From: Clostridium massiliamazoniense
GTDB taxonomy: Bacteria > Bacillota > Clostridia > Clostridiales > Clostridiaceae
Direction: 5' to 3'
Assembly: GCF_001403635.1 (NCBI RefSeq)
Contig: NZ_LN879468.1
Span: 930,001-994,000, forward strand
Length of the DNA: 64,000 nt
Shown: in pieces, positions 1 through 64,000 of the stretch
Layout: every line of letters begins with the position of its first letter
How positions within the stretch are numbered: position 1 is the first letter of the stretch
The notes under the pieces: model-generated
Database searches by the model: none
Told to the model about the DNA's origin: nothing
The model's input: the letters and a program-made list of their open reading frames with translations, nothing else
Made by a program: the position numbers and the translations under genes

Positions 1-277
1 TTAAAGTATCAAATTGATTTTTTCTTCCTGTTAACATCTTGTGGACATAACTTTGGTGACCTACATCCCAAATAATTTTATCCCTATCAAAATTAAAATT
101 TTTAAATAAAGATAATGTAAGTTCTACAACTCCTAAATTTGAAGCTAGATGTCCACCTGTCTTAGATATATTATCTATTAAGAACTCTCTAATTTCCTGT
201 GATAAAATTTCTAATTTATGGTTGTCTAAATTTCTAATTATGGATTGTCCTTTAGAATTATCTAATATCTCTAGCAT
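1..277 (-). CDS. dxs: 1-deoxy-D-xylulose-5-phosphate synthase, N-terminal part
   Basis: This is the first 92 codons of a gene that runs off the left edge of the window. The reading frame starts at an ATG at 277 and contains the TPP-enzyme N-terminal pattern of DXS, including [18 protein letters not shown] and [23 protein letters not shown] condenses pyruvate and glyceraldehyde 3-phosphate to feed the MEP isoprenoid pathway. It follows ispA on the same strand by about 20 bp, as in Bacillus, which supports the identification. The catalytic C-terminal parts cannot be seen. Confidence 0.9.
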
Positions 278-297
278 ATAATTATCAATCCTTTTTC

Positions 298-1167
298 CTA
301 ATTTTTTCTTACTAATAACATTGAAGTTAACATTTTTAGAGATTCTACATTTCCATCTATTCTATCCAACAACTTAATGCAATCACTTGTTAATTCACTA
401 CATAATTCTTTACATTTTTCTATACCATAAATTGACACATAATTACTTTTTAAATTTTCTTCATCACTTTTTGCTGGTTTTCCTAAAACCTCTGTGCTTT
501 CTGTTACATCTAAAATATCATCTTTTATTTGAAATGCTAATCCTAGTTTCTCCCCAAAGTCTCCTAAGATTTTCAAGTCTTCTAAGCTAGCTTCTCCCAT
601 AATAGCTCCTGATAATATAGATGCTTTAATTAAAGCACCAGTTTTTTTAGAGTGCATGTAGTTTAATGTTTCTAAATCTATTGATTTACCCTCACTTATT
701 ATATCAACTACTTGCCCTCCAATCATACCATTAGCTCCAGCAGCTTCACTAATTATCTTTCCTGCTTTTATAGCCTTTTCACCTTTTTCTAAAGCAAAAT
801 TCATTAAGATTATCATGGCTTCATTTAAAAGCGCATCACCTGCTAATATAGCAATAGCCTCTCCAAATTTTATATGGTTAGTAGGCATTCCTCTTCTTAG
901 TTCATCATTATCCATGGCTGGTAAGTCATCATGTATTAAAGAATAACTGTGAATCATTTCTATAGCCATTGCCATATCTAAAATCTCTAATGTATTTTCT
1001 TTGTAAATAGAATAGGTCAGTAAATTCAATATAGGTCTTATTCTCTTTCCTCCTACATTGATACTATAAGCCATTGCCTCATAAATAAGCTTATTGAAAC
1101 TTCCCTTCTGATGAAAATAATCCTCAAGAGCTTTGTCTACCCTTTCTTTTAATACTTGTAGATTCAT
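298..1167 (-). CDS. ispA: Polyprenyl synthetase (farnesyl/geranyl diphosphate synthase)
   Basis: This is a 289-residue trans-prenyltransferase that condenses isopentenyl diphosphate with allylic diphosphates, giving the C15 precursor for undecaprenyl and quinone-type lipids. The first aspartate-rich motif DDLPAMDND is at residues 80-88 and the second, DDILD, at 216-220; both bind Mg-diphosphate. GGKRIRP near residue 39 is the usual substrate-binding loop. Its ATG overlaps the xseB stop codon as TAATG, so translation is probably coupled. Synteny with xseA, xseB and dxs points to IspA rather than a long-chain synthase, although exact product length cannot be read from the sequence. Confidence 0.93.
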
Positions 1168-1385
1168 TACTCTTCTCCTCCAAAATTATGTTCTACTCCA
1201 TTACTTACTATTTTAATTTTACCTTCCATAGAATTCAACTTTTTATACAACTTATTTAAAAGTTTAACTGCTTCTTCATAACTTTCTATAGATTTTTCTA
1301 ATGATAACTCACCAGATTCCATTGATTCTATTATTTCTTCTAAATTTTTATATACTTCCTCATAGCTTTCTGCTTTTCTTGCCAT
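1167..1385 (-). CDS. xseB: Exodeoxyribonuclease VII small subunit
   Basis: This 72-residue, highly charged helical protein has the family pattern YEEVYKNLEEIIESMESGELSLEKSI. XseB subunits bind the C-terminal helices of XseA and form the exonuclease VII complex, which degrades single-stranded DNA from both ends. The gene sits 13 bp downstream of xseA and overlaps ispA by one base, so it is in the same operon. The length is typical for the family. Confidence 0.92.
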   Translation of the reverse strand: MARKAESYEEVYKNLEEIIESMESGELSLEKSIESYEEAVKLLNKLYKKLNSMEGKIKIVSNGVEHNFGGEE

Positions 1386-1398
1386 ATTATAAATACCT

Positions 1399-2598
1399 CT
1401 ACTTTAAAATTTCAAAAGTTCCACTTACTTTTCCATCTGAAAGATTTAATTCTAATTCTGCTTTATCACTTAATTGTGAAAGCTTATTTATGATGTTCCC
1501 CTCATTGTCTTTAATAACAGAATATCCTCTATTTAATATGTTAAGTGGATTTAGATTAATTAAAATATTATTTTTATATTTTATTTTTTCTTTCTCTGAA
1601 TCAATCTTAAAATTTATTAATCTATCTAAATGTTCCTTCATTCTTAAAAGATCCTCAGACTTATTAGTTATAATTTTCTTAGGATTATTAAGTTCAATTA
1701 TCCTTTTATATTTTTCCAATTTAGAGAGTTCTGCTTCTATTATTCTATCCATATCTTTCTTTAGTATAAGCTTTATTTTATTAATATTTTCAACTTCATC
1801 TTCTAAACTTGCCACAGCAACTTCCCCAGCTGCTGTTGGTGTTGCTGCTCTTAAATCACTAGCAAAATCACATATGGTAAAATCAGTTTCATGACCTACA
1901 CCAGATATTACTGGTATATTACTATTGTATATTTCATAAGCCAAGTCTCTACTATTAAAAGCCCAAAGTTCCTCTATGGAACCTCCACCTCTACCTATTA
2001 TTATGGTATCAACAGATTTACTTTCATTAAAAAATCTTATTCCATCTATAAGGGTATTTTCAGCACCTTCTCCTTGTACTTTTGCTGGATATAAAACAAT
2101 ATCTACAGATTTATTCCTTCTCTTAATTACTCTTATTATATCTTTTATAGCTGCTCCTGTTGGTGAAGTTACAACCCCTATTCTACTAGGAAATTTATTT
2201 ATCTTTCTTTTATAAGCTAAATCAAAAACACCTTCTTTTTCTAGCTCTTTTTTCATTGCTTCATACTTTTCAAACAATTCACCAATTCCAAACTTACTTA
2301 TCTCTTTACAATAAAGCTGATAAGAACCATCTTTTACATAAACAGATAACCTCGCTTTTACAGTAACCTCCATACCATTTTCCATTAGAAAATTTAAATT
2401 TTCAGCATCATTTCTAAACATTATGCAATTTATTTTACTATCTTTATCTTTTAATGAAAAATATATATGACCACTTGAATGGAATTTTAAATTTGATATT
2501 TCTCCCTTTACAGATAAATTATTTAATATAAAGTCATTATCTAAACTTCTTTTTAAATAACTATTCACATCTGTAACAGTTAAAGTTTTTAGCTTCAT
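1399..2598 (-). CDS. xseA: Exodeoxyribonuclease VII large subunit
   Basis: This 399-residue protein is the catalytic subunit of exonuclease VII, involved in single-strand DNA degradation and repair. An OB-fold single-strand-binding domain occupies about the first 100 residues (KGEISNLKFHSSGHIYFSLK). The catalytic domain carries the conserved stretches VVTSPTGAAIKDI, IIGRGGGSIEELWAFNSRD and GVGHETDFTICDFASD, and a long helical C-terminal region binds XseB. It is separated from folD by only 3 bp and lies in the nusB-folD-xseA-xseB-ispA-dxs run. A long plus-strand reading frame at 1301-1894 is an antisense shadow of this gene. Confidence 0.95.
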   Translation of the reverse strand: MKLKTLTVTDVNSYLKRSLDNDFILNNLSVKGEISNLKFHSSGHIYFSLKDKDSKINCIMFRNDAENLNFLMENGMEVTVKARLSVYVKDGSYQLYCKEISKFGIGELFEKYEAMKKELEKEGVFDLAYKRKINKFPSRIGVVTSPTGAAIKDIIRVIKRRNKSVDIVLYPAKVQGEGAENTLIDGIRFFNESKSVDTIIIGRGGGSIEELWAFNSRDLAYEIYNSNIPVISGVGHETDFTICDFASDLRAATPTAAGEVAVASLEDEVENINKIKLILKKDMDRIIEAELSKLEKYKRIIELNNPKKIITNKSEDLLRMKEHLDRLINFKIDSEKEKIKYKNNILINLNPLNILNRGYSVIKDNEGNIINKLSQLSDKAELELNLSDGKVSGTFEILK

Positions 2599-2601
2599 AA
2601 C

Positions 2602-3426
2602 TTATTTTAGTCCCTCACAAAAATTTTTAAATAATAACGTAGTAGTTAATGCCCCTACTCCTCCAGGTACTGGTGTTATTAATTTAACCTTATCAATAAC
2701 ATCCTCAAAGTCAACATCACCAGTTATTTTTCCATCTACTGGAGTTGTTCCAACATCTATGACAATTGAATTTTCACCTACATAAGAACTATCAATAAAC
2801 TTAGGTCTTCCTATAGCAACAACTAGTATATCTGCTTTTTTAGTAAATTCTTTAATATCCTTAGTTTTTGAATGGCATATAGTTACTGTTGCATTTTCAT
2901 TTAAAAACATTTGAGCAAGTGGTTTTCCAACTATATTACTTCTTCCAATTATAACAACATTTGAACCTTCTATTTTTACATTGTATTCTTTTAATAAAGT
3001 TATTACGCTATAAGGAGTACATGGAACAAAACTCTTTTTACCCTTGTAAAACTTTCCAACACTAGCATCACTAAGACAATCTAAATCCTTAGATGGATCT
3101 ATTAAATTAGTAATTTCTTCTTCATCTAAATGTTTAGGTAACGGTAATAAAAGCATTATTCCCTCTACCTCTTCATTTTCATTTAATGAAATTATTAATT
3201 CTTTTAACTCCTCTTTAGATGTATCTTCTTTTAATCTTATTTTTTCAAATTCAATCTTTAAATTCTTTGCTAATTTTTCTTGAAAATCTTGATAGTATAT
3301 TGAACCTCCATCATTTCCAACAAGTATTGAACTTATTCTTTTATTATTAACTTTATTGCTAATATCATTCTTTATTTGTTCTTTTAATTTTGATGCTATT
3401 TCTTTTCCATTAATTATTTGTCCCAT
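2602..3426 (-). CDS. folD: Methylenetetrahydrofolate dehydrogenase FolD, probably lacking cyclohydrolase activity
   Basis: This 274-residue FolD-family protein interconverts methylene- and methenyl-tetrahydrofolate with NAD(P). The dinucleotide-binding part has VVIIGRSNIVGKPLAQMFL near residue 155, and the C-terminal loop is PGGVGALTTTLL. Bifunctional FolD enzymes use a Tyr-x3-Lys motif plus a Gln in a G-I-x-V-Q-L-P-L-P loop for the cyclohydrolase step. Here the Tyr is kept (Y45), but the Lys position is Gln (Q49) and the loop Gln is Leu (L93). Loss of cyclohydrolase activity is therefore inferred, and the fchA-type gene at 40437-41069 could supply that step. Placement between nusB and xseA is standard. 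Confidence 0.92.
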   Translation of the reverse strand: MGQIINGKEIASKLKEQIKNDISNKVNNKRISSILVGNDGGSIYYQDFQEKLAKNLKIEFEKIRLKEDTSKEELKELIISLNENEEVEGIMLLLPLPKHLDEEEITNLIDPSKDLDCLSDASVGKFYKGKKSFVPCTPYSVITLLKEYNVKIEGSNVVIIGRSNIVGKPLAQMFLNENATVTICHSKTKDIKEFTKKADILVVAIGRPKFIDSSYVGENSIVIDVGTTPVDGKITGDVDFEDVIDKVKLITPVPGGVGALTTTLLFKNFCEGLK

Positions 3427-3448
3427 AAACTCTCCTCCCTTCTAAATA

Positions 3449-3853
3449 TTATAAATTTTTATATATTTTATCTAAAACTCCATTTATGAATGATATAGAT
3501 TTTTCTTCTGAAAACTTTTTACAAAGTTCTATAGCTTCATTTATTGAAACCTTAGCTGGAATATCTTCTTTATGCATCATTTCATAAACTGCTACCTTTA
3601 AAATGGCTAAATTAACTTTTGCTATTCTGTTTATTTTCCAATTTACTAATTGTGCACTTATTTTTTCTTCTATTATTTCTTTATTTTCAGCAATTCCAAT
3701 TAGAGATGTTTTTATGTATTCTAAGTCTAAATTGTTTTTTGATATTTCTTCATCTTCCATGAACATATCAAAAACATCTTGTGCACTGTCTCCTGTAATT
3801 CCCATTTGATAAACTAATTGTAGTAGATATTCTCTTGATTTTTTTCTGTTCAT
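3449..3853 (-). CDS. nusB: Transcription antitermination / N utilization factor NusB
   Basis: This 134-residue all-helical protein matches NusB throughout, with MNRKKSREYLLQLVYQM at the start and PAKVSINEAIELCKKFS and SFINGVLDKIYKNL at the end. NusB pairs with NusE (S10) on boxA RNA and promotes processive rRNA transcription. It lies 22 bp upstream of folD and probably begins the nusB-to-dxs operon. The Asp23 gene upstream has its own promoter and a hairpin after its stop codon. Confidence 0.93.
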   Translation of the reverse strand: MNRKKSREYLLQLVYQMGITGDSAQDVFDMFMEDEEISKNNLDLEYIKTSLIGIAENKEIIEEKISAQLVNWKINRIAKVNLAILKVAVYEMMHKEDIPAKVSINEAIELCKKFSEEKSISFINGVLDKIYKNL

Positions 3854-3931
3854 ATTGTCCTCCTAAGTTTTAAACTTATTTTTATACTGTTTTATTTATA
3901 TATATAAAATCTATTTTTGTCAACAATGAAA

Positions 3932-3957
3932 CACCCTCTGCTTTTTTTCAGAGGGTG
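3932..3957 (-). terminator. Hairpin after the Asp23 gene
   Basis: A 9 bp perfect stem, CACCCTCTG and CAGAGGGTG, has an 8-base loop and lies directly after the stop codon of the Asp23 gene. The U-tract on the minus strand is weak (GTTTC), so termination may be partial and read-through into nusB is possible. Confidence 0.6.
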
Positions 3958-3961
3958 ATAA

Positions 3962-4351
3962 TTATTTATTGTCTATTTCATTGTTTTCTTCTTCTTTCAA
4001 AACAATTATGTTCTGTACCAAAACATTTACAGTTCTTACTTTCAATCCTGTAATTGCTTCAACTGTCCTCTTAACGTTATCTTGCACTTGAGATACTATG
4101 TCAGGTATTTTTACACCGTATTGGACTGTTATTGCTATGTCTATTATAGCTTCTTCATCTTCCATGCTTACCTTAACAGACTTTCCTAAATGCTTTTTAC
4201 CCTTTAACTTTTGAGTTAATCCTTTTGCCATACTTTCTTGATCAAAGATTCCATCAACCTCTGATGCAGCTATTGCGGCTATAACACTTATTACTTCATC
4301 AGAAATTTTTACTATCCCTAAATTAGCATTGTCTTTATTTAACTCATCCAT
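3962..4351 (-). CDS. Asp23/Gls24 family envelope stress protein (YqhY-like)
   Basis: This 129-residue protein belongs to the Asp23 family. It has the core pattern GIVKISDEVISVIAAIAASEVDGI at the N-terminus and VKVSMEDEEAIIDIAITVQYGVKIPDIVSQVQDNVKRTVE in the middle (given here in parts). In Bacillus the corresponding YqhY gene lies next to nusB, and mutant work there links it to acetyl-CoA carboxylase control. The accB-accC pair that separates it from spoIIIAH in Bacillus is missing here. It has no signal peptide or membrane segment. A sigma-A type promoter lies just upstream. Confidence 0.88.
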   Translation of the reverse strand: MDELNKDNANLGIVKISDEVISVIAAIAASEVDGIFDQESMAKGLTQKLKGKKHLGKSVKVSMEDEEAIIDIAITVQYGVKIPDIVSQVQDNVKRTVEAITGLKVRTVNVLVQNIIVLKEEENNEIDNK

Positions 4352-4399
4352 AAGTGAACCCTCCTATCAGTTTCAATAAAAACTGTTAATTATAGGTTC

Positions 4400-4428
4400 A
4401 TTATAACAAATATATTATTACAATACAA
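4400..4428 (-). promoter_or_regulatory. Sigma-A type promoter for the Asp23 gene
   Basis: On the minus strand TTGTAT is followed by exactly 17 bases and then a perfect TATAAT. The start codon is about 50 bp downstream. This separates vegetative expression of the Asp23 gene from the sporulation operon immediately upstream. Confidence 0.6.
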
Positions 4429-4432
4429 TTAA

Positions 4433-4972
4433 TTATTTAGCTAGTTCTATTTGAACATCATATATTTGTGAAACATTCTTTACCATATCTTGAATTTCTA
4501 TAGTTTCTTTTTCTGTTAGCTTTCCATCTTCCTTAACAACTACTCTTGCACTATCATCTTGAATGAAGCATACTGCCTCAGCAAAGCCCTTACTTTTTAT
4601 ATTTAACTCAATTCTACTTTCATTGCTCGAATTAGTAGTTTTCTTAGTTAACTCCTCTGTAGCTTTTGACTTTTGCTCCTTTGATGTATTTTCATCAGCT
4701 ATTATTGCTCTAAGAGTTTGAACTGCTTTTTGATCTTCTTGTTCCTTTGTACTCTTTAGCTCATAAAAATAATCATTTGAAGTTTCTTCACTTTTCTTGT
4801 TCTCTGTATTTCCTTTATCTTGATTCTTATCAGTTTCTTTCACTGCTGCTGTATATTGTCCATTTTCAACCAATTGAGTATTTACTCTATGAGCTAAAAG
4901 CCCAACACAAATTATTCCAACTAATAATGTTAATAATATCCCTGCTTGTTTTGGTTTTATACCATTATTCAT
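4433..4972 (-). CDS. spoIIIAH: Stage III sporulation protein AH
   Basis: This 179-residue single-pass protein has an N-terminal membrane segment (AGILLTLLVGIICVGLLA, residues about 10-27), a low-complexity charged linker, and a C-terminal YscJ/FliF-like ring-building domain starting near residue 75. In Bacillus SpoIIIAH sits in the mother-cell membrane and binds SpoIIQ across the intermembrane space, forming the feeding-tube channel. It is the last gene of the eight-gene spoIIIA operon, 20 bp after spoIIIAG. Transcription by sigma-E is expected from other spore formers, but I could not pick out a convincing sigma-E box. Confidence 0.92.
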   Translation of the reverse strand: MNNGIKPKQAGILLTLLVGIICVGLLAHRVNTQLVENGQYTAAVKETDKNQDKGNTENKKSEETSNDYFYELKSTKEQEDQKAVQTLRAIIADENTSKEQKSKATEELTKKTTNSSNESRIELNIKSKGFAEAVCFIQDDSARVVVKEDGKLTEKETIEIQDMVKNVSQIYDVQIELAK

Positions 4973-4992
4973 AACTTAAACCCCTCCTAAAA

Positions 4993-5601
4993 TTAATTCA
5001 TATCCATAGGTAATACACTTACTTTTTCTAAACTTATGTCATATAAGCTAGCTACTGCTTTTGTTATTTCATATTTTATTTTTTGTTCTCTAGCTCCTTC
5101 TGCAACAATCATAACTCCTACTACTTTAGGTTTTTCTGTTTTCAAAATTAGAGGTTCATCACCTTTGCTTCCTGAAGTAACAACTACTTTTTCTCCTCCT
5201 GTTTCTTGCTTTGTAAATTTCTTTCCCCCTGAATTATCAGATTCTTCTACATTATTTGTTTGTGTATTCTTATCTACTGCTGGTATTTTCTCTTCACTTC
5301 CATCAAAGGTTAGCTTAGCAGTTACCTTACCAACACCATTTATTTTTCCTAAGATTTCTTCAAGTTCTTTTGTTTGAACTCTTTCATACTCTTCCTTTGT
5401 TATTTCCTCTCCCTGTGCATCAACAACTGTTGCTTGATTATTAGGATTGGTATTCTTATTGTTAGATATATTATTTACATTAATAAAATATGACAATGAA
5501 AAATATATAAGAAGCAATACTAAAAGTGCAATTATTAATGGTGCTACTTTCTTATTCTTCATTATTTTTTCAAGAAACTTATTTAATGAATTTTTATCCA
5601 T
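4993..5601 (-). CDS. spoIIIAG: Stage III sporulation protein AG
   Basis: This 202-residue protein has one membrane segment near residues 20-40 (VAPLIIALLVLLLIYFSLSY). Its extracytoplasmic domain carries the ring-building motif fold seen in secretion-system ring proteins (EEILGKINGVGKVTAKLTF, then a C-terminal VVGVMIVAEGAREQKIKYEI). SpoIIIAG forms the large ring of the SpoIIIA-SpoIIQ channel. The central Asn/Gly/Lys-rich insert (about residues 110-150) is typical of the family. It lies in an unbroken operon between AF and AH. Confidence 0.93.
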   Translation of the reverse strand: MDKNSLNKFLEKIMKNKKVAPLIIALLVLLLIYFSLSYFINVNNISNNKNTNPNNQATVVDAQGEEITKEEYERVQTKELEEILGKINGVGKVTAKLTFDGSEEKIPAVDKNTQTNNVEESDNSGGKKFTKQETGGEKVVVTSGSKGDEPLILKTEKPKVVGVMIVAEGAREQKIKYEITKAVASLYDISLEKVSVLPMDMN

Positions 5602-5612
5602 CTCTACACCCC

Positions 5613-6164
5613 TTATTTTTCTATAACATTTATTAAATCTTCATTTACTTTTAATTCATTACTGAGACTTTTCTTTATCTCATTACTAAATGCAGTTTCT
5701 TTTATTTCTATTTTTTCATTTGGATTAACTATTATAGGTTCAAAGGTTCCTTTATTTCTAGATATAACCGTAACTGATTTTATAGTAGTTTCATAGTTCT
5801 TAAAATCTATTTCTCCATCCATTTCTACTTTAAAATCTTTATCTTCATATTTCTCTCTTAAGAATTTTTCACAATTATTTTTTAAACTATATAAAACATA
5901 CTCACTACTTCTCTCACTCTTATAACTTTCCTTTCCTTCCGTAGACCTTTCCATTTCCTCTAATGCCATTTTTACCTGCTCTCCTATATTTTCACTTGAG
6001 GTTAAAACTTTTATAATAGGAGTTAATATAACAGCTAACACTATAAGTCCTAAAACAAAACTTTGATACTTCTTAAAACTATTATCTGGAAATATGAGTT
6101 CTACTGCTGATATAAAAACTATTATTGTAGTGAGAGTTATAATAAAACTATTTAAGTTCTCCAT
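5613..6164 (-). CDS. spoIIIAF: Stage III sporulation protein AF
   Basis: This 183-residue protein has two N-terminal membrane segments (about residues 5-25 and 35-55) followed by a soluble domain. That arrangement is characteristic of SpoIIIAF, a ring-forming component of the sporulation channel. The start codon is 2 bp after the spoIIIAE stop codon, so the two are probably translationally coupled. Assignment rests on topology, length and operon position more than on a strong motif. Confidence 0.9.
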   Translation of the reverse strand: MENLNSFIITLTTIIVFISAVELIFPDNSFKKYQSFVLGLIVLAVILTPIIKVLTSSENIGEQVKMALEEMERSTEGKESYKSERSSEYVLYSLKNNCEKFLREKYEDKDFKVEMDGEIDFKNYETTIKSVTVISRNKGTFEPIIVNPNEKIEIKETAFSNEIKKSLSNELKVNEDLINVIEK

Positions 6165-6166
6165 CT

Positions 6167-7381
6167 TTAACCTCCAACTATAAACTTCCCTGCTGATGCC
6201 ATTATGGCTATGACTATAAAGAATATTACACTAACACTTAAAACAGCTGAAAATAGCATTGTCATAGAATCACCAACAGAGCTTATAGAATTAACCATTC
6301 GTTTATCTGCTACAGGCTCTACTAAAGCAGCTACTATTCTATAGGAAAATATCATAACTATTAACTTTATAAGTGGATATACTAATATTCCTATAACTAC
6401 AATTAACCCCACTGAGCTTATAGCACTTTTAAGTAATAAAGAATATCCTGCAATAGTACTAATAGCATCTGAAAAAGCTTTACCTACTATGGGTATAAAA
6501 TTATCTATAGCAAATTTTGCAGTTTTTAAGGTCACTGCATCTATAGTACTTGAAGTTATCCCTCTTATGGCTATAAGAGCCACAAATATTGTTAGAACTC
6601 CTCCTTGAAGCCACATAGCAATTTGCTTTATAAGTTTACATAACTTGTCTATCTTATAAGTTTCAGAAATGTTATTAACAAATTGAAGAACAAAATAACC
6701 AAGAATTAAAGGAAAAATTACATACATATAGATCTGAGGTGTTAAAGATACAAGCATAAGTACTATAGGATCTAATGTTAATGCTGTTACAGCCCCTCCA
6801 GCTGTTCCTATTAAGAAGACTAATACTGGCATCATTACAGCCATAAAATCCATTAAATTTTGCAAAACATCCTTAGCAATTCCTAAAGCCACTAAGAAAC
6901 TACTTGTGAGCAACATCATCATAACAGAGTAACAAGCAAAAAAAGCTACATTAGATAAACTATTGTTTTTAAAAGCATCCTGTAGATTTTTCATAAGTGC
7001 TCCTATTATAGCTATTATTAAAACAGACATTAGAAGTTTTATTGTTACATTAATTTCTCTCAAACTATAGTTTATTAAAGTTTTCACTACAGCCCCAAAA
7101 CTTATAGTTCCTTCTCCATTAGCTAAGAAATTTTGCACATATTCTTTAACTGAAATATCTCCAATTAATTCACTGTCTAAATTTAATCCATTTACATAGT
7201 TATAAAATTCTTCTATAGTACTATTATTTTCAATATCTTCTTTAGCCTTATTAAGTTCCTCTGATTGTTCTTCCACTTGTTTATTATTTTGTCTTTCTTT
7301 CTCATTTGCTTCTACCCTAGAAGCATTAAAATTAAGAATTAAAAAAGAAATTAAAATTAAGTTTATTATTTTTTTAAACAT
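6167..7381 (-). CDS. spoIIIAE: Stage III sporulation protein AE
   Basis: This 404-residue protein has an N-terminal signal peptide (IINLILISFLILNFNASRVEA), a charged periplasm-like stretch, and about eight hydrophobic segments from residue 110 to the end. SpoIIIAE is the polytopic membrane component of the SpoIIIA channel and is required for forespore sigma-G activity. It is 8 bp downstream of spoIIIAD. The length matches the family (about 400 residues). Confidence 0.93.
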   Translation of the reverse strand: MFKKIINLILISFLILNFNASRVEANEKERQNNKQVEEQSEELNKAKEDIENNSTIEEFYNYVNGLNLDSELIGDISVKEYVQNFLANGEGTISFGAVVKTLINYSLREINVTIKLLMSVLIIAIIGALMKNLQDAFKNNSLSNVAFFACYSVMMMLLTSSFLVALGIAKDVLQNLMDFMAVMMPVLVFLIGTAGGAVTALTLDPIVLMLVSLTPQIYMYVIFPLILGYFVLQFVNNISETYKIDKLCKLIKQIAMWLQGGVLTIFVALIAIRGITSSTIDAVTLKTAKFAIDNFIPIVGKAFSDAISTIAGYSLLLKSAISSVGLIVVIGILVYPLIKLIVMIFSYRIVAALVEPVADKRMVNSISSVGDSMTMLFSAVLSVSVIFFIVIAIMASAGKFIVGG

Positions 7382-7389
7382 GGTTACAC

Positions 7390-7782
7390 CTACATTATTT
7401 TTAAAATTGAATTTAATACAGCCATAAGTATTGGAATGGCTAATATTAATATCATTATTTTTCCTGAAAACTCAACCTTTGCTGCCAAACTACCAGCTCC
7501 GGCATCTTTACATAATTCTGAACAAAAAGATGCTAAATATGATATACCAAGTATTTTTAAAACTATTTCTATATAAGCTATGTCAACCCCTGAATCAGTT
7601 GCTATTTCTCTTACAAATCCTAAAACTTCACTTATTTTAGGAACCATAAATATAAAAATCATTATCCCTGCAACAATTAAAATATTAACTGCAAAAGATT
7701 GCTTATGTTCTTTTAAAAACATATAGAAAAATAAAACTACTAAGGCAAAAGCTACAATCTTTAATATATCCATAATAAACAC
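7390..7782 (-). CDS. spoIIIAD: Stage III sporulation protein AD
   Basis: This 130-residue membrane protein has four hydrophobic segments and the family pattern SFCSELCKDAGAGSLAAKVEFSGK near residues 85-108. It belongs to the same family as SpoIIIAC and is thought to form part of the export-gate-like membrane base of the channel. It begins immediately after spoIIIAC. Confidence 0.93.
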   Translation of the reverse strand: MFIMDILKIVAFALVVLFFYMFLKEHKQSFAVNILIVAGIMIFIFMVPKISEVLGFVREIATDSGVDIAYIEIVLKILGISYLASFCSELCKDAGAGSLAAKVEFSGKIMILILAIPILMAVLNSILKIM

Positions 7783-7980
7783 CTATAACATAAACATTGT
7801 TTTCACTGAATTGAATAAATTACTTATTAAAACTACAACCATAGTTAAAATTATTACTATTCCTGTTAAATTTAATATTGTTGCTATTTCATTCTTTCCA
7901 CTTGCTGTAAGAACCTTATCTAATATAAGCAATATTATTCCAATCCCACCTATTTTAAATATTAAGCTTAAATCTACCAT
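7783..7980 (-). CDS. spoIIIAC: Stage III sporulation protein AC
   Basis: This 65-residue protein has two membrane segments and the family signature GIILLILDKVLTASGKNEIA, with Lys residues between helices. Short proteins of this type pair with SpoIIIAD in the membrane base of the sporulation channel. It is adjacent to spoIIIAD and 18 bp after spoIIIAB. Length is exactly as expected for SpoIIIAC. Confidence 0.93.
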   Translation of the reverse strand: MVDLSLIFKIGGIGIILLILDKVLTASGKNEIATILNLTGIVIILTMVVVLISNLFNSVKTMFML

Positions 7981-7998
7981 TTCTCTCCTCCCAAATTT

Positions 7999-8517
7999 CT
8001 ACACCAAAAATATTACTAACATAACTCCAAAACCAATGCCTAAAGCTCTATATATTTTAGTATTTTTATTACAGTCCTTATGTGCCTCTTCTATTACTCT
8101 ATTCATTTTTTCTTTTGCAAACCTAAAAATCTGTTCTTGTCCATAAATATCTGTTTCTCCAAGAGATTTAGATAAATCTAATAAAATAGTAAAGTCATCA
8201 TCCTTTAAGCTGAAATTTTCCCTTTCTTTACTAATTATTGATTGAAAAGTATCATACACACTTCTACTTGTCCCCTTAGTAAGTTCTTCTCCAACAGATA
8301 TAAATAATTTATTCAATGGGTCCTTTGCTCTTTGTCCCATTTCTATAATTGTTTCTGGAAGACTACTATAGTTATAAATAATTTCATTTTCTATATCTAT
8401 TAGTATTCTTTTTAATTCTGTTAACTCTAAAAATCTTCTTTTGTAACCTTCTCCATATATATATCCTATTAGTGAACATATTATTACTATTAGACCTAAT
8501 ATCAATGTTTTTAACAT
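7999..8517 (-). CDS. spoIIIAB: Stage III sporulation protein AB
   Basis: This 172-residue protein has hydrophobic segments at each end (residues 1-20 and 155-172) flanking a helical cytoplasmic domain with LTELKRILIDIENEIIYNYS. SpoIIIAB resembles type II secretion inner-membrane GspF-type helices and is expected to couple the SpoIIIAA ATPase to the channel. It lies between spoIIIAA and spoIIIAC with 18 bp on each side. Confidence 0.92.
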   Translation of the reverse strand: MLKTLILGLIVIICSLIGYIYGEGYKRRFLELTELKRILIDIENEIIYNYSSLPETIIEMGQRAKDPLNKLFISVGEELTKGTSRSVYDTFQSIISKERENFSLKDDDFTILLDLSKSLGETDIYGQEQIFRFAKEKMNRVIEEAHKDCNKNTKIYRALGIGFGVMLVIFLV

Positions 8518-8535
8518 CTTTATACCCCTTTTACT

Positions 8536-9420
8536 CTATAGAGTAATTATTGATTCAACAGTTCCAATTCCATCTTTATTACTTAAAACAATAATTTTTT
8601 TTATCATTTTATTGTCTAATATATCTTTAAAGACAGGGCGCTTATAAATATCCTCTACCTCATTTCCATGGATTGTTACTATAACATTAACTCCAGAATT
8701 ATATGCCATTATTAATGCTTCTATATCCTTATTAGTTCCTATTTCATCACACACTACTACCTCTGGTGCCATAGTTCTTATAGCCATTATTATTCCTTGG
8801 CTTTTTATACAATTGTCATAAATATCGGTTCTTATTCCTACATTCATCTGAGGAATTCCTCTATAGCAAGAAGCTATTTCACTTCTTTCATCTATTACAG
8901 TAGTTCTTTTCCCTTCAAATTTAAGAGGTGCATATCCATTGGAAATATTTCTTGTTATGTCTCTCAATAATGTTGTTTTTCCACACTTAGGGGGAGAAAT
9001 TATTATAGTGTTGTTAATTCTATTTCCATCTATTATTTCTTTCATAAGCTTATTTGAACAACCTATAACTTCTCTTGCTACCCTTATATTTATAGAACCT
9101 ATATGTTTTATAGTTTTTACTGCTCCATTTTCAATTACACACTGCCCTGAAATTCCAATTCTATGTCCCCCCTCTATAGTTATATATCCTTGTTTTATTT
9201 CTTCCTCAAATGCATAAATGGAGTAATTACTCACTCTCTGTATAATACTTTTCATATCTTCTGCTGTAACTCTGTAATTCTTTATTATCTCTTTATTATT
9301 TTTAAGTACAATTATGGGCTTTCCTATAGCAATTCTTATTTCTTCTATAGATTTAAAATCCCTATCAGATTTCACTTCATCAATTATAGGTTTGGATAAA
9401 AATCTAATTATTCTATCCAA
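8536..9420 (-). CDS. spoIIIAA: Stage III sporulation protein AA, secretion-type ATPase
   Basis: This 294-residue P-loop ATPase of the secretion/pilus ATPase superfamily has its Walker A motif SPPKCGKTTLLRD starting at residue 142. A catalytic acidic region (APEVVVCDEIGTNKDIEAL) follows near residue 215 and an H-containing motif (VIVTIHGNEVEDI) near 245. It is the energy-providing cytoplasmic protein of the SpoIIIA-SpoIIQ channel. It is the first gene of the operon, preceded by two terminator hairpins and a strong ribosome binding site (AAAGGAGG), so it has its own promoter. Confidence 0.95.
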   Translation of the reverse strand: MDRIIRFLSKPIIDEVKSDRDFKSIEEIRIAIGKPIIVLKNNKEIIKNYRVTAEDMKSIIQRVSNYSIYAFEEEIKQGYITIEGGHRIGISGQCVIENGAVKTIKHIGSINIRVAREVIGCSNKLMKEIIDGNRINNTIIISPPKCGKTTLLRDITRNISNGYAPLKFEGKRTTVIDERSEIASCYRGIPQMNVGIRTDIYDNCIKSQGIIMAIRTMAPEVVVCDEIGTNKDIEALIMAYNSGVNVIVTIHGNEVEDIYKRPVFKDILDNKMIKKIIVLSNKDGIGTVESIITL

Positions 9421-9489
9421 AATATCCCTCCTTTCTTACTACAATAATTAATATTACTTTACATAAGAAAATATTACTTAAATAAAAAA

Positions 9490-9507
9490 ATTCCCTAAAA
9501 AGAGAAT
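9490..9507 (-). terminator. Second of two tandem terminators before spoIIIAA
   Basis: On the minus strand a short stem, ATTCTCT with AGGGAAT, is followed by a run of seven T. It comes directly after the terminator that overlaps the end of the zinc-ribbon gene, so spoIIIA is doubly insulated from upstream transcription. Confidence 0.65.
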
Positions 9508-9509
9508 AA

Positions 9510-9540
9510 AAAAAAACCCATGGCTTTTAAGCCACAGGTT
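9510..9540 (-). terminator. Terminator of the zinc-ribbon gene
   Basis: On the minus strand AACCTGTGGCTT pairs with AAGCCATGGGTT (12 bp with two wobble pairs), and a long T-run follows. The stem touches the stop codon of the gene at 9540-9911. Confidence 0.8.
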
Positions 9541-9911
9541 TAAAGTTGTATTTCTTTTGTACAATATGGACATGATAAACTTTCTTTATTATCTAAAGCT
9601 GATTTTTCAACATATAAAGGATTATTGCAGTTTGAACATTTGATTTCAACATATTCATCTTCATACTCTTCAAGCTCTTCAAAAGTTACTTCCTCAAATA
9701 ACTCTTCTTGAACCTCTGATAAATCATCATTTATTAAAGAAAGATCTTCTGTAACTGATTCAACATTTACTTGAATCGCTTCTACTTCATCAAATAATTC
9801 ATTAACTACTTCTAATAATTTCTTATTGAAGGGATTATTTAATTCTTTATTACTTTCTAGAATTTCTTTCAAATTCTTTAGATTTTTTCGTACATTATCC
9901 ACTCTATACAC
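9540..9911 (-). CDS. Coiled-coil protein with C-terminal zinc ribbon (CD1247-type)
   Basis: The protein has 123 residues. An N-terminal helical, Glu-rich half (about residues 1-90) is followed by a four-cysteine zinc ribbon (CSNCNNPLYVEK, then CPYCTKEIQL). This arrangement matches a conserved clostridial family of unknown function found next to efp. No membrane segment is visible. The first GTG overlaps an AAGGAAG box, so a second in-frame GTG at 9902 may be the true start, shortening the protein by three residues. Function is unknown; the zinc ribbon suggests nucleic-acid or protein binding. Confidence 0.75.
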   Translation of the reverse strand: MYRVDNVRKNLKNLKEILESNKELNNPFNKKLLEVVNELFDEVEAIQVNVESVTEDLSLINDDLSEVQEELFEEVTFEELEEYEDEYVEIKCSNCNNPLYVEKSALDNKESLSCPYCTKEIQL

Positions 9912-9927
9912 TTCCTTATAATAAATA

Positions 9928-9952
9928 TGCTAAGTCCGTAAAGAACTTAGCA
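9928..9952 (-). terminator. Hairpin between efp and the zinc-ribbon gene
   Basis: TGCTAAGT pairs perfectly with ACTTAGCA around a 9-base loop. It lies after the efp stop codon and is followed by only a moderately T-rich stretch on the minus strand, so it is probably an incomplete terminator. Confidence 0.5.
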
Positions 9953-9963
9953 CAAAATTTATT

Positions 9964-10521
9964 TTAAACTCTTTCCATGTATTCGCCAGTTCTAGTGTCT
10001 ATTCTTATAGTAGCACCTTCTTCAACGAACATAGGAACGTTAACAACTGCTCCAGTTTCAACAGTTGCAGGTTTTAATGCGTTTGTAGCAGTATTTCCTT
10101 TAACTCCTGGGTCACATTGAGTTATTAATAATTCAACAAAGTTTGGAGCTTCTACTGAGAATGCTTCACCTTTGAAGAATTTGATTATTGCTGTCATATT
10201 TTCTTTTAAGAACTTAATTGCCCCTTCAACTTTTTCGTAGTTTAATGGGATTTGTTCGTAAGTTTCGTTATCCATGAAGTAGTATAACTCTCCATCTGAG
10301 TAAAGGTATTGCATTTCTTTTCTTTCGATAACTGCTTCTTGTAATTTTTCAGTTGGGTTGAATGTTCTATCTATAGCTCCACCTGAAATAACGTTTCTTA
10401 ATTTAGTTCTTACGAAAGCTGCACCTTTTCCTGGTTTAACATGTAAGAAATCTAATACTGTGAAAACTTGTCCATCTAATTCAAAAGTTGTTCCTTTTCT
10501 TATATCACTTGCTGATATCAT
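9964..10521 (-). CDS. efp: Translation elongation factor P
   Basis: EF-P relieves ribosome stalling at consecutive prolines. This 185-residue protein begins [20 protein letters not shown] and has the KOW-like domain with the modification-loop region [16 protein letters not shown]. Two OB domains follow, ending in a conserved [10 protein letters not shown]. An upstream in-frame ATG at 10536 lies inside the Shine-Dalgarno GGAGGG, so I chose the ATG at 10521, 7 bases after it, which also restores the family length. It neighbours the spoIIIA operon, as in Bacillus. Confidence 0.96.
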
Positions 10522-10879
10522 TGAGTATCCCTCCAAAATCTATTAATTCCTTTATAGTATAACCCCATCTAATATAAATAATTCAAAAACTTTTATATAT
10601 CTGACATATTTACTATAAATGTATTCGCTTTACTGTCTGCTTACATAAATGTAACAACCATTATTTTATCAAATGCTACATATAAATGCAATTATTTTCA
10701 GTAAATTTATATTATCTACGAATTAGTTAACATATATATTTATAATTGACAACTTAGCATTTTTAACTAATAATTTTCCAAATTAAATAGTTAGTTAAAA
10801 ATACTAAGTCTTTTTTGCTTCTCTGCTAAAATTACTTTCTTAAGAATAGATATACCCTTTATTTAAATTAAATATTACC
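10522..10879. other. Non-coding region between the pilus operon and efp
   Basis: This 358 bp AT-rich stretch has no credible reading frame. It must contain the efp promoter; a loose TTGAAT-19-TATACT lies at about 10555-10590 on the minus strand, but the spacing is poor. The only clear structure is a long inverted repeat at 10752-10809, listed separately. Confidence 0.5.
10752..10809 (+). repeat. Long inverted repeat, terminator-like on the plus strand
   Basis: An 18-base arm ACTTAGCATTTTTAACTA (10752-10769) pairs with TAGTTAAAAATACTAAGT (10792-10809) with one mismatch across a 22-base spacer. A T6 run follows on the plus strand only. It lies downstream of the minus-strand pilus operon, where a terminator is expected, but that strand lacks a U-tract. 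Confidence 0.6.
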
Positions 10880-11254
10880 TTATGTTAAGTTCAGTGTCCC
10901 TACTATTTTCTCTATATCTCCACTTATCTTGTAATCTTCTATAGTTATTTCCTTTTTTGATAAAATATTTAAGTATTCCTTTAAGTCTTCATAATTTCCC
11001 TCAAAGCTCACAGTAGCTTTATAAGTCTTATTATTTTTATTTATACTTTCTATTTTAATATTCTTATGTTCTATTATTCCCTTAAACTCTTTTAATGACA
11101 TACTTTTATCTTCTTTTTCCTTTATTACTTCTTTCTTCTCTTTTAAAGCCATTTTTTCATTTTCTTTTTTTAATAAAGAATTATAAGTAATTGCTTCATA
11201 AAAAAGAAGCATTAATAGAGCTATAAGTAATATATAAATCTTTTCACCTTTCAC
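10880..11254 (-). CDS. PilO-like pilus assembly protein
   Basis: This 124-residue protein has one N-terminal membrane helix (IYILLIALLMLLFYEAI, about residues 6-22), a Lys/Glu-rich coiled stretch and a small C-terminal alpha/beta domain (YKATVSFEGNYEDLKEYLNIL). That is the layout of PilO/GspM-type proteins that form the inner-membrane platform with PilN. It starts at a GTG overlapping the stop codon of the preceding gene by four bases. Sequence similarity is too weak for certainty; the assignment rests on topology and on being last in the pilus operon. Confidence 0.6.
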   Translation of the reverse strand: MKGEKIYILLIALLMLLFYEAITYNSLLKKENEKMALKEKKEVIKEKEDKSMSLKEFKGIIEHKNIKIESINKNNKTYKATVSFEGNYEDLKEYLNILSKKEITIEDYKISGDIEKIVGTLNLT

Positions 11255-11700
11255 ACGATTTCTCCTCTCACTTGGATATAACTTTCATCATTATTATAAT
11301 TAATATTTGTAATATTAAATTTATCTAAATTTGATAATTCTAAAATAAACCAGTCACTATAAATACCATCAATTTTAAATGATAAATTATTTCCTTGAAA
11401 ATCTAGATCATAAACTCTACTTTCTTTCAATATATTTTCTAAAAATTTTATCTTTTCTAAAGTAATTTCATTATTATTTATTTCTATATTTTCTGTTACT
11501 TTTTCAATATCTGTTTTTTCATCTAAGCTTTTTATTCTCTTTTTATTCATAGCATTTATATTTAATAGCATTATATTCACCATTAAAATTAAAATAATCA
11601 TTATTTTTGCAAACTTTATTCTCTTACGATTAAAATTTTCAACATATTCATTACTATTAAAGTTTTTGTTTTTCTTTAAAAATATTTTTATCCCCTCCAC
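11251..11700 (-). CDS. PilN-like pilus assembly protein
   Basis: This 149-residue protein has a short cytoplasmic N-terminus, a single membrane helix at about residues 29-48 (FAKIMIILILMVNIMLLNI), a coiled-coil part and an extracytoplasmic domain. This matches the PilN/GspL-C-terminal layout. It lies between the PilM-position gene and the PilO-like gene and overlaps both. The start is unclear because the GTG at 11700 lies against a GGAGGGG box that would suit a start further inside, where no standard start codon occurs. Confidence 0.55.
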   Translation of the reverse strand: MEGIKIFLKKNKNFNSNEYVENFNRKRIKFAKIMIILILMVNIMLLNINAMNKKRIKSLDEKTDIEKVTENIEINNNEITLEKIKFLENILKESRVYDLDFQGNNLSFKIDGIYSDWFILELSNLDKFNITNINYNNDESYIQVRGEIV

Positions 11701-12202
11701 TCAATATATAACTTAACTTTTCTTTCTTGTGACTATATATTAAAAAAGCATCTTTCTTACTCTCTATAATATTTATATTTTCCTTAACGTTTTTCTTTAT
11801 GTCTTCTATAAGACCAATATAGTAATTATATAAATTTTTCTCCCTGCAACCAGCTGCATAAATAAGCTTTCCTTTCAAGTAAAATTTAAATATATAATCA
11901 TTATTTTCTTCAACCAAGTCTAGATAAATATTATTACTAAACAAACTAATTAAATTTTTAGGGAAAGGCATTTTTATTTCTTTAGTTTTTATGGGCTCTC
12001 TACTATTTTTATTTATATAATATACAACTAAATATTTTTTCCTTTGAAATTTTATAATTTCATAATGTGTAAGACCATTAAAATCTCTAAAAGCATCTTC
12101 TAAAACATCTTTCATATTCTTTCTCTTTACTTTATCTAAAGATATTATCTTTATAAAAATATTTTCATTTAATTGACTTTTTTCTTTATACCTCTTTAAC
12201 AC
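11657..12202 (-). CDS. Unrecognised pilus-operon protein in the PilM position
   Basis: The protein has about 181 residues, no signal peptide and no membrane segment, and is basic with alternating strand-like stretches (KKYLVVYYINKNSREPI, YIFKFYLKGKLIYAAG). It lies between the prepilin genes and the PilN-like gene, where pilus operons usually carry the actin-like PilM or the cytoplasmic part of GspL. I see no ATP-binding motif of the actin family, so the PilM role is inferred from position only. I chose the GTG at 12202 because a full AAAGGAG lies 8 bases upstream; a longer frame to 12235 has no ribosome binding site. Confidence 0.5.
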   Translation of the reverse strand: MLKRYKEKSQLNENIFIKIISLDKVKRKNMKDVLEDAFRDFNGLTHYEIIKFQRKKYLVVYYINKNSREPIKTKEIKMPFPKNLISLFSNNIYLDLVEENNDYIFKFYLKGKLIYAAGCREKNLYNYYIGLIEDIKKNVKENINIIESKKDAFLIYSHKKEKLSYILSGGDKNIFKEKQKL

Positions 12203-12632
12203 GGCTTGTTCTCCTTTCAAAAAATATAGTTCCATTTTCTCTAAGAAGTCCTTTATAATATACTTCTGTTTTCTTATTAGTGTTTTTATTTATAACCATC
12301 AAAAGAAATAAAGCACTTTTATCATTAAATTTCATTTCATAGACTTTTGATGAAGTTTCTAAGAAATAACTTTCATTTACAACAGATTTAAAATCTAATT
12401 CTTCTTTTGATAACTTTTCATTTATTATTTTTTCAAATTCCTTTACTACATCATAATAAGCATAGTTCTTTTTATAGTTATTTAACTTATCTCCTCTTTT
12501 TAAGATACTACTTTCTCTAAGTGTTGAAATATATAACGAAGTTACTATAGATAATATTAAGGTTAACCATAAAACCAATGAAATTGTTACAAAGCCTTTT
12601 TTATTTTTTGTAAACAAGATTCTCCATTTCAC
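12186..12632 (-). CDS. Prepilin-like protein of the PilX/GspK type
   Basis: This roughly 148-residue protein has a basic leader ending KNKKG and then the hydrophobic helix FVTISLVLWLTLILSIVTSLYIS, as in type IV prepilins. Position +5 of the mature helix is Ser, not the usual Glu; GspK/PilX minor pilins commonly lack that Glu, which suits a tip role. It overlaps the neighbouring pilin genes on both sides. No standard ATG fits: the GTG at 12632 or the TTG at 12617 (giving leader MFTKNKKG) are the best starts, and the frame remains open to 12647. Confidence 0.6.
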   Translation of the reverse strand: MKWRILFTKNKKGFVTISLVLWLTLILSIVTSLYISTLRESSILKRGDKLNNYKKNYAYYDVVKEFEKIINEKLSKEELDFKSVVNESYFLETSSKVYEMKFNDKSALFLLMVINKNTNKKTEVYYKGLLRENGTIFFERRTSRVKEV

Positions 12633-13062
12633 CTTCCTCAAATTCAATTGTTATATATATTAAATTTTCCTTTTCTTCTACTTCAAAACTTTTTGCATAC
12701 TCAATTAAAGTTTTTTCTTCACCAACATAAAATAAACTTCCATCTAGATTGTATTTATAAGGCCTTTTATAAATAATTTTATCTTTTATAGAAAATCTAT
12801 CTCTTAATATTAATTTATCTTCTTTATAATAAATATCTATAGTTGTGTGAAAAACTTCTATGTCTATTATTTCTCTACTTCTTAAAGCCCCGTCAAAATG
12901 CAAATCAAAATTGACTAAAGCTATTTTCTTATTTTTATTTTTCAATTCTTCTTTATAGACTTTATTTATAAAAAGACTTAAATTCATAACAAAAATTATT
13001 AAAAATGATACTAAGGATAAATATAGCAAAAGTTCCATTAACAAATATCCTTTTCTTTTCAT
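12601..13062 (-). CDS. Type IV prepilin-like protein (MKRKG leader)
   Basis: This 153-residue protein has a short basic leader MKRKG followed by YLLMELLLYLSLVSFLIIFVM, a canonical prepilin helix with Gly at -1 and Glu at +5. The remainder is a charged, beta-rich domain without cysteines. It is a probable minor pilin or pseudopilin processed by a prepilin peptidase not encoded in this window. It overlaps the next pilin gene and is one base from the preceding one, indicating tight translational coupling. Confidence 0.75.
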   Translation of the reverse strand: MKRKGYLLMELLLYLSLVSFLIIFVMNLSLFINKVYKEELKNKNKKIALVNFDLHFDGALRSREIIDIEVFHTTIDIYYKEDKLILRDRFSIKDKIIYKRPYKYNLDGSLFYVGEEKTLIEYAKSFEVEEKENLIYITIEFEEGEMENLVYKK

Positions 13063-13451
13063 TAAATCCCTCTGTATTTTATAAATCCAACTTCATCTTT
13101 ACAATTATTAAATTGCAAGTCGCATTCTATATATCTATCTTCTTTATTTATAATCAGCCTACTAGAACTCCCTATATTTTCCTTACTTATACATTGGATT
13201 ATATTTTTATTTTTAACTTCTTCTTTTTCAGTGATATTTATATAATATTCTCCATTTTCAAATTTACTTAAGCTATGATAATCACTATTATTTTCTAACT
13301 CTTGTACAATAAAATAAATCAACTCATTATGCTCTTTTCTTTTCCTTAAATTTATATAGCCTTGAAACATAGAAAATATCACCAGTGTAAATATTGATAT
13401 TATAGCCGAACCTACAGCTATATCTATTAATAAATATGCTTTTTTCTTCAT
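13062..13451 (-). CDS. Type IV prepilin-like protein with non-canonical cleavage site
   Basis: This 129-residue protein begins MKKKAYLLIDIAVGSAIISIFTL (written here as MKKKA then YLLIDIAVGSAIISIF). The hydrophobic helix and short Lys leader are those of a class III signal peptide, but -1 is Ala rather than Gly and +5 is Asp rather than Glu. The mature domain contains two cysteines (ECDLQFNNC) about seven residues apart. It is one of four consecutive pilin-like genes, and a minor pilin role is inferred. Confidence 0.65.
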   Translation of the reverse strand: MKKKAYLLIDIAVGSAIISIFTLVIFSMFQGYINLRKRKEHNELIYFIVQELENNSDYHSLSKFENGEYYINITEKEEVKNKNIIQCISKENIGSSSRLIINKEDRYIECDLQFNNCKDEVGFIKYRGI

Positions 13452-13463
13452 ATTTTAAATCCT

Positions 13464-13862
13464 CTAATTTATTTTTATAGTATGCTTTTCCTCTAAGCTA
13501 TCTAAAAATGTAACACTAATATTTTTATTTATAAAACCATTTTGATTTATTTTTATTTCAAAGCTCTGTCTAGCTTTTAAATTTTTAAGATTAAGTTCTT
13601 TCTTTTCATAAGGATTACTAAGTTTTAATTTATCATATTCTGCTATATAAAATATTTCACCCATTACATTAAAATCTTTGCAAATTAACTTAGACTCCAA
13701 AATAAACTGTTCTATTTCTAATAATTCATCCTTTATTTTCACCTTTTTTTCTTGTTTTTTTAAATACATAGTTGAAAGAGGAAATAAAGTAACTATAATG
13801 GATAATAACCCTAAATATATTACTACCTCCATTAAGGTCATTGCTTTCTTCTTTTTATACAT
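13464..13862 (-). CDS. Type IV prepilin-like protein (Ala at -1, Glu at +5)
   Basis: This 132-residue protein begins MYKKKKA and continues MTLMEVVIYLGLLSIIVTLF, a prepilin helix with Glu at +5 but Ala at -1. The mature part is short and Lys-rich. It is the first pilin gene after pilC, overlapping it by eight bases. GspI/GspJ-type minor pseudopilin is a reasonable alternative description. Confidence 0.7.
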   Translation of the reverse strand: MYKKKKAMTLMEVVIYLGLLSIIVTLFPLSTMYLKKQEKKVKIKDELLEIEQFILESKLICKDFNVMGEIFYIAEYDKLKLSNPYEKKELNLKNLKARQSFEIKINQNGFINKNISVTFLDSLEEKHTIKIN

Positions 13863-14886
13863 AATTCATGTACTCATACATAGGTATAAAAACCATTAAT
13901 ACTAATGAAAGCACCATAATTCCTAAAAATAGTATGGCTATAGGTTCTATATAAAAAATAACCTTGTTTATTCTTCCATTTAGCTGATACTCTAATAATT
14001 CACTTAATTTCCCTAAACTTTCTTCTAAATTTCCACTTTCTTCACCTGTTCTTAAAAGACTTTCACTTAATTTAGACATTCCCTTAGTATTGATCATTGC
14101 TTCAGTTAAGGACAACCCACTATGCAATCCTTCATCTATATTGTTTAAGGAAAACTTTAAATGCTTATCCTTAACAGAATTTTTTAATTTATTTATAGCT
14201 CCTGTTATACTTAGCCCTCCCTTGATTATCATATTTATTACTAATATTAAATTCATTTCCCTATAGTTTTTTACAATATGAAATCGTCCTAATAAATCTT
14301 TTTCTGAAAAAATTTCTTTAAACAGTAAAAATATTAAAACTATTAAAGAAATTATAGATAAAATCATTATTATTGGATTTACTTCTTCTACAACTCTACT
14401 TATAAATAGCATTGCTTTTGTAAAAATACTCAACTCTCCATTCATATCCTTATACATATCTGCTAAAGTTGGGATTACAAAGATAACTATAAGAAAAAAT
14501 ACACCTATCATAGTACTTATGAGCATTACTGGATAAGCTAAATTCTTCTTAATTTCTTTTTTCATTTTATTATTTTTCTCAAAATGATTAGATAAAATAG
14601 TTAATATATCTTCTAGCCTTCCACTTTCCTCTGCCATTATTATCATGTCCACAAAATTATCAGTAAATAATGTTCTTTCCTTTGAAAATGCCTCACCTAT
14701 TCCTTCACCTAAATTAATAGAATTTTCTATTCTTTCTATAGCATTTAAATATTCCTTTCTCTTAATAGTAACCTTTATAAGTTCTAAAGACTTTCTTATA
14801 GATATCCCTGACTTTATATATAAACTTAATCCATTGGCTATTAAAAAAATACTTTCATAATGAGGTTTATCTCTTTGAAATTTCAT
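13855..14886 (-). CDS. pilC: Type II secretion / type IV pilus platform protein PilC/GspF
   Basis: This 343-residue inner-membrane platform protein contains two GspF repeats, the first starting near residue 15 (LIANGLSLYIKSGISIRKSLELI) and the second near 215 (LILVINMIIKGGLSITGAINKL). Three membrane helices lie near residues 118-140, 168-190 and 318-338. Such proteins couple the PilB ATPase to pilin polymerisation. It is shorter than many PilC proteins because the N-terminal extension is missing. Its start overlaps the pilB end by 20 bases. Confidence 0.88.
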   Translation of the reverse strand: MKFQRDKPHYESIFLIANGLSLYIKSGISIRKSLELIKVTIKRKEYLNAIERIENSINLGEGIGEAFSKERTLFTDNFVDMIIMAEESGRLEDILTILSNHFEKNNKMKKEIKKNLAYPVMLISTMIGVFFLIVIFVIPTLADMYKDMNGELSIFTKAMLFISRVVEEVNPIIMILSIISLIVLIFLLFKEIFSEKDLLGRFHIVKNYREMNLILVINMIIKGGLSITGAINKLKNSVKDKHLKFSLNNIDEGLHSGLSLTEAMINTKGMSKLSESLLRTGEESGNLEESLGKLSELLEYQLNGRINKVIFYIEPIAILFLGIMVLSLVLMVFIPMYEYMNYV

Positions 14887-16225
14887 CTTCTAACTCTCCC
14901 TCTCTAAATACCAAATAATCATCTATAGAAACTTCCCCTCTTCTCATGGCTTCTTCTGCTGAATTCACAAGTTGAGTGTTATTAATGTTAGATAAATCAT
15001 CAAAATCTACATTACTAAAGTCCATTACGTGAGAAATCATAATCCTTCCCTTATAACCACTATGGGAGCAACTATTACATCCTTTTGCCCTATAAACATC
15101 TATAACCTTATTTTCATCTATTGGATCATTTATTTTTATTTTTTCCTTACATTCACTACACAATTTTCTTACTAACCTCTGTGCTATAGCACCTTTTAGG
15201 CTCTGTTTTAATAAATATGGTTCTACTCCCATATCTAAAAGCCTATAATAAACATCCATTGCACTATTGGTATGTATTGTCCCTAAAACCTTATGTCCTG
15301 TTATTGCTGCTCTAACTGCTATTTTAGCTGTTTCCTCGTCTCTTATTTCACCTATTAATATTATGTCTGGATCTTGTCTCAAGAGTTGCTTTAACCCCTT
15401 TGAAAAATTAAAACCTATTTTTTCATTAACATTACTTTGTACAATTCCATCTATAGTAAATTCAACAGGATCTTCAATGGTACTTATATTTTTACTTTCC
15501 TTATTATAGGAATTCACGAAAGCATATAAAGTCGTAGATTTTCCACTTCCAGTAGGTCCATTTACCAATATTATTCCATTATTTAAATTAAGTAATTTAT
15601 CAATACTCCTTCTTTGCTCTTTGGTAAAGTTTAAATTATTTAAATTTATTAAATCCATATTTTTGTATAATATTCTCATAACTATTTTTTCACCACATAT
15701 AGTTGGCATAGTAGAAATTCTTATATCATAATATTTATTATTTTTATAAAATCTTAATTTTCCATCCTGTGGCTCTAGTTTTTTTGAAATATCTAAATTC
15801 CCTGAAACCTTTACTCTATTTGCAATTTTATTATAGAGTTTTGTAGTTATCTTATTTTTTATAAATAACCTTCCATCTGTTCTAAATCTAATATAAGCAT
15901 AATGTTCATAAGGTTCTATGTGTATATCACTACTATTTTCTTCTATGGCACTTTTTAAGATATAATCTAATTCATCTTCTTCTAGTTGTTCATTCCTCTT
16001 AATGTAATAACCATCAATAAATTTCTTCACTGTTTCAAGCTCTATTTCTTTTAATTGAAATTCATCATTAAATATTAATTTTAAGTAAGATAATTTTTCT
16101 TCAGTTATTTTATTTGTGAAAAAAGTATTTTCACTTTCATTCTTAACAGATATTAAATTCATTTCCACAGCTATTTCTTTATTCAATTGTTCCATAGCTT
16201 TTACATCTATGTCCCTTAACTTCAT
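14867..16225 (-). CDS. pilB: Type IV pilus / type II secretion assembly ATPase PilB/GspE
   Basis: This 452-residue hexameric ATPase drives pilin assembly. Walker A GPTGSGKSTTLY is near residue 223, the Asp box and Walker B (QDPDIILIGEIRDEETAK) near 285, the His box (GHKVLGTIHTNSAMDV) near 315, and a four-Cys zinc site (CSEC then CNSC) near 357 and 383. I chose the ATG at 16225, which follows GGGGGTG by five bases; the frame remains open to a GTG at 16255. It is the first gene of the pilus operon. No PilT-type retraction ATPase or prepilin peptidase gene is in this window. Confidence 0.9.
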   Translation of the reverse strand: MKLRDIDVKAMEQLNKEIAVEMNLISVKNESENTFFTNKITEEKLSYLKLIFNDEFQLKEIELETVKKFIDGYYIKRNEQLEEDELDYILKSAIEENSSDIHIEPYEHYAYIRFRTDGRLFIKNKITTKLYNKIANRVKVSGNLDISKKLEPQDGKLRFYKNNKYYDIRISTMPTICGEKIVMRILYKNMDLINLNNLNFTKEQRRSIDKLLNLNNGIILVNGPTGSGKSTTLYAFVNSYNKESKNISTIEDPVEFTIDGIVQSNVNEKIGFNFSKGLKQLLRQDPDIILIGEIRDEETAKIAVRAAITGHKVLGTIHTNSAMDVYYRLLDMGVEPYLLKQSLKGAIAQRLVRKLCSECKEKIKINDPIDENKVIDVYRAKGCNSCSHSGYKGRIMISHVMDFSNVDFDDLSNINNTQLVNSAEEAMRRGEVSIDDYLVFREGELEDEISKR

Positions 16226-16331
16226 TAATTCACCCCCTATAACAATCATTGACACTTTATGTAAAGTTAAAACATATAAAATAATTTTTATCTCACAATA
16301 TTTAATTTTTTTTAAATTTATTTGACTAAAT

Positions 16332-16368
16332 AATTAAAAAGCAGATAAGCTCCATGGCTTATCTGCTC
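16332..16368 (-). terminator. Terminator embedded in the 3' end of the propeller-like gene
   Basis: On the minus strand AGCAGATAAGC and GCTTATCTGCT form a perfect 11 bp stem with a six-base loop, followed by TTTTT. The stem lies within the last codons and the T-run encodes the final Phe and the stop codon, so the terminator is translated. Confidence 0.85.
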
Positions 16369-17377
16369 TTTCTGCAATAATATAATATCCTTCTGTTCCT
16401 TCCACTATGGATACAGAACTATCTTTTGGATTAACCTTATATATATACCCCTTTTCTATTTCCTTATCATATCCCTCAAAATATATTTCTCTATTGATTA
16501 TTTCCATTCCAGCTTTTACATTAATATTCTTTGGGAAATTAAATGTTAATCTATTTAATCTTTTATTTCCTAAATCATAGGAATATATGGATTCCTCATT
16601 ATTTTTCTTTCTTCCTAAAAAATAATATTTATTATCTAGGTACCTTCCATTATCTATAATTTCTATTTCCTCTGTTAATTCCTCTACTTTTTTGCTCTCT
16701 ACATTAATTTTCATAAGTTTTTTATTATCTTTTGAATTTTCTTTCAAAATTAAAACCTCATAGTCCCTTAGGACATCCATATATTTAACAACTCCATTTA
16801 TTTCTCTTATTAATTTATAGTTTTTTTCCTCTAGATTATAAATAAATATAGCATCCTTTTTATCTTTTTCTCTCGTTCCATAAATGACTAGTCTTCCATC
16901 TTCTAAAAATTTAATCATATTCCCTGATGGTAACACATCATCTTTTAATTGTTCTCTTTTATTGTTTTTTATATCAAATATTTCATAATTATAATTTTTA
17001 GACTTAAAAATTATATAGTCTCCAGTTGGACTTATTTTAACATCCTCTAGGTCTCCTGAAAGATTTAATGTAGTTAATAATTTTTTCCCTATGTATACAT
17101 CTAACTTAAATTTATTATCTTTATTTCTCAAAAACACAAATATATTTTCTGATACATTGTATGTTTTCAAAATTCCCTTTTCTTCAATATTCAATTCAAT
17201 TATTTCTTCATCAGTAATAGTATTATGCTTTATTCCATTCTCATCAACTTTAATTATTACATTTTCCTGCCACTCTAAGGGCTTATTTTCCACTTTATTT
17301 TCTTTCTTAACAGGAATGTTGATAAATAGGATAACAAAAAAAGCTACAAATCCCCCTAAAAAAAAGCTTTTTTTCAT
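16334..17377 (-). CDS. Membrane-anchored beta-propeller-like protein of unknown function
   Basis: This 347-residue protein has one N-terminal hydrophobic segment (SFFLGGFVAFFVILFINI, about residues 4-21) with Lys residues before it, suggesting a signal anchor. The rest is a repeated beta pattern such as DVKISPTGDYIIFKSKNYNYEIFDI, resembling TolB/WD40-like propeller blades. I do not recognise a specific family. It lies directly upstream of the pilus operon, but a strong terminator covers its own last codons, so it is probably a separate unit. Confidence 0.6.
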   Translation of the reverse strand: MKKSFFLGGFVAFFVILFINIPVKKENKVENKPLEWQENVIIKVDENGIKHNTITDEEIIELNIEEKGILKTYNVSENIFVFLRNKDNKFKLDVYIGKKLLTTLNLSGDLEDVKISPTGDYIIFKSKNYNYEIFDIKNNKREQLKDDVLPSGNMIKFLEDGRLVIYGTREKDKKDAIFIYNLEEKNYKLIREINGVVKYMDVLRDYEVLILKENSKDNKKLMKINVESKKVEELTEEIEIIDNGRYLDNKYYFLGRKKNNEESIYSYDLGNKRLNRLTFNFPKNINVKAGMEIINREIYFEGYDKEIEKGYIYKVNPKDSSVSIVEGTEGYYIIAERADKPWSLSAF

Positions 17378-17507
17378 TACTTCTCCTCCAAGTATTATGA
17401 TTTATCTAATCACTAGTACCTGTAATACTCCAATATTGAAATAAACAGATATACCACCTTGTATAATTATATAATCTTCACTAAAATTCAAATAAAACTT
17501 TAGTTTA

Positions 17508-17547
17508 TTGCCTATCATTGACCTTAAATGTTATACTCTAATATATA
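17508..17547 (+). promoter_or_regulatory. Candidate rqcH promoter (two overlapping options)
   Basis: On the plus strand TTGCCT at 17508 with TATACT at 17532 (18-base spacer), or TTGACC at 17518 with TATATA at 17542 (18-base spacer), could each serve. Both lie 70-110 bp before the rqcH start in the divergent intergenic region. Confidence 0.35.
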
Positions 17548-17615
17548 GCTTTAAAGTATTGTTATTACTAACATATGTAGAATAAAGCTTTATTAGTCAA
17601 GAAAGGATGATACTT

Positions 17616-19337
17616 ATGGCTTTAGATGGTATTTATATACACAGTTTAATAGATGAATTAAAATCTAATTTAATAGGTTCTAAAATAGATAAAATAAATC
17701 AACCAGAAAAGGATGAAATAATTTTAAATATTAGAGGTAAAGAGAATAAGAAGCTTCTTATTTCTTCCAGTTCTACCTATCCTAGAATACATTTTACTAC
17801 AATAAGTAAGAATAATCCATTACAACCTCCAGTATTTTGTATGGTTTTAAGAAAATATCTTACAAGTGGAAAAATCATTGATGTAAGTCAAGTTGGATTT
17901 GATAGAATAATTAAAATTTCTGTTCAAACAACAGATGAACTTGGATTTGAAAGTATTTATGATTTAATTATTGAAATAATGTCAAGACACAGTAATATAA
18001 CTCTTGTTAGAGCCCGTGACAATAAGGTAATGGAATCAATAAAACATATAACTCCAAATAAAAATAGTTACAGAGTATTATACCCTGGTGTTGATTATGT
18101 CTATCCTCCTGCATCTGAAAAATTAAATTTATCAGATTTTTCAAAGGAAGATTTAGATAATATTATAAAAGATAATGATGAATTCACTGAAGGTTTCTTC
18201 TCAAAAATAGTAACTGGTGTAGGTAAAAATTTATCAAAGGATTTATTCGTAAACTTTAATAATAAATATGACACTTTTAATAGTTCTAATGTTTTTGAAT
18301 TTCTAAAGGAAGTTAATGAAAATATATTTAATGAAAAAAGACATCTAATCTTTTTAAAAGATGATAGAATAGTAGACTTCTATTTTAAAGATTTAAAAGT
18401 ATTTGAAGATTATAAGGTTGAAGAATATCCAAATCACAGTGAACTTTTAGATAATTTCTACTCTAAAAAGGATAAACAAGATAGACTTCACGGGAAAAGT
18501 GTTGATTTACAAAAATTAATAAACACTAATATAGATAGATGTATGAAAAAAATTAAAATATTAAATAATACTCTAGAAGAATGTAGCAAGAAAGATATCT
18601 ATCAAATAAAGGGAGAATTACTAACCTCATATATATATAGTATAAATAAAGGAGATAAGAAAGTAAGTCTTTTAAATTACTATAATGGTGAAGAGGAAGA
18701 ATATATAGATATAGAACTAGATGTAAATAAAACTCCTGCTGAAAACATTCAAAAATACTTTAAGAAATATAATAAACTTAAAACAGCAGAAAAAGAAGCT
18801 ACAAAACAATTAGAAATAACAAAATCTGAGCTTGAATATTTAAATTCTGTAGCTACAAACTTAGATAATGTTGATACTTATGAGGATATAGAAGAAATAA
18901 AGAAAGAATTAATTGAAAGTTCTTATATAAAATTCAGAAGAAATAATAAAAAGAAAAAAGATAAACTTAGCAAACCAATGCATTTCCTTTCATCTGATGG
19001 AACTGATATTTATGTAGGGAAAAACAACATACAAAATGATTATTTAACATTAAAGTTTGCTGAAAATAACTACACTTGGCTTCACACTAAGGAAATACCA
19101 GGTTCTCACGTTATTATAGCTTCTTTCAATGTATCAGATGAAACTTTACTTGAAGCTGCAACTTTAGCTGCTTTCTATAGTAAAGGTGCTGGTTCTACAA
19201 AGGTTCCTGTAGATTATACCCTAGTTAAAAATGTAAAAAAACCATCTGGTGCTAAACCTGGAATGGTTATTTACACAACAAATAGAACTTTATTTATAGA
19301 TCCACCAAAAGAACTAACAATACAAAGAATAAACTAA
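17616..19337 (+). CDS. rqcH: Ribosome quality control factor RqcH (NFACT family, formerly fibronectin-binding FbpA)
   Basis: This 573-residue NFACT protein binds stalled 50S subunits carrying peptidyl-tRNA and recruits tRNA-Ala to add C-terminal Ala tails. The NFACT-N domain begins MALDGIYIHSLIDELKS. A long coiled coil spans about residues 290-430, and the C-terminal NFACT-R domain contains YTWLHTKEIPGSHVII near 495. I chose the ATG at 17616 because an AAAGG box lies 9 bases upstream; the earlier ATG at 17607 overlaps that box. It is a single gene on the plus strand, ending at a bidirectional terminator. Confidence 0.93.
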   Translation: MALDGIYIHSLIDELKSNLIGSKIDKINQPEKDEIILNIRGKENKKLLISSSSTYPRIHFTTISKNNPLQPPVFCMVLRKYLTSGKIIDVSQVGFDRIIKISVQTTDELGFESIYDLIIEIMSRHSNITLVRARDNKVMESIKHITPNKNSYRVLYPGVDYVYPPASEKLNLSDFSKEDLDNIIKDNDEFTEGFFSKIVTGVGKNLSKDLFVNFNNKYDTFNSSNVFEFLKEVNENIFNEKRHLIFLKDDRIVDFYFKDLKVFEDYKVEEYPNHSELLDNFYSKKDKQDRLHGKSVDLQKLINTNIDRCMKKIKILNNTLEECSKKDIYQIKGELLTSYIYSINKGDKKVSLLNYYNGEEEEYIDIELDVNKTPAENIQKYFKKYNKLKTAEKEATKQLEITKSELEYLNSVATNLDNVDTYEDIEEIKKELIESSYIKFRRNNKKKKDKLSKPMHFLSSDGTDIYVGKNNIQNDYLTLKFAENNYTWLHTKEIPGSHVIIASFNVSDETLLEAATLAAFYSKGAGSTKVPVDYTLVKNVKKPSGAKPGMVIYTTNRTLFIDPPKELTIQRIN

Positions 19338-19399
19338 TTTTAATTTAGGTTGAATCAAAATTCTATGAGAGTTACGGCTTAGTTTATTTTAAACATTAA

Positions 19400-19437
19400 A
19401 AAGAGGAAGTATCAAAAATACAAGATACATCCTCTTT
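19400..19437. terminator. Bidirectional terminator between rqcH and the methyltransferase gene
   Basis: AAAGAGGAAGTATC and GATACATCCTCTTT form a 14 bp stem with one mismatch, flanked by A- and T-runs. It serves the convergent genes ending at 19337 and 19442. The right arm matches the 3' hairpin of the repeat family at 39997-40430. Confidence 0.88.
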
Positions 19438-19441
19438 TTTA

Positions 19442-20557
19442 TTATTTACCAAAATATTGATAGTAGTAACATAATAATCTACCATTATAAAGTTTTCTAT
19501 TTTTATCAGCTTTTAATCTTATGAATTTTTCAAAGTTTGGGAATGCTGTTAATACATTAATGTACCATCCTGGCATATTTCCTTTAACTTCTGCTATATG
19601 TCTATTTAATTCTTCAACTTCTCTTTTTTCACCTATACGCTCTCCATAAGGTGGATTTGTTACTATATATCCTTCTTTTTTACTTGAAGAGAAATCTAGG
19701 AAGCTTCTTCTTTGAAGTTCTATACAATCTGATAATCCAGCTTTCATTATGTTATTTCTAGCTGTTTTTAAAACCCAACTATCAATATCATAACCTATAA
19801 GTTTAATATCCTTATTTTTTATTGCTGCTCTTGCACCTTCTCTAACTTGATCCCAAGTTTCTTTATCCATAGTTGGCCAAGTTTCACTTACAAAATGTCT
19901 ATTCAAACCTGGTGCAATATTTTTAGCAATCATAGCTCCTTCAATAAGGATCGTTCCTGAACCACAGAATGGGTCTATTAGTTGCTTTTCATAATCCCAT
20001 TTTGATAAATAAATCATAGCTGCTGCTAAAGTTTCCTTAAGTGGAGCTTGCCCTGAATGTTCTCTATATCCTCTTTTATGAAGCCCTTCTCCTGAAGTAT
20101 CTATAGTTAATGTAACTATATCCTTTAATATTGCTACTTCTATTTTATAAACAGGTCCATCCTCTGTAAAAATTTCTTTATTGTAAGTTCTTTGCATAGA
20201 CTTAACAACAGCTTTTTTTACTATAGATTGACAATCTGGAACACTAAATAATTTTGATTTAACAGACTTACCTATAACATGCATTTTTCCATCAACAGGT
20301 ATAATACTGCCCCAGTCTACTTCAACTGTTCCATTAAATAATTCTTCAAAGCTTTCTGCTTTAAATTCAGCTACCTTTATTAAAACTCTCTCTGCCGTTC
20401 TAAGCCATGTATTAGCTATGGCTATATCCATTTCATCCCCTTCAAATTCAACCTTACCATTTTCAACTTTAAGGTCTTCATATCCTAAGGCTTTAAGTTC
20501 CTTTGCTGTTATTGCCTCTATTCCAAAGGTAGTAGTAGCAATTAAGTTATAATCCAT
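19442..20557 (-). CDS. THUMP-domain class I SAM-dependent RNA methyltransferase (RlmL/YpsC-like)
   Basis: This 371-residue protein has an N-terminal ferredoxin-like/THUMP region (about residues 1-160) and a C-terminal Rossmann methyltransferase domain. LIDPFCGSGTILIEGAMIA near 195 is motif I, and VTNPPYGERIGE near 300 is the N-P-P-Y catalytic motif of base N-methyltransferases. The family modifies 23S rRNA (RlmL N-terminal half, G2445-type). Whether this protein has the same target is inferred. It is separated from pyrR by 18 bp. Confidence 0.87.
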   Translation of the reverse strand: MDYNLIATTTFGIEAITAKELKALGYEDLKVENGKVEFEGDEMDIAIANTWLRTAERVLIKVAEFKAESFEELFNGTVEVDWGSIIPVDGKMHVIGKSVKSKLFSVPDCQSIVKKAVVKSMQRTYNKEIFTEDGPVYKIEVAILKDIVTLTIDTSGEGLHKRGYREHSGQAPLKETLAAAMIYLSKWDYEKQLIDPFCGSGTILIEGAMIAKNIAPGLNRHFVSETWPTMDKETWDQVREGARAAIKNKDIKLIGYDIDSWVLKTARNNIMKAGLSDCIELQRRSFLDFSSSKKEGYIVTNPPYGERIGEKREVEELNRHIAEVKGNMPGWYINVLTAFPNFEKFIRLKADKNRKLYNGRLLCYYYQYFGK

Positions 20558-20575
20558 ATTTTAATCTCCTTTTGT

Positions 20576-22022
<1,447 letters not shown>

Positions 22023-22049
22023 ATAACTAATTTCTCCTATTGCTCATAA

Positions 22050-22088
22050 TATTAAAAAGGGACTGCATCATTGACACAGCCTCTTTTA
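22050..22088 (-). terminator. Terminator after divIVA
   Basis: On the minus strand AAAAGAGGCTG pairs with CAGTCCCTTTT (one mismatch, one wobble) around a loop of about 12 bases, and TTTTT follows. It ends the yggS-sepF-ylmH-divIVA unit. Confidence 0.75.
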
Positions 22089-22094
22089 ATCTAC

Positions 22095-22880
22095 TTAGTT
22101 TTTAGCGAAATAACTCTTTATTTCTTTCATATCATCATCTAATAATAATTCATCGTTTATTTCATTAATATTTATTTTTTGAGTAGCCTCAATATCATCA
22201 TTTCCAAATTCTATTTCATTTGAGTTGAAATTAATTTGAGTAGTTAATCCTAAATCTTCTTCATCTTCTTCATCATTTATATAACTACTTCCGTAAGATC
22301 TCTCATCATAAGTGTTATTATATGATTGATTATAATTTACACTTTGCTCTCTTACAGGTTCCATTTCTTCAACTTCTATTCCTTTTTCATCAAAGTTTTC
22401 TGTCGGCTTAGAAATATTGAAGTTTTTCACAAAATCTTTTTCTAAATCATCAAAAGTTTCCATTTGGAAGCTCATAAAGTTTCTAAATTTAGCTCTAAAT
22501 TTAGAGAATTCTTGTTTAGTTCTATCATAATCATCATTAATTTGAAGTACATCATTATGAGCTTTATCAAGAATTTTTTGAGCTGTATCATTAGCTTTTC
22601 TTATAATTCTATCAGCTTCTTCTTGTGCAGATCTCTTTGATTGTTCTGCAGTATCTTGAGCTAAAATTAAAGTATTTTGAATAGTATTTTCTATTTGTGT
22701 ATAGTGGTTTAATTTTTCTACTGTACTATCTAACTTATCCTTTAGCTGTGAATTTTCTTTAAATAAAGCTTCATATTCTTCAACTACTCTATCTAAAAAT
22801 TCATCTACCTCTTCTGTAGAATATCCTCTTAGTACTTTTTTAAACTCTTTATTACTTATTTCCATTGGTGTCAGTTTCAT
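22095..22880 (-). CDS. divIVA: Septum-site/polar scaffold protein DivIVA
   Basis: This 261-residue coiled-coil protein has the family N-terminus MKLTPMEISNKEFKKVLRGY and a second conserved stretch STEEVDEFLDRVVEEYEALF; this part binds negatively curved membrane. The coiled coil runs from about residue 28 to 150, followed by a long acidic, Asn-rich tail with no known motif. DivIVA marks poles and division sites and guides septation and sporulation. It is 12 bp downstream of ylmH and last in its operon. Confidence 0.94.
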   Translation of the reverse strand: MKLTPMEISNKEFKKVLRGYSTEEVDEFLDRVVEEYEALFKENSQLKDKLDSTVEKLNHYTQIENTIQNTLILAQDTAEQSKRSAQEEADRIIRKANDTAQKILDKAHNDVLQINDDYDRTKQEFSKFRAKFRNFMSFQMETFDDLEKDFVKNFNISKPTENFDEKGIEVEEMEPVREQSVNYNQSYNNTYDERSYGSSYINDEEDEEDLGLTTQINFNSNEIEFGNDDIEATQKININEINDELLLDDDMKEIKSYFAKN

Positions 22881-22892
22881 ATAACATTCCCC

Positions 22893-23660
22893 CTAAGAAT
22901 ACATTAAAATTATTATTTTTTCTCTATTATTTTTAGTTTTTCCTATAGTATCCATAACCTTGAACTTACCAAAGCCTCTTATAGTCAATCTAGATCCTGA
23001 TTTAACCTCTAAACTTTTATTGCTTTGAATTTTATAGTTTAAAAGTACTGAACCTTTTTCTATTAATTCCGAAGCTTTACTTCTAGAACTATTAGTTATT
23101 GCACCTACTATATTATCTAATCTTCGTGACGTACAAAGTATAATACTCTCTTTTAAATTAGGCTTTGGTGCCTCTGAGAAGTCCTCTAAGATCTTACATT
23201 TACAATTTAGTTTTTTTATTTTATGTAAATTATCAATTATGTACTCTGCCATGCTAATGTTTGTAGCAAAATAACATACTCCATCGCTGTCTAAAATCAA
23301 GTCACCTAATTTATTTCTTTTTATTCCTAAAGACATAATTGAACCTAAATAGTCTCTATGCTCTAAAGTTACAAATTTAGTATTACACTCTATTTTTACT
23401 AAAGAAAGTGGAGGTTCTATATATTCCTCTTTGTTAAAGACAATAATTCTTCTATCACATTCTTCAAAAACACCATAGGAATCTATAGTTACTCCACTTA
23501 AATTTAATTCTTCAAGCTTTGACCAAACTGATGGTGAATAAAAATCATCAGTATACATCATTACACCTGTCTTTAAAGCTTTTATATAAAGATTATATAA
23601 TTTAACTATTTCAAATTCATCTTCATCCTTAAAACTATTTATAAATTGCTCTTTATTCAT
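22893..23660 (-). CDS. ylmH: S4-domain RNA-binding protein YlmH
   Basis: This 255-residue protein has a YlmH-type N-terminal domain and a C-terminal S4 RNA-binding domain from about residue 180 (RLDNIVGAITNSSRSKASELIEKG, shown in part). Work in Bacillus links YlmH (RqcP2-type) to ribosome quality control and to the division cluster. It sits between sepF and divIVA, as in most Firmicutes. The presence of rqcH in the same window is notable. Confidence 0.88.
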   Translation of the reverse strand: MNKEQFINSFKDEDEFEIVKLYNLYIKALKTGVMMYTDDFYSPSVWSKLEELNLSGVTIDSYGVFEECDRRIIVFNKEEYIEPPLSLVKIECNTKFVTLEHRDYLGSIMSLGIKRNKLGDLILDSDGVCYFATNISMAEYIIDNLHKIKKLNCKCKILEDFSEAPKPNLKESIILCTSRRLDNIVGAITNSSRSKASELIEKGSVLLNYKIQSNKSLEVKSGSRLTIRGFGKFKVMDTIGKTKNNREKIIILMYS

Positions 23661-23666
23661 AGAATA

Positions 23667-24134
23667 CTATTTCCAACCAAATAATCCTTTTGAAGTTAAC
23701 TCATTTTTTAATTCATTATTTACTTCAACATTTGAAGGAGATACTATATATATTCTATTTTCTACGTCTTGAAGTTCACCACCTAATGCATATATTGCAC
23801 CACTTATGAAATCTAATAGTCTTTGTGCTGTTCTTGTTTCTAATGCGCTTGTATTAACAACAACTATTTTTCTGCTTTTTAAAGCATCTGTAATTTCAGC
23901 TGCATCTTCATAAGACATTGGTTTAGTTATCATTATTTTAGCTGATGATGCACTATGAATATTAACTATTTTACTACTTGCATTATTAGCTGCTGTTGAT
24001 TGTGTACTTTTAATTACAGGTTCATAATTAACCTCTTCTTCAACTACTTCGTCAACCTCTTCTTCAAATTCGTCATCTTCTTCTTCAAATCCTAAAAACT
24101 CTTTTACTTTACCAAACAAATTTTTCAACTCCAT
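23667..24134 (-). CDS. sepF: Cell division protein SepF
   Basis: This 155-residue protein has an N-terminal amphipathic helix ([16 protein letters not shown]), a disordered acidic linker, and a C-terminal SepF domain beginning [19 protein letters not shown] and ending with [19 protein letters not shown]. SepF anchors FtsZ to the membrane and forms arcs at the septum. ftsA and ftsZ are not adjacent here, although they often are. Confidence 0.94.
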
Positions 24135-24145
24135 TCTTATTATTT

Positions 24146-24814
24146 TTAACTTAATTTACTATAATCTCTTTTTCCAAAAATTCCTTCACCTATTCTAACC
24201 ATATTACTCCCAGCCTCTATGGCTTCTAAGTAATCATGTGTCATCCCCATTGACAGTATATCCATAGATACATTATTAAACTGTTTAGTTTTTAATTCTC
24301 TGAATATATTGTACATCTTGTCAAAATAAACTTTATTTTCTTCTTTATTACCTTTTGGTATTATCGCCATAAGGCCTTTTACCTTAACATTATTATAGGA
24401 TTTTATCTCTTCCATTATATCATAAATATTTTCTTCTAAAACCCCATATTTTTGAGTTTCTCTTCCAATATTTATTTGTATCAATATATTGGCAATTAAA
24501 TTTTCCTTTTTGTATCTTTTTTCTATTTCTCTAAGTAATTCTATACTATCCACTGAATGTATCAAGTTAACTTTTCCAACAATATATTTTACTTTATTCC
24601 TTTGTAAATGACCTAAAAGATGCCATCTTACATCTTTATGAAATTCATCGTACTTTTTGCATAATTCTTGAACTTTATTTTCTCCAAAATCTCTTATACC
24701 AGATTTATATGCTTCTTCTAACATTTCTATAGGCTTGGTTTTAGAAACGGCTATTAGAGTGACCCCTTCTTTAATTGTTCTTAGTGTCTTTGTTATATTT
24801 TCATTAATATCCAT
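24146..24814 (-). CDS. YggS/PLPBP-family pyridoxal phosphate homeostasis protein
   Basis: This 222-residue PLP-binding TIM-barrel protein has [19 protein letters not shown] near residue 18, which contains the PLP lysine, [13 protein letters not shown] near 39, and [20 protein letters not shown] with the phosphate-binding region near 195. It lacks the second domain of alanine racemases and is thought to buffer free PLP. It is the first gene of the division-linked unit with sepF, ylmH and divIVA. Confidence 0.92.
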
Positions 24815-24926
24815 AATTTCTCCACCTTCCTCTTTAAATATATTCTATAACATTTTTCAAAAATTTAAAAATAAATTAATGCTATTTTTCAAATATATTT
24901 TAATCTAAAAAGTGAACTTAATTCCA

Positions 24927-25712
24927 TTAATTCGCTTTATCATTTTCCTCTTGTTCTTTTTTAACTTCATTTTCTTTAATTACAGGGTTTCCTTTAAAAC
25001 TAACATCTATATATCCACTTTCCATATTAATGGCCTTTGAATTTAGTATATCAATAGCCTTTTTATAATTTTCCTCTAAATTCTCTATATTTCCTAATAT
25101 TATTTTTATTTTTCCTTTATTTAAAAGAATATTATTTATACTATTTATTTCTAAACTATCTATAGATGCATCTTTACTTAAAAGATTATTATCACCTAAT
25201 ATTTCAGCAACTTTAATTTTATTAGCATCCTTAATAACAGCTTTTCCTATAGTTTTATCCTCTAACTTAATTCCCTTTAATTCAATTAAAGACAAACCTG
25301 ATACATCTTCTTTAACTTCCATTAAAACTAAAGATTTATTTAATAAGTAATATTTATTCCCTTCCTTAATTTTATAAAGCATTTTTCTTTCTTCAACTTT
25401 TATATCTAATTTATCAGGAAATTGTTTTTTTATAGTTACTCCCTTAATGTAAGGATTGGTTAAAATCATCCCCTCTAATTTCTTTTGATCAAATAAAAAT
25501 ATATTTTGCCCAATTATATTCTTTTCATCAACTACCTTCTTTTTACTTAATACTGTATTTCCTGAAACTGTTACTGTATCAATATTAAAAAAACTGGCTT
25601 TAAATATTACCCCTAAAACTATTCCAATTAGCAAAAGACAAATTATGGTTAATTTCTTTCTTAATTTTTGTCTTTTCTTCCTTGCTATAAAATCTTGAAC
25701 TTTATCTTCCAT
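24927..25712 (-). CDS. ftsQ: Cell division protein FtsQ/DivIB
   Basis: This 261-residue bitopic protein has a basic N-terminus, a membrane helix at about residues 19-40 (LTIICLLLIGIVLGVIFKA), then a POTRA domain (FNIDTVTVSGNTVLSKKKVV) and a beta domain, with a charged tail. FtsQ/DivIB links the divisome proteins FtsL and DivIC/FtsB to peptidoglycan synthesis. It lies downstream of spoVE/ftsW, with a terminator in between, and upstream of the yggS-sepF unit. Confidence 0.88.
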   Translation of the reverse strand: MEDKVQDFIARKKRQKLRKKLTIICLLLIGIVLGVIFKASFFNIDTVTVSGNTVLSKKKVVDEKNIIGQNIFLFDQKKLEGMILTNPYIKGVTIKKQFPDKLDIKVEERKMLYKIKEGNKYYLLNKSLVLMEVKEDVSGLSLIELKGIKLEDKTIGKAVIKDANKIKVAEILGDNNLLSKDASIDSLEINSINNILLNKGKIKIILGNIENLEENYKKAIDILNSKAINMESGYIDVSFKGNPVIKENEVKKEQEENDKAN

Positions 25713-25873
25713 AACTCTCCTTTCATCAGTAACCTAACTATATACTAATATCATACCATTTTAGCCTCATATTTTTATTGCTTTTTTGTTAAATTTTGTT
25801 AATCATATTTTAACAGTTGGTATTTCATCTTTTACTTTTTATTTATTTTAAAATATTATGCTCAATAACTAAA

Positions 25874-25903
25874 ATAAAAAAAAGGATGGCCTCAGCCATC
25901 CTA
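25874..25903 (-). terminator. Terminator after spoVE/ftsW
   Basis: GGATGGC and GCCATCC form a perfect 7 bp GC-rich stem with a four-base loop, followed on the minus strand by T7. The stem touches the TAG stop codon. ftsQ therefore needs its own promoter. Confidence 0.88.
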
Positions 25904-27082
25904 AATATTTTTTAAGCTCTTTTTTGAATTTTTTGATATATTAAGTAAAACTCCCATGGCAGTTAAGTTAATAACAAGAGATGTTCCTCCATAACTTATA
26001 AAAGGTAGTGGTACACCTGTTGTTGGCATTGAGCCTGTTACAACTGCAATATTTATAATTGTTTGAATTGCTATTATACTTGTTATTCCAACTGCTAAAA
26101 GCATACCATAAGTATCTCTAGCTCCAAAAGCAATAATAGCTCCTCGATGTATAAAGAAAATAAATAATGCAATTATAAAGATACATCCTAAAAGCCCCAA
26201 TTCTTCACCTATTATTGCAAAAATAAAATCATTATGGGGTTCTGGCATGTACATAGTCTTTTGTCTTGATTTTCCAAGACCAAGGCCAGTAACTCCTCCT
26301 GCCCCTAAGGAATAAAAGGATTGTATAAGTTGATATCCTTTGCCTTTTGGATCTGCCCACGGATTTATAAAACTTGAAAATCTATCTTGTCTATAGCTTG
26401 CTCCTTTTATTAAGAAGAAAACTAAAGCTGCTCCAAGTGCTGAAAATAACCCAATATGCAACCTTCTCATTCCTGCTGCTACAAGCATTATAAATGTTGT
26501 TAAAAGAATTACCATTGTTATACTCATACTTTTTCCCATTATAACTAAAAATGCTATAAATCCAGGAACTAATACTACAGCAACAACTCCATTCCAAAAC
26601 TCCTTTATTTTTTCACCTTTATTTGAAAGCGCTATGGCTAAAAATAGAACAACAGAATATTTCGCTATTTCTGATGGTTGGAATGATATTGGACCTATAT
26701 ATATCCATCTTCTAGCACCATTAATGTTTGGTGCTACCTTTTCTGGTAATACCCCAATCTTAACTAATATTATTACTCCTAATAATATAGCTGAGATTAC
26801 TATCAAAGGAATACAAAATTTCCTTAATCTACTATAATCTACTCTAGAAGCGATATACATAAAAACACACCCAATTACTGCAAAGGCAGCTTGTCTTATG
26901 AAAAAATGCATACTATTTCCTTTTTCTAACATAGATTTATAAGAGCTTGCACTATAAACCATAACTATTCCAATAGCTAATAGTATTATTATAGTACTTA
27001 ATAAGTAATAATCTATAGTTCCCTTAGAACTAGATTCATTACTTCTCGTAGCGTTACCTTTCTTTAATTTTAACCCCCTCAT
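25901..27082 (-). CDS. spoVE: SEDS-family glycosyltransferase SpoVE/FtsW
   Basis: This 393-residue polytopic protein of the SEDS family polymerises lipid II together with a class B penicillin-binding protein. It has about ten membrane helices and the SEDS landmarks NGARRWIYIGPISFQPSEIAK near residue 120 and YMPEPHNDFIFAIIGEELG near 275. By synteny with Bacillus (murE, mraY, spoVE, divIB) it is best called SpoVE, but no other FtsW lies in this window, so a vegetative role is possible. The ATG follows GGAGGGAAG. Confidence 0.85.
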   Translation of the reverse strand: MRGLKLKKGNATRSNESSSKGTIDYYLLSTIIILLAIGIVMVYSASSYKSMLEKGNSMHFFIRQAAFAVIGCVFMYIASRVDYSRLRKFCIPLIVISAILLGVIILVKIGVLPEKVAPNINGARRWIYIGPISFQPSEIAKYSVVLFLAIALSNKGEKIKEFWNGVVAVVLVPGFIAFLVIMGKSMSITMVILLTTFIMLVAAGMRRLHIGLFSALGAALVFFLIKGASYRQDRFSSFINPWADPKGKGYQLIQSFYSLGAGGVTGLGLGKSRQKTMYMPEPHNDFIFAIIGEELGLLGCIFIIALFIFFIHRGAIIAFGARDTYGMLLAVGITSIIAIQTIINIAVVTGSMPTTGVPLPFISYGGTSLVINLTAMGVLLNISKNSKKSLKNI

Positions 27083-27103
27083 TAACTTCCCTCCTAAAAA
27101 ACT

Positions 27104-28081
27104 CTAAATTGCTAAGAAACCTATAAAGCAAAGTATTACAGTTATTATAGAGAATACAGACACTATTTTAACTTCACTCCATCCATAAAACTCAAAGTGA
27201 TGATGGATAGGTGCCATTTTAAATATTCTTTTCTTTCTTATTTTAAATGATGCAACTTGAAGTATAACTGATAATGTCTCTATAACATAAATTCCACCTA
27301 CTATGAATAGTACCCAAGGCATTTTTAATAATAATGCTACTGTTGATACTGCTCCTCCAAGAGCAAGAGATCCTGTATCCCCCATGAATATTCTTGCTGG
27401 AAAAGCATTTAATCTTAAGAAGCCAAGTAAAGCACCTGTAAGTACTACACAGAAAATACTTAAACTTTCTTGTCCCATGCTATAACTAACTATGGCAAAG
27501 AAAGTTGATACTAAAACAGTGATAGATGTTGCTAATCCATCTAAACCATCTGTTAAGTTTACTGCATTTGTTGCTCCTGCGAAATATACAATAACAAAAG
27601 GTATATATATAAATTCATAGTCTAAGAATATATGTGTAAATGGTACATGAACCTCTGTTCCTACAGTTGAATAAGCATAATAAGATAAAGCACCTGATAT
27701 TATAAGTAAAAGGACCATCTTTTGCCAAGCTCTAAGTCCTAAATTATTTCTATGTATTATTTTTAGTAAATCATCTAAAAATCCTACAAAACCAAAACCT
27801 ATAAATGATAGTAATACCGCTATAGCTTCGCCTTTTACTTCACCCATTGCATACATTATCAATATTGCTATAGTAGTAGCAATTATAAAGATTAATCCAC
27901 CAATGGTTGGTGTTCCTGCTTTCTTCATATGACTTTTTGGACCTTCTTCTCTAATGTTTTGTCCAAACTTAAGTTTGTGTAATACTGGTATTAATAGCGG
28001 TCCTATAATAGTTGATATTATAAAACCTAGCGCTAATCCCCAAACTATAGTGGGGTTTATAAAATCTGTAATTGCCTTCAT
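27104..28081 (-). CDS. mraY: Phospho-N-acetylmuramoyl-pentapeptide transferase
   Basis: MraY transfers phospho-MurNAc-pentapeptide to undecaprenyl phosphate, forming lipid I. The 325-residue protein has about ten membrane helices. Conserved motifs are [21 protein letters not shown] near residue 38, [17 protein letters not shown] near 100, [13 protein letters not shown] near 172, and [15 protein letters not shown] near 290. An in-frame stop codon lies nine bases upstream of the ATG, so this start is fixed. The nearest strong ribosome binding site is 33 bases away with a hairpin between, noted separately. Confidence 0.95.
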
Positions 28082-28089
28082 TGAACTCT

Positions 28090-28121
28090 GTTACCAAACG
28101 CTTATTGGTAACTACACCTCC
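28090..28121 (-). promoter_or_regulatory. mraY leader: strong Shine-Dalgarno separated from the start by a hairpin
   Basis: On the minus strand GGAGGTG (complement of 28115-28121) is 33 bases before the mraY ATG. GTTACCAA and TTGGTAAC form an 8 bp perfect stem with a 7-base loop (28090-28112) between them. If folded, the hairpin would bring the Shine-Dalgarno to an effective distance of about 10 bases from the start. Confidence 0.55.
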
Positions 28122-28139
28122 TTAAAATAACTATTAGGT

Positions 28140-29495
28140 TTATACTAGCACCTTTGTTATTTCTTCAAATTTTAATCCTCTTGATGCCTTTATTAATATA
28201 ATATCATCTTCTTTAATAAAAGCTTTTAAACTTTTTATTAAGTCTTCTTTACTTTCAAAGTAATAAGCATTTTCTCCGAAACCTTCTTTAAAATATTGAG
28301 TTTCTGGACCAAATACAAATAATGCATCAATATTTTTTTCTTTAGCGTATTCACCAACTTCTCTATGACAGCTTTCTGATTTTGTTCCAAGCTCCTTCAT
28401 TGTTCCTAAAACAGCAATATGTCTTTTTCCTTCAATTGTCATGAAAACATCTATAGATGTTCTTGCAGCCTCTGGACTTGAATTGTAACAATCATTTAAA
28501 ACTGTATATCCATTAGCTTTAATAAGTTCTAATCTCATTCCTGTTGAGTCTATTTTTTCAAGACCTTTTTTCATTTCTTCAGTTGTTACTCCAAGTTCTT
28601 TAGCTATAGCATAACCTAACATAAAGTTACTTACATTATGCTTTCCTGGCATTGGAAGAGAAAATTCTATTTCCTCACCATTATCTATAACTTTGAATTC
28701 TGAGGCTAATTTATCTGTTTTTACTTCAGTTGCTCTTAAATTTAAGTTTTCTGAGAATCCTGTCTTGATAAGTTTAAATCCTAAATTATCTAATTTTCCT
28801 AATCTTTCATCATCACCATTTACAACAAGTAAATTTTCTTTTCCAAAAAGCTTAGTTATTTCCATTTTAGCTTTTAAAATATTGTCCTGTGTCTTTAAGT
28901 GTTCTAAATGAACAGTTCCAATATTAGTTATCATAGCTACTTCTGGTTTAGCAATACTTGCTAAATATTCTATTTCACCTAGATGGTTCATTCCCATTTC
29001 GATAACAGCAATATCATAAGAACTATCTAATTCTAAAACCATAAGAGGAACCCCTATATGATTATTAAAATTCTCTTTTGTTTTGAACACATTGTATTTT
29101 CCACTTAATAAAGCAGTAACAATATCCTTAGTTGAAGTCTTACCAACAGAACCTGTAACTCCAACAACTCTTATTCCAAGCTTTTCTCTATAAAATCTTG
29201 CTATATCACCTAAAGCTTTTAATCCGTCTTCAACTTTAATAACACCAATATTTTCATCTAACTCTGTAGTGTCTAATAAAACTTCATCTACGATTACTAA
29301 AGAAGCTCCCTTTTCTATAGCAGCCTTTGCATATTCATTACCATTGAATGTTTTTCCTTTTAAGGCAAGGAATATACTATCTTTTTCTATTTTTCTTGTA
29401 TCAGTGAATAATTTTTTTCCAACGTAGTTTTTAGGATTTTTAATTATTTCTCCCTCAGTTGCTTTTACTATTTCTTGAAAACTTAATTCTAACAT
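28140..29495 (-). CDS. murF: UDP-MurNAc-tripeptide:D-Ala-D-Ala ligase
   Basis: MurF adds D-Ala-D-Ala to the UDP-MurNAc tripeptide in the cytoplasm. This 451-residue Mur ligase has the ATP loop GVTGSVGKTSTKDI near residue 115, the conserved AVIEMGMNHLGEIEYL near 165, and NDCYNSSPEAARTSIDVF near 332. It is 12 bp downstream of murE. A leader of about 58 bp separates it from mraY. murD, the next ligase in many dcw clusters, is missing. Confidence 0.95.
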   Translation of the reverse strand: MLELSFQEIVKATEGEIIKNPKNYVGKKLFTDTRKIEKDSIFLALKGKTFNGNEYAKAAIEKGASLVIVDEVLLDTTELDENIGVIKVEDGLKALGDIARFYREKLGIRVVGVTGSVGKTSTKDIVTALLSGKYNVFKTKENFNNHIGVPLMVLELDSSYDIAVIEMGMNHLGEIEYLASIAKPEVAMITNIGTVHLEHLKTQDNILKAKMEITKLFGKENLLVVNGDDERLGKLDNLGFKLIKTGFSENLNLRATEVKTDKLASEFKVIDNGEEIEFSLPMPGKHNVSNFMLGYAIAKELGVTTEEMKKGLEKIDSTGMRLELIKANGYTVLNDCYNSSPEAARTSIDVFMTIEGKRHIAVLGTMKELGTKSESCHREVGEYAKEKNIDALFVFGPETQYFKEGFGENAYYFESKEDLIKSLKAFIKEDDIILIKASRGLKFEEITKVLV

Positions 29496-29507
29496 AATAA
29501 CCTTCTC

Positions 29508-30956
29508 CTATTTATCTAAAATTTCATAAACAACTTTTCTTTCATCAAAGTCTATTGTACCTGTAGCTAATATTTGATATGTTTCATGACCTTTTCCTGC
29601 TATTAATATTACATCATCCTTCTTTGCAATACTCATAGCCTTTTCTATAGCATCATATCTTTGTTCTACAACCATATAATTATCATAATTTAAGCCATTT
29701 ATTATATCATTTATTATAGCCATAGGTTCTTCTGTTCTTGGATTATCAGATGTTACTACTGCAATGTCTGATAGTTTACAAGCTATTTCACCCATTTGAG
29801 GTCTTTTTACCTTATCTCTATCTCCACCACAACCAAATACAGTTATGATTCTGCCCTTTGCAAATCCTTTTATAGTCTCTAATATATTTTCAAGACCATC
29901 TGGTGTATGTGCATAATCAATTATTATACTATAAGGTAAATTTCTTTCCTTTGCAACCATTTCACATCTTCCTGGAATTGTTACATTACTTATTCCTTCT
30001 TTTATAAACTCAAGGTCTATTCCTAACTTATAAGCTGTTAATATACAACCTAAGGCATTATGAACATTATATAATCCAGGTATGTTTATAATGAATTTTT
30101 CAGAATTATTGTTTATATCTAACTTAAATTCTGACCCATTTGAACTACTTTTAACCTCATAAGCTTTAAATTCTGAATTTTTATTTATAGAAAAAGTAAC
30201 TTTATCTAATTTATTTTTATTTAAGTCCTCTAAAACTCTTTCACCATAAGAATCATCTAAATTAACTAAAGATAATTTTGAATTTTTAAATAACTTAAAC
30301 TTTGCATTGTAATAATTATCAAAAGTCTTATGGAAATCTAAATGATCTCGTGTTAAGTTAGTAAATATTCCAACTTCAAATTCAATTCCATAAACTCTAT
30401 ATAGGTCTAAAGAATGAGATGAAACCTCCATTACACAATACTCAACACCTTCTTTTACCATTTCCGCAAAAAGCTCATGTAATTCAAATGATTCAGGTGT
30501 TGTTCTCTCTGTATGGATTTTTTTATCACCAATATAATTTGCAATAGTTCCTATAAGTCCTACCTTTTTCCCTGCTTTTTCTAATATTGATTTTATAATA
30601 AAAGCAGAGGTTGTTTTTCCATTAGTCCCAGTTATCCCTATTATCTTTAACTTATCTTTTGGATTATTAAAGAAATTAGAAGACATTTCTGCAAGAGCCT
30701 TTCTTGTATTATCCACTTTTATTATGGTAACATCAGCATCTATATTTTTATCCTCTTCTAATACTATAACTTTAGCTCCCTTTTCTATAGCATCTTCTAT
30801 GAAGCTATGTCCATCAACTTTAAATCCCTTTACACAAAGAAATAAATCACCGTCTTTAACTTTCCTATTGTCATAACAAAGATTTTTTATTTCTACATCT
30901 TCGCTACCCTTTACTAAACTATACTTGCTATTTTTTAACAAATCTTTTAAAAGCAT
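29508..30956 (-). CDS. murE: UDP-MurNAc-L-Ala-D-Glu:diaminopimelate ligase
   Basis: MurE adds the third amino acid of the peptidoglycan stem peptide. This 482-residue ligase has the ATP loop GITGTNGKTTSAFI near residue 110, MEVSSHSLDLYRVYGI near 177, and SDNPRTEEPMAII near 405. The DNPR motif marks the diaminopimelate-adding subgroup rather than the lysine-adding one. Stereochemistry of the DAP cannot be read from this. It precedes murF and follows spoVD after a weak hairpin. Confidence 0.95.
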   Translation of the reverse strand: MLLKDLLKNSKYSLVKGSEDVEIKNLCYDNRKVKDGDLFLCVKGFKVDGHSFIEDAIEKGAKVIVLEEDKNIDADVTIIKVDNTRKALAEMSSNFFNNPKDKLKIIGITGTNGKTTSAFIIKSILEKAGKKVGLIGTIANYIGDKKIHTERTTPESFELHELFAEMVKEGVEYCVMEVSSHSLDLYRVYGIEFEVGIFTNLTRDHLDFHKTFDNYYNAKFKLFKNSKLSLVNLDDSYGERVLEDLNKNKLDKVTFSINKNSEFKAYEVKSSSNGSEFKLDINNNSEKFIINIPGLYNVHNALGCILTAYKLGIDLEFIKEGISNVTIPGRCEMVAKERNLPYSIIIDYAHTPDGLENILETIKGFAKGRIITVFGCGGDRDKVKRPQMGEIACKLSDIAVVTSDNPRTEEPMAIINDIINGLNYDNYMVVEQRYDAIEKAMSIAKKDDVILIAGKGHETYQILATGTIDFDERKVVYEILDK

Positions 30957-31010
30957 ACTTCCACTCCTTAAATACTATGCTTAAGCATTCGAATTAATTC
31001 TTAAAACACA

Positions 31011-31039
31011 AGCATGTGAAGAAAGTATCTCCACATGCT
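31011..31039 (-). terminator. Weak terminator-like hairpin between spoVD and murE
   Basis: AGCATGTG and CACATGCT form an 8 bp stem with a 13-base loop, followed on the minus strand by TTGTGTTTT. It may be an attenuating signal rather than a full stop. Closer to murE, a perfect 12-base palindrome ATGCTTAAGCAT lies at 30977-30988. Confidence 0.45.
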
Positions 31040-31052
31040 AATTTACTCTAAA

Positions 31053-33233
31053 TTAATCTGCGGTTAATGTAAATGTTATAGAGTCACCTCTCTTTATGAC
31101 TTCTCCACTTTGAATACTTTGCTTTGAAATGACCCCCTCGCCCTCAAAGCTACCATAAAGCCCTATCTTGTCCAATATGCTTTCTGCCATATCTTTTGTC
31201 AAGCCTATTAGGTTTGGAACTATAACATCTTTATTATAGTTTGAACTCTCTCCACTGTAAAGACTTATCTCTGTGCCACTATTAACTGTATAACCTGCTT
31301 TTGGAACCATATCTGCTATATATTCATCTTTCCCTTCAATCTTAACCTTTAAACCAGCCTCTTCTAAAGCCTTTTTAGCTTCTTCCGTTTTAAGTCCTCT
31401 AACTTCTGGAATTATAACATCATTGCTCTCATCATTGTCTGATACACCAAAGGCTTCTGGTCCCATATAATTAAAAATATCTTCGAATACTGTCTTAGCT
31501 AAAGGTGCTGCTATTTGTCCTCCATAATAAGCTCCTGCTGTAGGATTATCTATAGAAACAAAAACTGTTACTTTTGGATTATCACAAGGAGCCATACCTA
31601 TAAATGAAGCTACATATCCTCCGCCATATCCCCCTGTTTCTTTCACCTTTTGTGCTGTTCCTGTTTTACCACCAATTCTATATCCCTCTATATAAGCTTT
31701 TTTTCCACCACCAGTAGATACTACACTTTCTAATATCCCTCTTAATGTCTCTAAAGTTTCTTTACTTACTATATTTTCTTTTACCTTTGGTTCAAAGGTT
31801 TCATCCACAATAGTTTCTCCCTTTTCATTTACATGTCTTACCTCTTTCATAAGATGTGGTTGTATTAAGTTCCCCCCATTAGCAATTGCATTAAAAGCTG
31901 TTAAAAATTGAATCATATTAATAGTATTAGTTTGACCAAATGAAATTGTTGCTAAATCTGTTTCACTTATTTTATTTGCTTTTTTTATTATTCCATTAGC
32001 CTCACCAGGTAAATCAACACCTGACTTTGTTCCTAATCCAAATTTTTTAATATATTCTGTAAGTTTCTCAGCTCCAAGTGCTTCTCCAAGCTTCATAAAA
32101 CCTACATTACAAGAGTTTTTAACTATGTCTTCAAAAGTCTCTTCTCCATGACCTCCTCTTTTCCAACATTTAATATTTCTACCACCTATATTAAGACTTC
32201 CTCCACAATTATATTTCTCTCCTTTATTTGCTACCCCTTCCTCTAAAGCTGCTGTAGCTGTTATTACCTTAAAAATTGACCCTGGTTCAAAAGTATCTGA
32301 AACGGCTCTATTTCTCCACATTTTTTGTAGCTTTTCACCATCTGTATTTCCAACAAAATCTTCAAAGCCTTCAAAGGGTTTATTAGGATCGAAACTAGGT
32401 GAATTTGCCATAGCTAATATTTCACCATTGGTAGGGTCCATTATTATTATACTTACAGCATCTGCTTGCTCTTTTTCTTGAGTATATTTTGCAGACTTTT
32501 CAGCAAAGGACTGTAACTTTTCATCTATTGTTGTTACTACATCCTTTCCATCAACTGGTGCTGTAAAACTTGAAATTATTTCATCTTTATCTTCTCCCTC
32601 TTTAGCTATTTCAGTTATTCTCACCCCTGGTTTTCCAGCTAAAACATTATCATAAATAAGCTCTAAACCATTTAGACCTTTACCATCTGAATTTGTATTT
32701 CCTAAAACATGTGCTAAAAATTCATTATTTGGATAATATCTTTTAGTATCTGCTGAAACCATAACACCATCTATATTTAATTCCTTTACTTTATCAGCAT
32801 GTTCCTTGTCTATTCTTCTCGCCACTATAGCCCCTTGAGCTGGTGCTCCTGAAGGTAATCTATAATTTAATTGCTTTAATACTTTTTCATATTCCATCTC
32901 TAAAGCTTCACTTAAGTCTTTAGCTAAAGTTTCATTAGTGGTTCCTTTTTCCTTATTATATTTACTTACAGCCTTTAAATCTAAATCTACCCTATATACA
33001 TTACCACTTACAGCTAATTCTACTCCATTTCTATCTAATATTTTTCCTCTCTTAGCAGATATTTTAACATCACTTGTCCACTGTTCCACTGCCATTTTGG
33101 AATACTCATCATTTTTAAATATCATTATATAAGATACTCTACCTGTTAGTGTAACTAAAACAAAAGTAATAATAACTAAAATTAAGATAATTCTCTTTTT
33201 AATTGTTATGTTATTATCAAACTTTCCACTCAA
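31053..33233 (-). CDS. spoVD: PASTA-domain class B penicillin-binding protein (SpoVD by synteny)
   Basis: This is a 726-residue transpeptidase with one membrane helix at about residues 13-30 and a dimerisation region. Its active-site motifs are SIFK at 319-322, SCN at 374-376 and KTG at 523-525. Two PASTA domains occupy about residues 605-726. The start is a TTG after GGGAGGTGG. In Bacillus, spoVD lies between pbpB and murE, the same place as here, so a role with SpoVE in spore cortex synthesis is likely. Its paralogue lies immediately upstream. Confidence 0.88.
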   Translation of the reverse strand: MSGKFDNNITIKKRIILILVIITFVLVTLTGRVSYIMIFKNDEYSKMAVEQWTSDVKISAKRGKILDRNGVELAVSGNVYRVDLDLKAVSKYNKEKGTTNETLAKDLSEALEMEYEKVLKQLNYRLPSGAPAQGAIVARRIDKEHADKVKELNIDGVMVSADTKRYYPNNEFLAHVLGNTNSDGKGLNGLELIYDNVLAGKPGVRITEIAKEGEDKDEIISSFTAPVDGKDVVTTIDEKLQSFAEKSAKYTQEKEQADAVSIIIMDPTNGEILAMANSPSFDPNKPFEGFEDFVGNTDGEKLQKMWRNRAVSDTFEPGSIFKVITATAALEEGVANKGEKYNCGGSLNIGGRNIKCWKRGGHGEETFEDIVKNSCNVGFMKLGEALGAEKLTEYIKKFGLGTKSGVDLPGEANGIIKKANKISETDLATISFGQTNTINMIQFLTAFNAIANGGNLIQPHLMKEVRHVNEKGETIVDETFEPKVKENIVSKETLETLRGILESVVSTGGGKKAYIEGYRIGGKTGTAQKVKETGGYGGGYVASFIGMAPCDNPKVTVFVSIDNPTAGAYYGGQIAAPLAKTVFEDIFNYMGPEAFGVSDNDESNDVIIPEVRGLKTEEAKKALEEAGLKVKIEGKDEYIADMVPKAGYTVNSGTEISLYSGESSNYNKDVIVPNLIGLTKDMAESILDKIGLYGSFEGEGVISKQSIQSGEVIKRGDSITFTLTAD

Positions 33234-33256
33234 CCTATACCACCTCCCAAAAAAAT

Positions 33257-33290
33257 AAGGATATACCTAAAATAGATATATCCTTAAATA
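33257..33290 (-). terminator. Terminator between the two PBP genes
   Basis: AAGGATATA and TATATCCTT form a 9 bp stem. It is followed on the minus strand by TATTTTTTT, just before the spoVD ribosome binding site. Confidence 0.65.
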
Positions 33291-33326
33291 ATATGTTTCT
33301 GAAACATAATAAATTCATTTCTTTTT

Positions 33327-35564
33327 TTATTTTTTCAAAGTAAATGTTATTTTACTAGCTGAACTAACCTTAGTTCCCGGTCTTTCTTTTTGTTCTTTTA
33401 TTAGATCACCTTCACCTTTAAAAATACCTGTTAACCCTATTTTATTAAGCATTTTTTCTGTCATTTCCTTTGAAAATCCTGTAAAGTCAGGAACAACAAC
33501 TTCCTTCTCATGTGCTGGTTTTTCACTTACTTCTATCTTTACCTTTTCTCCTGTTCCTATAACTGAACCTGGAATTGGACTAATAGATTTAACAAATTTT
33601 CCTTCACCAACTTTTTGAAATTCTAAATTATTCTCTTTAAGTATGACTTCAGCAGATTTTACTTCCTTTCCCCTTACTTCTGGAACTATAGTTGAATTTG
33701 TTGATTTTGTTTCAAAATTAATCTTTTCTGGACTTTGGTAATTAAAAATTCCTTCTAATACCCTCTTTGCCACTGGAGCTGCAACTATTCCTCCACTATC
33801 TGCAGTTGCATTTGGTCCATCTATAGTTACTAATATAGTAACCTTTGGATTATCAGATGGTGCTTCTGCTATAAAGGAAGCTATTTTTTCTTTTCCATAA
33901 GCCCCTGTGTCAGAATTAACAGTTTGTGCTGTACCAGTTTTTCCTCCAACATTATAACCTTCTATAAAGGCTCTTTTACCAGTTCCATTATCTACAACAT
34001 CTTGAAGCATAGCTCTTATTTTTTTTGAAGTTTCTTCACTTATTACTTTACTTTTCTTAGGCTCATTTTTCTCATCTATTACTCTTACTCCACTGTCATC
34101 TAAGTGAGTTATTTCCTTCATAACATGAGGTTCTACTAAAGTTCCTCCATTTACTGTAGCATTAAAAGCTGACAATAACTGAACCATAGTTACAGCATTA
34201 GTTTGTCCAAATGAAATAGTAGCTAAATCTACTATACTCATTTCCTCTAATTCCTTTATTATTCCCTTAGATTCTCCTGGTAAGTCAATTCCTGTTGATT
34301 GACCAAAACCAAAAGCCTTAACATACTTTTGAAGCTTTTCTTTACCAAGCTTCATTCCAATATCAATAAATGCAGGGTTACAAGAATTATTTAAAGCTTG
34401 CATAAAGGTCTGTGCTCCATGCCCCTCTCTTTTCCAACAATTTATCCTTCTTCCTGCAACTTCTTTATATCCTGGACAGTAATAACTTTCACCATTTCCT
34501 GCAACACCCTCTTCTATAGCTGCCGCTGCTGTTATTACTTTAAAAGTTGATCCTGGTTCATACATATTAGATACTATTCTATTTCTCCACATTTGTTGTA
34601 TTTTTTCACTTTCATTTTTCCCACTAAAACTTTCAAATCCCTTTCTTGGCTCATTTGGATTAAATGATTTTTCACTAGCCATAGCTAGTACCTCACCATT
34701 ATTAGGATCCATAACTAATATATTAACACTTTGAGCATTTTCATCTTTTAATGCTTGCTTAGCTTCTTTTTCCGCTAAATATTGTATCTTTTCATCTATT
34801 GTTAACACTAAATCCTTACCTTGAACTGGCTCTGTATAATCTTCTTTTCCAAAAGGGTTACTTTCTCCTATTTTAACTCCGGATAATCCAGCTAAGACAC
34901 TATTATATTTTAATTCTAAACCAATTAATCCCTTTCCATTTGAATCTAATGTTCCTAAAGTATGAGCTAATAAAGAATCATTTGGGTAATATCTTTTTGT
35001 ATCTTCAGATATAATCACTCCCTTTATATCTAAAGCTTTTATTTTATCCGCTGTAGCTTTATCTATTTGTCTTGCAAGCTCTACCCCAACTATATTCTTC
35101 TTATCTATTATCTTTAAAATATCTTCTGGCTTTTTATTTAAAGCCACTCCTAAATCTTTAACTAGTTTATCAGTTTCTTCTTTTTCTATAGCTTTTTTAT
35201 CTATTTTTCCTGTTTTAGTTTTTATACTCTTTTCAATTCTATTCTTTATAGTTGTTTCTAAAGTTTTTAAATCTATATCAACTCTATAAACATCTCCACT
35301 TACAGCTAATTCACTACCATTTCTGTCTAATATTTTTCCTCTTTTAGCTTTTATCTCAACTTCCTTAGTCCATTGCTCTTCTGCTTTTTTTCTATATTCA
35401 TTACCATGAACTAAAGTTATCCATGTCAATCTAACTATTAAAAAAAACATAAGGAAAACTATAAAAGAATTACAAAGTATAATTCTCTTTTTATTTTTCT
35501 TAGTTACCTTTCTACCTGCTTTTTTATCTTCCCTTTTATTTTTACTCCTATTAAGTTTTCTCAC
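33327..35564 (-). CDS. pbpB: PASTA-domain class B penicillin-binding protein (PbpB/FtsI type)
   Basis: This 745-residue division transpeptidase has a very basic N-terminus, a membrane helix at about residues 29-50, a pedestal domain longer than that of its neighbour, and the active-site motifs STFK, SCN and KTGTAQ. Two C-terminal PASTA domains are present. Placement after ftsL and before spoVD matches Bacillus pbpB, the divisome PBP2B. The GTG at 35564 is 6 bases after GGGGGG and is preferred to a TTG one codon earlier. Confidence 0.88.
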   Translation of the reverse strand: MRKLNRSKNKREDKKAGRKVTKKNKKRIILCNSFIVFLMFFLIVRLTWITLVHGNEYRKKAEEQWTKEVEIKAKRGKILDRNGSELAVSGDVYRVDIDLKTLETTIKNRIEKSIKTKTGKIDKKAIEKEETDKLVKDLGVALNKKPEDILKIIDKKNIVGVELARQIDKATADKIKALDIKGVIISEDTKRYYPNDSLLAHTLGTLDSNGKGLIGLELKYNSVLAGLSGVKIGESNPFGKEDYTEPVQGKDLVLTIDEKIQYLAEKEAKQALKDENAQSVNILVMDPNNGEVLAMASEKSFNPNEPRKGFESFSGKNESEKIQQMWRNRIVSNMYEPGSTFKVITAAAAIEEGVAGNGESYYCPGYKEVAGRRINCWKREGHGAQTFMQALNNSCNPAFIDIGMKLGKEKLQKYVKAFGFGQSTGIDLPGESKGIIKELEEMSIVDLATISFGQTNAVTMVQLLSAFNATVNGGTLVEPHVMKEITHLDDSGVRVIDEKNEPKKSKVISEETSKKIRAMLQDVVDNGTGKRAFIEGYNVGGKTGTAQTVNSDTGAYGKEKIASFIAEAPSDNPKVTILVTIDGPNATADSGGIVAAPVAKRVLEGIFNYQSPEKINFETKSTNSTIVPEVRGKEVKSAEVILKENNLEFQKVGEGKFVKSISPIPGSVIGTGEKVKIEVSEKPAHEKEVVVPDFTGFSKEMTEKMLNKIGLTGIFKGEGDLIKEQKERPGTKVSSASKITFTLKK

Positions 35565-35628
35565 CAATGTCCCCCCTAAAATACTATAACCTTTTTCACT
35601 AATTTCTATATTTGTTAAAAATCAAAAA

Positions 35629-35678
35629 AGTTGTATTAAAAGAAAATTATTATATAATATCTAACTTCTAATACAACT
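35629..35678 (-). terminator. Terminator-like stem between ftsL and pbpB
   Basis: AGTTGTATTA and TAATACAACT form a perfect 10 bp stem with a 30-base AT-rich loop, followed on the minus strand by TTTTTTGATTTTT. The long loop makes efficiency uncertain. Confidence 0.6.
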
Positions 35679-35698
35679 CCTAAATAAATATTCTAATT

Positions 35699-36127
35699 TT
35701 AATTTCCTGTGACAATATTATTTTCTGCCCCTTTAATATTATTAAAATCCATTATATCATCACTTTCTGGCTTAACCATATTTAATTTCTCTTTTGCTAT
35801 TTTTTCTATTTTTTCTAAAGAAGAATTCTTTAGGAGCTTTATTTTTAAATCTTCATTTTTTTCTCTAATTAATTTTGAATCTGCCTTTAACTCATTAACT
35901 TTACTTTTAGCATTATATATTTTCATATCTCTACTTATAGTAATGGCTCCTGTTATAAATAGTAACATCGCAACTAATAATACACTGTTTTTTAACTTCT
36001 TATCTTTTATTTTCTTCTTTCTAGCTTGTTTTCTTAAATATAGTTCTTTACTTCTTTTTCTCTCAACACCTGATTTTTCTCTTTGTGGTTTTACCTGCTC
36101 ATATCCTCTATAATCCCTTAATCCCAT
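35699..36127 (-). CDS. ftsL: FtsL-like cell division protein
   Basis: This 142-residue bitopic protein has a basic cytoplasmic N-terminus, a membrane helix at about residues 47-62 (NSVLLVAMLLFITGAI), and an extracellular coiled coil of about 35 residues (KSKVNELKADSKLIREKNEDLKIK, in part). Sequence is weakly conserved in this family, so the call depends on topology and on the fixed position between rsmH and a class B PBP. FtsL joins DivIC and DivIB to activate septal synthesis. Confidence 0.85.
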   Translation of the reverse strand: MGLRDYRGYEQVKPQREKSGVERKRSKELYLRKQARKKKIKDKKLKNSVLLVAMLLFITGAITISRDMKIYNAKSKVNELKADSKLIREKNEDLKIKLLKNSSLEKIEKIAKEKLNMVKPESDDIMDFNNIKGAENNIVTGN

Positions 36128-36159
36128 TTTTTTTCACTTCCCTTAATTATAAACATAGC

Positions 36160-37092
36160 TTATAGTTTTTCTAAAACTCTTAATTTTGCACTTCTACTTC
36201 TTGGATTTTCCTCTAATTCTTCCTTTGATGCCTCAATTGGTTTTCTTGTTATGATTTTAACTATTGGTTCATTATTACAAACGCATATTGGAAATTCTCT
36301 TGGACAAGTACATGGATTAGTTAATTCTTTATATGTTGTTTTAACTATTCTATCCTCTAAAGAATGGAATGTTATTATTGCCATTCTTCCACCCTTATTT
36401 AATTTTTCCACACCATCTTTTATAGTTTTAGATATAATAGATAATTCTCTATTAACTTCTATTCTTATAGCTTGAAAAGTTCTTTTTGCTGGATGTGGCC
36501 CTTCTCTTCTCGCTTTAGCTGGAATAGCTGCTTTTATTATGTCAACTAATTCTAATGTTGTTTTTATTTCCCCTTCTTCTCTTGCCTTAACAATAAAAGA
36601 TGCTATTCTTTTAGCAAATTTTTCTTCCCCATAGTCTCTAATAATTTTATATAAATCATCTTCTGAATAGCCATTAACTACATCATAAGCTGAAAATTCA
36701 AGTTCTCTGTTCATTCTCATATCTAGTGGTGCATCTTGCATATAACTAAAGCCTCTTTCAGCAGTGTCTAATTGATAAGAAGAAACTCCTAAATCAATTA
36801 ATATACCATCTACACCCTCTAGACCTAAGTTCTCTACAACATCTTTTATATTCTCAAAATTACTATGAACTAATGTAGCATTATTATAATCTTTTAGTTT
36901 CTCTCCCGCTGCTTTAAGTGCATCCTTATCTTGGTCTATTCCAATTAATCTTCCCTTATTACTAAGTCTTTTTATTATTTCTTTTGAATGACCGGCTCCA
37001 CCTAAAGTACAATCAACATAAATTCCATCTTCTTTTATATTAAGCCCTTCTAAACATTCATCTAAAAGAACTGATATATGTTTAAATTCCAT
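36160..37092 (-). CDS. rsmH: 16S rRNA (cytosine1402-N4)-methyltransferase
   Basis: This 310-residue RsmH (MraW) has SAM motif [18 protein letters not shown] near residue 23, [18 protein letters not shown] near 100, DAPLDMRMN near 124, and a C-terminal [12 protein letters not shown] motif near 245. A Cys cluster ([14 protein letters not shown]) lies near 265. It N4-methylates C1402 in the ribosomal P site. It begins the division cluster; mraZ, the usual upstream gene, is absent. Confidence 0.95.
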
Positions 37093-37455
37093 TTTTATTC
37101 TCCTTATGCTCTCTTGCTATTCAAATTTAAAGTTTTCTTTAGTATCTGCTTTTAAAATTTTTCTCTAAATTAATTTTAAAATTTATTAAATAAAAACTAT
37201 TTTAAATAATCATTTTTTAAAATTAAATAAATATAATAGTAATTTAATCAATTTTAAAATATTACCTATATTATAATTTACACTATTTTTACTTATCTTT
37301 GCAACATATTTACAAGAGTTTAAAAGACTTTTATCAATTTTTCTTTTCAATTCTTATATTTTTTAAATTTCCATATTTATATTTACTATATTCTCAACTT
37401 AAAAATTTCTTAAGTCCCTTTCACCATTTAACCTCCAAATATGTAATATACTGTT
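37093..37455. other. Non-coding region upstream of rsmH
   Basis: This 363 bp stretch is very AT-rich and has no reading frame, ribosome binding site or clear hairpin. It should hold the promoter of the division cluster on the minus strand, but no single -35/-10 pair stands out. The usual mraZ gene is not here, nor is a decayed copy visible. Confidence 0.5.
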
Positions 37456-37484
37456 TTGACACACTTTTTTTCATGTAGTAAACT
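37456..37484 (+). promoter_or_regulatory. Promoter of the selenocysteine tRNA
   Basis: A perfect TTGACA (37456-37461) is followed by exactly 17 bases and then TAAACT (37479-37484). The expected start point, near 37491, lies about 17 bases before the mature tRNA 5' end. Confidence 0.7.
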
Positions 37485-37507
37485 TTATAAGTGACTTCAA
37501 AAACTAT

Positions 37508-37604
37508 GGGAGTAGATAAGGTCTGGTGTCCTTACAGGTCTTCAAAACCTAGTTGTGGTACTAATACTATCATAGGTGGGTTCGATTCCCACATATTCCC
37601 GCCA
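37508..37604 (+). tRNA. selC: tRNA-Sec (anticodon TCA)
   Basis: This 97-base gene has an unusually long variable arm and an encoded CCA. The anticodon loop is CTTCAAA with anticodon TCA, reading UGA. The acceptor GGGAGTA pairs with TATTCCC (one G-T), extended by an eighth position as in Sec tRNAs, with discriminator G as in Escherichia coli. TAAGG/CCTTA forms the D stem, GTGGTA/TACTAT the variable stem, and GTGGG/CCCAC the T stem with loop TTCGATT. The length is close to the 95 bases of E. coli selC. It implies selenoprotein synthesis in this organism; selA, selB and selD are not in the window. Confidence 0.93.
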
Positions 37605-37628
37605 AATAATCGAAATTTAATATTTCAA

Positions 37629-37664
37629 AAAGAGATGTAACAAAATAATCAGTTACATCTCTTT
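37629..37664. terminator. Terminator after tRNA-Sec
   Basis: AAAGAGATGTAAC and GTTACATCTCTTT form a perfect 13 bp stem with a 10-base loop and a T-run on the plus strand. A-runs on the other side also allow termination on the minus strand. Confidence 0.9.
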
Positions 37665-37712
37665 TTTTCTTTATAATATTCTTCATTATATATTATTAAA
37701 TATAAATTAAAG

Positions 37713-37757
37713 GAACACCTTTCCATAGAAATAAGTTTCTACTTTCAGATGTTCCAT
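37713..37757 (-). terminator. Terminator-like hairpin after ychF
   Basis: On the minus strand GGAACATCT with outer complement AGGTGTTCC, and inner TAGAAA/TTTCTA, form an interrupted stem. A T-rich stretch (TTTAATTTATATT) follows. Confidence 0.5.
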
Positions 37758-37791
37758 TCAATTCAGTTATTCATAAAAAATATAGTTTTTA

Positions 37792-38889
37792 TTAAACATT
37801 AAATCTAAAGTTAACTACATCTCCATCTTTCATTACATAGTCTTTACCTTCTAATCTATAAAGACCTTTTTCTTTTGCAGCTGCTTCTGAACCACAAGCT
37901 ACTAAATCATCATAAGCTACTACTTCAGCTCTTATGAATCCTCTTTCGATATCTGAGTGAATTTTTCCTGCTGCTTGTGGTGCTTTTGTTCCAACTTTTA
38001 TAGTCCAAGCTCTAACTTCTTGTACTCCAGCAGTTAAGTAACTCATAAGTCCTAATAATTTATAACTTGCTTCTATAAGCTTATCTAATCCTGATTCTTC
38101 TAATCCATATTCACCAAGCATTTCAGCTTTTTCATCATCTTCAAGACCTGATAACTCTTCTTCTATTTTAGCTGAAACTACAACTATACCTGCATTTTCT
38201 GCAGCAGCATAAGCTTCAACTTTCTTAACCATATCATTTTCAAAATTTCCTGCTAATACATCATCTTCTGATATGTTACAAGCATATAAAACTGGTTTTG
38301 AAGTTATTAAGAAGAATCCTTTGATTATTTGTTCTTCATCTTCTGTTACTTCAAGAGTTCTTGCTGGTTTGTTTGCTTCTAAGTGAGCTTTTAATTTTTC
38401 CATTACTGGATATTCTACTTTAGCAACCTTATCTCCTGATCTAAATAATTTAGCTGACTTTTCCATTCTTCTTTCTAAAACTTCTAAATCTGCAAATATA
38501 AGCTCTAGATTTATTGTTTCAATATCTCTAATAGGATCAACTGAACCTTCTACGTGAACAACATTTTCATCATTGAAACATCTAACTACATGAACTATTG
38601 ATTCAACCTCTCTTATATGAGAAAGGAATTTGTTTCCTAAACCTTCTCCTTTACTAGCCCCTTTAACTAATCCAGCTATGTCATAGAATTCTATAGCTGT
38701 GTAAACTTTTCTTTTTGTTCCGTACATTTTTTCTAATACATCTAATCTTTTATCTGGTACACTAACAACACCAACATTTGGCTCTATAGTACAGAATGGG
38801 TAGTTTGCTGATTCTGCTCCTGCCTTTGTAATTGCATTAAATAATGTACTTTTTCCTACGTTTGGTAACCCAACAATTCCTAATTTCAT
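37792..38889 (-). CDS. ychF: Redox-regulated ATPase YchF (Obg-like)
   Basis: This 365-residue Obg-family P-loop protein hydrolyses ATP rather than GTP in characterised members. The P-loop is GLPNVGKSTLFNAI near residue 6, the switch region DIAGLVKGASKGEGLGNKFL near 69, and a C-terminal TGS domain is present near residues 280-365. It binds ribosomes and is linked to oxidative stress responses. It is monocistronic here, with a following hairpin. The length matches the family. Confidence 0.95.
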   Translation of the reverse strand: MKLGIVGLPNVGKSTLFNAITKAGAESANYPFCTIEPNVGVVSVPDKRLDVLEKMYGTKRKVYTAIEFYDIAGLVKGASKGEGLGNKFLSHIREVESIVHVVRCFNDENVVHVEGSVDPIRDIETINLELIFADLEVLERRMEKSAKLFRSGDKVAKVEYPVMEKLKAHLEANKPARTLEVTEDEEQIIKGFFLITSKPVLYACNISEDDVLAGNFENDMVKKVEAYAAAENAGIVVVSAKIEEELSGLEDDEKAEMLGEYGLEESGLDKLIEASYKLLGLMSYLTAGVQEVRAWTIKVGTKAPQAAGKIHSDIERGFIRAEVVAYDDLVACGSEAAAKEKGLYRLEGKDYVMKDGDVVNFRFNV

Positions 38890-39113
38890 CTATGTACATT
38901 CCTTTCTTACTTACATTTAAAATTATTTTTATTTAAAGCCTTTGCTTTATGCTTATTTAATACGGTCTTAAGTGTTTATAATTCACTTTATACCTTAAAA
39001 TTATACTCTAGGTTCTATTATATTTCAAGACATGCATTTTACTACCTTTTTAGGGTCTAATATCCTATATAACTTATGGCTATTTTGGAATACTAAACTT
39101 TGAGGTGATATTT

Positions 39114-39944
39114 ATGATTAATTTTTTATCCTTAACTCTTAGCACCTTAATGTTATTTTCTCCACTTAAAGTATTTTCTAATTCTACTACTGATATAAAC
39201 CATGAGTTTAACTGGTATTATTTTGTTGATAAAGCAACTAATACAATTTATGTTCCTAAAGAAACTCCTTTTGTAGAAAACCATAATGTATTTTATGCTG
39301 GAGACCAAAATGAAAAAGTTCTTTATTTAACATTTGATGAAGGCTATGAAAACGGATATACAAAAGATATAATAAAAGTTTTAAACAAAAATAATGTTCC
39401 AGCTGCCTTTTTTGTTACTAAACACTACATGACTTCTAATCAAGATATAATAAAAGAAATGGTAGATGGTGGACATTTAGTTTGTAATCATACAGTAAGT
39501 CACAAATCTATGCCCGTTGTAGTTGAGAATCTTGAAAAATTTAAAAAAGAACTCACTGATGTTGAAGATTGTTATAAAGAAATAACAGGTCAAGAAATCC
39601 CTAAATATTTTAGGCCACCAATGGGTAAATATAGCCATAAATCAATTATAGAAACAGAGAAATTAGGTTATGCTACTGTATTTTGGAGCTTTGCTTATAA
39701 AGACTGGGTTGTTGATTCTCAACCATCTAGAGAAACTGCTCTAAAGAAAATAACATCAAAGGTCTATAATGGTGAAATACTTTTACTTCACGCTTGTTCT
39801 AAAACTAATGCTGAAGTACTTGAAGAAGTAATATTAAAACTTAAAGCTGAGGGCTATGAATTTAAAGATTTGAATTATCTTAAGGAATCTTTAAATAAAA
39901 AAACATTCCAAAATACCAATGGAAGATTATTAAAAACATCATAA
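39114..39944 (+). CDS. PdaA-type polysaccharide deacetylase
   Basis: This 276-residue secreted NodB-fold deacetylase has a hydrophobic N-terminus (LSLTLSTLMLFSPLKVFS) that looks like a signal peptide. Its catalytic motif is TFDEGYENGYT near residue 78, the metal-binding SHKSM within HTVSHKS lies near 128, RPPMGKYS near 167, and HAC near 228. The TFDEGYE variant is typical of the PdaA group, which makes muramic delta-lactam in spore cortex. The ATG at 39114 follows GAGGTG by six bases; a GTG at 39105 lies in that box. Repeat copy 1 follows its 3' end. Confidence 0.87.
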   Translation: MINFLSLTLSTLMLFSPLKVFSNSTTDINHEFNWYYFVDKATNTIYVPKETPFVENHNVFYAGDQNEKVLYLTFDEGYENGYTKDIIKVLNKNNVPAAFFVTKHYMTSNQDIIKEMVDGGHLVCNHTVSHKSMPVVVENLEKFKKELTDVEDCYKEITGQEIPKYFRPPMGKYSHKSIIETEKLGYATVFWSFAYKDWVVDSQPSRETALKKITSKVYNGEILLLHACSKTNAEVLEEVILKLKAEGYEFKDLNYLKESLNKKTFQNTNGRLLKTS

Positions 39945-39996
39945 AAGGGACCGTGTAAAATTTTCCTCTAAATATATATTATTATCTTTAAAAGAA

Positions 39997-40430
39997 GGAG
40001 CTGTATCAAAATTAGCACCTTAATTTATATTACTTTTATAAACCTAGACTTAATTCAGGTGGAGTTTTTACTCCATCTGAATGCTTAGTCACAGTTATCT
40101 AGAAGCGTGAGGTTATTTATCTCCTACTCATAGAAAATAGGAGTATTACAGCTTCTAGCTATCAGATAAATATATTTTTTTCATCTATCGAGATGGCTAT
40201 ATAGGTACAAAATGCTGTGACCATTGAACTAGTACTAGAAGCTCTTTATTTTTGAACAATAGTTGCCCAAAAAAACTTCCACTGTTTGAACAAAGTGAGT
40301 TTGGAAGTTTTAGCAACTGTTGTAGAAAAAATATTAGAGCTTCTTTACGTAGGTGAGTGGTCACAAATGGTGAACCTATATAGCTAGATAAAAGGCAGAG
40401 AGGATGTATCTGTAATTCGATACATCCTCT
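39997..40430 (+). repeat. Structured non-coding repeat, copy 1 (full length, 434 bp)
   Basis: This non-coding element is nearly identical along its length to 49239-49667. Left end GGAGCTGTATCAAAATTA is an imperfect inverted repeat of the right end (reverse complement GGATGTATCGAATTACAG). Internal helices include ATTCAGGTGGAGT/ACTCCATCTGAAT (40053-40082), GCTATATAGGT/ACCTATATAGC closing a domain (40196-40206 with 40374-40384), TGTGACCA/TGGTCACA, GAAGCTC/GAGCTTC, and AGTTGC with GCAACT around ACTTCCA/TGGAAGT. The 3' end is a strong terminator hairpin. It has no reading frame of note and lies in the 3' region of the deacetylase gene. Confidence 0.85.
40399..40430. terminator. 3' hairpin of repeat copy 1, shared terminator
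   Basis: AGAGGATGTATC and GATACATCCTCT form a perfect 12 bp stem with an eight-base loop, followed by TCTTTATT on the plus strand. It also lies immediately after the minus-strand fchA stop codon. Confidence 0.85.
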
Positions 40431-40436
40431 TCTTTA

Positions 40437-41069
40437 TTAGAATTGCTTATATCCATAGGCTAGTATTTCATCTTTTATGAATTTACTTTGCTTTTCTATT
40501 TCTCTTATTCTACTTTCAGTATTTAACTTTAGCTCTTCATTTTTTATAGAAGCTAAATTTATTTTCACATTTATTATTGATGCCTCAATAGCACTATCTA
40601 AAAGTATTGCTCCTATCATAGCATCTGTTACTAAATTTTTGTTCCCTTTTTCTGTAGCAAATTTAATATTTTCAAATATCTCTAAAGATTTTTCTGCAAG
40701 TTCTAAAGGCACTGCCATACAATTTTCCGTGCACATAGAAATTTTATTCTTTCTTGCTTCTATTTCTTCTTCAGTATTTTTAGGAAGCTTATAACATGCC
40801 ATTAATTCATTAAAAGCCTCTTCATCTCTCTTTCCATAAACTAGAGCATTATTAGTAAATTCCCTTATGTCCCCAATGCACTTTTCCATCTTTTCTTTAT
40901 CTTCCTCTGATAAATCTTCAAAAGCTTTTTTCCCTTTTGTTAAGCTATAAACCATTGATGTTAATCCTCCAGCTAAAGCTGCTACTAAAGATGCTACAGC
41001 TCCACCTCCCGGTGCTGGTAAATCAGATGATAAATCCTCTATAAATTTTTCTATTTTTAAATCCTTCAA
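40437..41069 (-). CDS. fchA: Methenyltetrahydrofolate cyclohydrolase (FchA / cyclodeaminase family)
   Basis: This 210-residue helical protein of the cyclodeaminase/cyclohydrolase family has the conserved N-terminal pattern DLPAPGGGAVASLVAALAGGL (residues about 16-36, shown in part). Members hydrolyse 5,10-methenyl-THF to 10-formyl-THF, or act as formimino-THF cyclodeaminase. No ftcD partner is nearby, so the cyclohydrolase role is more likely. It would complement the FolD at 2602-3426, which lacks cyclohydrolase residues. It is 26 bp downstream of a glycosyltransferase gene. Confidence 0.85.
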   Translation of the reverse strand: MKDLKIEKFIEDLSSDLPAPGGGAVASLVAALAGGLTSMVYSLTKGKKAFEDLSEEDKEKMEKCIGDIREFTNNALVYGKRDEEAFNELMACYKLPKNTEEEIEARKNKISMCTENCMAVPLELAEKSLEIFENIKFATEKGNKNLVTDAMIGAILLDSAIEASIINVKINLASIKNEELKLNTESRIREIEKQSKFIKDEILAYGYKQF

Positions 41070-41095
41070 ATATATATCCTCCCACTCTTATTAAT

Positions 41096-42349
41096 TTAAT
41101 TTTCTATTATCTTATGTAATTTTTTCATAAAGTTATTATAACTATATTTCTTATGTTCTTCGTAAATAGTTCCTCTATCTAGTTCCTTTATTATATTATA
41201 TAATTGTTTTTCTATATCTAAAATATTGTTTTTTACTATAAAACATTTTTCTATTCCACTACATATATGTCTAAGAGGATCATTTTCATCACCTAAAATC
41301 CCTAGAATAGGACTATTTCCACCTAGATAATCATAAATCTTTGCTGGTATTTGCTTAGAACCTTTATTCCCAAATATCAACAATATATCTGCACCTAAAA
41401 TTTTTTCTATAGCTTCCTTAAAGCTAATTCTAGGCATAAGCTTTATTATATCTATTGTATTTATATGTTCAATAATAGAAGTACTATCTATATTACCATA
41501 AAAATATACTCTAAGTCTTTTATATAAATCATAATCTTCTTCCTTTATCTTTTTTATACACTGCAAGAAAGGGGTAATATCTCTAAGTTTTGTAAATATC
41601 TCTCCAGTATAAACTATATTTATTTCTTTATTCCACTCTCTTTTTAAGTTAGCCCTTATTTCATCATAGATCTTATCATTATAACTACGTCTTAAAACTT
41701 CTATATTTTCTTCATCTATACCATACCTTCTTATAAAATCATTTTTATTTTCTTCTGTAACAAAAATATATTTATCTGCATTTTTTATTACTCTTTTCTC
41801 CATAGAACTTTCTATGCTCTTTCTAAAAGCCCCTATTTTTTCTCTCGAACTATCAAAAACCCAAGGATCACTAAAATAAGCTATCCACTTAATCTTATCT
41901 CTTTTTTTAATTTTTAATGCCACTAAATGGCTAGATGGAGGTTCATGCATAGAAAATATTACTTGAAAATTTTCTTTTCTTAAGTTTCTTATATAATACT
42001 CATAAGCTTTATTAATCCAAAAGCAGTAAGCATCTGGAATCATAATTTTATTTTTTATTCCTTTTATTATAGGTTTAAATTTATTTCTTTGTTCATTTCC
42101 TCTTTGGCTGCTCTTCTTTGGCACTGCTCTTTCAAAGATTTTTCCTGGAGATACTTTATGCATTTTTACCCTTTTATCTAACATAGAAACTATATTTTCA
42201 TCATAATAAACACTATTTTTTTTAAAATCTACAGTTAGAACATGAATCTCATGACCTAAATCACACAAAGCGTTTAAATAAGAAAGACTTTCTATAGCTG
42301 CTGAATTATTTATTATTGGTGAATAAGCTGCTATAACTAATATTTTCAT
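41096..42349 (-). CDS. Glycosyltransferase, GT4-like
   Basis: This 417-residue protein has a GT-B type layout. The N-terminus MKILVIAAYSPIINNSAAIESLSYLNAL is typical of glycogen-synthase-like sugar transferases, and the C-terminal domain contains NIVYTGEIFTKLRDITPF and a region with KIYDYLGGNSPILGILGDEND, the usual donor-binding part. The acceptor is unknown. It overlaps the upstream TagA-type gene by four bases, so both probably act in the same cell-surface glycan pathway. Confidence 0.8.
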   Translation of the reverse strand: MKILVIAAYSPIINNSAAIESLSYLNALCDLGHEIHVLTVDFKKNSVYYDENIVSMLDKRVKMHKVSPGKIFERAVPKKSSQRGNEQRNKFKPIIKGIKNKIMIPDAYCFWINKAYEYYIRNLRKENFQVIFSMHEPPSSHLVALKIKKRDKIKWIAYFSDPWVFDSSREKIGAFRKSIESSMEKRVIKNADKYIFVTEENKNDFIRRYGIDEENIEVLRRSYNDKIYDEIRANLKREWNKEINIVYTGEIFTKLRDITPFLQCIKKIKEEDYDLYKRLRVYFYGNIDSTSIIEHINTIDIIKLMPRISFKEAIEKILGADILLIFGNKGSKQIPAKIYDYLGGNSPILGILGDENDPLRHICSGIEKCFIVKNNILDIEKQLYNIIKELDRGTIYEEHKKYSYNNFMKKLHKIIEN

Positions 42350-43062
42350 TCTCTTCTCCTCTCTTTTAAAGCTAAAATTAAAAATAATGGTATTTCTTTA
42401 AGTCTCGATATTCGTCTTGGTTCTTTTATAGTTCTGTAAAGCCACTCTAAATTTAGTTTTATAAGAAGCCTTGGTGCTCTTTTAACCTTTTCAGAAAAAA
42501 CATCAAAACTTCCTCCTACTCCCATAAATATTTTACAATTAAGTTTTTCCTTATATCTATCTATAAATAACTCCTGCTTAGGATTTCCCATGGCTACAAA
42601 GAGGATATTAGCCCCTAAAGAATTTATATCATTTATAATTTCATCACAGTTTTCTACATTAAAATAACCATGATGAAAACCTACAATGTTAACTTCTCTG
42701 TATTTTTTTCTTAACTTATAAAAACAACTTTTAACTACATCTTCTTCTCCTCCTAAGAGATATATAGACAAATTATGTTCTGTAGACTTTCTTATTAAAT
42801 ATTCCATAAAATCTATACCAGCTATTTTTTCACCTACAGAATTTTTTAAAATCCTAGATGCCATTATAGTTCCTATACCATCTGCTATTATTATAGAATC
42901 TTTATCATTATAAATATCAAATAACTCCTTGTTTTTAAGCCCTCTATGTAATATTTCTGAATTCCCTGAAATAATATGTACCTTTTCCCTTTTCATTACC
43001 TCGTCATAAAGTTCATCTTTAGTTCCTGAAAAAATTTCATATCCTAATATTTTTTTAAACAT
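42346..43062 (-). CDS. WecG/TagA/CpsF-family glycosyltransferase
   Basis: This 238-residue GT26 protein has the family motifs ADGIGTIMASRIL near residue 73, GVD-type region KIAGIDFMEYLI near 93, and LFVAMGNPKQELFIDRYKEKL near 152. TagA-type enzymes add N-acetylmannosamine to undecaprenyl-linked GlcNAc in wall teichoic acid linkage synthesis, while others serve capsules. It lies directly upstream of a second glycosyltransferase. A 9 bp hairpin precedes its ribosome binding site. Confidence 0.87.
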   Translation of the reverse strand: MFKKILGYEIFSGTKDELYDEVMKREKVHIISGNSEILHRGLKNKELFDIYNDKDSIIIADGIGTIMASRILKNSVGEKIAGIDFMEYLIRKSTEHNLSIYLLGGEEDVVKSCFYKLRKKYREVNIVGFHHGYFNVENCDEIINDINSLGANILFVAMGNPKQELFIDRYKEKLNCKIFMGVGGSFDVFSEKVKRAPRLLIKLNLEWLYRTIKEPRRISRLKEIPLFLILALKERRRE

Positions 43063-43152
43063 TTCCTAATCCCCTTATTAAACCATTTAATAAGTAGGCA
43101 AAAAAAGCCTAGCAAACTATATTACTATAATTCACCAGACTTTCAATAAATA

Positions 43153-44253
43153 TTACATTTTTTCTAAATATTTTTTTATTTCAATTACAATTTCATCATC
43201 TTTATTTAAAGCTTCGGCTAATTTTAAATGTTTTTTAGCATTATCCAAATCTCCAATATTTATATAACTCATTATTAAGTTAGTACAAATCTCTACATCC
43301 TTAGTTGCTTCAAAGGCTTTTCTAAAGCATTTTATAGCATTATCAAAATCATTTAGAGAAGCATAGTTTATTCCAAGCTCATTAACAACCTCTACTATAT
43401 TATTATTAAGTTCTAAACTCTCATTTAAATAATAAATAGCCTTTTCAAAATTATCAATTCTTCTGTAGCAAGTTCCTATATAATACTTTAATATAGCATC
43501 CTCTGGAAACTTATCAGCTAATGGTAAAAGTTTTGCTAAAGCTTTATTTGGATCTTCTAATAAAGCATCCTTTCCTTCTTCATAAGCAAGTGCATCCCTT
43601 ATCTCATTATATAAACCTTCTATTTCACTGCTTCTTTCTCCACCATTTTTTAAATACTCATTTATTTCTATAAATGATTTATTTAATTCATTTTTATCTT
43701 TATATGCTAAACTACTATAAAGATATGGGAATGCTTCATTTCCCCACTTTTCCTTTGCTCTTTCTGCAAGTTCTAATTGAACATCATTATACTCACTATT
43801 AGATTCTCTTAAAGCTTCACATACATAAAGAGCTTTATCACAAACTTCTTTATCACCTTCGTATTCCCATAATCCTATTAAAAGTATTAATGCATCAGCT
43901 AAATTATTTTTCTTTACATTATCAGCTATAATACCTTTAACACAATATACTGAATCCTTTATAAGAGGTAAAATTTTAAAATAAGCTTTATTAAATCTTA
44001 AATTCTTATCTCCACCTATAGCATAAAACATTCCTTCTATAAAATATGTTATAGGTAACTTATCTAACTTATACCCTTTTTTAACATCTTCATTTAAATA
44101 TTTAGGGTTTATTGGTATGTATAATTCATTTATAGAAAGTTCTTTTGCACTTCCACCTAACCCTTCTATAAATTTTTCAGCATTTAATTCTACGAAAATT
44201 AACTTTCCTAATTTTTCTTTTGAAAATTCATTGAAATTCAATGTATAATTCAC
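43153..44253 (-). CDS. Tetratricopeptide-repeat protein of unknown role
   Basis: This 366-residue helical protein has no signal peptide. The C-terminal part (about residues 230-360) contains TPR units such as AILKYYIGTCYRRIDNFEKAIYY and INYASLNDFDNAIKCFRKAFE (in part), while the N-terminal half is less regular. TPR domains usually mediate protein interactions. It sits between pgcA and the glycosyltransferase pair, but no function follows from that. Confidence 0.75.
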   Translation of the reverse strand: MNYTLNFNEFSKEKLGKLIFVELNAEKFIEGLGGSAKELSINELYIPINPKYLNEDVKKGYKLDKLPITYFIEGMFYAIGGDKNLRFNKAYFKILPLIKDSVYCVKGIIADNVKKNNLADALILLIGLWEYEGDKEVCDKALYVCEALRESNSEYNDVQLELAERAKEKWGNEAFPYLYSSLAYKDKNELNKSFIEINEYLKNGGERSSEIEGLYNEIRDALAYEEGKDALLEDPNKALAKLLPLADKFPEDAILKYYIGTCYRRIDNFEKAIYYLNESLELNNNIVEVVNELGINYASLNDFDNAIKCFRKAFEATKDVEICTNLIMSYINIGDLDNAKKHLKLAEALNKDDEIVIEIKKYLEKM

Positions 44254-44269
44254 TCCTTATTTTAAAACT

Positions 44270-44300
44270 ATAGGTTGCCCTGCAATTAAGGACAACCTAT
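44270..44300 (-). terminator. Terminator-like hairpin after pgcA
   Basis: ATAGGTTG and CAACCTAT form a perfect 8 bp stem. It is followed on the minus strand by AGTTTTAAAAT, and separates pgcA from the TPR gene. Confidence 0.6.
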
Positions 44301-44306
44301 AAAGTA

Positions 44307-46034
44307 TTATTTTAATTTTTCATTTATTATTTCCATTACATTTTTCTCAAAGTCTACAATTTTATTGCTTGCATCCTCTAAGCTTGATCCCTTAACAGCA
44401 AGGTAAACCTTCATTTTAGGTTCTGTTCCTGAAGGTCTTACAACAAACCATGAATCATCCTCTAAAACATATTTTAACACATTTGATTTTGGAAGGTCTA
44501 GAGTTTTCTCTTCTTTAGTTAAGTTATTAACTTCTGTGCTTAACTTATAGTCTAAAGAAGTTTTTATTTTTACTCCATTAATAGCATCTAACTTTGTATT
44601 TCTTAAGTTATCTATACAGTTAGCTATTTTTTCTTGTCCCTCTTTACCATCCAATGCAATTGAAACTAAGCCTTCCTTAAAGAATCCATATTTATTATAA
44701 AGTTCTATAAGAGCATCATATAAAGTTTTTCCTTGTTCTTTATAGTAAAGTGTCATTTCTGAAATTAACATAGCAGCTACTACTGCATCTTTATCTCTAG
44801 CATGAGTTCCTGCAAGGCATCCATAACTTTCTTCAAATCCAAATAAATATTTATGTGAATTTGTTTCTTCAAATTTAGTCATTAACTCACCAATATACTT
44901 AAAGCCTGTTAATAAATCAAAAACTTCTACATTATAATCAGCAGCAATATTTTTAACTGCTTCTGTAGTAACTATTGTTTTTATTACAGCACCATTATTA
45001 GGTAAATTATTAGTTTCTTTTAATGATGATAATATATATTCAACAAGTAAAAGACCTGTTTGATTTCCATTTAATATTTGATATTGTCCATTATTATCCT
45101 TAACAACTACACCAATTCTATCACAATCTGGGTCAGTTCCAAAGATTATATCTGCATTTACTTCCTCAGATAATTTTAAAGCTAATTCAAATACCTTTGG
45201 ATCTTCTGGATTTGGATATGGAGCTGTTGGGAACTCACCATTAGGTAATTCTTGTTCTTTTACAACATGTACATTTTCATATCCTAATTCACTTAATACT
45301 CTTCTTACTGGAATATTTCCTGAACCATGAATTGGAGTATAAACTATATTTAAATCCTTAGCATAATTCTTAACTAAATCTTTTCTAATAGTTAAAGCCT
45401 TTAACTCTTCAGTAAATGCTTTATCTACTTCTTCTCCAATATAAACTAATAAACCTTTTTCTCTAGCTTCATCTTCAGAAATAGTTTTTATAGTTTCATA
45501 ATCTGCTATATCATTAACATAACCTATTACTCTTGCAGCTGGCTTGTCTGTTAATTGACAACCATTTTCGTCATATGCCTTATATCCGTTATATTGCTTT
45601 GGATTATGTGAAGCTGTTAATACAATTCCACCTTGGCATTTTAAATATCTTACTGCAAAAGATAACATTGGAGTTGGTCTTAAGCTTTCAAATAAATAAA
45701 CCTTTATTCCATTAGCTGCAAAAGTTAAAGCTGCTGCCTTTGCAAATTCATCTGATTTATTTCTTGAATCATAAGCTATTGCTACTGATTTCTCTCCAGT
45801 ATACTCGTCATTTAAAAAGTTTGCAAATCCTTGAGTCGCTTTTCCTACTGTATATATATTTAATCTATTAGTTCCTGCACCAATAATTCCTCTCAAACCA
45901 CCAGTACCAAATTCTAGATCCTTATAAAATCTATCTTCTAGTTCTTTTTCCTCACTAATAGCCTTTAACTCTTCTTTTATTTCATCTGATATTATGTTGG
46001 AATTTATCCATTGTTCATACTTTTCTTTATACAT
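44307..46034 (-). CDS. pgcA: Phospho-sugar mutase (alpha-phosphoglucomutase / phosphomannomutase)
   Basis: This 575-residue alpha-D-phosphohexomutase interconverts glucose 1- and 6-phosphate for cell-surface glycolipid and glycan precursors. The phosphoserine loop is LTASHNPKQYNGYKAY near residue 143, the metal loop GTDPDCDRIGV near 300, the sugar loop GFEESYGCL near 402, and the phosphate-binding loop RPSGTEPKMKVYL near 535. The ATG at 46034 follows GGGAGGAG, so a 21-residue upstream extension was rejected. Confidence 0.92.
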   Translation of the reverse strand: MYKEKYEQWINSNIISDEIKEELKAISEEKELEDRFYKDLEFGTGGLRGIIGAGTNRLNIYTVGKATQGFANFLNDEYTGEKSVAIAYDSRNKSDEFAKAAALTFAANGIKVYLFESLRPTPMLSFAVRYLKCQGGIVLTASHNPKQYNGYKAYDENGCQLTDKPAARVIGYVNDIADYETIKTISEDEAREKGLLVYIGEEVDKAFTEELKALTIRKDLVKNYAKDLNIVYTPIHGSGNIPVRRVLSELGYENVHVVKEQELPNGEFPTAPYPNPEDPKVFELALKLSEEVNADIIFGTDPDCDRIGVVVKDNNGQYQILNGNQTGLLLVEYILSSLKETNNLPNNGAVIKTIVTTEAVKNIAADYNVEVFDLLTGFKYIGELMTKFEETNSHKYLFGFEESYGCLAGTHARDKDAVVAAMLISEMTLYYKEQGKTLYDALIELYNKYGFFKEGLVSIALDGKEGQEKIANCIDNLRNTKLDAINGVKIKTSLDYKLSTEVNNLTKEEKTLDLPKSNVLKYVLEDDSWFVVRPSGTEPKMKVYLAVKGSSLEDASNKIVDFEKNVMEIINEKLK

Positions 46035-46149
46035 AGTTCTCTCCTCCCAATCTTTTATACAACTTATTATATTATAGAAACCATAAATATAATACACCTT
46101 TCTATAGCTTTTGTTAAAAATTATTATATTGTTTCATTAATTTTAACTT

Positions 46150-46290
46150 TTGTATAAATTGAAACTTAATTTACATAGAGCTTTGACTCCAGGTAAATTT
46201 TAATGGAAGTTATTTAAGATTCTCTATCTATTTATCTCTAAACTTATAGAACATTGGAATATTATAGCCACTAGTTATCCGATAAAATTT
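46150..46290 (+). repeat. Diverged half copy of the structured repeat (copy 4)
   Basis: From 46165 to about 46286 the sequence aligns to the 5' half of the repeat with the same overall length (122 bases) and roughly two thirds identity by eye. The first helix is conserved as pairing but not as sequence: ATTTAC (46169-46174) with GTAAAT (46193-46198), against ATTCAG/CTGAAT in copies 1 and 2, at the same 18-base spacing. The 3' half is missing. Confidence 0.6.
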
Positions 46291-46304
46291 ACTTAAAGAA
46301 AAAA

Positions 46305-46342
46305 ATAAAGATAGTAATGTATCAAACATACACTATCTTTAT
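46305..46342. terminator. Terminator after the L25/Ctc gene
   Basis: ATAAAGATAGT and ACTATCTTTAT form a perfect 11 bp stem with further pairing in the loop (ATGTAT with ATAC). It lies between rplY and pgcA, and occupies the place of the repeat family's 3' hairpin. Confidence 0.75.
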
Positions 46343-46386
46343 AGTATAAAGACTCAAAGATTCATTTGATAAATCCCTAGCTTTTA

Positions 46387-46959
46387 TTAAATTTCATTTG
46401 AACCTTTAGCTAATTTCTTTTCAAACTTTATGCTACCTAATAAAGTTTGAGCTTCATCAAGTACTGTTAATTCACTTGCAACTTCTAAGTTAGCTACCTT
46501 AATAACTTCTCTTCTTCTAGCCTTTGATACATCAACTTCTAATGACCTTGGTAAACTTTCAGCTGCTCCTCTTACTTTAACAGTATCCTTTTCTCTTTGA
46601 AGAACTGCTCCAGACTTTGCTAAATTTTCTCTTCCCACAAATTTAACTGGTATATTAGCAGTAACTTCTTTTTTATTATCTATATCTTCTAAATCCACAT
46701 GAATTACTCTTCTATTAATAGGATCTCTTTGGATTTCTTTTATTATTGCCTTATGATTTTCTCCCTCCATGGAAACATTAACTATAGCATTTCTACCTCC
46801 ATTTGAAATACAATCATTTAACTCTAATTCTCCTACTTCAAAATTAAAGCTTTTAATATTATTACCATAAAATACTCCAGGTACCTTGCCTTCTCTTCTT
46901 ATTTTCTTTGCTTCATGGTGACAAGCACCTTTTCTTTTTTGAATATCTAAATTTTTCAT
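46387..46959 (-). CDS. rplY: 50S ribosomal protein L25 / general stress protein Ctc
   Basis: This 190-residue two-domain L25/TL5 type protein has an N-terminal 5S-rRNA-binding domain (GKVPGVFYGNN near residue 26, IKEIQRDPINRRVIHVDLE in part near 72) and a C-terminal TL5 domain. Position near pth and spoVT is typical in Bacillus, but none of these neighbours is present here. It is monocistronic, ending at a hairpin. Confidence 0.88.
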   Translation of the reverse strand: MKNLDIQKRKGACHHEAKKIRREGKVPGVFYGNNIKSFNFEVGELELNDCISNGGRNAIVNVSMEGENHKAIIKEIQRDPINRRVIHVDLEDIDNKKEVTANIPVKFVGRENLAKSGAVLQREKDTVKVRGAAESLPRSLEVDVSKARRREVIKVANLEVASELTVLDEAQTLLGSIKFEKKLAKGSNEI

Positions 46960-47138
46960 GACTAATCCCTCCTACCCCCTATTCTTAACAAGAGATGAAA
47001 AAATTATTCATTTCTAACTTCAGAATTTTCAACAATTATAAATTTTCTATACAATTATATAAACTTAAACATAATTGTATAATATAAATAAATTTTTTAT
47101 ATGTAAATAGTAGATGATATTTTTTAAAAACAAAAAAA

Positions 47139-47166
47139 CAATAATACCAATCTAATGATATTATTG
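47139..47166. terminator. Bidirectional terminator after the HAD phosphatase gene
   Basis: CAATAATA and TATTATTG form an 8 bp stem with a 12-base loop. Runs of A before and T after allow termination on either strand. Confidence 0.7.
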
Positions 47167-47214
47167 CTTTTTTATACTTTTATATTCTAAAATTAACTAA
47201 ATAGCTTCCCCCTT

Positions 47215-47946
47215 TTAAATAACTTGTAAACTATCTACATTTAATTTATAAGTAACATCTTTTCTTTCAACAATAAGATTTATTTTTTCTTTTAATTCTT
47301 CATCCTCTGTAATTTTTCCTAAAAGTTCTCTTGTTGGGTTTATAGCATGAGGATTTCCTACATTTTTAAACATTGTAAAATCTCCTGATGTATCTCCATA
47401 AGCATAGCTATTTTCTAAATCTATGTTGTACTTTTCTTGAAGTTCTAATATAGCTTTTTGTTTACTTTCAGAATCCCACATTGGAATAACTTCTCCACTA
47501 TAAGTTCCATCTTCATTTAATTTATATATTGTTCCTCTATAATCATCCATTCCATATTTCTTAGCCATTTCTTTAACTAATTCTATAGGAGAACCTGATA
47601 TAGCTATAACTACATGACCTTGCTCTAAATGCCATTTTATTCTCTCTCTTGAGAATGTATAAACTCTATCACCTTTTTGTTCAATAACAGTTTTAGCAAT
47701 ATGATCTATATGATAATGGTTTAATCCCTTTATAGCTTCTATATAAATATCAACCATTTTTATTAGGTAATCGTCATAATCTCCTTGACGCTTGTCCCAT
47801 TTTTCAAAAGCTGGTCTTACTTCATTAATCCATTTATCATCACTTACTAAATCGTACTTTACAATTTTCTTAAAAACCTCAGTTATTAAACCTTCTCTGT
47901 ATATTGTTCCATCTATATCAAAAAATGCTGCTATCTTCTTTTCCAT
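47215..47946 (-). CDS. HAD-superfamily (subfamily IB) phosphatase
   Basis: This 243-residue protein has the HAD motif I FFDIDGTIYREGL near residue 8, motif II AISGSPIEL near 115, and motif III/IV GDTSGDFTMF near 183, with a helical cap between motifs I and II. The D-I-D-G-T form and cap position place it in the SerB-like group, which dephosphorylates small metabolites. The substrate cannot be told. It is monocistronic and divergent from the XRE regulator. Confidence 0.85.
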   Translation of the reverse strand: MEKKIAAFFDIDGTIYREGLITEVFKKIVKYDLVSDDKWINEVRPAFEKWDKRQGDYDDYLIKMVDIYIEAIKGLNHYHIDHIAKTVIEQKGDRVYTFSRERIKWHLEQGHVVIAISGSPIELVKEMAKKYGMDDYRGTIYKLNEDGTYSGEVIPMWDSESKQKAILELQEKYNIDLENSYAYGDTSGDFTMFKNVGNPHAINPTRELLGKITEDEELKEKINLIVERKDVTYKLNVDSLQVI

Positions 47947-48178
47947 AACTATTCCTCCTTTGTACTTTTCTCTTTTAAATTTACTCTATTATACAAGCTT
48001 TATGAAAATTCAGCAACAAGAAATTTTATTTTTACTTTTTTCGTTGATCTTAAGCAAACTTAACCCACAGTTAATTTATTTAATTTTAAATTAACAAAGG
48101 TTCAATTGTTCCTAAATAACTCGCTTGATAAAATAATAACATAACAACTTTTATTATCAAGGAAGGGAATATATTTCT

Positions 48179-49228
48179 ATGAAAATAAATGACATTATAA
48201 AAGAAAAACGAACTAAACAAGGATTAACTCAAGAACAAATTGCAAATTATCTAGGAGTATCAACACCAGCAGTGAATAAATGGGAAAAGGGAATTAGCTA
48301 TCCTGATATTACTCTTTTACCAGCCTTAGCAAGAATTTTAAGGATAAATTTAAATACTTTACTTTCTTTTAAAGAAGATTTATCCGAGCAAGAGATAGGT
48401 AACTTTGCAAATGAACTCTCTACAACAATTAGAACTAAAGGGTTTCACCTTGCTTTTGAAAAAGCCATGGATAAAATTCAAGAATACCCTACTTGTGATA
48501 AACTAATTTTTACTATTGCAGCAGTATTACAAGGAGGTATATACATGTTTGGTGTAGAAAATAAAGAATTTTACGAAGAACATATAGAAAAATTATATGA
48601 GAGGGTCTCCAATGGCAATGACATAGAAGTACGAAACCAAGCAATGCCTATGTTAATTAATAAATATTTAGAAAGAAAAAAATTTGAAAAGGCTCAAACT
48701 TGTATTGATAATTTTCCAAATGTTATTTATGATAAAAAACTATTGCAAGGAAACCTTTATATTCAATCTGGACAACTTCATAAAGCTGCTGAACTTTTTG
48801 AACAGAAATTATTATCTACTACAACTGAATTATTTACAATTTTAACATTTATGATAGACATTGCATTAAAAGAAAACCGTAATGGTGATGCCAAATACTT
48901 TGCTGAAGTTCTAGAAAAAACAACCCACTTATATGACCTATGGGAATACAATTCATATACTGGACATCTTCAATTTTATACCGCACAAAAAGATACTAAA
49001 AATTGTATCTCTACTTTAAAGAAAATGTTACCTGCCATGAAAGAAAAATGGGATATATCTACTTCTCCCTTATACAAACATATAAAAGCTAAAAATACTA
49101 AAGATGGATTTAACGAACAACTTCTCTCTGCCTTTATAGACTCACTAAAAAATGATAATAATGAATTAAGTTTTTTAAAAGAAGATAAAGAATTTTGGGA
49201 ATTATTAAAGGAATACAGTACTAAATAA
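48179..49228 (+). CDS. XRE-family transcriptional regulator with TPR-like C-terminal region
   Basis: This 349-residue protein has an N-terminal helix-turn-helix (KRTKQGLTQEQIANYLGVST, then PAVNKWEKGISYPDITLLP, residues about 9-48) and a long helical C-terminal part resembling TPR repeats. This is the layout of RRNPP-like or other peptide- or protein-responsive regulators, but no specific group is recognised. It stands alone, divergent from the HAD gene, and repeat copy 2 begins 11 bp after its stop codon. Confidence 0.85.
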   Translation: MKINDIIKEKRTKQGLTQEQIANYLGVSTPAVNKWEKGISYPDITLLPALARILRINLNTLLSFKEDLSEQEIGNFANELSTTIRTKGFHLAFEKAMDKIQEYPTCDKLIFTIAAVLQGGIYMFGVENKEFYEEHIEKLYERVSNGNDIEVRNQAMPMLINKYLERKKFEKAQTCIDNFPNVIYDKKLLQGNLYIQSGQLHKAAELFEQKLLSTTTELFTILTFMIDIALKENRNGDAKYFAEVLEKTTHLYDLWEYNSYTGHLQFYTAQKDTKNCISTLKKMLPAMKEKWDISTSPLYKHIKAKNTKDGFNEQLLSAFIDSLKNDNNELSFLKEDKEFWELLKEYSTK

Positions 49229-49238
49229 ACTATAAAAT

Positions 49239-49667
49239 AGCGCTGTATCAAATCAGCACCTTAATTTATATTACTTTTATAAACGTAGACTTAATTCAGG
49301 TGGAGTTTTGACTCCATCTGAATGATTAGTCGAAGTTATCTAGAAGCGTGAGGCTGTTTATCTCCTACTTATAGAAGATAGGAGTATTACAGCCTCTAGC
49401 TATCAGATAAATGTATTTTTTATCTGCCGAGATAGCTATATAGGTACAAAATGCTGTGACCATTGAACTAGTACTAGAAGCTCTTTATTTTTGAACAATA
49501 GTTTCGTAAAAAAATTTCCATTGTTTGAACAAAGTGAGTTTGGAAATTTTAGAAACTGTTGTAGAAAAAATATTAGAGCTTCTTTACGTAAGTGAGTGGT
49601 CACAAATGATGAACCTATATAGCTAGATAAAAGGCAGAAGATATATCTGTAATTTGATACATCATCA
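49239..49667 (+). repeat. Structured non-coding repeat, copy 2 (full length, 429 bp)
   Basis: It aligns end to end with copy 1 with scattered substitutions. Two base pairs in the long 3' domain change together: AGTTTC/GAAACT (49500-49505 with 49552-49557) against AGTTGC/GCAACT, and ATTTCCA/TGGAAAT (49514-49520 with 49541-49547) against ACTTCCA/TGGAAGT. The 3' hairpin (GAAGATATATC...GATACATCATC) is degraded. It follows the XRE regulator gene. Confidence 0.85.
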
Positions 49668-50030
49668 TTTTATTTAATTCCTCTTTATATCTTTTAGATT
49701 TATTTCCATTCTCACATAAAACACCTTGAAATTTTCAACAAGTCATTTCTACTTATAAAAACTGTTACTCCTAAATATTACATATAGTTAAAAATTATTT
49801 AATTTATGTAACTTTAATTTAATAGTTATTACATATTATTTCTTTTATTTTTATATTCAATCTTAATTTAATAAATCTCTATATAGAGTAAAAGCACTTA
49901 TATACTTAATTATCCATATATTCTATATCAATCATATTAATGTTAATTAATTGTAAATCATTATGGTTTAATCCTTTATTTGCCTATATTAAAATTAAAT
50001 TATCAACAACAATCAAAGGAGAATGACAAC
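49668..50030. other. Non-coding region before the secreted orphan gene
   Basis: This 363 bp AT-rich stretch lies after repeat copy 2 and before the gene at 50031. I see no reading frame and no convincing hairpin. A promoter for the downstream gene is expected in the last 100 bases, but several weak candidates compete. Confidence 0.4.
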
Positions 50031-50987
50031 ATGAAAACAAAAATAATAATGGGTATATCAATTGCAGCTGCTTTAGGTGCTTCTGCTGTTGGCGCTACTT
50101 TAGTCTGCAAACCAACACCTATAAACAATACTGTTTATGCAAAAAATATATCTAATACAAAAAATGTAAAAAAAGAAACAGTAATATTATACGAACCTAA
50201 TCAAAATTTAATTAATAAAGAAAACGCCTCATCAATGATAACTAAAAATGGTAAAAAATATATAAATGAAACTTTTTCGATGGAAACAGGAAAATTAATT
50301 CCAACTATTGAATCCGTAACTAAACTTACTAATATTAATGTAAAAAATGCTACTTCCTTAGGAAATGCTGTTATAAAAAAATGTGATACTTCTAAAAACA
50401 TAACTAATCCTCAAGGTGATATTTTTGGTATTCCATGTAATAAAGTAGAAGTTAAACTCCCTATAGGAACTAAATTAAAGGTTTTATGGACATCTCAAAC
50501 TCTAGTTAACTATAACAATCAAACTCATAAGCCTACCCTTGCAAATGTAGCAGCTGTAGATTATAACGGAAAATTAGCCTTTATTTCAGATGATTATTTA
50601 AATTTGGATAATGTAGCCACTGGCGAAAAAGCTATGCAATTAGTTTCAAAAGATCAATTAAAAACTGCTCATTACATTGGAACCTCAAAGGCAGTTAGTA
50701 ATTTACCACTTATTGATCCAATTAACCATAAACCTAATCCCGTCAATATAATAGTTCCTGTAAATGGAATGAATTATCACTTAAATGTAAGAGGAAAAAC
50801 AGTAAATGTTATCTATTACGGTGGCAATGTTTTCACTCATATAAAACCTAATGAAATGGTAGGAGAAACATTTGGTCCTGCTGAAGTAGGTGGAGAAAAA
50901 TATGCTAAGGTTGAATATAATGGAATAATTGGATACATGTATTATGGAAATCTTAGCAATACTCCAAAATCAGCTTTTAATGGTTAA
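50031..50987 (+). CDS. Secreted protein of unknown function
   Basis: This 318-residue protein has a clear signal peptide (MKTKIIMGISIAAALGASAV, then GATLVCKPTPINNTVYA) and no later membrane helix. The C-terminal 80 residues (VNVIYYGGNVFTHIKPNEM, later YAKVEYNGIIGYMYYGNL) look like an SH3-type beta domain, which in clostridial exoproteins often binds cell wall. I do not recognise the rest. The ATG at 50031 follows AAAGGAG by nine bases; an earlier ATG at 49980 has no such site. It is monocistronic, with a terminator after it. Confidence 0.75.
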   Translation: MKTKIIMGISIAAALGASAVGATLVCKPTPINNTVYAKNISNTKNVKKETVILYEPNQNLINKENASSMITKNGKKYINETFSMETGKLIPTIESVTKLTNINVKNATSLGNAVIKKCDTSKNITNPQGDIFGIPCNKVEVKLPIGTKLKVLWTSQTLVNYNNQTHKPTLANVAAVDYNGKLAFISDDYLNLDNVATGEKAMQLVSKDQLKTAHYIGTSKAVSNLPLIDPINHKPNPVNIIVPVNGMNYHLNVRGKTVNVIYYGGNVFTHIKPNEMVGETFGPAEVGGEKYAKVEYNGIIGYMYYGNLSNTPKSAFNG

Positions 50988-50993
50988 AAAAAA

Positions 50994-51027
50994 TTAATTC
51001 AAAGGCATCTTGCCTTTGAATTTTTTT
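50994..51027 (+). terminator. Terminator after the secreted orphan gene
   Basis: AATTCAAAGGCA and TGCCTTTGAATT form a perfect 12 bp stem with a three-base loop, followed by TTTTTT. Confidence 0.93.
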
Positions 51028-51137
51028 AAATACATATTATTTCTCTCTCCTAAGCTTTATAAGTATTGAATTAATTTTTTAAATCACACATCTAAATCTA
51101 GCTCCTATATGTTTTTTACTTTCTTATTAATAAACAT

Positions 51138-51617
51138 TTATTTTTCCATAAAGTAATTCTTTAATACAATTCCTCTTCGTTCAACCTCTTGTTCTTTAAT
51201 AACCTTATAACCTCGTTTTTCAAAAAATGGTCTTGCAGTAATTGAAGCATGGGTAGTAATTTTTGATCTATTAATTACTTTTTCTAACTCATTACAAATT
51301 GCAGTTGCAATTCCTCTTCTTTGATAGTCCTTATGAACAAAAAGTCTATCTAAATATCCAGTCTTATCTATATCTCCAAAACCTACTATAATATCATCTT
51401 CCACAGCAACAACTGTAAAATGTTCTAAAAAAGAATTGTTCCATTGATCTAAATCAAGCTTTTCCGTTGCCCATACATTTAATTGTTCTTCACTATAATC
51501 TTTTGCATTAACTGAATGTACTGTATTATAAAATAATTCTGCTAAGTTATTACAATCCTCTGAATTATAATTTCTAATAATTATATTCTTTAAACCCTTA
51601 TTCAAAATCATCTTCAC
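51138..51617 (-). CDS. GNAT-family N-acetyltransferase
   Basis: This 159-residue protein has the acetyl-CoA-binding motif HKDYQRRGIATAICNELEKV near residue 94 and the preceding beta strands YLDRLFV. The C-terminal ITARPFFEKRGYKVIKEQEV is typical of the GNAT fold. The substrate is unknown. The start is uncertain: GTG at 51617, ATG at 51611 and TTG at 51605 all lie within the 3' end of the upstream DUF523 gene, which it overlaps by 20 bases, suggesting coupled translation. Confidence 0.85.
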   Translation of the reverse strand: MKMILNKGLKNIIIRNYNSEDCNNLAELFYNTVHSVNAKDYSEEQLNVWATEKLDLDQWNNSFLEHFTVVAVEDDIIVGFGDIDKTGYLDRLFVHKDYQRRGIATAICNELEKVINRSKITTHASITARPFFEKRGYKVIKEQEVERRGIVLKNYFMEK

Positions 51618-52029
51618 TTAAAACCTTTATTCCATTTTTAATAAATAAATCTGCTGTAACTCCATTTCCTTCTGTAAGAGTTCCACTAAAAGTTCCATCA
51701 TAAATTACGCCCTTTCCACAAGATGGACTTCTAGCCTTTAAAATAGCTAATTCTGCATCACACTCTTTAGCCACTTTTAAAGAAAGTTCAGCTCCCTTAA
51801 GAAATTCAGCAGTAACATCCTTTCCTTCCTTACTCATAACCTTCATAGTTCCATCTAAATCAAAAACTTCTTCACTAGGAACTCTTGGCGTAGGAAGTCC
51901 CCCCATTTCTTCAGGACAAATCATTTTATATTCCTTATCCTTTAGAAACTCAATTACTTTTTCACTTTTATTATTTCCACCATTATACTTACAATCTACA
52001 CCACACAAGCATGCACTAACAATAATCAT
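51598..52029 (-). CDS. DUF523-family protein
   Basis: This 143-residue protein has the DUF523 pattern MIIVSACLCGVDCKYNGGN at the start, CPEEMGGLPTPRVPSE near residue 38, and a Cys-containing KARSPSCGKG near 98. Four or more conserved cysteines suggest metal or Fe-S binding, but no reaction is established for the family. It is cotranscribed with the acetyltransferase gene that follows. Confidence 0.85.
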   Translation of the reverse strand: MIIVSACLCGVDCKYNGGNNKSEKVIEFLKDKEYKMICPEEMGGLPTPRVPSEEVFDLDGTMKVMSKEGKDVTAEFLKGAELSLKVAKECDAELAILKARSPSCGKGVIYDGTFSGTLTEGNGVTADLFIKNGIKVLSEDDFE

Positions 52030-52065
52030 AAATTCTTCTCCTTTCCATTTTAAATTATAAAAGTG

Positions 52066-52099
52066 GAAGGGATATATCTCTATTTTGATACATCCCTTC
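52066..52099. terminator. Terminator between mutS2 and the DUF523 gene
   Basis: GAAGGGATATATC and GATACATCCCTTC form a 13 bp stem with one G-U/A-C position and an eight-base loop. Its length, stem and loop size closely match the 3' hairpin of the repeat family, so it may be a solo relic. Confidence 0.75.
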
Positions 52100-52135
52100 T
52101 CTTAATGTCTAATTCAATAGAACTCTAATTATTTT

Positions 52136-54496
52136 TTATTTTAAAATAACTATAGTTACTCCATCTCCACCTTCTCCGTAAACACCAAGTCTACTTGATT
52201 TTACATGTGGATGTGTCTTTAACATATTACCAATATATTTTCTTAATACACCTGTTCCTTTTCCGTGTACTACTGTTACTTCTCCTAAACCTGCCACATA
52301 AGCATCATCTAAGTATTTATCTACTACTAACCAGCCTTCTTGTGTATCCATTCCTCTAACATCTACTGAAGATGAAACTTGCTTAAGATTTAATTTAGCT
52401 TCTCTTTTCTTTATTTTCTTTTCTTCCTTAGAAACTTTTACTTTTCTTAAATCTTTTAGCTTAACATTAACTTTCATTATTCCAGCTTCAACTTGAACTT
52501 CACCTTTATTATCTGGCATTGTTAAGATTATTACCTTTTGATTTAATCTTGGTAACATAGCTTCCATACCTACAGTTACTTTATCTATAAGTTCACCTTG
52601 GTTATCTTCCATAGTTTTTTGAAGATTTGCTTCTGTGTCTGAAATTTTATTTTTAAGCTTAGCTCTTTCTGCTTCAAGCTTTCTTCTCATTTCATTAGAA
52701 GCACCCATTTTTTCCATTTCTCTCATGTTCTTTAAGATTTCTTCAGCTTCTTCCTTAGCAGCATTTAAAATCTCTTTTGCTTCTCTTCTTGCTTCTGAGT
52801 AAGCATTATCTCTTACCTTATCTATTCTTTCTAGCTTAGCTTCATATTTATCTTTAAACATCTTAGCTTGAGCTTTATAGTTCTCTACATCTCTTGCAAA
52901 TTTTTCTGCTTCTATTTTTCTATCTTGAAGACTTTGTATTAAATCTTCGAATTCTAAAGAATCACTTGTAATAAATTCTTTAGCATTCTTTATTAAATAC
53001 TCATCAAGTCCAAGTCTTTTCGAAATCTCAAAGGCATTTGACTTACCAGGAACTCCTATTAAAAGTCTATAAGTAGGTCTTAAACTTTGAACATCAAATT
53101 CAACAGAAGCATTTTCAACTCCCTCATTTCTAAGAGCATAAGCTTTAAGTTCACTGTAGTGAGTTGTTGCTAATATTCTACTTCCTCTTTTTCTTAATTC
53201 CTCAAGAATTGCTATAGCTAAAGCAGAACCTTCTGTTGGGTCTGTTCCAGAACCAAGTTCATCAAATAGAACAAAACTATGTTCATCAGCTTTATCCATT
53301 ATTTTAACTATATTAGTCATATGTGCTGAGAATGTTGAAAGACTTTGTTCAATACTTTGTTCATCACCTATATCAGCAAATATTTCTTCAAAGAAACTTA
53401 TAGTTGAACCTTCGTTAGTAGGAATTAATAATCCTGATAATCCCATAAGTTCAATAAGACCTGTAGTTTTTAAAGTTACAGTCTTACCACCAGTATTAGG
53501 TCCTGTTATAACTAAGCTACTAAAATCCTTGCCTAAATAAATGTCTGAACTAACAACTTTCTCTCTAGGAATTAAAGGATGTCTTGCTTGTTTTAAATCT
53601 ATAATTCCATCTTTGTTTACTTTAGGACAAATTCCATCTATATGACTTCCATACTTAGCTTTAGCAAATATGAAGTCAAGATCAACAATTATATCAAAAT
53701 TATTTTTAATTTCATCTATATTTCCATATACAAGAGCTGTTAATTCTTCTAAAATTCTTTCAATTTCAGCCTTTTCTCTTAAATGCAATTCCTTAATCTC
53801 ATTATTTAAATTAACAAGACTCATAGGCTCTATAAATAAAGTAGCTCCTGTTGAACTTTGGTCATGTACAAGACCTGGAACCTGTGACTTATATTCAGCC
53901 TTAACAGGAATTACATATCTATCTCCTCTCATTGTATAAAGAGCATCTTGAAGATAGCTTGCGTTAGCTCTAACTATGGCATTAACCTTTTCCCTAACTG
54001 AGGAATTCTTATCCTTTAACTCTCTTCTTATAGAATATAACTTTTCACTAGCTCTATCAGCTATTTCATTTTCTCCTACAATAGAAGTAGTTATTTTATT
54101 TTCTAAAGCTTTAAATTCAACTAATCCCTCTGCCATGGCTTCTAAAATAGGAAAACTTTCTTCCTCTTCTTTTCTTTTCATAAACTCAGAAAATCTTCTA
54201 GAAACTCTAAGTAAATTACCAATTCTTAAAAGACCTGATATGTTAAGGCTTCCACCTTTCCCAACTCTAACTAGAGCTTCCTTAACATCATAAAGTCCTT
54301 CAAAAGGAGGATTTCCCTTTTTAACTAAAAGCTCAACAGCTTCTTTAGTTTCTTTTAAATGTTCTAAAACATCATATAGGGAATCATAAGGCTCAAGGTT
54401 GCTTATGACTTCCTTAGCTGAAGTTGTAATAGCATACTTTTCAACTTCAGCTTTTATCTTATCAAATTCTAGAGCAGTCAAAACTCTACTATTCAT
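52136..54496 (-). CDS. mutS2: Endonuclease MutS2 / ribosome-splitting factor
   Basis: This 786-residue MutS2 protein lacks the mismatch-binding domains of MutS. The ATPase core has Walker A VITGPNTGGKTVTLKT near residue 330 and Walker B FVLFDELGSGTDPTEGSALA near 408. A long coiled coil spans about residues 515-640, then a KOW-like region, and a C-terminal Smr nuclease domain has VDVRGMDTQEGWLVVDKYL and VVHGKGTGVLRKYI. MutS2 limits recombination and, in Bacillus, acts on collided ribosomes. It is 43 bp downstream of the U32 gene. Confidence 0.95.
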   Translation of the reverse strand: MNSRVLTALEFDKIKAEVEKYAITTSAKEVISNLEPYDSLYDVLEHLKETKEAVELLVKKGNPPFEGLYDVKEALVRVGKGGSLNISGLLRIGNLLRVSRRFSEFMKRKEEEESFPILEAMAEGLVEFKALENKITTSIVGENEIADRASEKLYSIRRELKDKNSSVREKVNAIVRANASYLQDALYTMRGDRYVIPVKAEYKSQVPGLVHDQSSTGATLFIEPMSLVNLNNEIKELHLREKAEIERILEELTALVYGNIDEIKNNFDIIVDLDFIFAKAKYGSHIDGICPKVNKDGIIDLKQARHPLIPREKVVSSDIYLGKDFSSLVITGPNTGGKTVTLKTTGLIELMGLSGLLIPTNEGSTISFFEEIFADIGDEQSIEQSLSTFSAHMTNIVKIMDKADEHSFVLFDELGSGTDPTEGSALAIAILEELRKRGSRILATTHYSELKAYALRNEGVENASVEFDVQSLRPTYRLLIGVPGKSNAFEISKRLGLDEYLIKNAKEFITSDSLEFEDLIQSLQDRKIEAEKFARDVENYKAQAKMFKDKYEAKLERIDKVRDNAYSEARREAKEILNAAKEEAEEILKNMREMEKMGASNEMRRKLEAERAKLKNKISDTEANLQKTMEDNQGELIDKVTVGMEAMLPRLNQKVIILTMPDNKGEVQVEAGIMKVNVKLKDLRKVKVSKEEKKIKKREAKLNLKQVSSSVDVRGMDTQEGWLVVDKYLDDAYVAGLGEVTVVHGKGTGVLRKYIGNMLKTHPHVKSSRLGVYGEGGDGVTIVILK

Positions 54497-54539
54497 AACA
54501 ATCTAATCTCCCTTCTCTAAATTCATATAATAAGCTTAA

Positions 54540-56903
54540 TTAAAGTACTCCCCTTCTGTATTGAGCTTTTGTAAATTTATCTACTTCAATAGGTTTATCT
54601 TTCATTACAGCATCTAAAACTTTAAATGTTGTTTCATAATCTTCATCTATGAAATCTAATCTAAATGATTTTATTCCCATTTCCTCTAACTCTTCCTTAG
54701 CTTCGCTTAAGTTAACTGGTACTGGATGATGTATATGAGATCTACAGAATATATCTGTTGTTACAACAAACTCTTCATTCATTCTATCTCTCATTCTAAA
54801 TGTACTTGTTATACATTGGTCACTACATTCTCTCTTAGTAGTTTTTCCACCAAATGTACTACCTATAGGACAATATTCACTAACCATTGATTCTGGTTTT
54901 CCATAAAGGAAGAATTGTGCTCCCTCTGCCCCTCTTTTAAGTAGACTTCTTATTTCTTTTCTATTTAACTCAATACTTAAAGCTGCACCTTCTATATTTT
55001 TGTTGTAAAATTCTAAAGCATAGCTATTGAATATATTTAATTTATATCCACCTATTATTTTAATTTTATCTTTAAATCTTCTTATTATTCCTGTATTATT
55101 TGTTACTATTCCATCTATTTTATCTGATAATGATTCTATAGTTTTTGCAATAGTCTCAAATTCTCCTTTTATAATTGTAGGTACATTTAAATAAACTTCT
55201 CCCTCAAAGCCTTCTAATTCATTAAATACATTTCTTTTTATAAAGCCTTGATTTTTACCAAATATATCAACAACTATAGCTGGAACCTTTGCATCCTTAG
55301 CTGCCTTAACTTGCTCTGGCATTAAAACAAATGCCATGTACTTAGGAAGATTTCTTTCGCCAACTACATATTCTTTCTTTTCTCTTTTTTCTATAACATG
55401 TTTATGCTTTTGTATTTCATACTCTTTTATTTCTTCTAATAACTCTCTTCTTAAGTTATTTATTGCTGCCATTGGCATAAATCCATCTTCAAAATCTGTA
55501 AACTCTATTTGAGTTATTTTATATGGAATTTCACCAGACTTAGAAATATTCTTTTCAACTCTTCCCATATCTAAAGGACTATTCTCAGCAAATTGAACTT
55601 TTTCTCCTTCTTTAGAATATTTCTTTCCATTGTATTCTAATTCAATTTTAAATGGCATACCCACTTTAAATCTTACTTTAGCAGCTAATTCTATTTTTCT
55701 ACCATAAAGCTTTTCATAAGAAACTTTAAGTTCACTCATAAGTTTAGTATCTGACATTTTATATAAAGCATCATTTGTTTTATATTTTTTAGGGAATATT
55801 TTTACCTTATCTCCCTTTTTAGCTTCCTTAACTTCATTTCCATTTAAAATTATTTTTGAAGTTACAAATCCATCATCACCAATTCTTATTCCATCTTTAA
55901 CACTTAGGTTATCTTCTAAAACAACTTCTCCATTAGAATTTACTTTTCCTATATAAACTCCTGTATTTTTAGGAGTTTTAAATGCCATCATATCTTTTCC
56001 TGTATGTTTATAAAGATAGGCACTTGAGAAACCTTCCCTGTTAAATAGTTTAAGAAGTCTTTCTTTTCTTTCTTTATTTAGCTTTGAATTTTGTTTTTTA
56101 TTATAAACATCATCAATAGCCCCTCTATAACTTTCTATAACCCCAGCAACATACTCTGGCTTTTTAAGTCTTCCTTCAATTTTTAATGAGCTTACACCAG
56201 CTTTAATTAAGTCTCCCATATTTTCAACATTACATACGTCCTTTGGACTTAATAAATAACCGCTAGTTTCCTTTCCATCCTTTTCTCTAATAAGAGTAAA
56301 TGGAAGTCTACAACTTTGAGCACATCTACCACGGTTACCACTTCTTCCACCAATTACACTACTTATTAGACATTGTCCTGAATAACTAACACATAAAGCT
56401 CCATGTCCAAACACTTCTGTTTCAACACCTAAATCCTTTGATATATATTCTATTTCATTTAAAGATAATTCTCTTGATAAAACTATTCTTTTAAATCCAT
56501 TCTCTTCAAAGAATAAAGCACCTTCTCCATTATGAATACTTAATTGAGTTGATGCGTGTATTTCTAAATCAGGATATTTTTCTCTTATAACATTAACTAT
56601 ACCTGTATCTTGAATGATTAAAGCATCAGCACCTATTTTGTGAAGGAATCCAACATAATCTATAGCTTCATTAAATTCACTTTCCTTTATTAAGGTATTT
56701 AATGTTATATGAACTGGAATTCCATAACTATGACAATAATCTATTGCCTCTTCTATTTTTTTATCATCAAATTCTGTAGCTGCTGCTCTAGCTGAAAATC
56801 TATTTCCGCCTAAATAAACAGCATCAGCTCCTTTATTTACAGCCGCAATAACACTTTCCATACTTCCAGCTGGTGCTAGTAATTCTATTCTTTCTCTATT
56901 CAT
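54540..56903 (-). CDS. U32-family peptidase-like protein (RlhA/TrhP type) with DUF3656 region
   Basis: This 787-residue protein has the U32 signature EVFGHGALCVSYSGQCLISS near residue 165, then GRSGNRGRCAQSCRLPF with conserved cysteines. A second Cys cluster near residue 700 (EYCPIGSTFGGK, later RECSDQC) is compatible with an Fe-S site. A DUF3656-like domain lies in the middle. Characterised U32 proteins with this layout (RlhA, TrhP) hydroxylate rRNA or tRNA pyrimidines using prephenate, so RNA modification is more likely than proteolysis. It follows a 530 bp non-coding region and probably has its own promoter. Confidence 0.88.
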   Translation of the reverse strand: MNRERIELLAPAGSMESVIAAVNKGADAVYLGGNRFSARAAATEFDDKKIEEAIDYCHSYGIPVHITLNTLIKESEFNEAIDYVGFLHKIGADALIIQDTGIVNVIREKYPDLEIHASTQLSIHNGEGALFFEENGFKRIVLSRELSLNEIEYISKDLGVETEVFGHGALCVSYSGQCLISSVIGGRSGNRGRCAQSCRLPFTLIREKDGKETSGYLLSPKDVCNVENMGDLIKAGVSSLKIEGRLKKPEYVAGVIESYRGAIDDVYNKKQNSKLNKERKERLLKLFNREGFSSAYLYKHTGKDMMAFKTPKNTGVYIGKVNSNGEVVLEDNLSVKDGIRIGDDGFVTSKIILNGNEVKEAKKGDKVKIFPKKYKTNDALYKMSDTKLMSELKVSYEKLYGRKIELAAKVRFKVGMPFKIELEYNGKKYSKEGEKVQFAENSPLDMGRVEKNISKSGEIPYKITQIEFTDFEDGFMPMAAINNLRRELLEEIKEYEIQKHKHVIEKREKKEYVVGERNLPKYMAFVLMPEQVKAAKDAKVPAIVVDIFGKNQGFIKRNVFNELEGFEGEVYLNVPTIIKGEFETIAKTIESLSDKIDGIVTNNTGIIRRFKDKIKIIGGYKLNIFNSYALEFYNKNIEGAALSIELNRKEIRSLLKRGAEGAQFFLYGKPESMVSEYCPIGSTFGGKTTKRECSDQCITSTFRMRDRMNEEFVVTTDIFCRSHIHHPVPVNLSEAKEELEEMGIKSFRLDFIDEDYETTFKVLDAVMKDKPIEVDKFTKAQYRRGVL

Positions 56904-57298
56904 AAAATCATTTCTCCTACTAATATCTTTTGATTTTCAATTCCACTTTTTCCTTAATAACTAACTAGTATATTTTTCTTCTATAATTAAATAAACTAAA
57001 TATTTTATTTATTAAATGAAATACAATTCTCTATGTAATTATTGCTCCCTATATTAAGTCTAAAATATATTATACTATAATTCTATCTAATATCTAGTAC
57101 CTTACACTGCTCACTTTTTTCTTTATTTTAATAAACTTCTAGTTTATTGAATTAAAAATAAAAAACTTTTTTCTCATTTAAGACAAAAAAATAAAGAAAT
57201 CCTTAAAGAACTTCACAATAAAATCTAAACTTTTAATTTCTATATAATACTCTATTATACACAATTGGACTTAAGAATTCCATAATCACTTAAAAAAC
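56904..57298. other. Non-coding region upstream of the U32 gene
   Basis: This 395 bp AT-rich stretch has no reading frame. It should include the promoter of the U32-mutS2 unit on the minus strand. No conserved hairpin or operator is visible apart from the repeat remnant that follows at 57299. Confidence 0.45.
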
Positions 57299-57416
57299 AG
57301 GAACTGTATCAAATCAGCACCTTATTTTATATTGCTTTTATAAATATATTTTTTTATCTGCCTATATAGCTAGATAAAATACAGAGAGGATGTATCTGTA
57401 ATTCGATACATCCTCC
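57299..57416 (+). repeat. Internally deleted copy of the structured repeat (copy 3, 118 bp)
   Basis: Both ends of the repeat are kept: AGGAACTGTATCAAATCAGC at the left and the 3' hairpin at the right. The interior is reduced to two short pieces joined at short shared sequences (ATAAA and TATATAG). All the large helices are removed precisely at their bases. It lies between zapA and the U32 gene. Confidence 0.8.
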
Positions 57417-57425
57417 CTTTTTTTA
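57387..57425. terminator. 3' hairpin of repeat copy 3, terminator after zapA
   Basis: GAGGATGTATC and GATACATCCTC form a perfect 11 bp stem with an eight-base loop, followed by T-runs on the plus strand and A-runs that give a hairpin after the minus-strand zapA gene. Confidence 0.8.
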
Positions 57426-57437
57426 TAGATTAAAAAA

Positions 57438-58184
57438 TTATTTTTTAGGTTTTATTAGTGGGTTACTTTTTACTCTTTCCTTAACAACAGTCATTTGACT
57501 ATCTAGGAATTTTTTCTCTAAGTCAATAATCTTATATTTACAACTTTGAACATTAAATTTCAACTCTTTATTTTCTTTTTTAAGAGTTTCTTTTTCAGAA
57601 ATATTTTTTTTATTTTCTTCTTCCATAATGTTAAGTTGTTCTTTAAGAGCTGTAACTTCATTTAGTAATTCATTTATTTTTTCTTCATCAGAATTACTTT
57701 TAGTTTTTTCTTGCTCTTCTTTTAAACTTTCTTCTAATGCTAATTTTATTTGATTTAAGTATTCTTTTTCACTTTCTAGAACCCTTTTTTCTTCTTCTAT
57801 AATTTCCTTAGCATTAATTATTCTTTCAAGCTCTTGTCTAAGACTATCTATATACTGTTCATATTGTTGCTCTTGCTTATCAAATTTAAAAGTACTATCT
57901 TCTTTTATATCTCGTAGCTCTTCTTTCAAACTTTTATTAGCAATTTGTAAATTTTCAAAATTACTTAAAAGTTCATCGTAATCCTTATTACTTTTAAAGG
58001 CTTCATCAGCTAGATTTATGGCAGTTAACACAGATGCAGCAGAAATACTAAGTTTTTTATTCTTTTCTAATATTTCTTGCAATTTCTTTTCTACATAATC
58101 TGCAATATTTTTTAAATATGCTTCATCTTCCTTGCCTTTTAAGTTGTACTCCATACCATTGATTCTTACAGTTACTGTCGCCAT
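57438..58184 (-). CDS. zapA: Cell division protein ZapA, extended form
   Basis: This 248-residue protein has an N-terminal ZapA domain (MATVTVRINGMEYNLKGKED, then SAASVLTAINLADEAFK near 47), followed by a long coiled coil from about residue 65 to 235. ZapA bundles FtsZ filaments. Typical ZapA proteins are about 85-110 residues, so the added coiled coil roughly doubles the length; similar extended forms occur in clostridia. It is 40 bp downstream of pheT, in the place zapA takes in Bacillus. Confidence 0.85.
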   Translation of the reverse strand: MATVTVRINGMEYNLKGKEDEAYLKNIADYVEKKLQEILEKNKKLSISAASVLTAINLADEAFKSNKDYDELLSNFENLQIANKSLKEELRDIKEDSTFKFDKQEQQYEQYIDSLRQELERIINAKEIIEEEKRVLESEKEYLNQIKLALEESLKEEQEKTKSNSDEEKINELLNEVTALKEQLNIMEEENKKNISEKETLKKENKELKFNVQSCKYKIIDLEKKFLDSQMTVVKERVKSNPLIKPKK

Positions 58185-58224
58185 ACTACACCTCTTTTTA
58201 CTAATTGTTCTAGGTTCTATACAA

Positions 58225-60606
58225 CTATCTTAACTGAGCACCTAATTTATGTTCAAGAGATCTTAGGATTTTATCGTGAACTTTATTCACTGCCGCGTCA
58301 TTAAGTGTTTTTTGAGGATCTCTATAAACTATAGCGTAAGCTATACTCTTTTTACCTTCAGGTATTTGTTCACCCTTATAAACATCAAATAAGTCTATTG
58401 ACTCAACTAGATTTCCACCAGCTCTTTTTATTGTATCTTCTATTTCACTAACTAATAAACTATCATCTACTAATAGAGCTATGTCTCTTGTAACTGCTGG
58501 ATATTTTGGAAGTGCTGTATATTTCTTTTCAACATTAGCAACTTCATATAATTTATCTAAATCTAACTCAGCTACATAACACTCAACATCAAGGCCATAA
58601 TTCTCTGCAACATCTGGATGGATTTCTCCAAGAACACCAGCTTCTATTCCTTTTCCAACTGTTAATAAAGCAGTTTTTCCTGGATGATAGCTAACATTAT
58701 CGCTTAATCTCTTGAATGCAAATTTACTTATACCTAAAGTATCTAATAGATTTTCTACTAAACCTTTTAAGTTAAAGTAATCTACTTCTCCATAAATTCC
58801 TATAGTTAAAATATTTTTTTCTAGTGGTAGCTCATTTTCATCTTCATTTGGAATGTAAACTTTACCTAATTCAAATAATCTAACTAAATCGTTACTTCTT
58901 GAATAATTTCTTCCTAAACATTCCATCATTGAAGGAAGTGTTGTTGTTCTCATTATACTATAATCTTCCCCTAATGGGTTCTTTATTTTAACAACTTTTC
59001 TTAAATTGCTATCATTTGGTACACAAATTGAATCAAATACTTTAGGACTAACAAATGAATAGCTTATTGATTGATTTAATCCTGAAGCTATCATAGTGCT
59101 AATTACAAGATCATCAAGTCTTTGTTTTGCATTTTTAGATTCTTTATTTGTATTTGTTGTTATTATTGTTGTTGGAATATTATTATATCCATATATTCTA
59201 GCAACCTCTTCAGCTATATCTTGCTTAATAGCAATATCTATTCTAAATGTAGGAACTTCTATGTTTAAGTCATCTCCATTTACAATTGTCATTAAGTCTA
59301 AGCTATCTAGGCAATTTTTCATTTCTTCTGCTGATATATCAGTTCCTAAGAATTTATTAACCCAACTTGAGCTTACTGTCATATGCCCTTTTTCTTTTTT
59401 ATCATTATATATATCAATAGTTCCTTTTAAAACTTCACCACAACCTAATTCTTCTATTAAGAAACAAGCTCTGTCTATAGCTAATTGAGCTAAATTAGGA
59501 TCTATTTCTTTTTCAAATCTTAATGAACTTTCTGTTCTTAAGCCTAATTTTTTAGAATTAACTCTAATGTTAACTCCTTCAAAATTTGCTGATTCAAAAA
59601 TAACTTCTGTTGTATCATCTTTTATTTCTGAATTAGCTCCTCCCATTATTCCTGCTAAAGCAATTGAAGTTTCTCCATCTTTAATAACTAATACTGAACT
59701 ATCTAAAGTTCTTTCTTCACCATCTAAAGTTACAAACTTTTCTCCATCTTTTGCTTTTTCTATTACTATATTTGATGTTTTGATTTCTCTTTTATCAAAA
59801 GCATGCATTGGTTGACCAAACTCAAGCATAACAAAATTTGTTATATCAACTATATTATTTATAGGTCTTACCCCTGCATCAAGTAATCTTTCTTGCATCC
59901 ATTGTGGTGATGGAGCTACCTTTACATTTTTAACTCCTCTTGCCATATATCTTTTACATAGCTTATCATTTACATTTACTTTTAATATGTCTTCTATATT
60001 TTCTGAAGCTGTTGCTTTAAAATCCATTGAAGGCATTTTGTAAGTAGTTTTAGTTGTTGCTGCAACTTCTCTAGCCATTCCAACTATACTTAAACAATCT
60101 GGTCTATTTGAAGTTATTTCTAGATCTAAAATAGCTTTATTTAATCCTAGAACTTCTTTTATATCTTTTCCTACTGGAGTGTCTTGTGGTAATATCATTA
60201 AACCATGAACTGGTTCGTCCCCTGCAATTCCAAGTTCTTCTTCTGAGCAGAACATACCATTTGAAACTACACCTCTTAATTTACCTTTTTTAATTTTTGT
60301 TCCATCAGCTAAAGTTGAACCATGAAGTGCTACAGGAACAATGTCCCCTTCTTTCATGTTAGTAGCTGCTGTAACTATTTGTAAAAGTTCCTCTTCTCCA
60401 ATGTCACATTGACATATTTGAAGCTTTTCAGCCTCAGGGTGCTTTTCTATTGATTTTATATGACATGTAACAACCTTGTCAATGTTATCTCCAGCCTTAA
60501 TAACTTCCTCAACCTTTGAACCTGATAAAGTTAAGGCATCTCCTAACTCTTCTGCTGTAATATTTATATCAACATAATCTTTTAACCAATTTATTGGTGC
60601 TTTCAT
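58225..60606 (-). CDS. pheT: Phenylalanyl-tRNA synthetase beta subunit
   Basis: This 793-residue subunit has all standard domains: an EMAP-like tRNA-binding domain (about residues 40-150), B3/B4 editing domain (about 210-380), B5 domain (about 410-475), a pseudo-catalytic core, and a C-terminal anticodon-binding FDX-ACB domain beginning with [19 protein letters not shown] near residue 700. With PheS it forms the heterotetramer that charges tRNA-Phe. It is 12 bp downstream of pheS and under the same T-box. Confidence 0.96.
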
Positions 60607-60618
60607 AATATCATCCTC

Positions 60619-61638
60619 CTAGAATTGATTTAAAAATCTCATATCACTTTCGTATAATAGTCTTATATCGTCAATACCATACTTAAGCATAACCATTCTG
60701 TCTACACCGAATCCAAATGCAAATCCACTATACTCTTCTGGATCTATACCACAATTTCTTAATACATCTGGATGAACCATTCCACAACCTAATAATTCTA
60801 TCCATCCTTCACCTTTACATACTTTACATCCTTCTCCATTACATACGAAACATGTAGCATCCATTTCTGCTGATGGTTCTGTAAATGGGAAATGGTGAGG
60901 TCTGAATTTAGTTTTAACTTTGTCTCCAAACATCTTTTGTGCAAATAATTCTAAAGTTCCTTTTAAATCTGCAAATGTTATATTTTTATCTATAACTAAG
61001 CCTTCCATTTGATAGAATATTGGTGAGTGAGTAGCATCAACTGCATCTGATCTAAACACTTTACCAGGAGATATCATTTTTATTGGAGGCGCTTGCTTTT
61101 CCATAACCCTAACTTGAACTGGTGAAGTTTGAGTTCTTAGAACTATATTATCATTTATATAGAAAGTATCTTGCTCACTTCTAGCTGGATGATCTTTTGG
61201 TATGTTTAAAGCTTCAAAGTTATAATAATCCTTTTCTACTTCTGGACCTTCTTCTACAGTGAATCCCATTGAGATGAAAATTTCCTTCATGTGGTCAAGA
61301 GTTAACTCTAATGGATGTTTTTTACCTATGTTTTCTCTTTTTCCTGGCATTGAAATATCAATGATTTCACTATTTAACTTTTCATTTTTTTCTTTATTCT
61401 TTATTGAAGTTAATACTTCTTCTAAAACATTTTCTATTTTAGCTCTTACTTCATTAGCTAATTTACCTATAACTGGTCTTTCTTCATTAGATAAATCCTT
61501 CATACCTCTTAAAATTGAAGTTAATTCTCCTTTTTTACCAAGATATTTTACTCTAATATTATCGATTGTTCCACTATCTTGAGCTGCTTTTAACTCTTGA
61601 AGTGCTTTTTCTTCTATGCTTTTTAATTGTTCTTGCAT
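60619..61638 (-). CDS. pheS: Phenylalanyl-tRNA synthetase alpha subunit
   Basis: This 339-residue catalytic subunit has an N-terminal coiled coil and a class II core. Motif 2 is near [16 protein letters not shown] (residue about 207) and motif 3 [17 protein letters not shown] near 307. The typical [19 protein letters not shown] is present with its Cys cluster (given here in part). It is the first gene after a T-box leader. Confidence 0.96.
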
Positions 61639-61671
61639 TTTAAATTCTCCCTTCGATTTATTAAATTAAAC

Positions 61672-61915
61672 TAAAAAAAACCCGTCCCCAAAAGGGACGG
61701 GATATATCCGCGGTACCACCCTAATTAACATTATAAATATAATGTTCACTTAAAGAAATAACGGTTACTAACCGCTAATTGCTAATATTATTTCACAATT
61801 AGAACTCAAGAGTGAAATTTCTACATGGATTCTTTAGAAAAACTTCCAGCCTAGATTTTTCCTCTCTTAAAAGAATTTTCCCATATATACTGTTCTCTTT
61901 CAACGTTTATTAATA
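61672..61915 (-). promoter_or_regulatory. T-box leader of pheS-pheT (phenylalanine)
   Basis: On the minus strand the T-box sequence AGGGTGGTACCGCGG (complement of about 61708-61722) is followed by a strong terminator, CCCGTCCC/GGGACGGG at 61681-61701, with T8. The upstream region holds a Stem I with an AGAGAGGAAAAATC-like element and a candidate specifier UUC (Phe) at 61814-61816 within AATTTCACTCTTGAG. Uncharged tRNA-Phe binding would favour the antiterminator and allow pheST transcription. The specifier position is by eye and matches the downstream genes. Confidence 0.92.
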
Positions 61916-61961
61916 TTTACTTCTTAAATAATTATAACCATATCTTTTATATTATTCAAGA

Positions 61962-62735
61962 CTATTTTATAACATTCTGTCTTAATTTTTCATATAACAT
62001 AATTGATGTAGCTACCGCAACATTAAGTGATTCAGCATCTCCAGGCATTGGAATTTTTACTTTTTTATCTGCTAATAAATATACCTCATCAGATATTCCA
62101 TTTCCTTCATTCCCCACTGCTATAATAACCTTATCTCTTAAATCTTCCTCAAAGAAATTATTTTCACCTTGTAGAGAACTAACTACTAATTTAAAACCTT
62201 GTTCTTTTAATGTTTTTATAATAGATAAATCATTATCCTCTATAATTGGAACTTTAAATATAGAGCCCATAGTTGACCTTAGAGTTTTATCATTATAAAT
62301 ATCAACTGTTCCCTTAGTAATTATAAGAGCTGAAGCATTTACTGCATGGGCTGTTCTAATTATAGTTCCCATATTCCCTGGATCTTGAACCTTATCCACA
62401 AGAACTACAATATCCCCTCCCTTCATCTCCTTCTTCTCAATAGAAACCACAGCTATGATTCCCTGTGGTTTCTCTGTAAAACTTAATTCCTTTAGTAAAT
62501 TTTCACTTAATACTATTTGTTCTATATTAGAATCTAAACTTAGTTTATCACCATGTTTTTCATTAAAACTTTCTGTATATAGAACTTTTTCTATCTTAGC
62601 ATTATTTTTAATAGCTTCTTCAACAAACCTTAATCCTTCTATTAAAAATTGTTTATTTTGATTTCTATACTTTTTTTCTTTTAATTTTTTTATTTCTTTA
62701 AAAAGATTATTATTTTTACTTTCTATAAATAGCAA
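61962..62735 (-). CDS. TrmH-family RNA 2'-O-methyltransferase (YsgA/RlmP-like)
   Basis: This 257-residue SPOUT methyltransferase has an N-terminal RNA-binding substrate domain and a C-terminal knotted SAM domain. Motifs are VLVDKVQDPGNMGTIIRTAH near residue 112, IIAVGNEGNGISDEV near 203, and KIPMPGDAESLNVAVATSI near 230. It lies upstream of pheS, as Bacillus ysgA does, so a 23S rRNA Gm target is likely by synteny. The start is TTG after AAAGGAG. A terminator-bearing T-box separates it from pheS. Confidence 0.9.
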   Translation of the reverse strand: MLFIESKNNNLFKEIKKLKEKKYRNQNKQFLIEGLRFVEEAIKNNAKIEKVLYTESFNEKHGDKLSLDSNIEQIVLSENLLKELSFTEKPQGIIAVVSIEKKEMKGGDIVVLVDKVQDPGNMGTIIRTAHAVNASALIITKGTVDIYNDKTLRSTMGSIFKVPIIEDNDLSIIKTLKEQGFKLVVSSLQGENNFFEEDLRDKVIIAVGNEGNGISDEVYLLADKKVKIPMPGDAESLNVAVATSIMLYEKLRQNVIK

Positions 62736-62748
62736 AACAATTTCTCCT

Positions 62749-63411
62749 TTATCTAGATATTTTATCCTCTAGTCTATTTAAATCCTCAACAGAACCAATT
62801 GCTACTATAACATCATTAGCTTCAACCACATCATCTGGTGATGGTGAAATATTAACATCATTTCCGCTCTTTATAGCCATAACATTTATTCCATATTTAG
62901 CTCTTAAACTTAAGTCTCTTATAGATTTGCCATGCCATTCTTTTAAGCTCTCTATTTCTATAATACTATAATCTGGAGAAAGTTCTATATAATCTAAAAT
63001 GTTAGAGGATACTAAGTTATGAGCTACTCTAACTCCCATATCCTTTTCAGGTAAGATAACTCTATCTACACCTATCTTATACAATACCTTAGCATGTAAA
63101 TCACTATTTCCTTTAGCTATTATATACTTTACTCCCTGCTCTTTAAATACCAAAGCAGCCATTATACTAGCTTGAATATTTGCACCTATTGTTATAACTG
63201 CAACATCAAAATTTCTTATTCCTAAGCTTTTAACTGCATTTTCATCTATAGCATCCATTTGTACTGCATGAGTTACATGGTCAGCAATTTCCTGTACAAC
63301 ATCCTCATTTGAATCTATAGCTAATACATCATTTCCTAAACCATACAAAGTTTTAGCAACTGATGAACCAAATCTACCAAGTCCTACTACAATAAATTGT
63401 TTACGTGCCAT
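62749..63411 (-). CDS. KtrA/TrkA-type potassium uptake regulatory subunit
   Basis: This 220-residue cytosolic RCK protein forms the octameric gating ring of a potassium channel-like transporter. The N-terminal Rossmann domain has VVGLGRFGSSVAKTLYGLGN near residue 8 and the acidic nucleotide-binding region VLAIDSNEDVVQEI. An RCK-C domain, which in KtrA binds c-di-AMP, follows from about residue 140. The ATG at 63411 follows AGGAG by eight bases; a GTG at 63420 overlaps that site. It is 12 bp downstream of the membrane subunit gene. Confidence 0.9.
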   Translation of the reverse strand: MARKQFIVVGLGRFGSSVAKTLYGLGNDVLAIDSNEDVVQEIADHVTHAVQMDAIDENAVKSLGIRNFDVAVITIGANIQASIMAALVFKEQGVKYIIAKGNSDLHAKVLYKIGVDRVILPEKDMGVRVAHNLVSSNILDYIELSPDYSIIEIESLKEWHGKSIRDLSLRAKYGINVMAIKSGNDVNISPSPDDVVEANDVIVAIGSVEDLNRLEDKISR

Positions 63412-63422
63412 TAAAATCACTC

Positions 63423-64000
63423 CTACCCAATTAATATTTTGTCCTCTGGATATTTTATACCAGATTTTTTACTCATTCTATTTGTTAATGCTAATAATAC
63501 TGTCATAGGACCTACTCTTCCTAAATACATAGTAATCATTATTATTATTTTACCAGCTGTATTAAGATGCTGTGTTAAGCCTAAGGTTAATCCTACAGTT
63601 CCATAAGCTGAACTTGCTTCGTACAATAAATAATTAAATTTATCTCCATCTGGTACACCTTGTTGAGTTATGCATAAAAGCATGGTAACAACAATAACTA
63701 ATAACAAAGATAAAACAAATAAGGCAAAAGCTTTATATACAGTATCCTTTGATATTCTTCTCTTAAATACTTCTATATCTTCTCTTCCTCTTATTATAGA
63801 TATTAATGTTATCATAAGAACTCCAAAGGTAGCTGTTTTTAATCCACCTGCTGTTGATCCTGGTGAACCACCTATAAACATAAGTATTATTGTTAAAAAT
63901 TGTCCACCTAAAGTCATATCAGATGTTGATATTGTATTCATTCCAGCAGTTCTAGGAGTTACAGCTGCAAAAAAGGCATTATTAAACTTTTCAAATAAAG
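63423..64000 (-). CDS. KtrB/TrkH-type potassium transporter membrane subunit, C-terminal part
   Basis: The gene continues past the right edge of the window; its open frame extends unbroken from the stop codon at 63423 to the last base. The residues nearest the edge are LFEKFNNAFFAAVTPRTAGM, containing a K+ selectivity-filter loop (VTPRTAGMNT). Further loops and helices follow, including a second filter region (GGSPGSTAGGLK). It forms the pore of the uptake system with the adjacent RCK subunit. Driving ion cannot be inferred. Confidence 0.9.
   Translation of the reverse strand, partial: LFEKFNNAFFAAVTPRTAGMNTISTSDMTLGGQFLTIILMFIGGSPGSTAGGLKTATFGVLMITLISIIRGREDIEVFKRRISKDTVYKAFALFVLSLLLVIVVTMLLCITQQGVPDGDKFNYLLYEASSAYGTVGLTLGLTQHLNTAGKIIIMITMYLGRVGPMTVLLALTNRMSKKSGIKYPEDKILIG

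Follow-up and report, generated by a model that had tools for sequence, protein, structure and literature searches.

The window, that is, the whole stretch of 64,000 nt from Clostridium massiliamazoniense analysed here, has a G+C content of 28% and carries two near-full-length copies of an element of about 430 nt, as had been claimed from the sequence. The copies are 92.0% identical over 439 columns (blastn within the window, with positions 39985-40440 as the query for copy 1). The claim that they contain no credible reading frame also stands: the longest ORF contained in either copy has at most 55 aa, and a frame of 91 aa overlaps copy 2 at its first 13 bases only. A short copy, a lone inner module and a weak trace, which close the list below, had been missed. 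The window also includes a selenocysteine tRNA (37508-37600, + strand) and a T-box leader (61690-61912, - strand), both over the Rfam thresholds, and a PdaA-like protein whose top identity, among the best 80 of 279 relatives, is 62% in Clostridium mediterraneense. The features of the element are as follows, in coordinates of the window; R1 is a covariance model of module A.

39997..40432, + strand: composite copy 1, an outer unit enclosing modules A and B (blastn, fold z -11.7)
40038..40165, + strand: module A of copy 1, ATAAAC...CTATCAG, with its target ATAAA at 40166-40170 (R1 125.5 bits, E 6.8e-26)
40197..40204 (left) and 40376-40383 (right), strand not applicable: 8-bp direct repeat CTATATAG flanking module B of copy 1
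40205..40375, + strand: module B of copy 1, a long imperfect hairpin with imperfect inverted ends
40398..40431, + strand: terminator-like hairpin, the 3' end of the outer unit in copy 1
49239..49667, + strand: composite copy 2 (blastn match to copy 1)
49279..49406, + strand: module A of copy 2, with its target ATAAA at 49407-49411 (R1 133.9 bits, E 8.3e-28)
49444..49614, + strand: module B of copy 2, with CTATATAG at 49436-49443 and 49615-49622
57299..57417, + strand: short copy, the outer unit alone, with ATAAA at 57340-57344 as the empty site for A and a single CTATATAG at 57362-57369 as that for B
46154..46287, + strand: lone degenerate module A and its ATAAA, near an L25/Ctc-like gene (R1 87.1 bits, E 3.5e-17)
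17400..17508, - strand: weak, possibly decayed module A (R1 24.8 bits, E 0.0047)

The short copy retains the first ~40 and the last ~55 bases of the element and neither of its inner domains; it also lacks the 8 nt adjoining its single repeat. Since it has the same two ends and no inner domains, the long element is nested. The element of ~430 nt consists of an outer unit of about 120 nt in which module A of 128 nt and module B of 171 nt are nested. Other genomes have A and B apart from each other, and the composite has itself been duplicated, to at least two sites. The original prediction of a single 430-nt RNA family therefore gives way to three nested units. The boundaries of module A were set by the short copy and by empty sites in other genomes, and those of module B by the short copy. 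The terminator noted at the end of the element is present in copy 1, as a hairpin on both strands; the weaker one of copy 2 was not listed by the same scan.

The predicted RNA fold of 39997-40432 reaches -158 kcal/mol, with z-scores of -11.7 on the + strand and -10.1 on the - strand, and none of 100 shuffles equals it on either strand. The 11-bp stem said to close the 3' domain, GCTATATAGGT with ACCTATATAGC, is present (40196-40206 pairs with 40374-40384), partly because CTATATAG is its own reverse complement. Both coordinated changes between the copies were found as claimed: 40265 G/40314 C becomes 49504 T/49553 A, and 40276 C/40307 G becomes 49515 T/49546 A. In the 3' domain as a whole, two pairs are changed on both sides and kept, two are changed on one side and kept, and one is broken; the remaining differences are three unpaired positions. 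Compensatory change has thus preserved the folds, and the MITE-like character proposed for the element holds. The element likewise matches no named RNA class in Rfam: no family passes its threshold there, a permissive scan of 39900-40500 gave weak matches only (E 1.7 and above), and the Rfam gathering cut-offs returned no match in 20 further loci with A or B copies. Readings as a group I intron or IStron, an omega-RNA or a bridge RNA were weighed through the Rfam scans, which gave no match over a family threshold.

A DNA search with the whole element matched 62 of 206 genomes of the family at E 1e-4; among the matches listed, most span module A alone (query about 52-180) and some module B alone (about 226-356). 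The covariance model R1 has 132 positions and was built from 31 aligned copies, of which the window supplied three. At E 1e-4 it matched 34 of 391 genomes of Clostridia and 36 of 398 of Bacilli, in searches with stricter filters and with some matches near the limit. In eight genomes searched more deeply, with up to 150 candidates scored, R1 found 150, 149, 141, 118, 89, 34, 9 and 1 copies at E 1e-3, the highest counts being lower bounds. Among 12 genomes examined, Clostridium beijerinckii HUN142 has 47 copies, C. saudiense 18, C. pascui 11, Clostridium sp. BSD9I1 9 and C. ihumii 1, and seven more have none. The module stands alone in many genomes and head-to-tail in some, where one ATAAA is common to both copies, and identity between the copies of three close genomes reaches 96%. 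With about 150 copies in some genomes, two bacterial classes and no Rfam match in the copies scanned, module A makes up a sizeable family.

Modules A and B of copy 1 had no match among plasmids and phages. Single A copies from three other loci (L225, L226 and L185; L and G handles denote our loci and genomes) had no plasmid match, nor L185 a phage match, and the copy L246 matched four plasmid records. A segment of a Klebsiella grimontii plasmid (CP079755.1:221560-221631) is 79% identical over 76 query bases to an A copy from Bacilli, which may reflect transfer, chance or contamination.

Module A has a hairpin as its left arm; its right arm is long, a stack of helices interrupted by internal loops, and is closed by TTATCC/GGATAA. 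Its pairing is conserved. In 97 distinct rows, both-side changes occur in 27 of the 32 pairs, with a covariation score of 0.390, in an alignment fitted to the model, which favours the 27/32; none of 500 shuffles reaches the pair count or the score, and pairings slid out of register give 9-19 pairs and scores of 0.043-0.071. An independent MAFFT alignment of 31 rows shows both-side changes in 18 of the 32 pairs, and its further pair types are reached by 11 of 500 shuffles. The covariation of module A is strong.

Such covariation, together with the conserved internal loops and the fold z-scores, would suit a functional structured RNA, cis-regulatory or small, that is multi-copy by chance. It is also reported, in the part of the source available, that 40-51% of the bcr1-bcr18 copies of two B. 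cereus strains lie within mRNAs (PMC3446304). However, selection on an RNA of the + strand would give more G-T than A-C cells in the stems, and module A has 136 G-T against 142 A-C (146 rows, with some copies in twice), compared with 39 against 0 in a control of 20 tRNAs from the loci collected. The lack of a G-T excess favours constraint on DNA over constraint on RNA; decay of dead copies also evens the counts, so that the test counts against selection on most copies of A and not against it on each. The gene context is inconsistent as well. Frames lie on either side of 140 copies; 53 of these are tandem on the same strand, 48 tandem on the opposite strand, 25 divergent and 14 convergent; the orientation of A agrees with the majority gene strand in 65 cases and disagrees in 53, and 13 of 146 copies overlap a frame of at least 80 aa by more than 40 nt. 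Insertion polymorphism between close genomes and two copies within a fragmented comM-like gene also speak against an RNA function, and we regard it as very unlikely for the family, while a minority of A copies may be under RNA selection. The even G-T and A-C counts, the mixed orientation and gene context, and the fixed short insertion target favour a DNA-level explanation of the covariation of A, most likely a folded DNA substrate of transposition.

The insertion sites are polymorphic between genomes. Ten usable pairs of filled and empty sites were compared, two of them supplied by L176 from more distant genomes (72-79% identity); L185:1405 and L151, which aligned poorly, and the head-to-tail rows L102/L214 were left out of the ten. 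At all ten, the empty junction is ATAAA or a one-letter variant (ATAAC, ATAAG, ATAAT or ACAAA). Filled alleles have an ATAAA-like motif on the right, and on the left the module starts with ATAAAC, ATAAAG or ATCAAG. In L368 the right motif is ACAAA when filled and ATAAG when empty. The copies of the ATCAAG type (L089, L185:1067 and L252) are the informative ones: ATCAA is absent from all their empty sites, including the two empty genomes of L252, between which a few bases differ. The left motif is thus the element's own, and the target is unduplicated. At the other seven sites a duplication of 4-5 bp is indistinguishable from an element-borne ATAA(A); in three of the seven the empty motif (ATAAC, ATAAG, ACAAA) is unlike the left motif, which leans to no duplication. 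Module A therefore inserts immediately 5' of an ATAAA-like target, with no target duplication at three sites. Read on the opposite strand, it follows TTTAT on the 3' side, and its own last bases are TTTAT or TTGAT. Its ends are not inverted repeats: in 44 copies, a mean of 2.6 of 12 end positions match, compared with 2.8 in shuffled controls.

The short motif common to both ends and the head-to-tail arrays are consistent with insertion by site-specific recombination at ATAAA/TTTAT, an idea of the kind printed for the bcr elements. On the other hand, the end of the element is not always like the target (ATCAAG against ATAAA), the targets vary and the sites are dispersed. The differing end and the variable targets leave no strict common crossover core, and we consider recombination of this kind unlikely.

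The terminal features of A recall the IS200/IS605 family. According to the portions of the sources available, these elements have hairpins at both ends, with neither inverted repeats nor target duplication, and enter the DNA on the 3' side of a tetra- or pentanucleotide (PMC7290912), which is read by a guide 5' of the hairpin (PMC7290912, PMC6006769). Module A resembles the ends-only elements of the family (PATEs) in having no terminal inverted repeats, a hairpin at each end, a fixed target of 4-5 nt and no duplication at the three decidable sites. Guide-like pairing is also found at its left end and is matched by none of 1000 shuffles, with kinship between copies uncorrected. Module A could accordingly be a true PATE, or a REP-like unit, moved by a Y1 transposase in the canonical manner. 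The direction of travel stands against this. On the strand that places the guides 5' of the hairpins, it is the left motif of L089, L185:1067 and L252 that travels, with the right ATAAA as the target, whereas canonically the left target stays and the right motif travels. The right arm is also much longer than in PATEs. As the guide rule and the travel rule do not hold together on one strand, we term module A IS200/IS605-ends-only-like and not a member of the family.

Y1_Tnp (PF01797) matched in 30 of 38 genomes examined (8/12 and 22/26), which would provide enzymes for a PATE, but its presence does not track the copy number of A, and genome G134, with 141 copies, has no match to it. The loci read contain no transposase gene between A-type ends and no linked tnpA, and the Y1 loci read include no tnpA-bearing relative of A. 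Module A lies within the 1.5-kb flanks of 2 of 50 Y1 loci, and at 3 of 14 wider Y1 loci (15 Y1 genes, one of the longer type), a chosen set of which two were picked as already known to have A. IS200/IS605 elements are often strand-biased; the 52 listed of the 141 copies in G134 show no bias between replication halves (13/12 vs 17/10, Fisher p 0.58), assuming an origin at base 1. Taking both sides together, a canonical PATE or REP-like unit is possible, though less likely than not.

RAYT-like Y1 genes are present in several of these genomes, and A shares with REP/RAYT systems the form of high-copy intergenic palindromes. REPs are given as 21-65 nt long, with a tetranucleotide guide that is GT[AG]G if canonical, in the available part of PMC6006769; module A differs in its length of about 130 nt, its two arms and its ATAAA target, and has no GT[AG]G guide or short single hairpin. 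A comM-like (Mg_chelatase) gene is immediately preceded by a RAYT-like Y1 gene at L340:2010-4123 and L335:1799-4042, and in L335 it is followed by a dprA-like gene (DNA_processg_A), which places an HUH nuclease in a transformation-type gene group. The comM-like gene of L335 (genome G013) is in pieces, with two copies of module A inside. With A near so few Y1 loci, and here inside the neighbouring gene, the link between A and RAYT is weak.

Among repeats known by description, bcr1-3 appear to be the nearest printed likeness of A. The sections available describe bcr1 as a short non-coding interspersed repeat of 11 to 130 copies per genome, with TTTAT tied to its mobility (PMC6542083), and the bcr elements as having a conserved stem-loop structure (PMC2267715). 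Module A resembles bcr1 (BCR group A) in its high copy number, its structure and its ATAAA, the reverse complement of TTTAT, and is possibly related to it. The first bcr1 paper, by its title, reportedly makes bcr1 specific to the B. cereus group, whereas A is present in Clostridia and Bacilli. Clop-1 of C. perfringens and Clot-1 of C. tetani are intergenic stem-loop repeats of 93 and 74 bp in the accessible part of PMC2267715; they are clostridial like A and differ in length, in a comparison by description only. In Clostridium, neither module was found described in the literature searched, including the available parts of PMC3733652, PMC6429828 and PMC8632094; as the first bcr1 paper and the 2011 bcr1-18 paper lay outside its reach, this absence is unproven.

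For module B, both-side changes were found in 32 of 71 pairs of 14 sequences, a count reached by none of 500 shuffles, and the further pair types were not above shuffles (222/500). Its stems hold 50 G-T against 25 A-C cells, and this excess means that an RNA role is less clearly excluded for B than for A. The 8-bp repeat on both sides and the inverted ends, imperfect by eye, are seen in one nest only; no cross-genome empty site was found for B or for the outer unit. A search of viral and genome contigs for exact matches to a module-B core gave nothing.

As the best explanation of the whole, we propose, with a probability of about 0.7, a nest of three elements in which A is a hairpin DNA element moved as a single strand and B is a MITE. 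Both modules would have inserted into the outer unit, with its terminator-like end, and two or more sites would then have received copies of the composite. Module A would be non-autonomous and hairpin-ended and would move as a folded single strand. A trans-acting enzyme, presumably of the HUH type, would recognise both of its hairpins; its guide-like stretches would pair with the fixed target, TTTAT on one strand and ATAAA on the other, and it would insert beside this target without duplicating it. Module B would be an ordinary MITE with an 8-bp target duplication, and the outer unit may likewise be mobile. A more specific form of this proposal, which we find rather doubtful, is that A represents a mirror image of hairpin-guided single-strand transposition, IS200/IS605-like in its geometry on the folding strand, with the left motif carried, the right motif as target and a trans-acting enzyme. 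It would operate in Clostridia as well as Bacilli and might also underlie the bcr repeats.

Module A combines textbook RNA-like covariation with the behaviour of mobile DNA, which is a caution for the discovery of non-coding RNAs by covariation. The comparison of G-T and A-C cells in stems is a simple test that separates constraint on RNA from constraint on DNA, and the mapped junctions of A make the mobility of TTTAT-linked repeats directly testable.

Some copies of A depart from the common form. Those of L193, L196, L200, L202, L127 and L134 have an insert of ~50 nt in the right apical loop, closely alike between copies, which is perhaps a further nested motif. In L116, L117, L125, L126, L128, L129 and L133 the left hairpin is found on its own, with the right arm undetected. 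In the window, the terminator-like hairpins at 19402-19444 and 52064-52100 have the GTATC/GATAC upper stem common to the ends of the outer unit, and lower stems that are unlike those of the outer unit yet still complementary; the outer unit may insert into terminators or arise from them.
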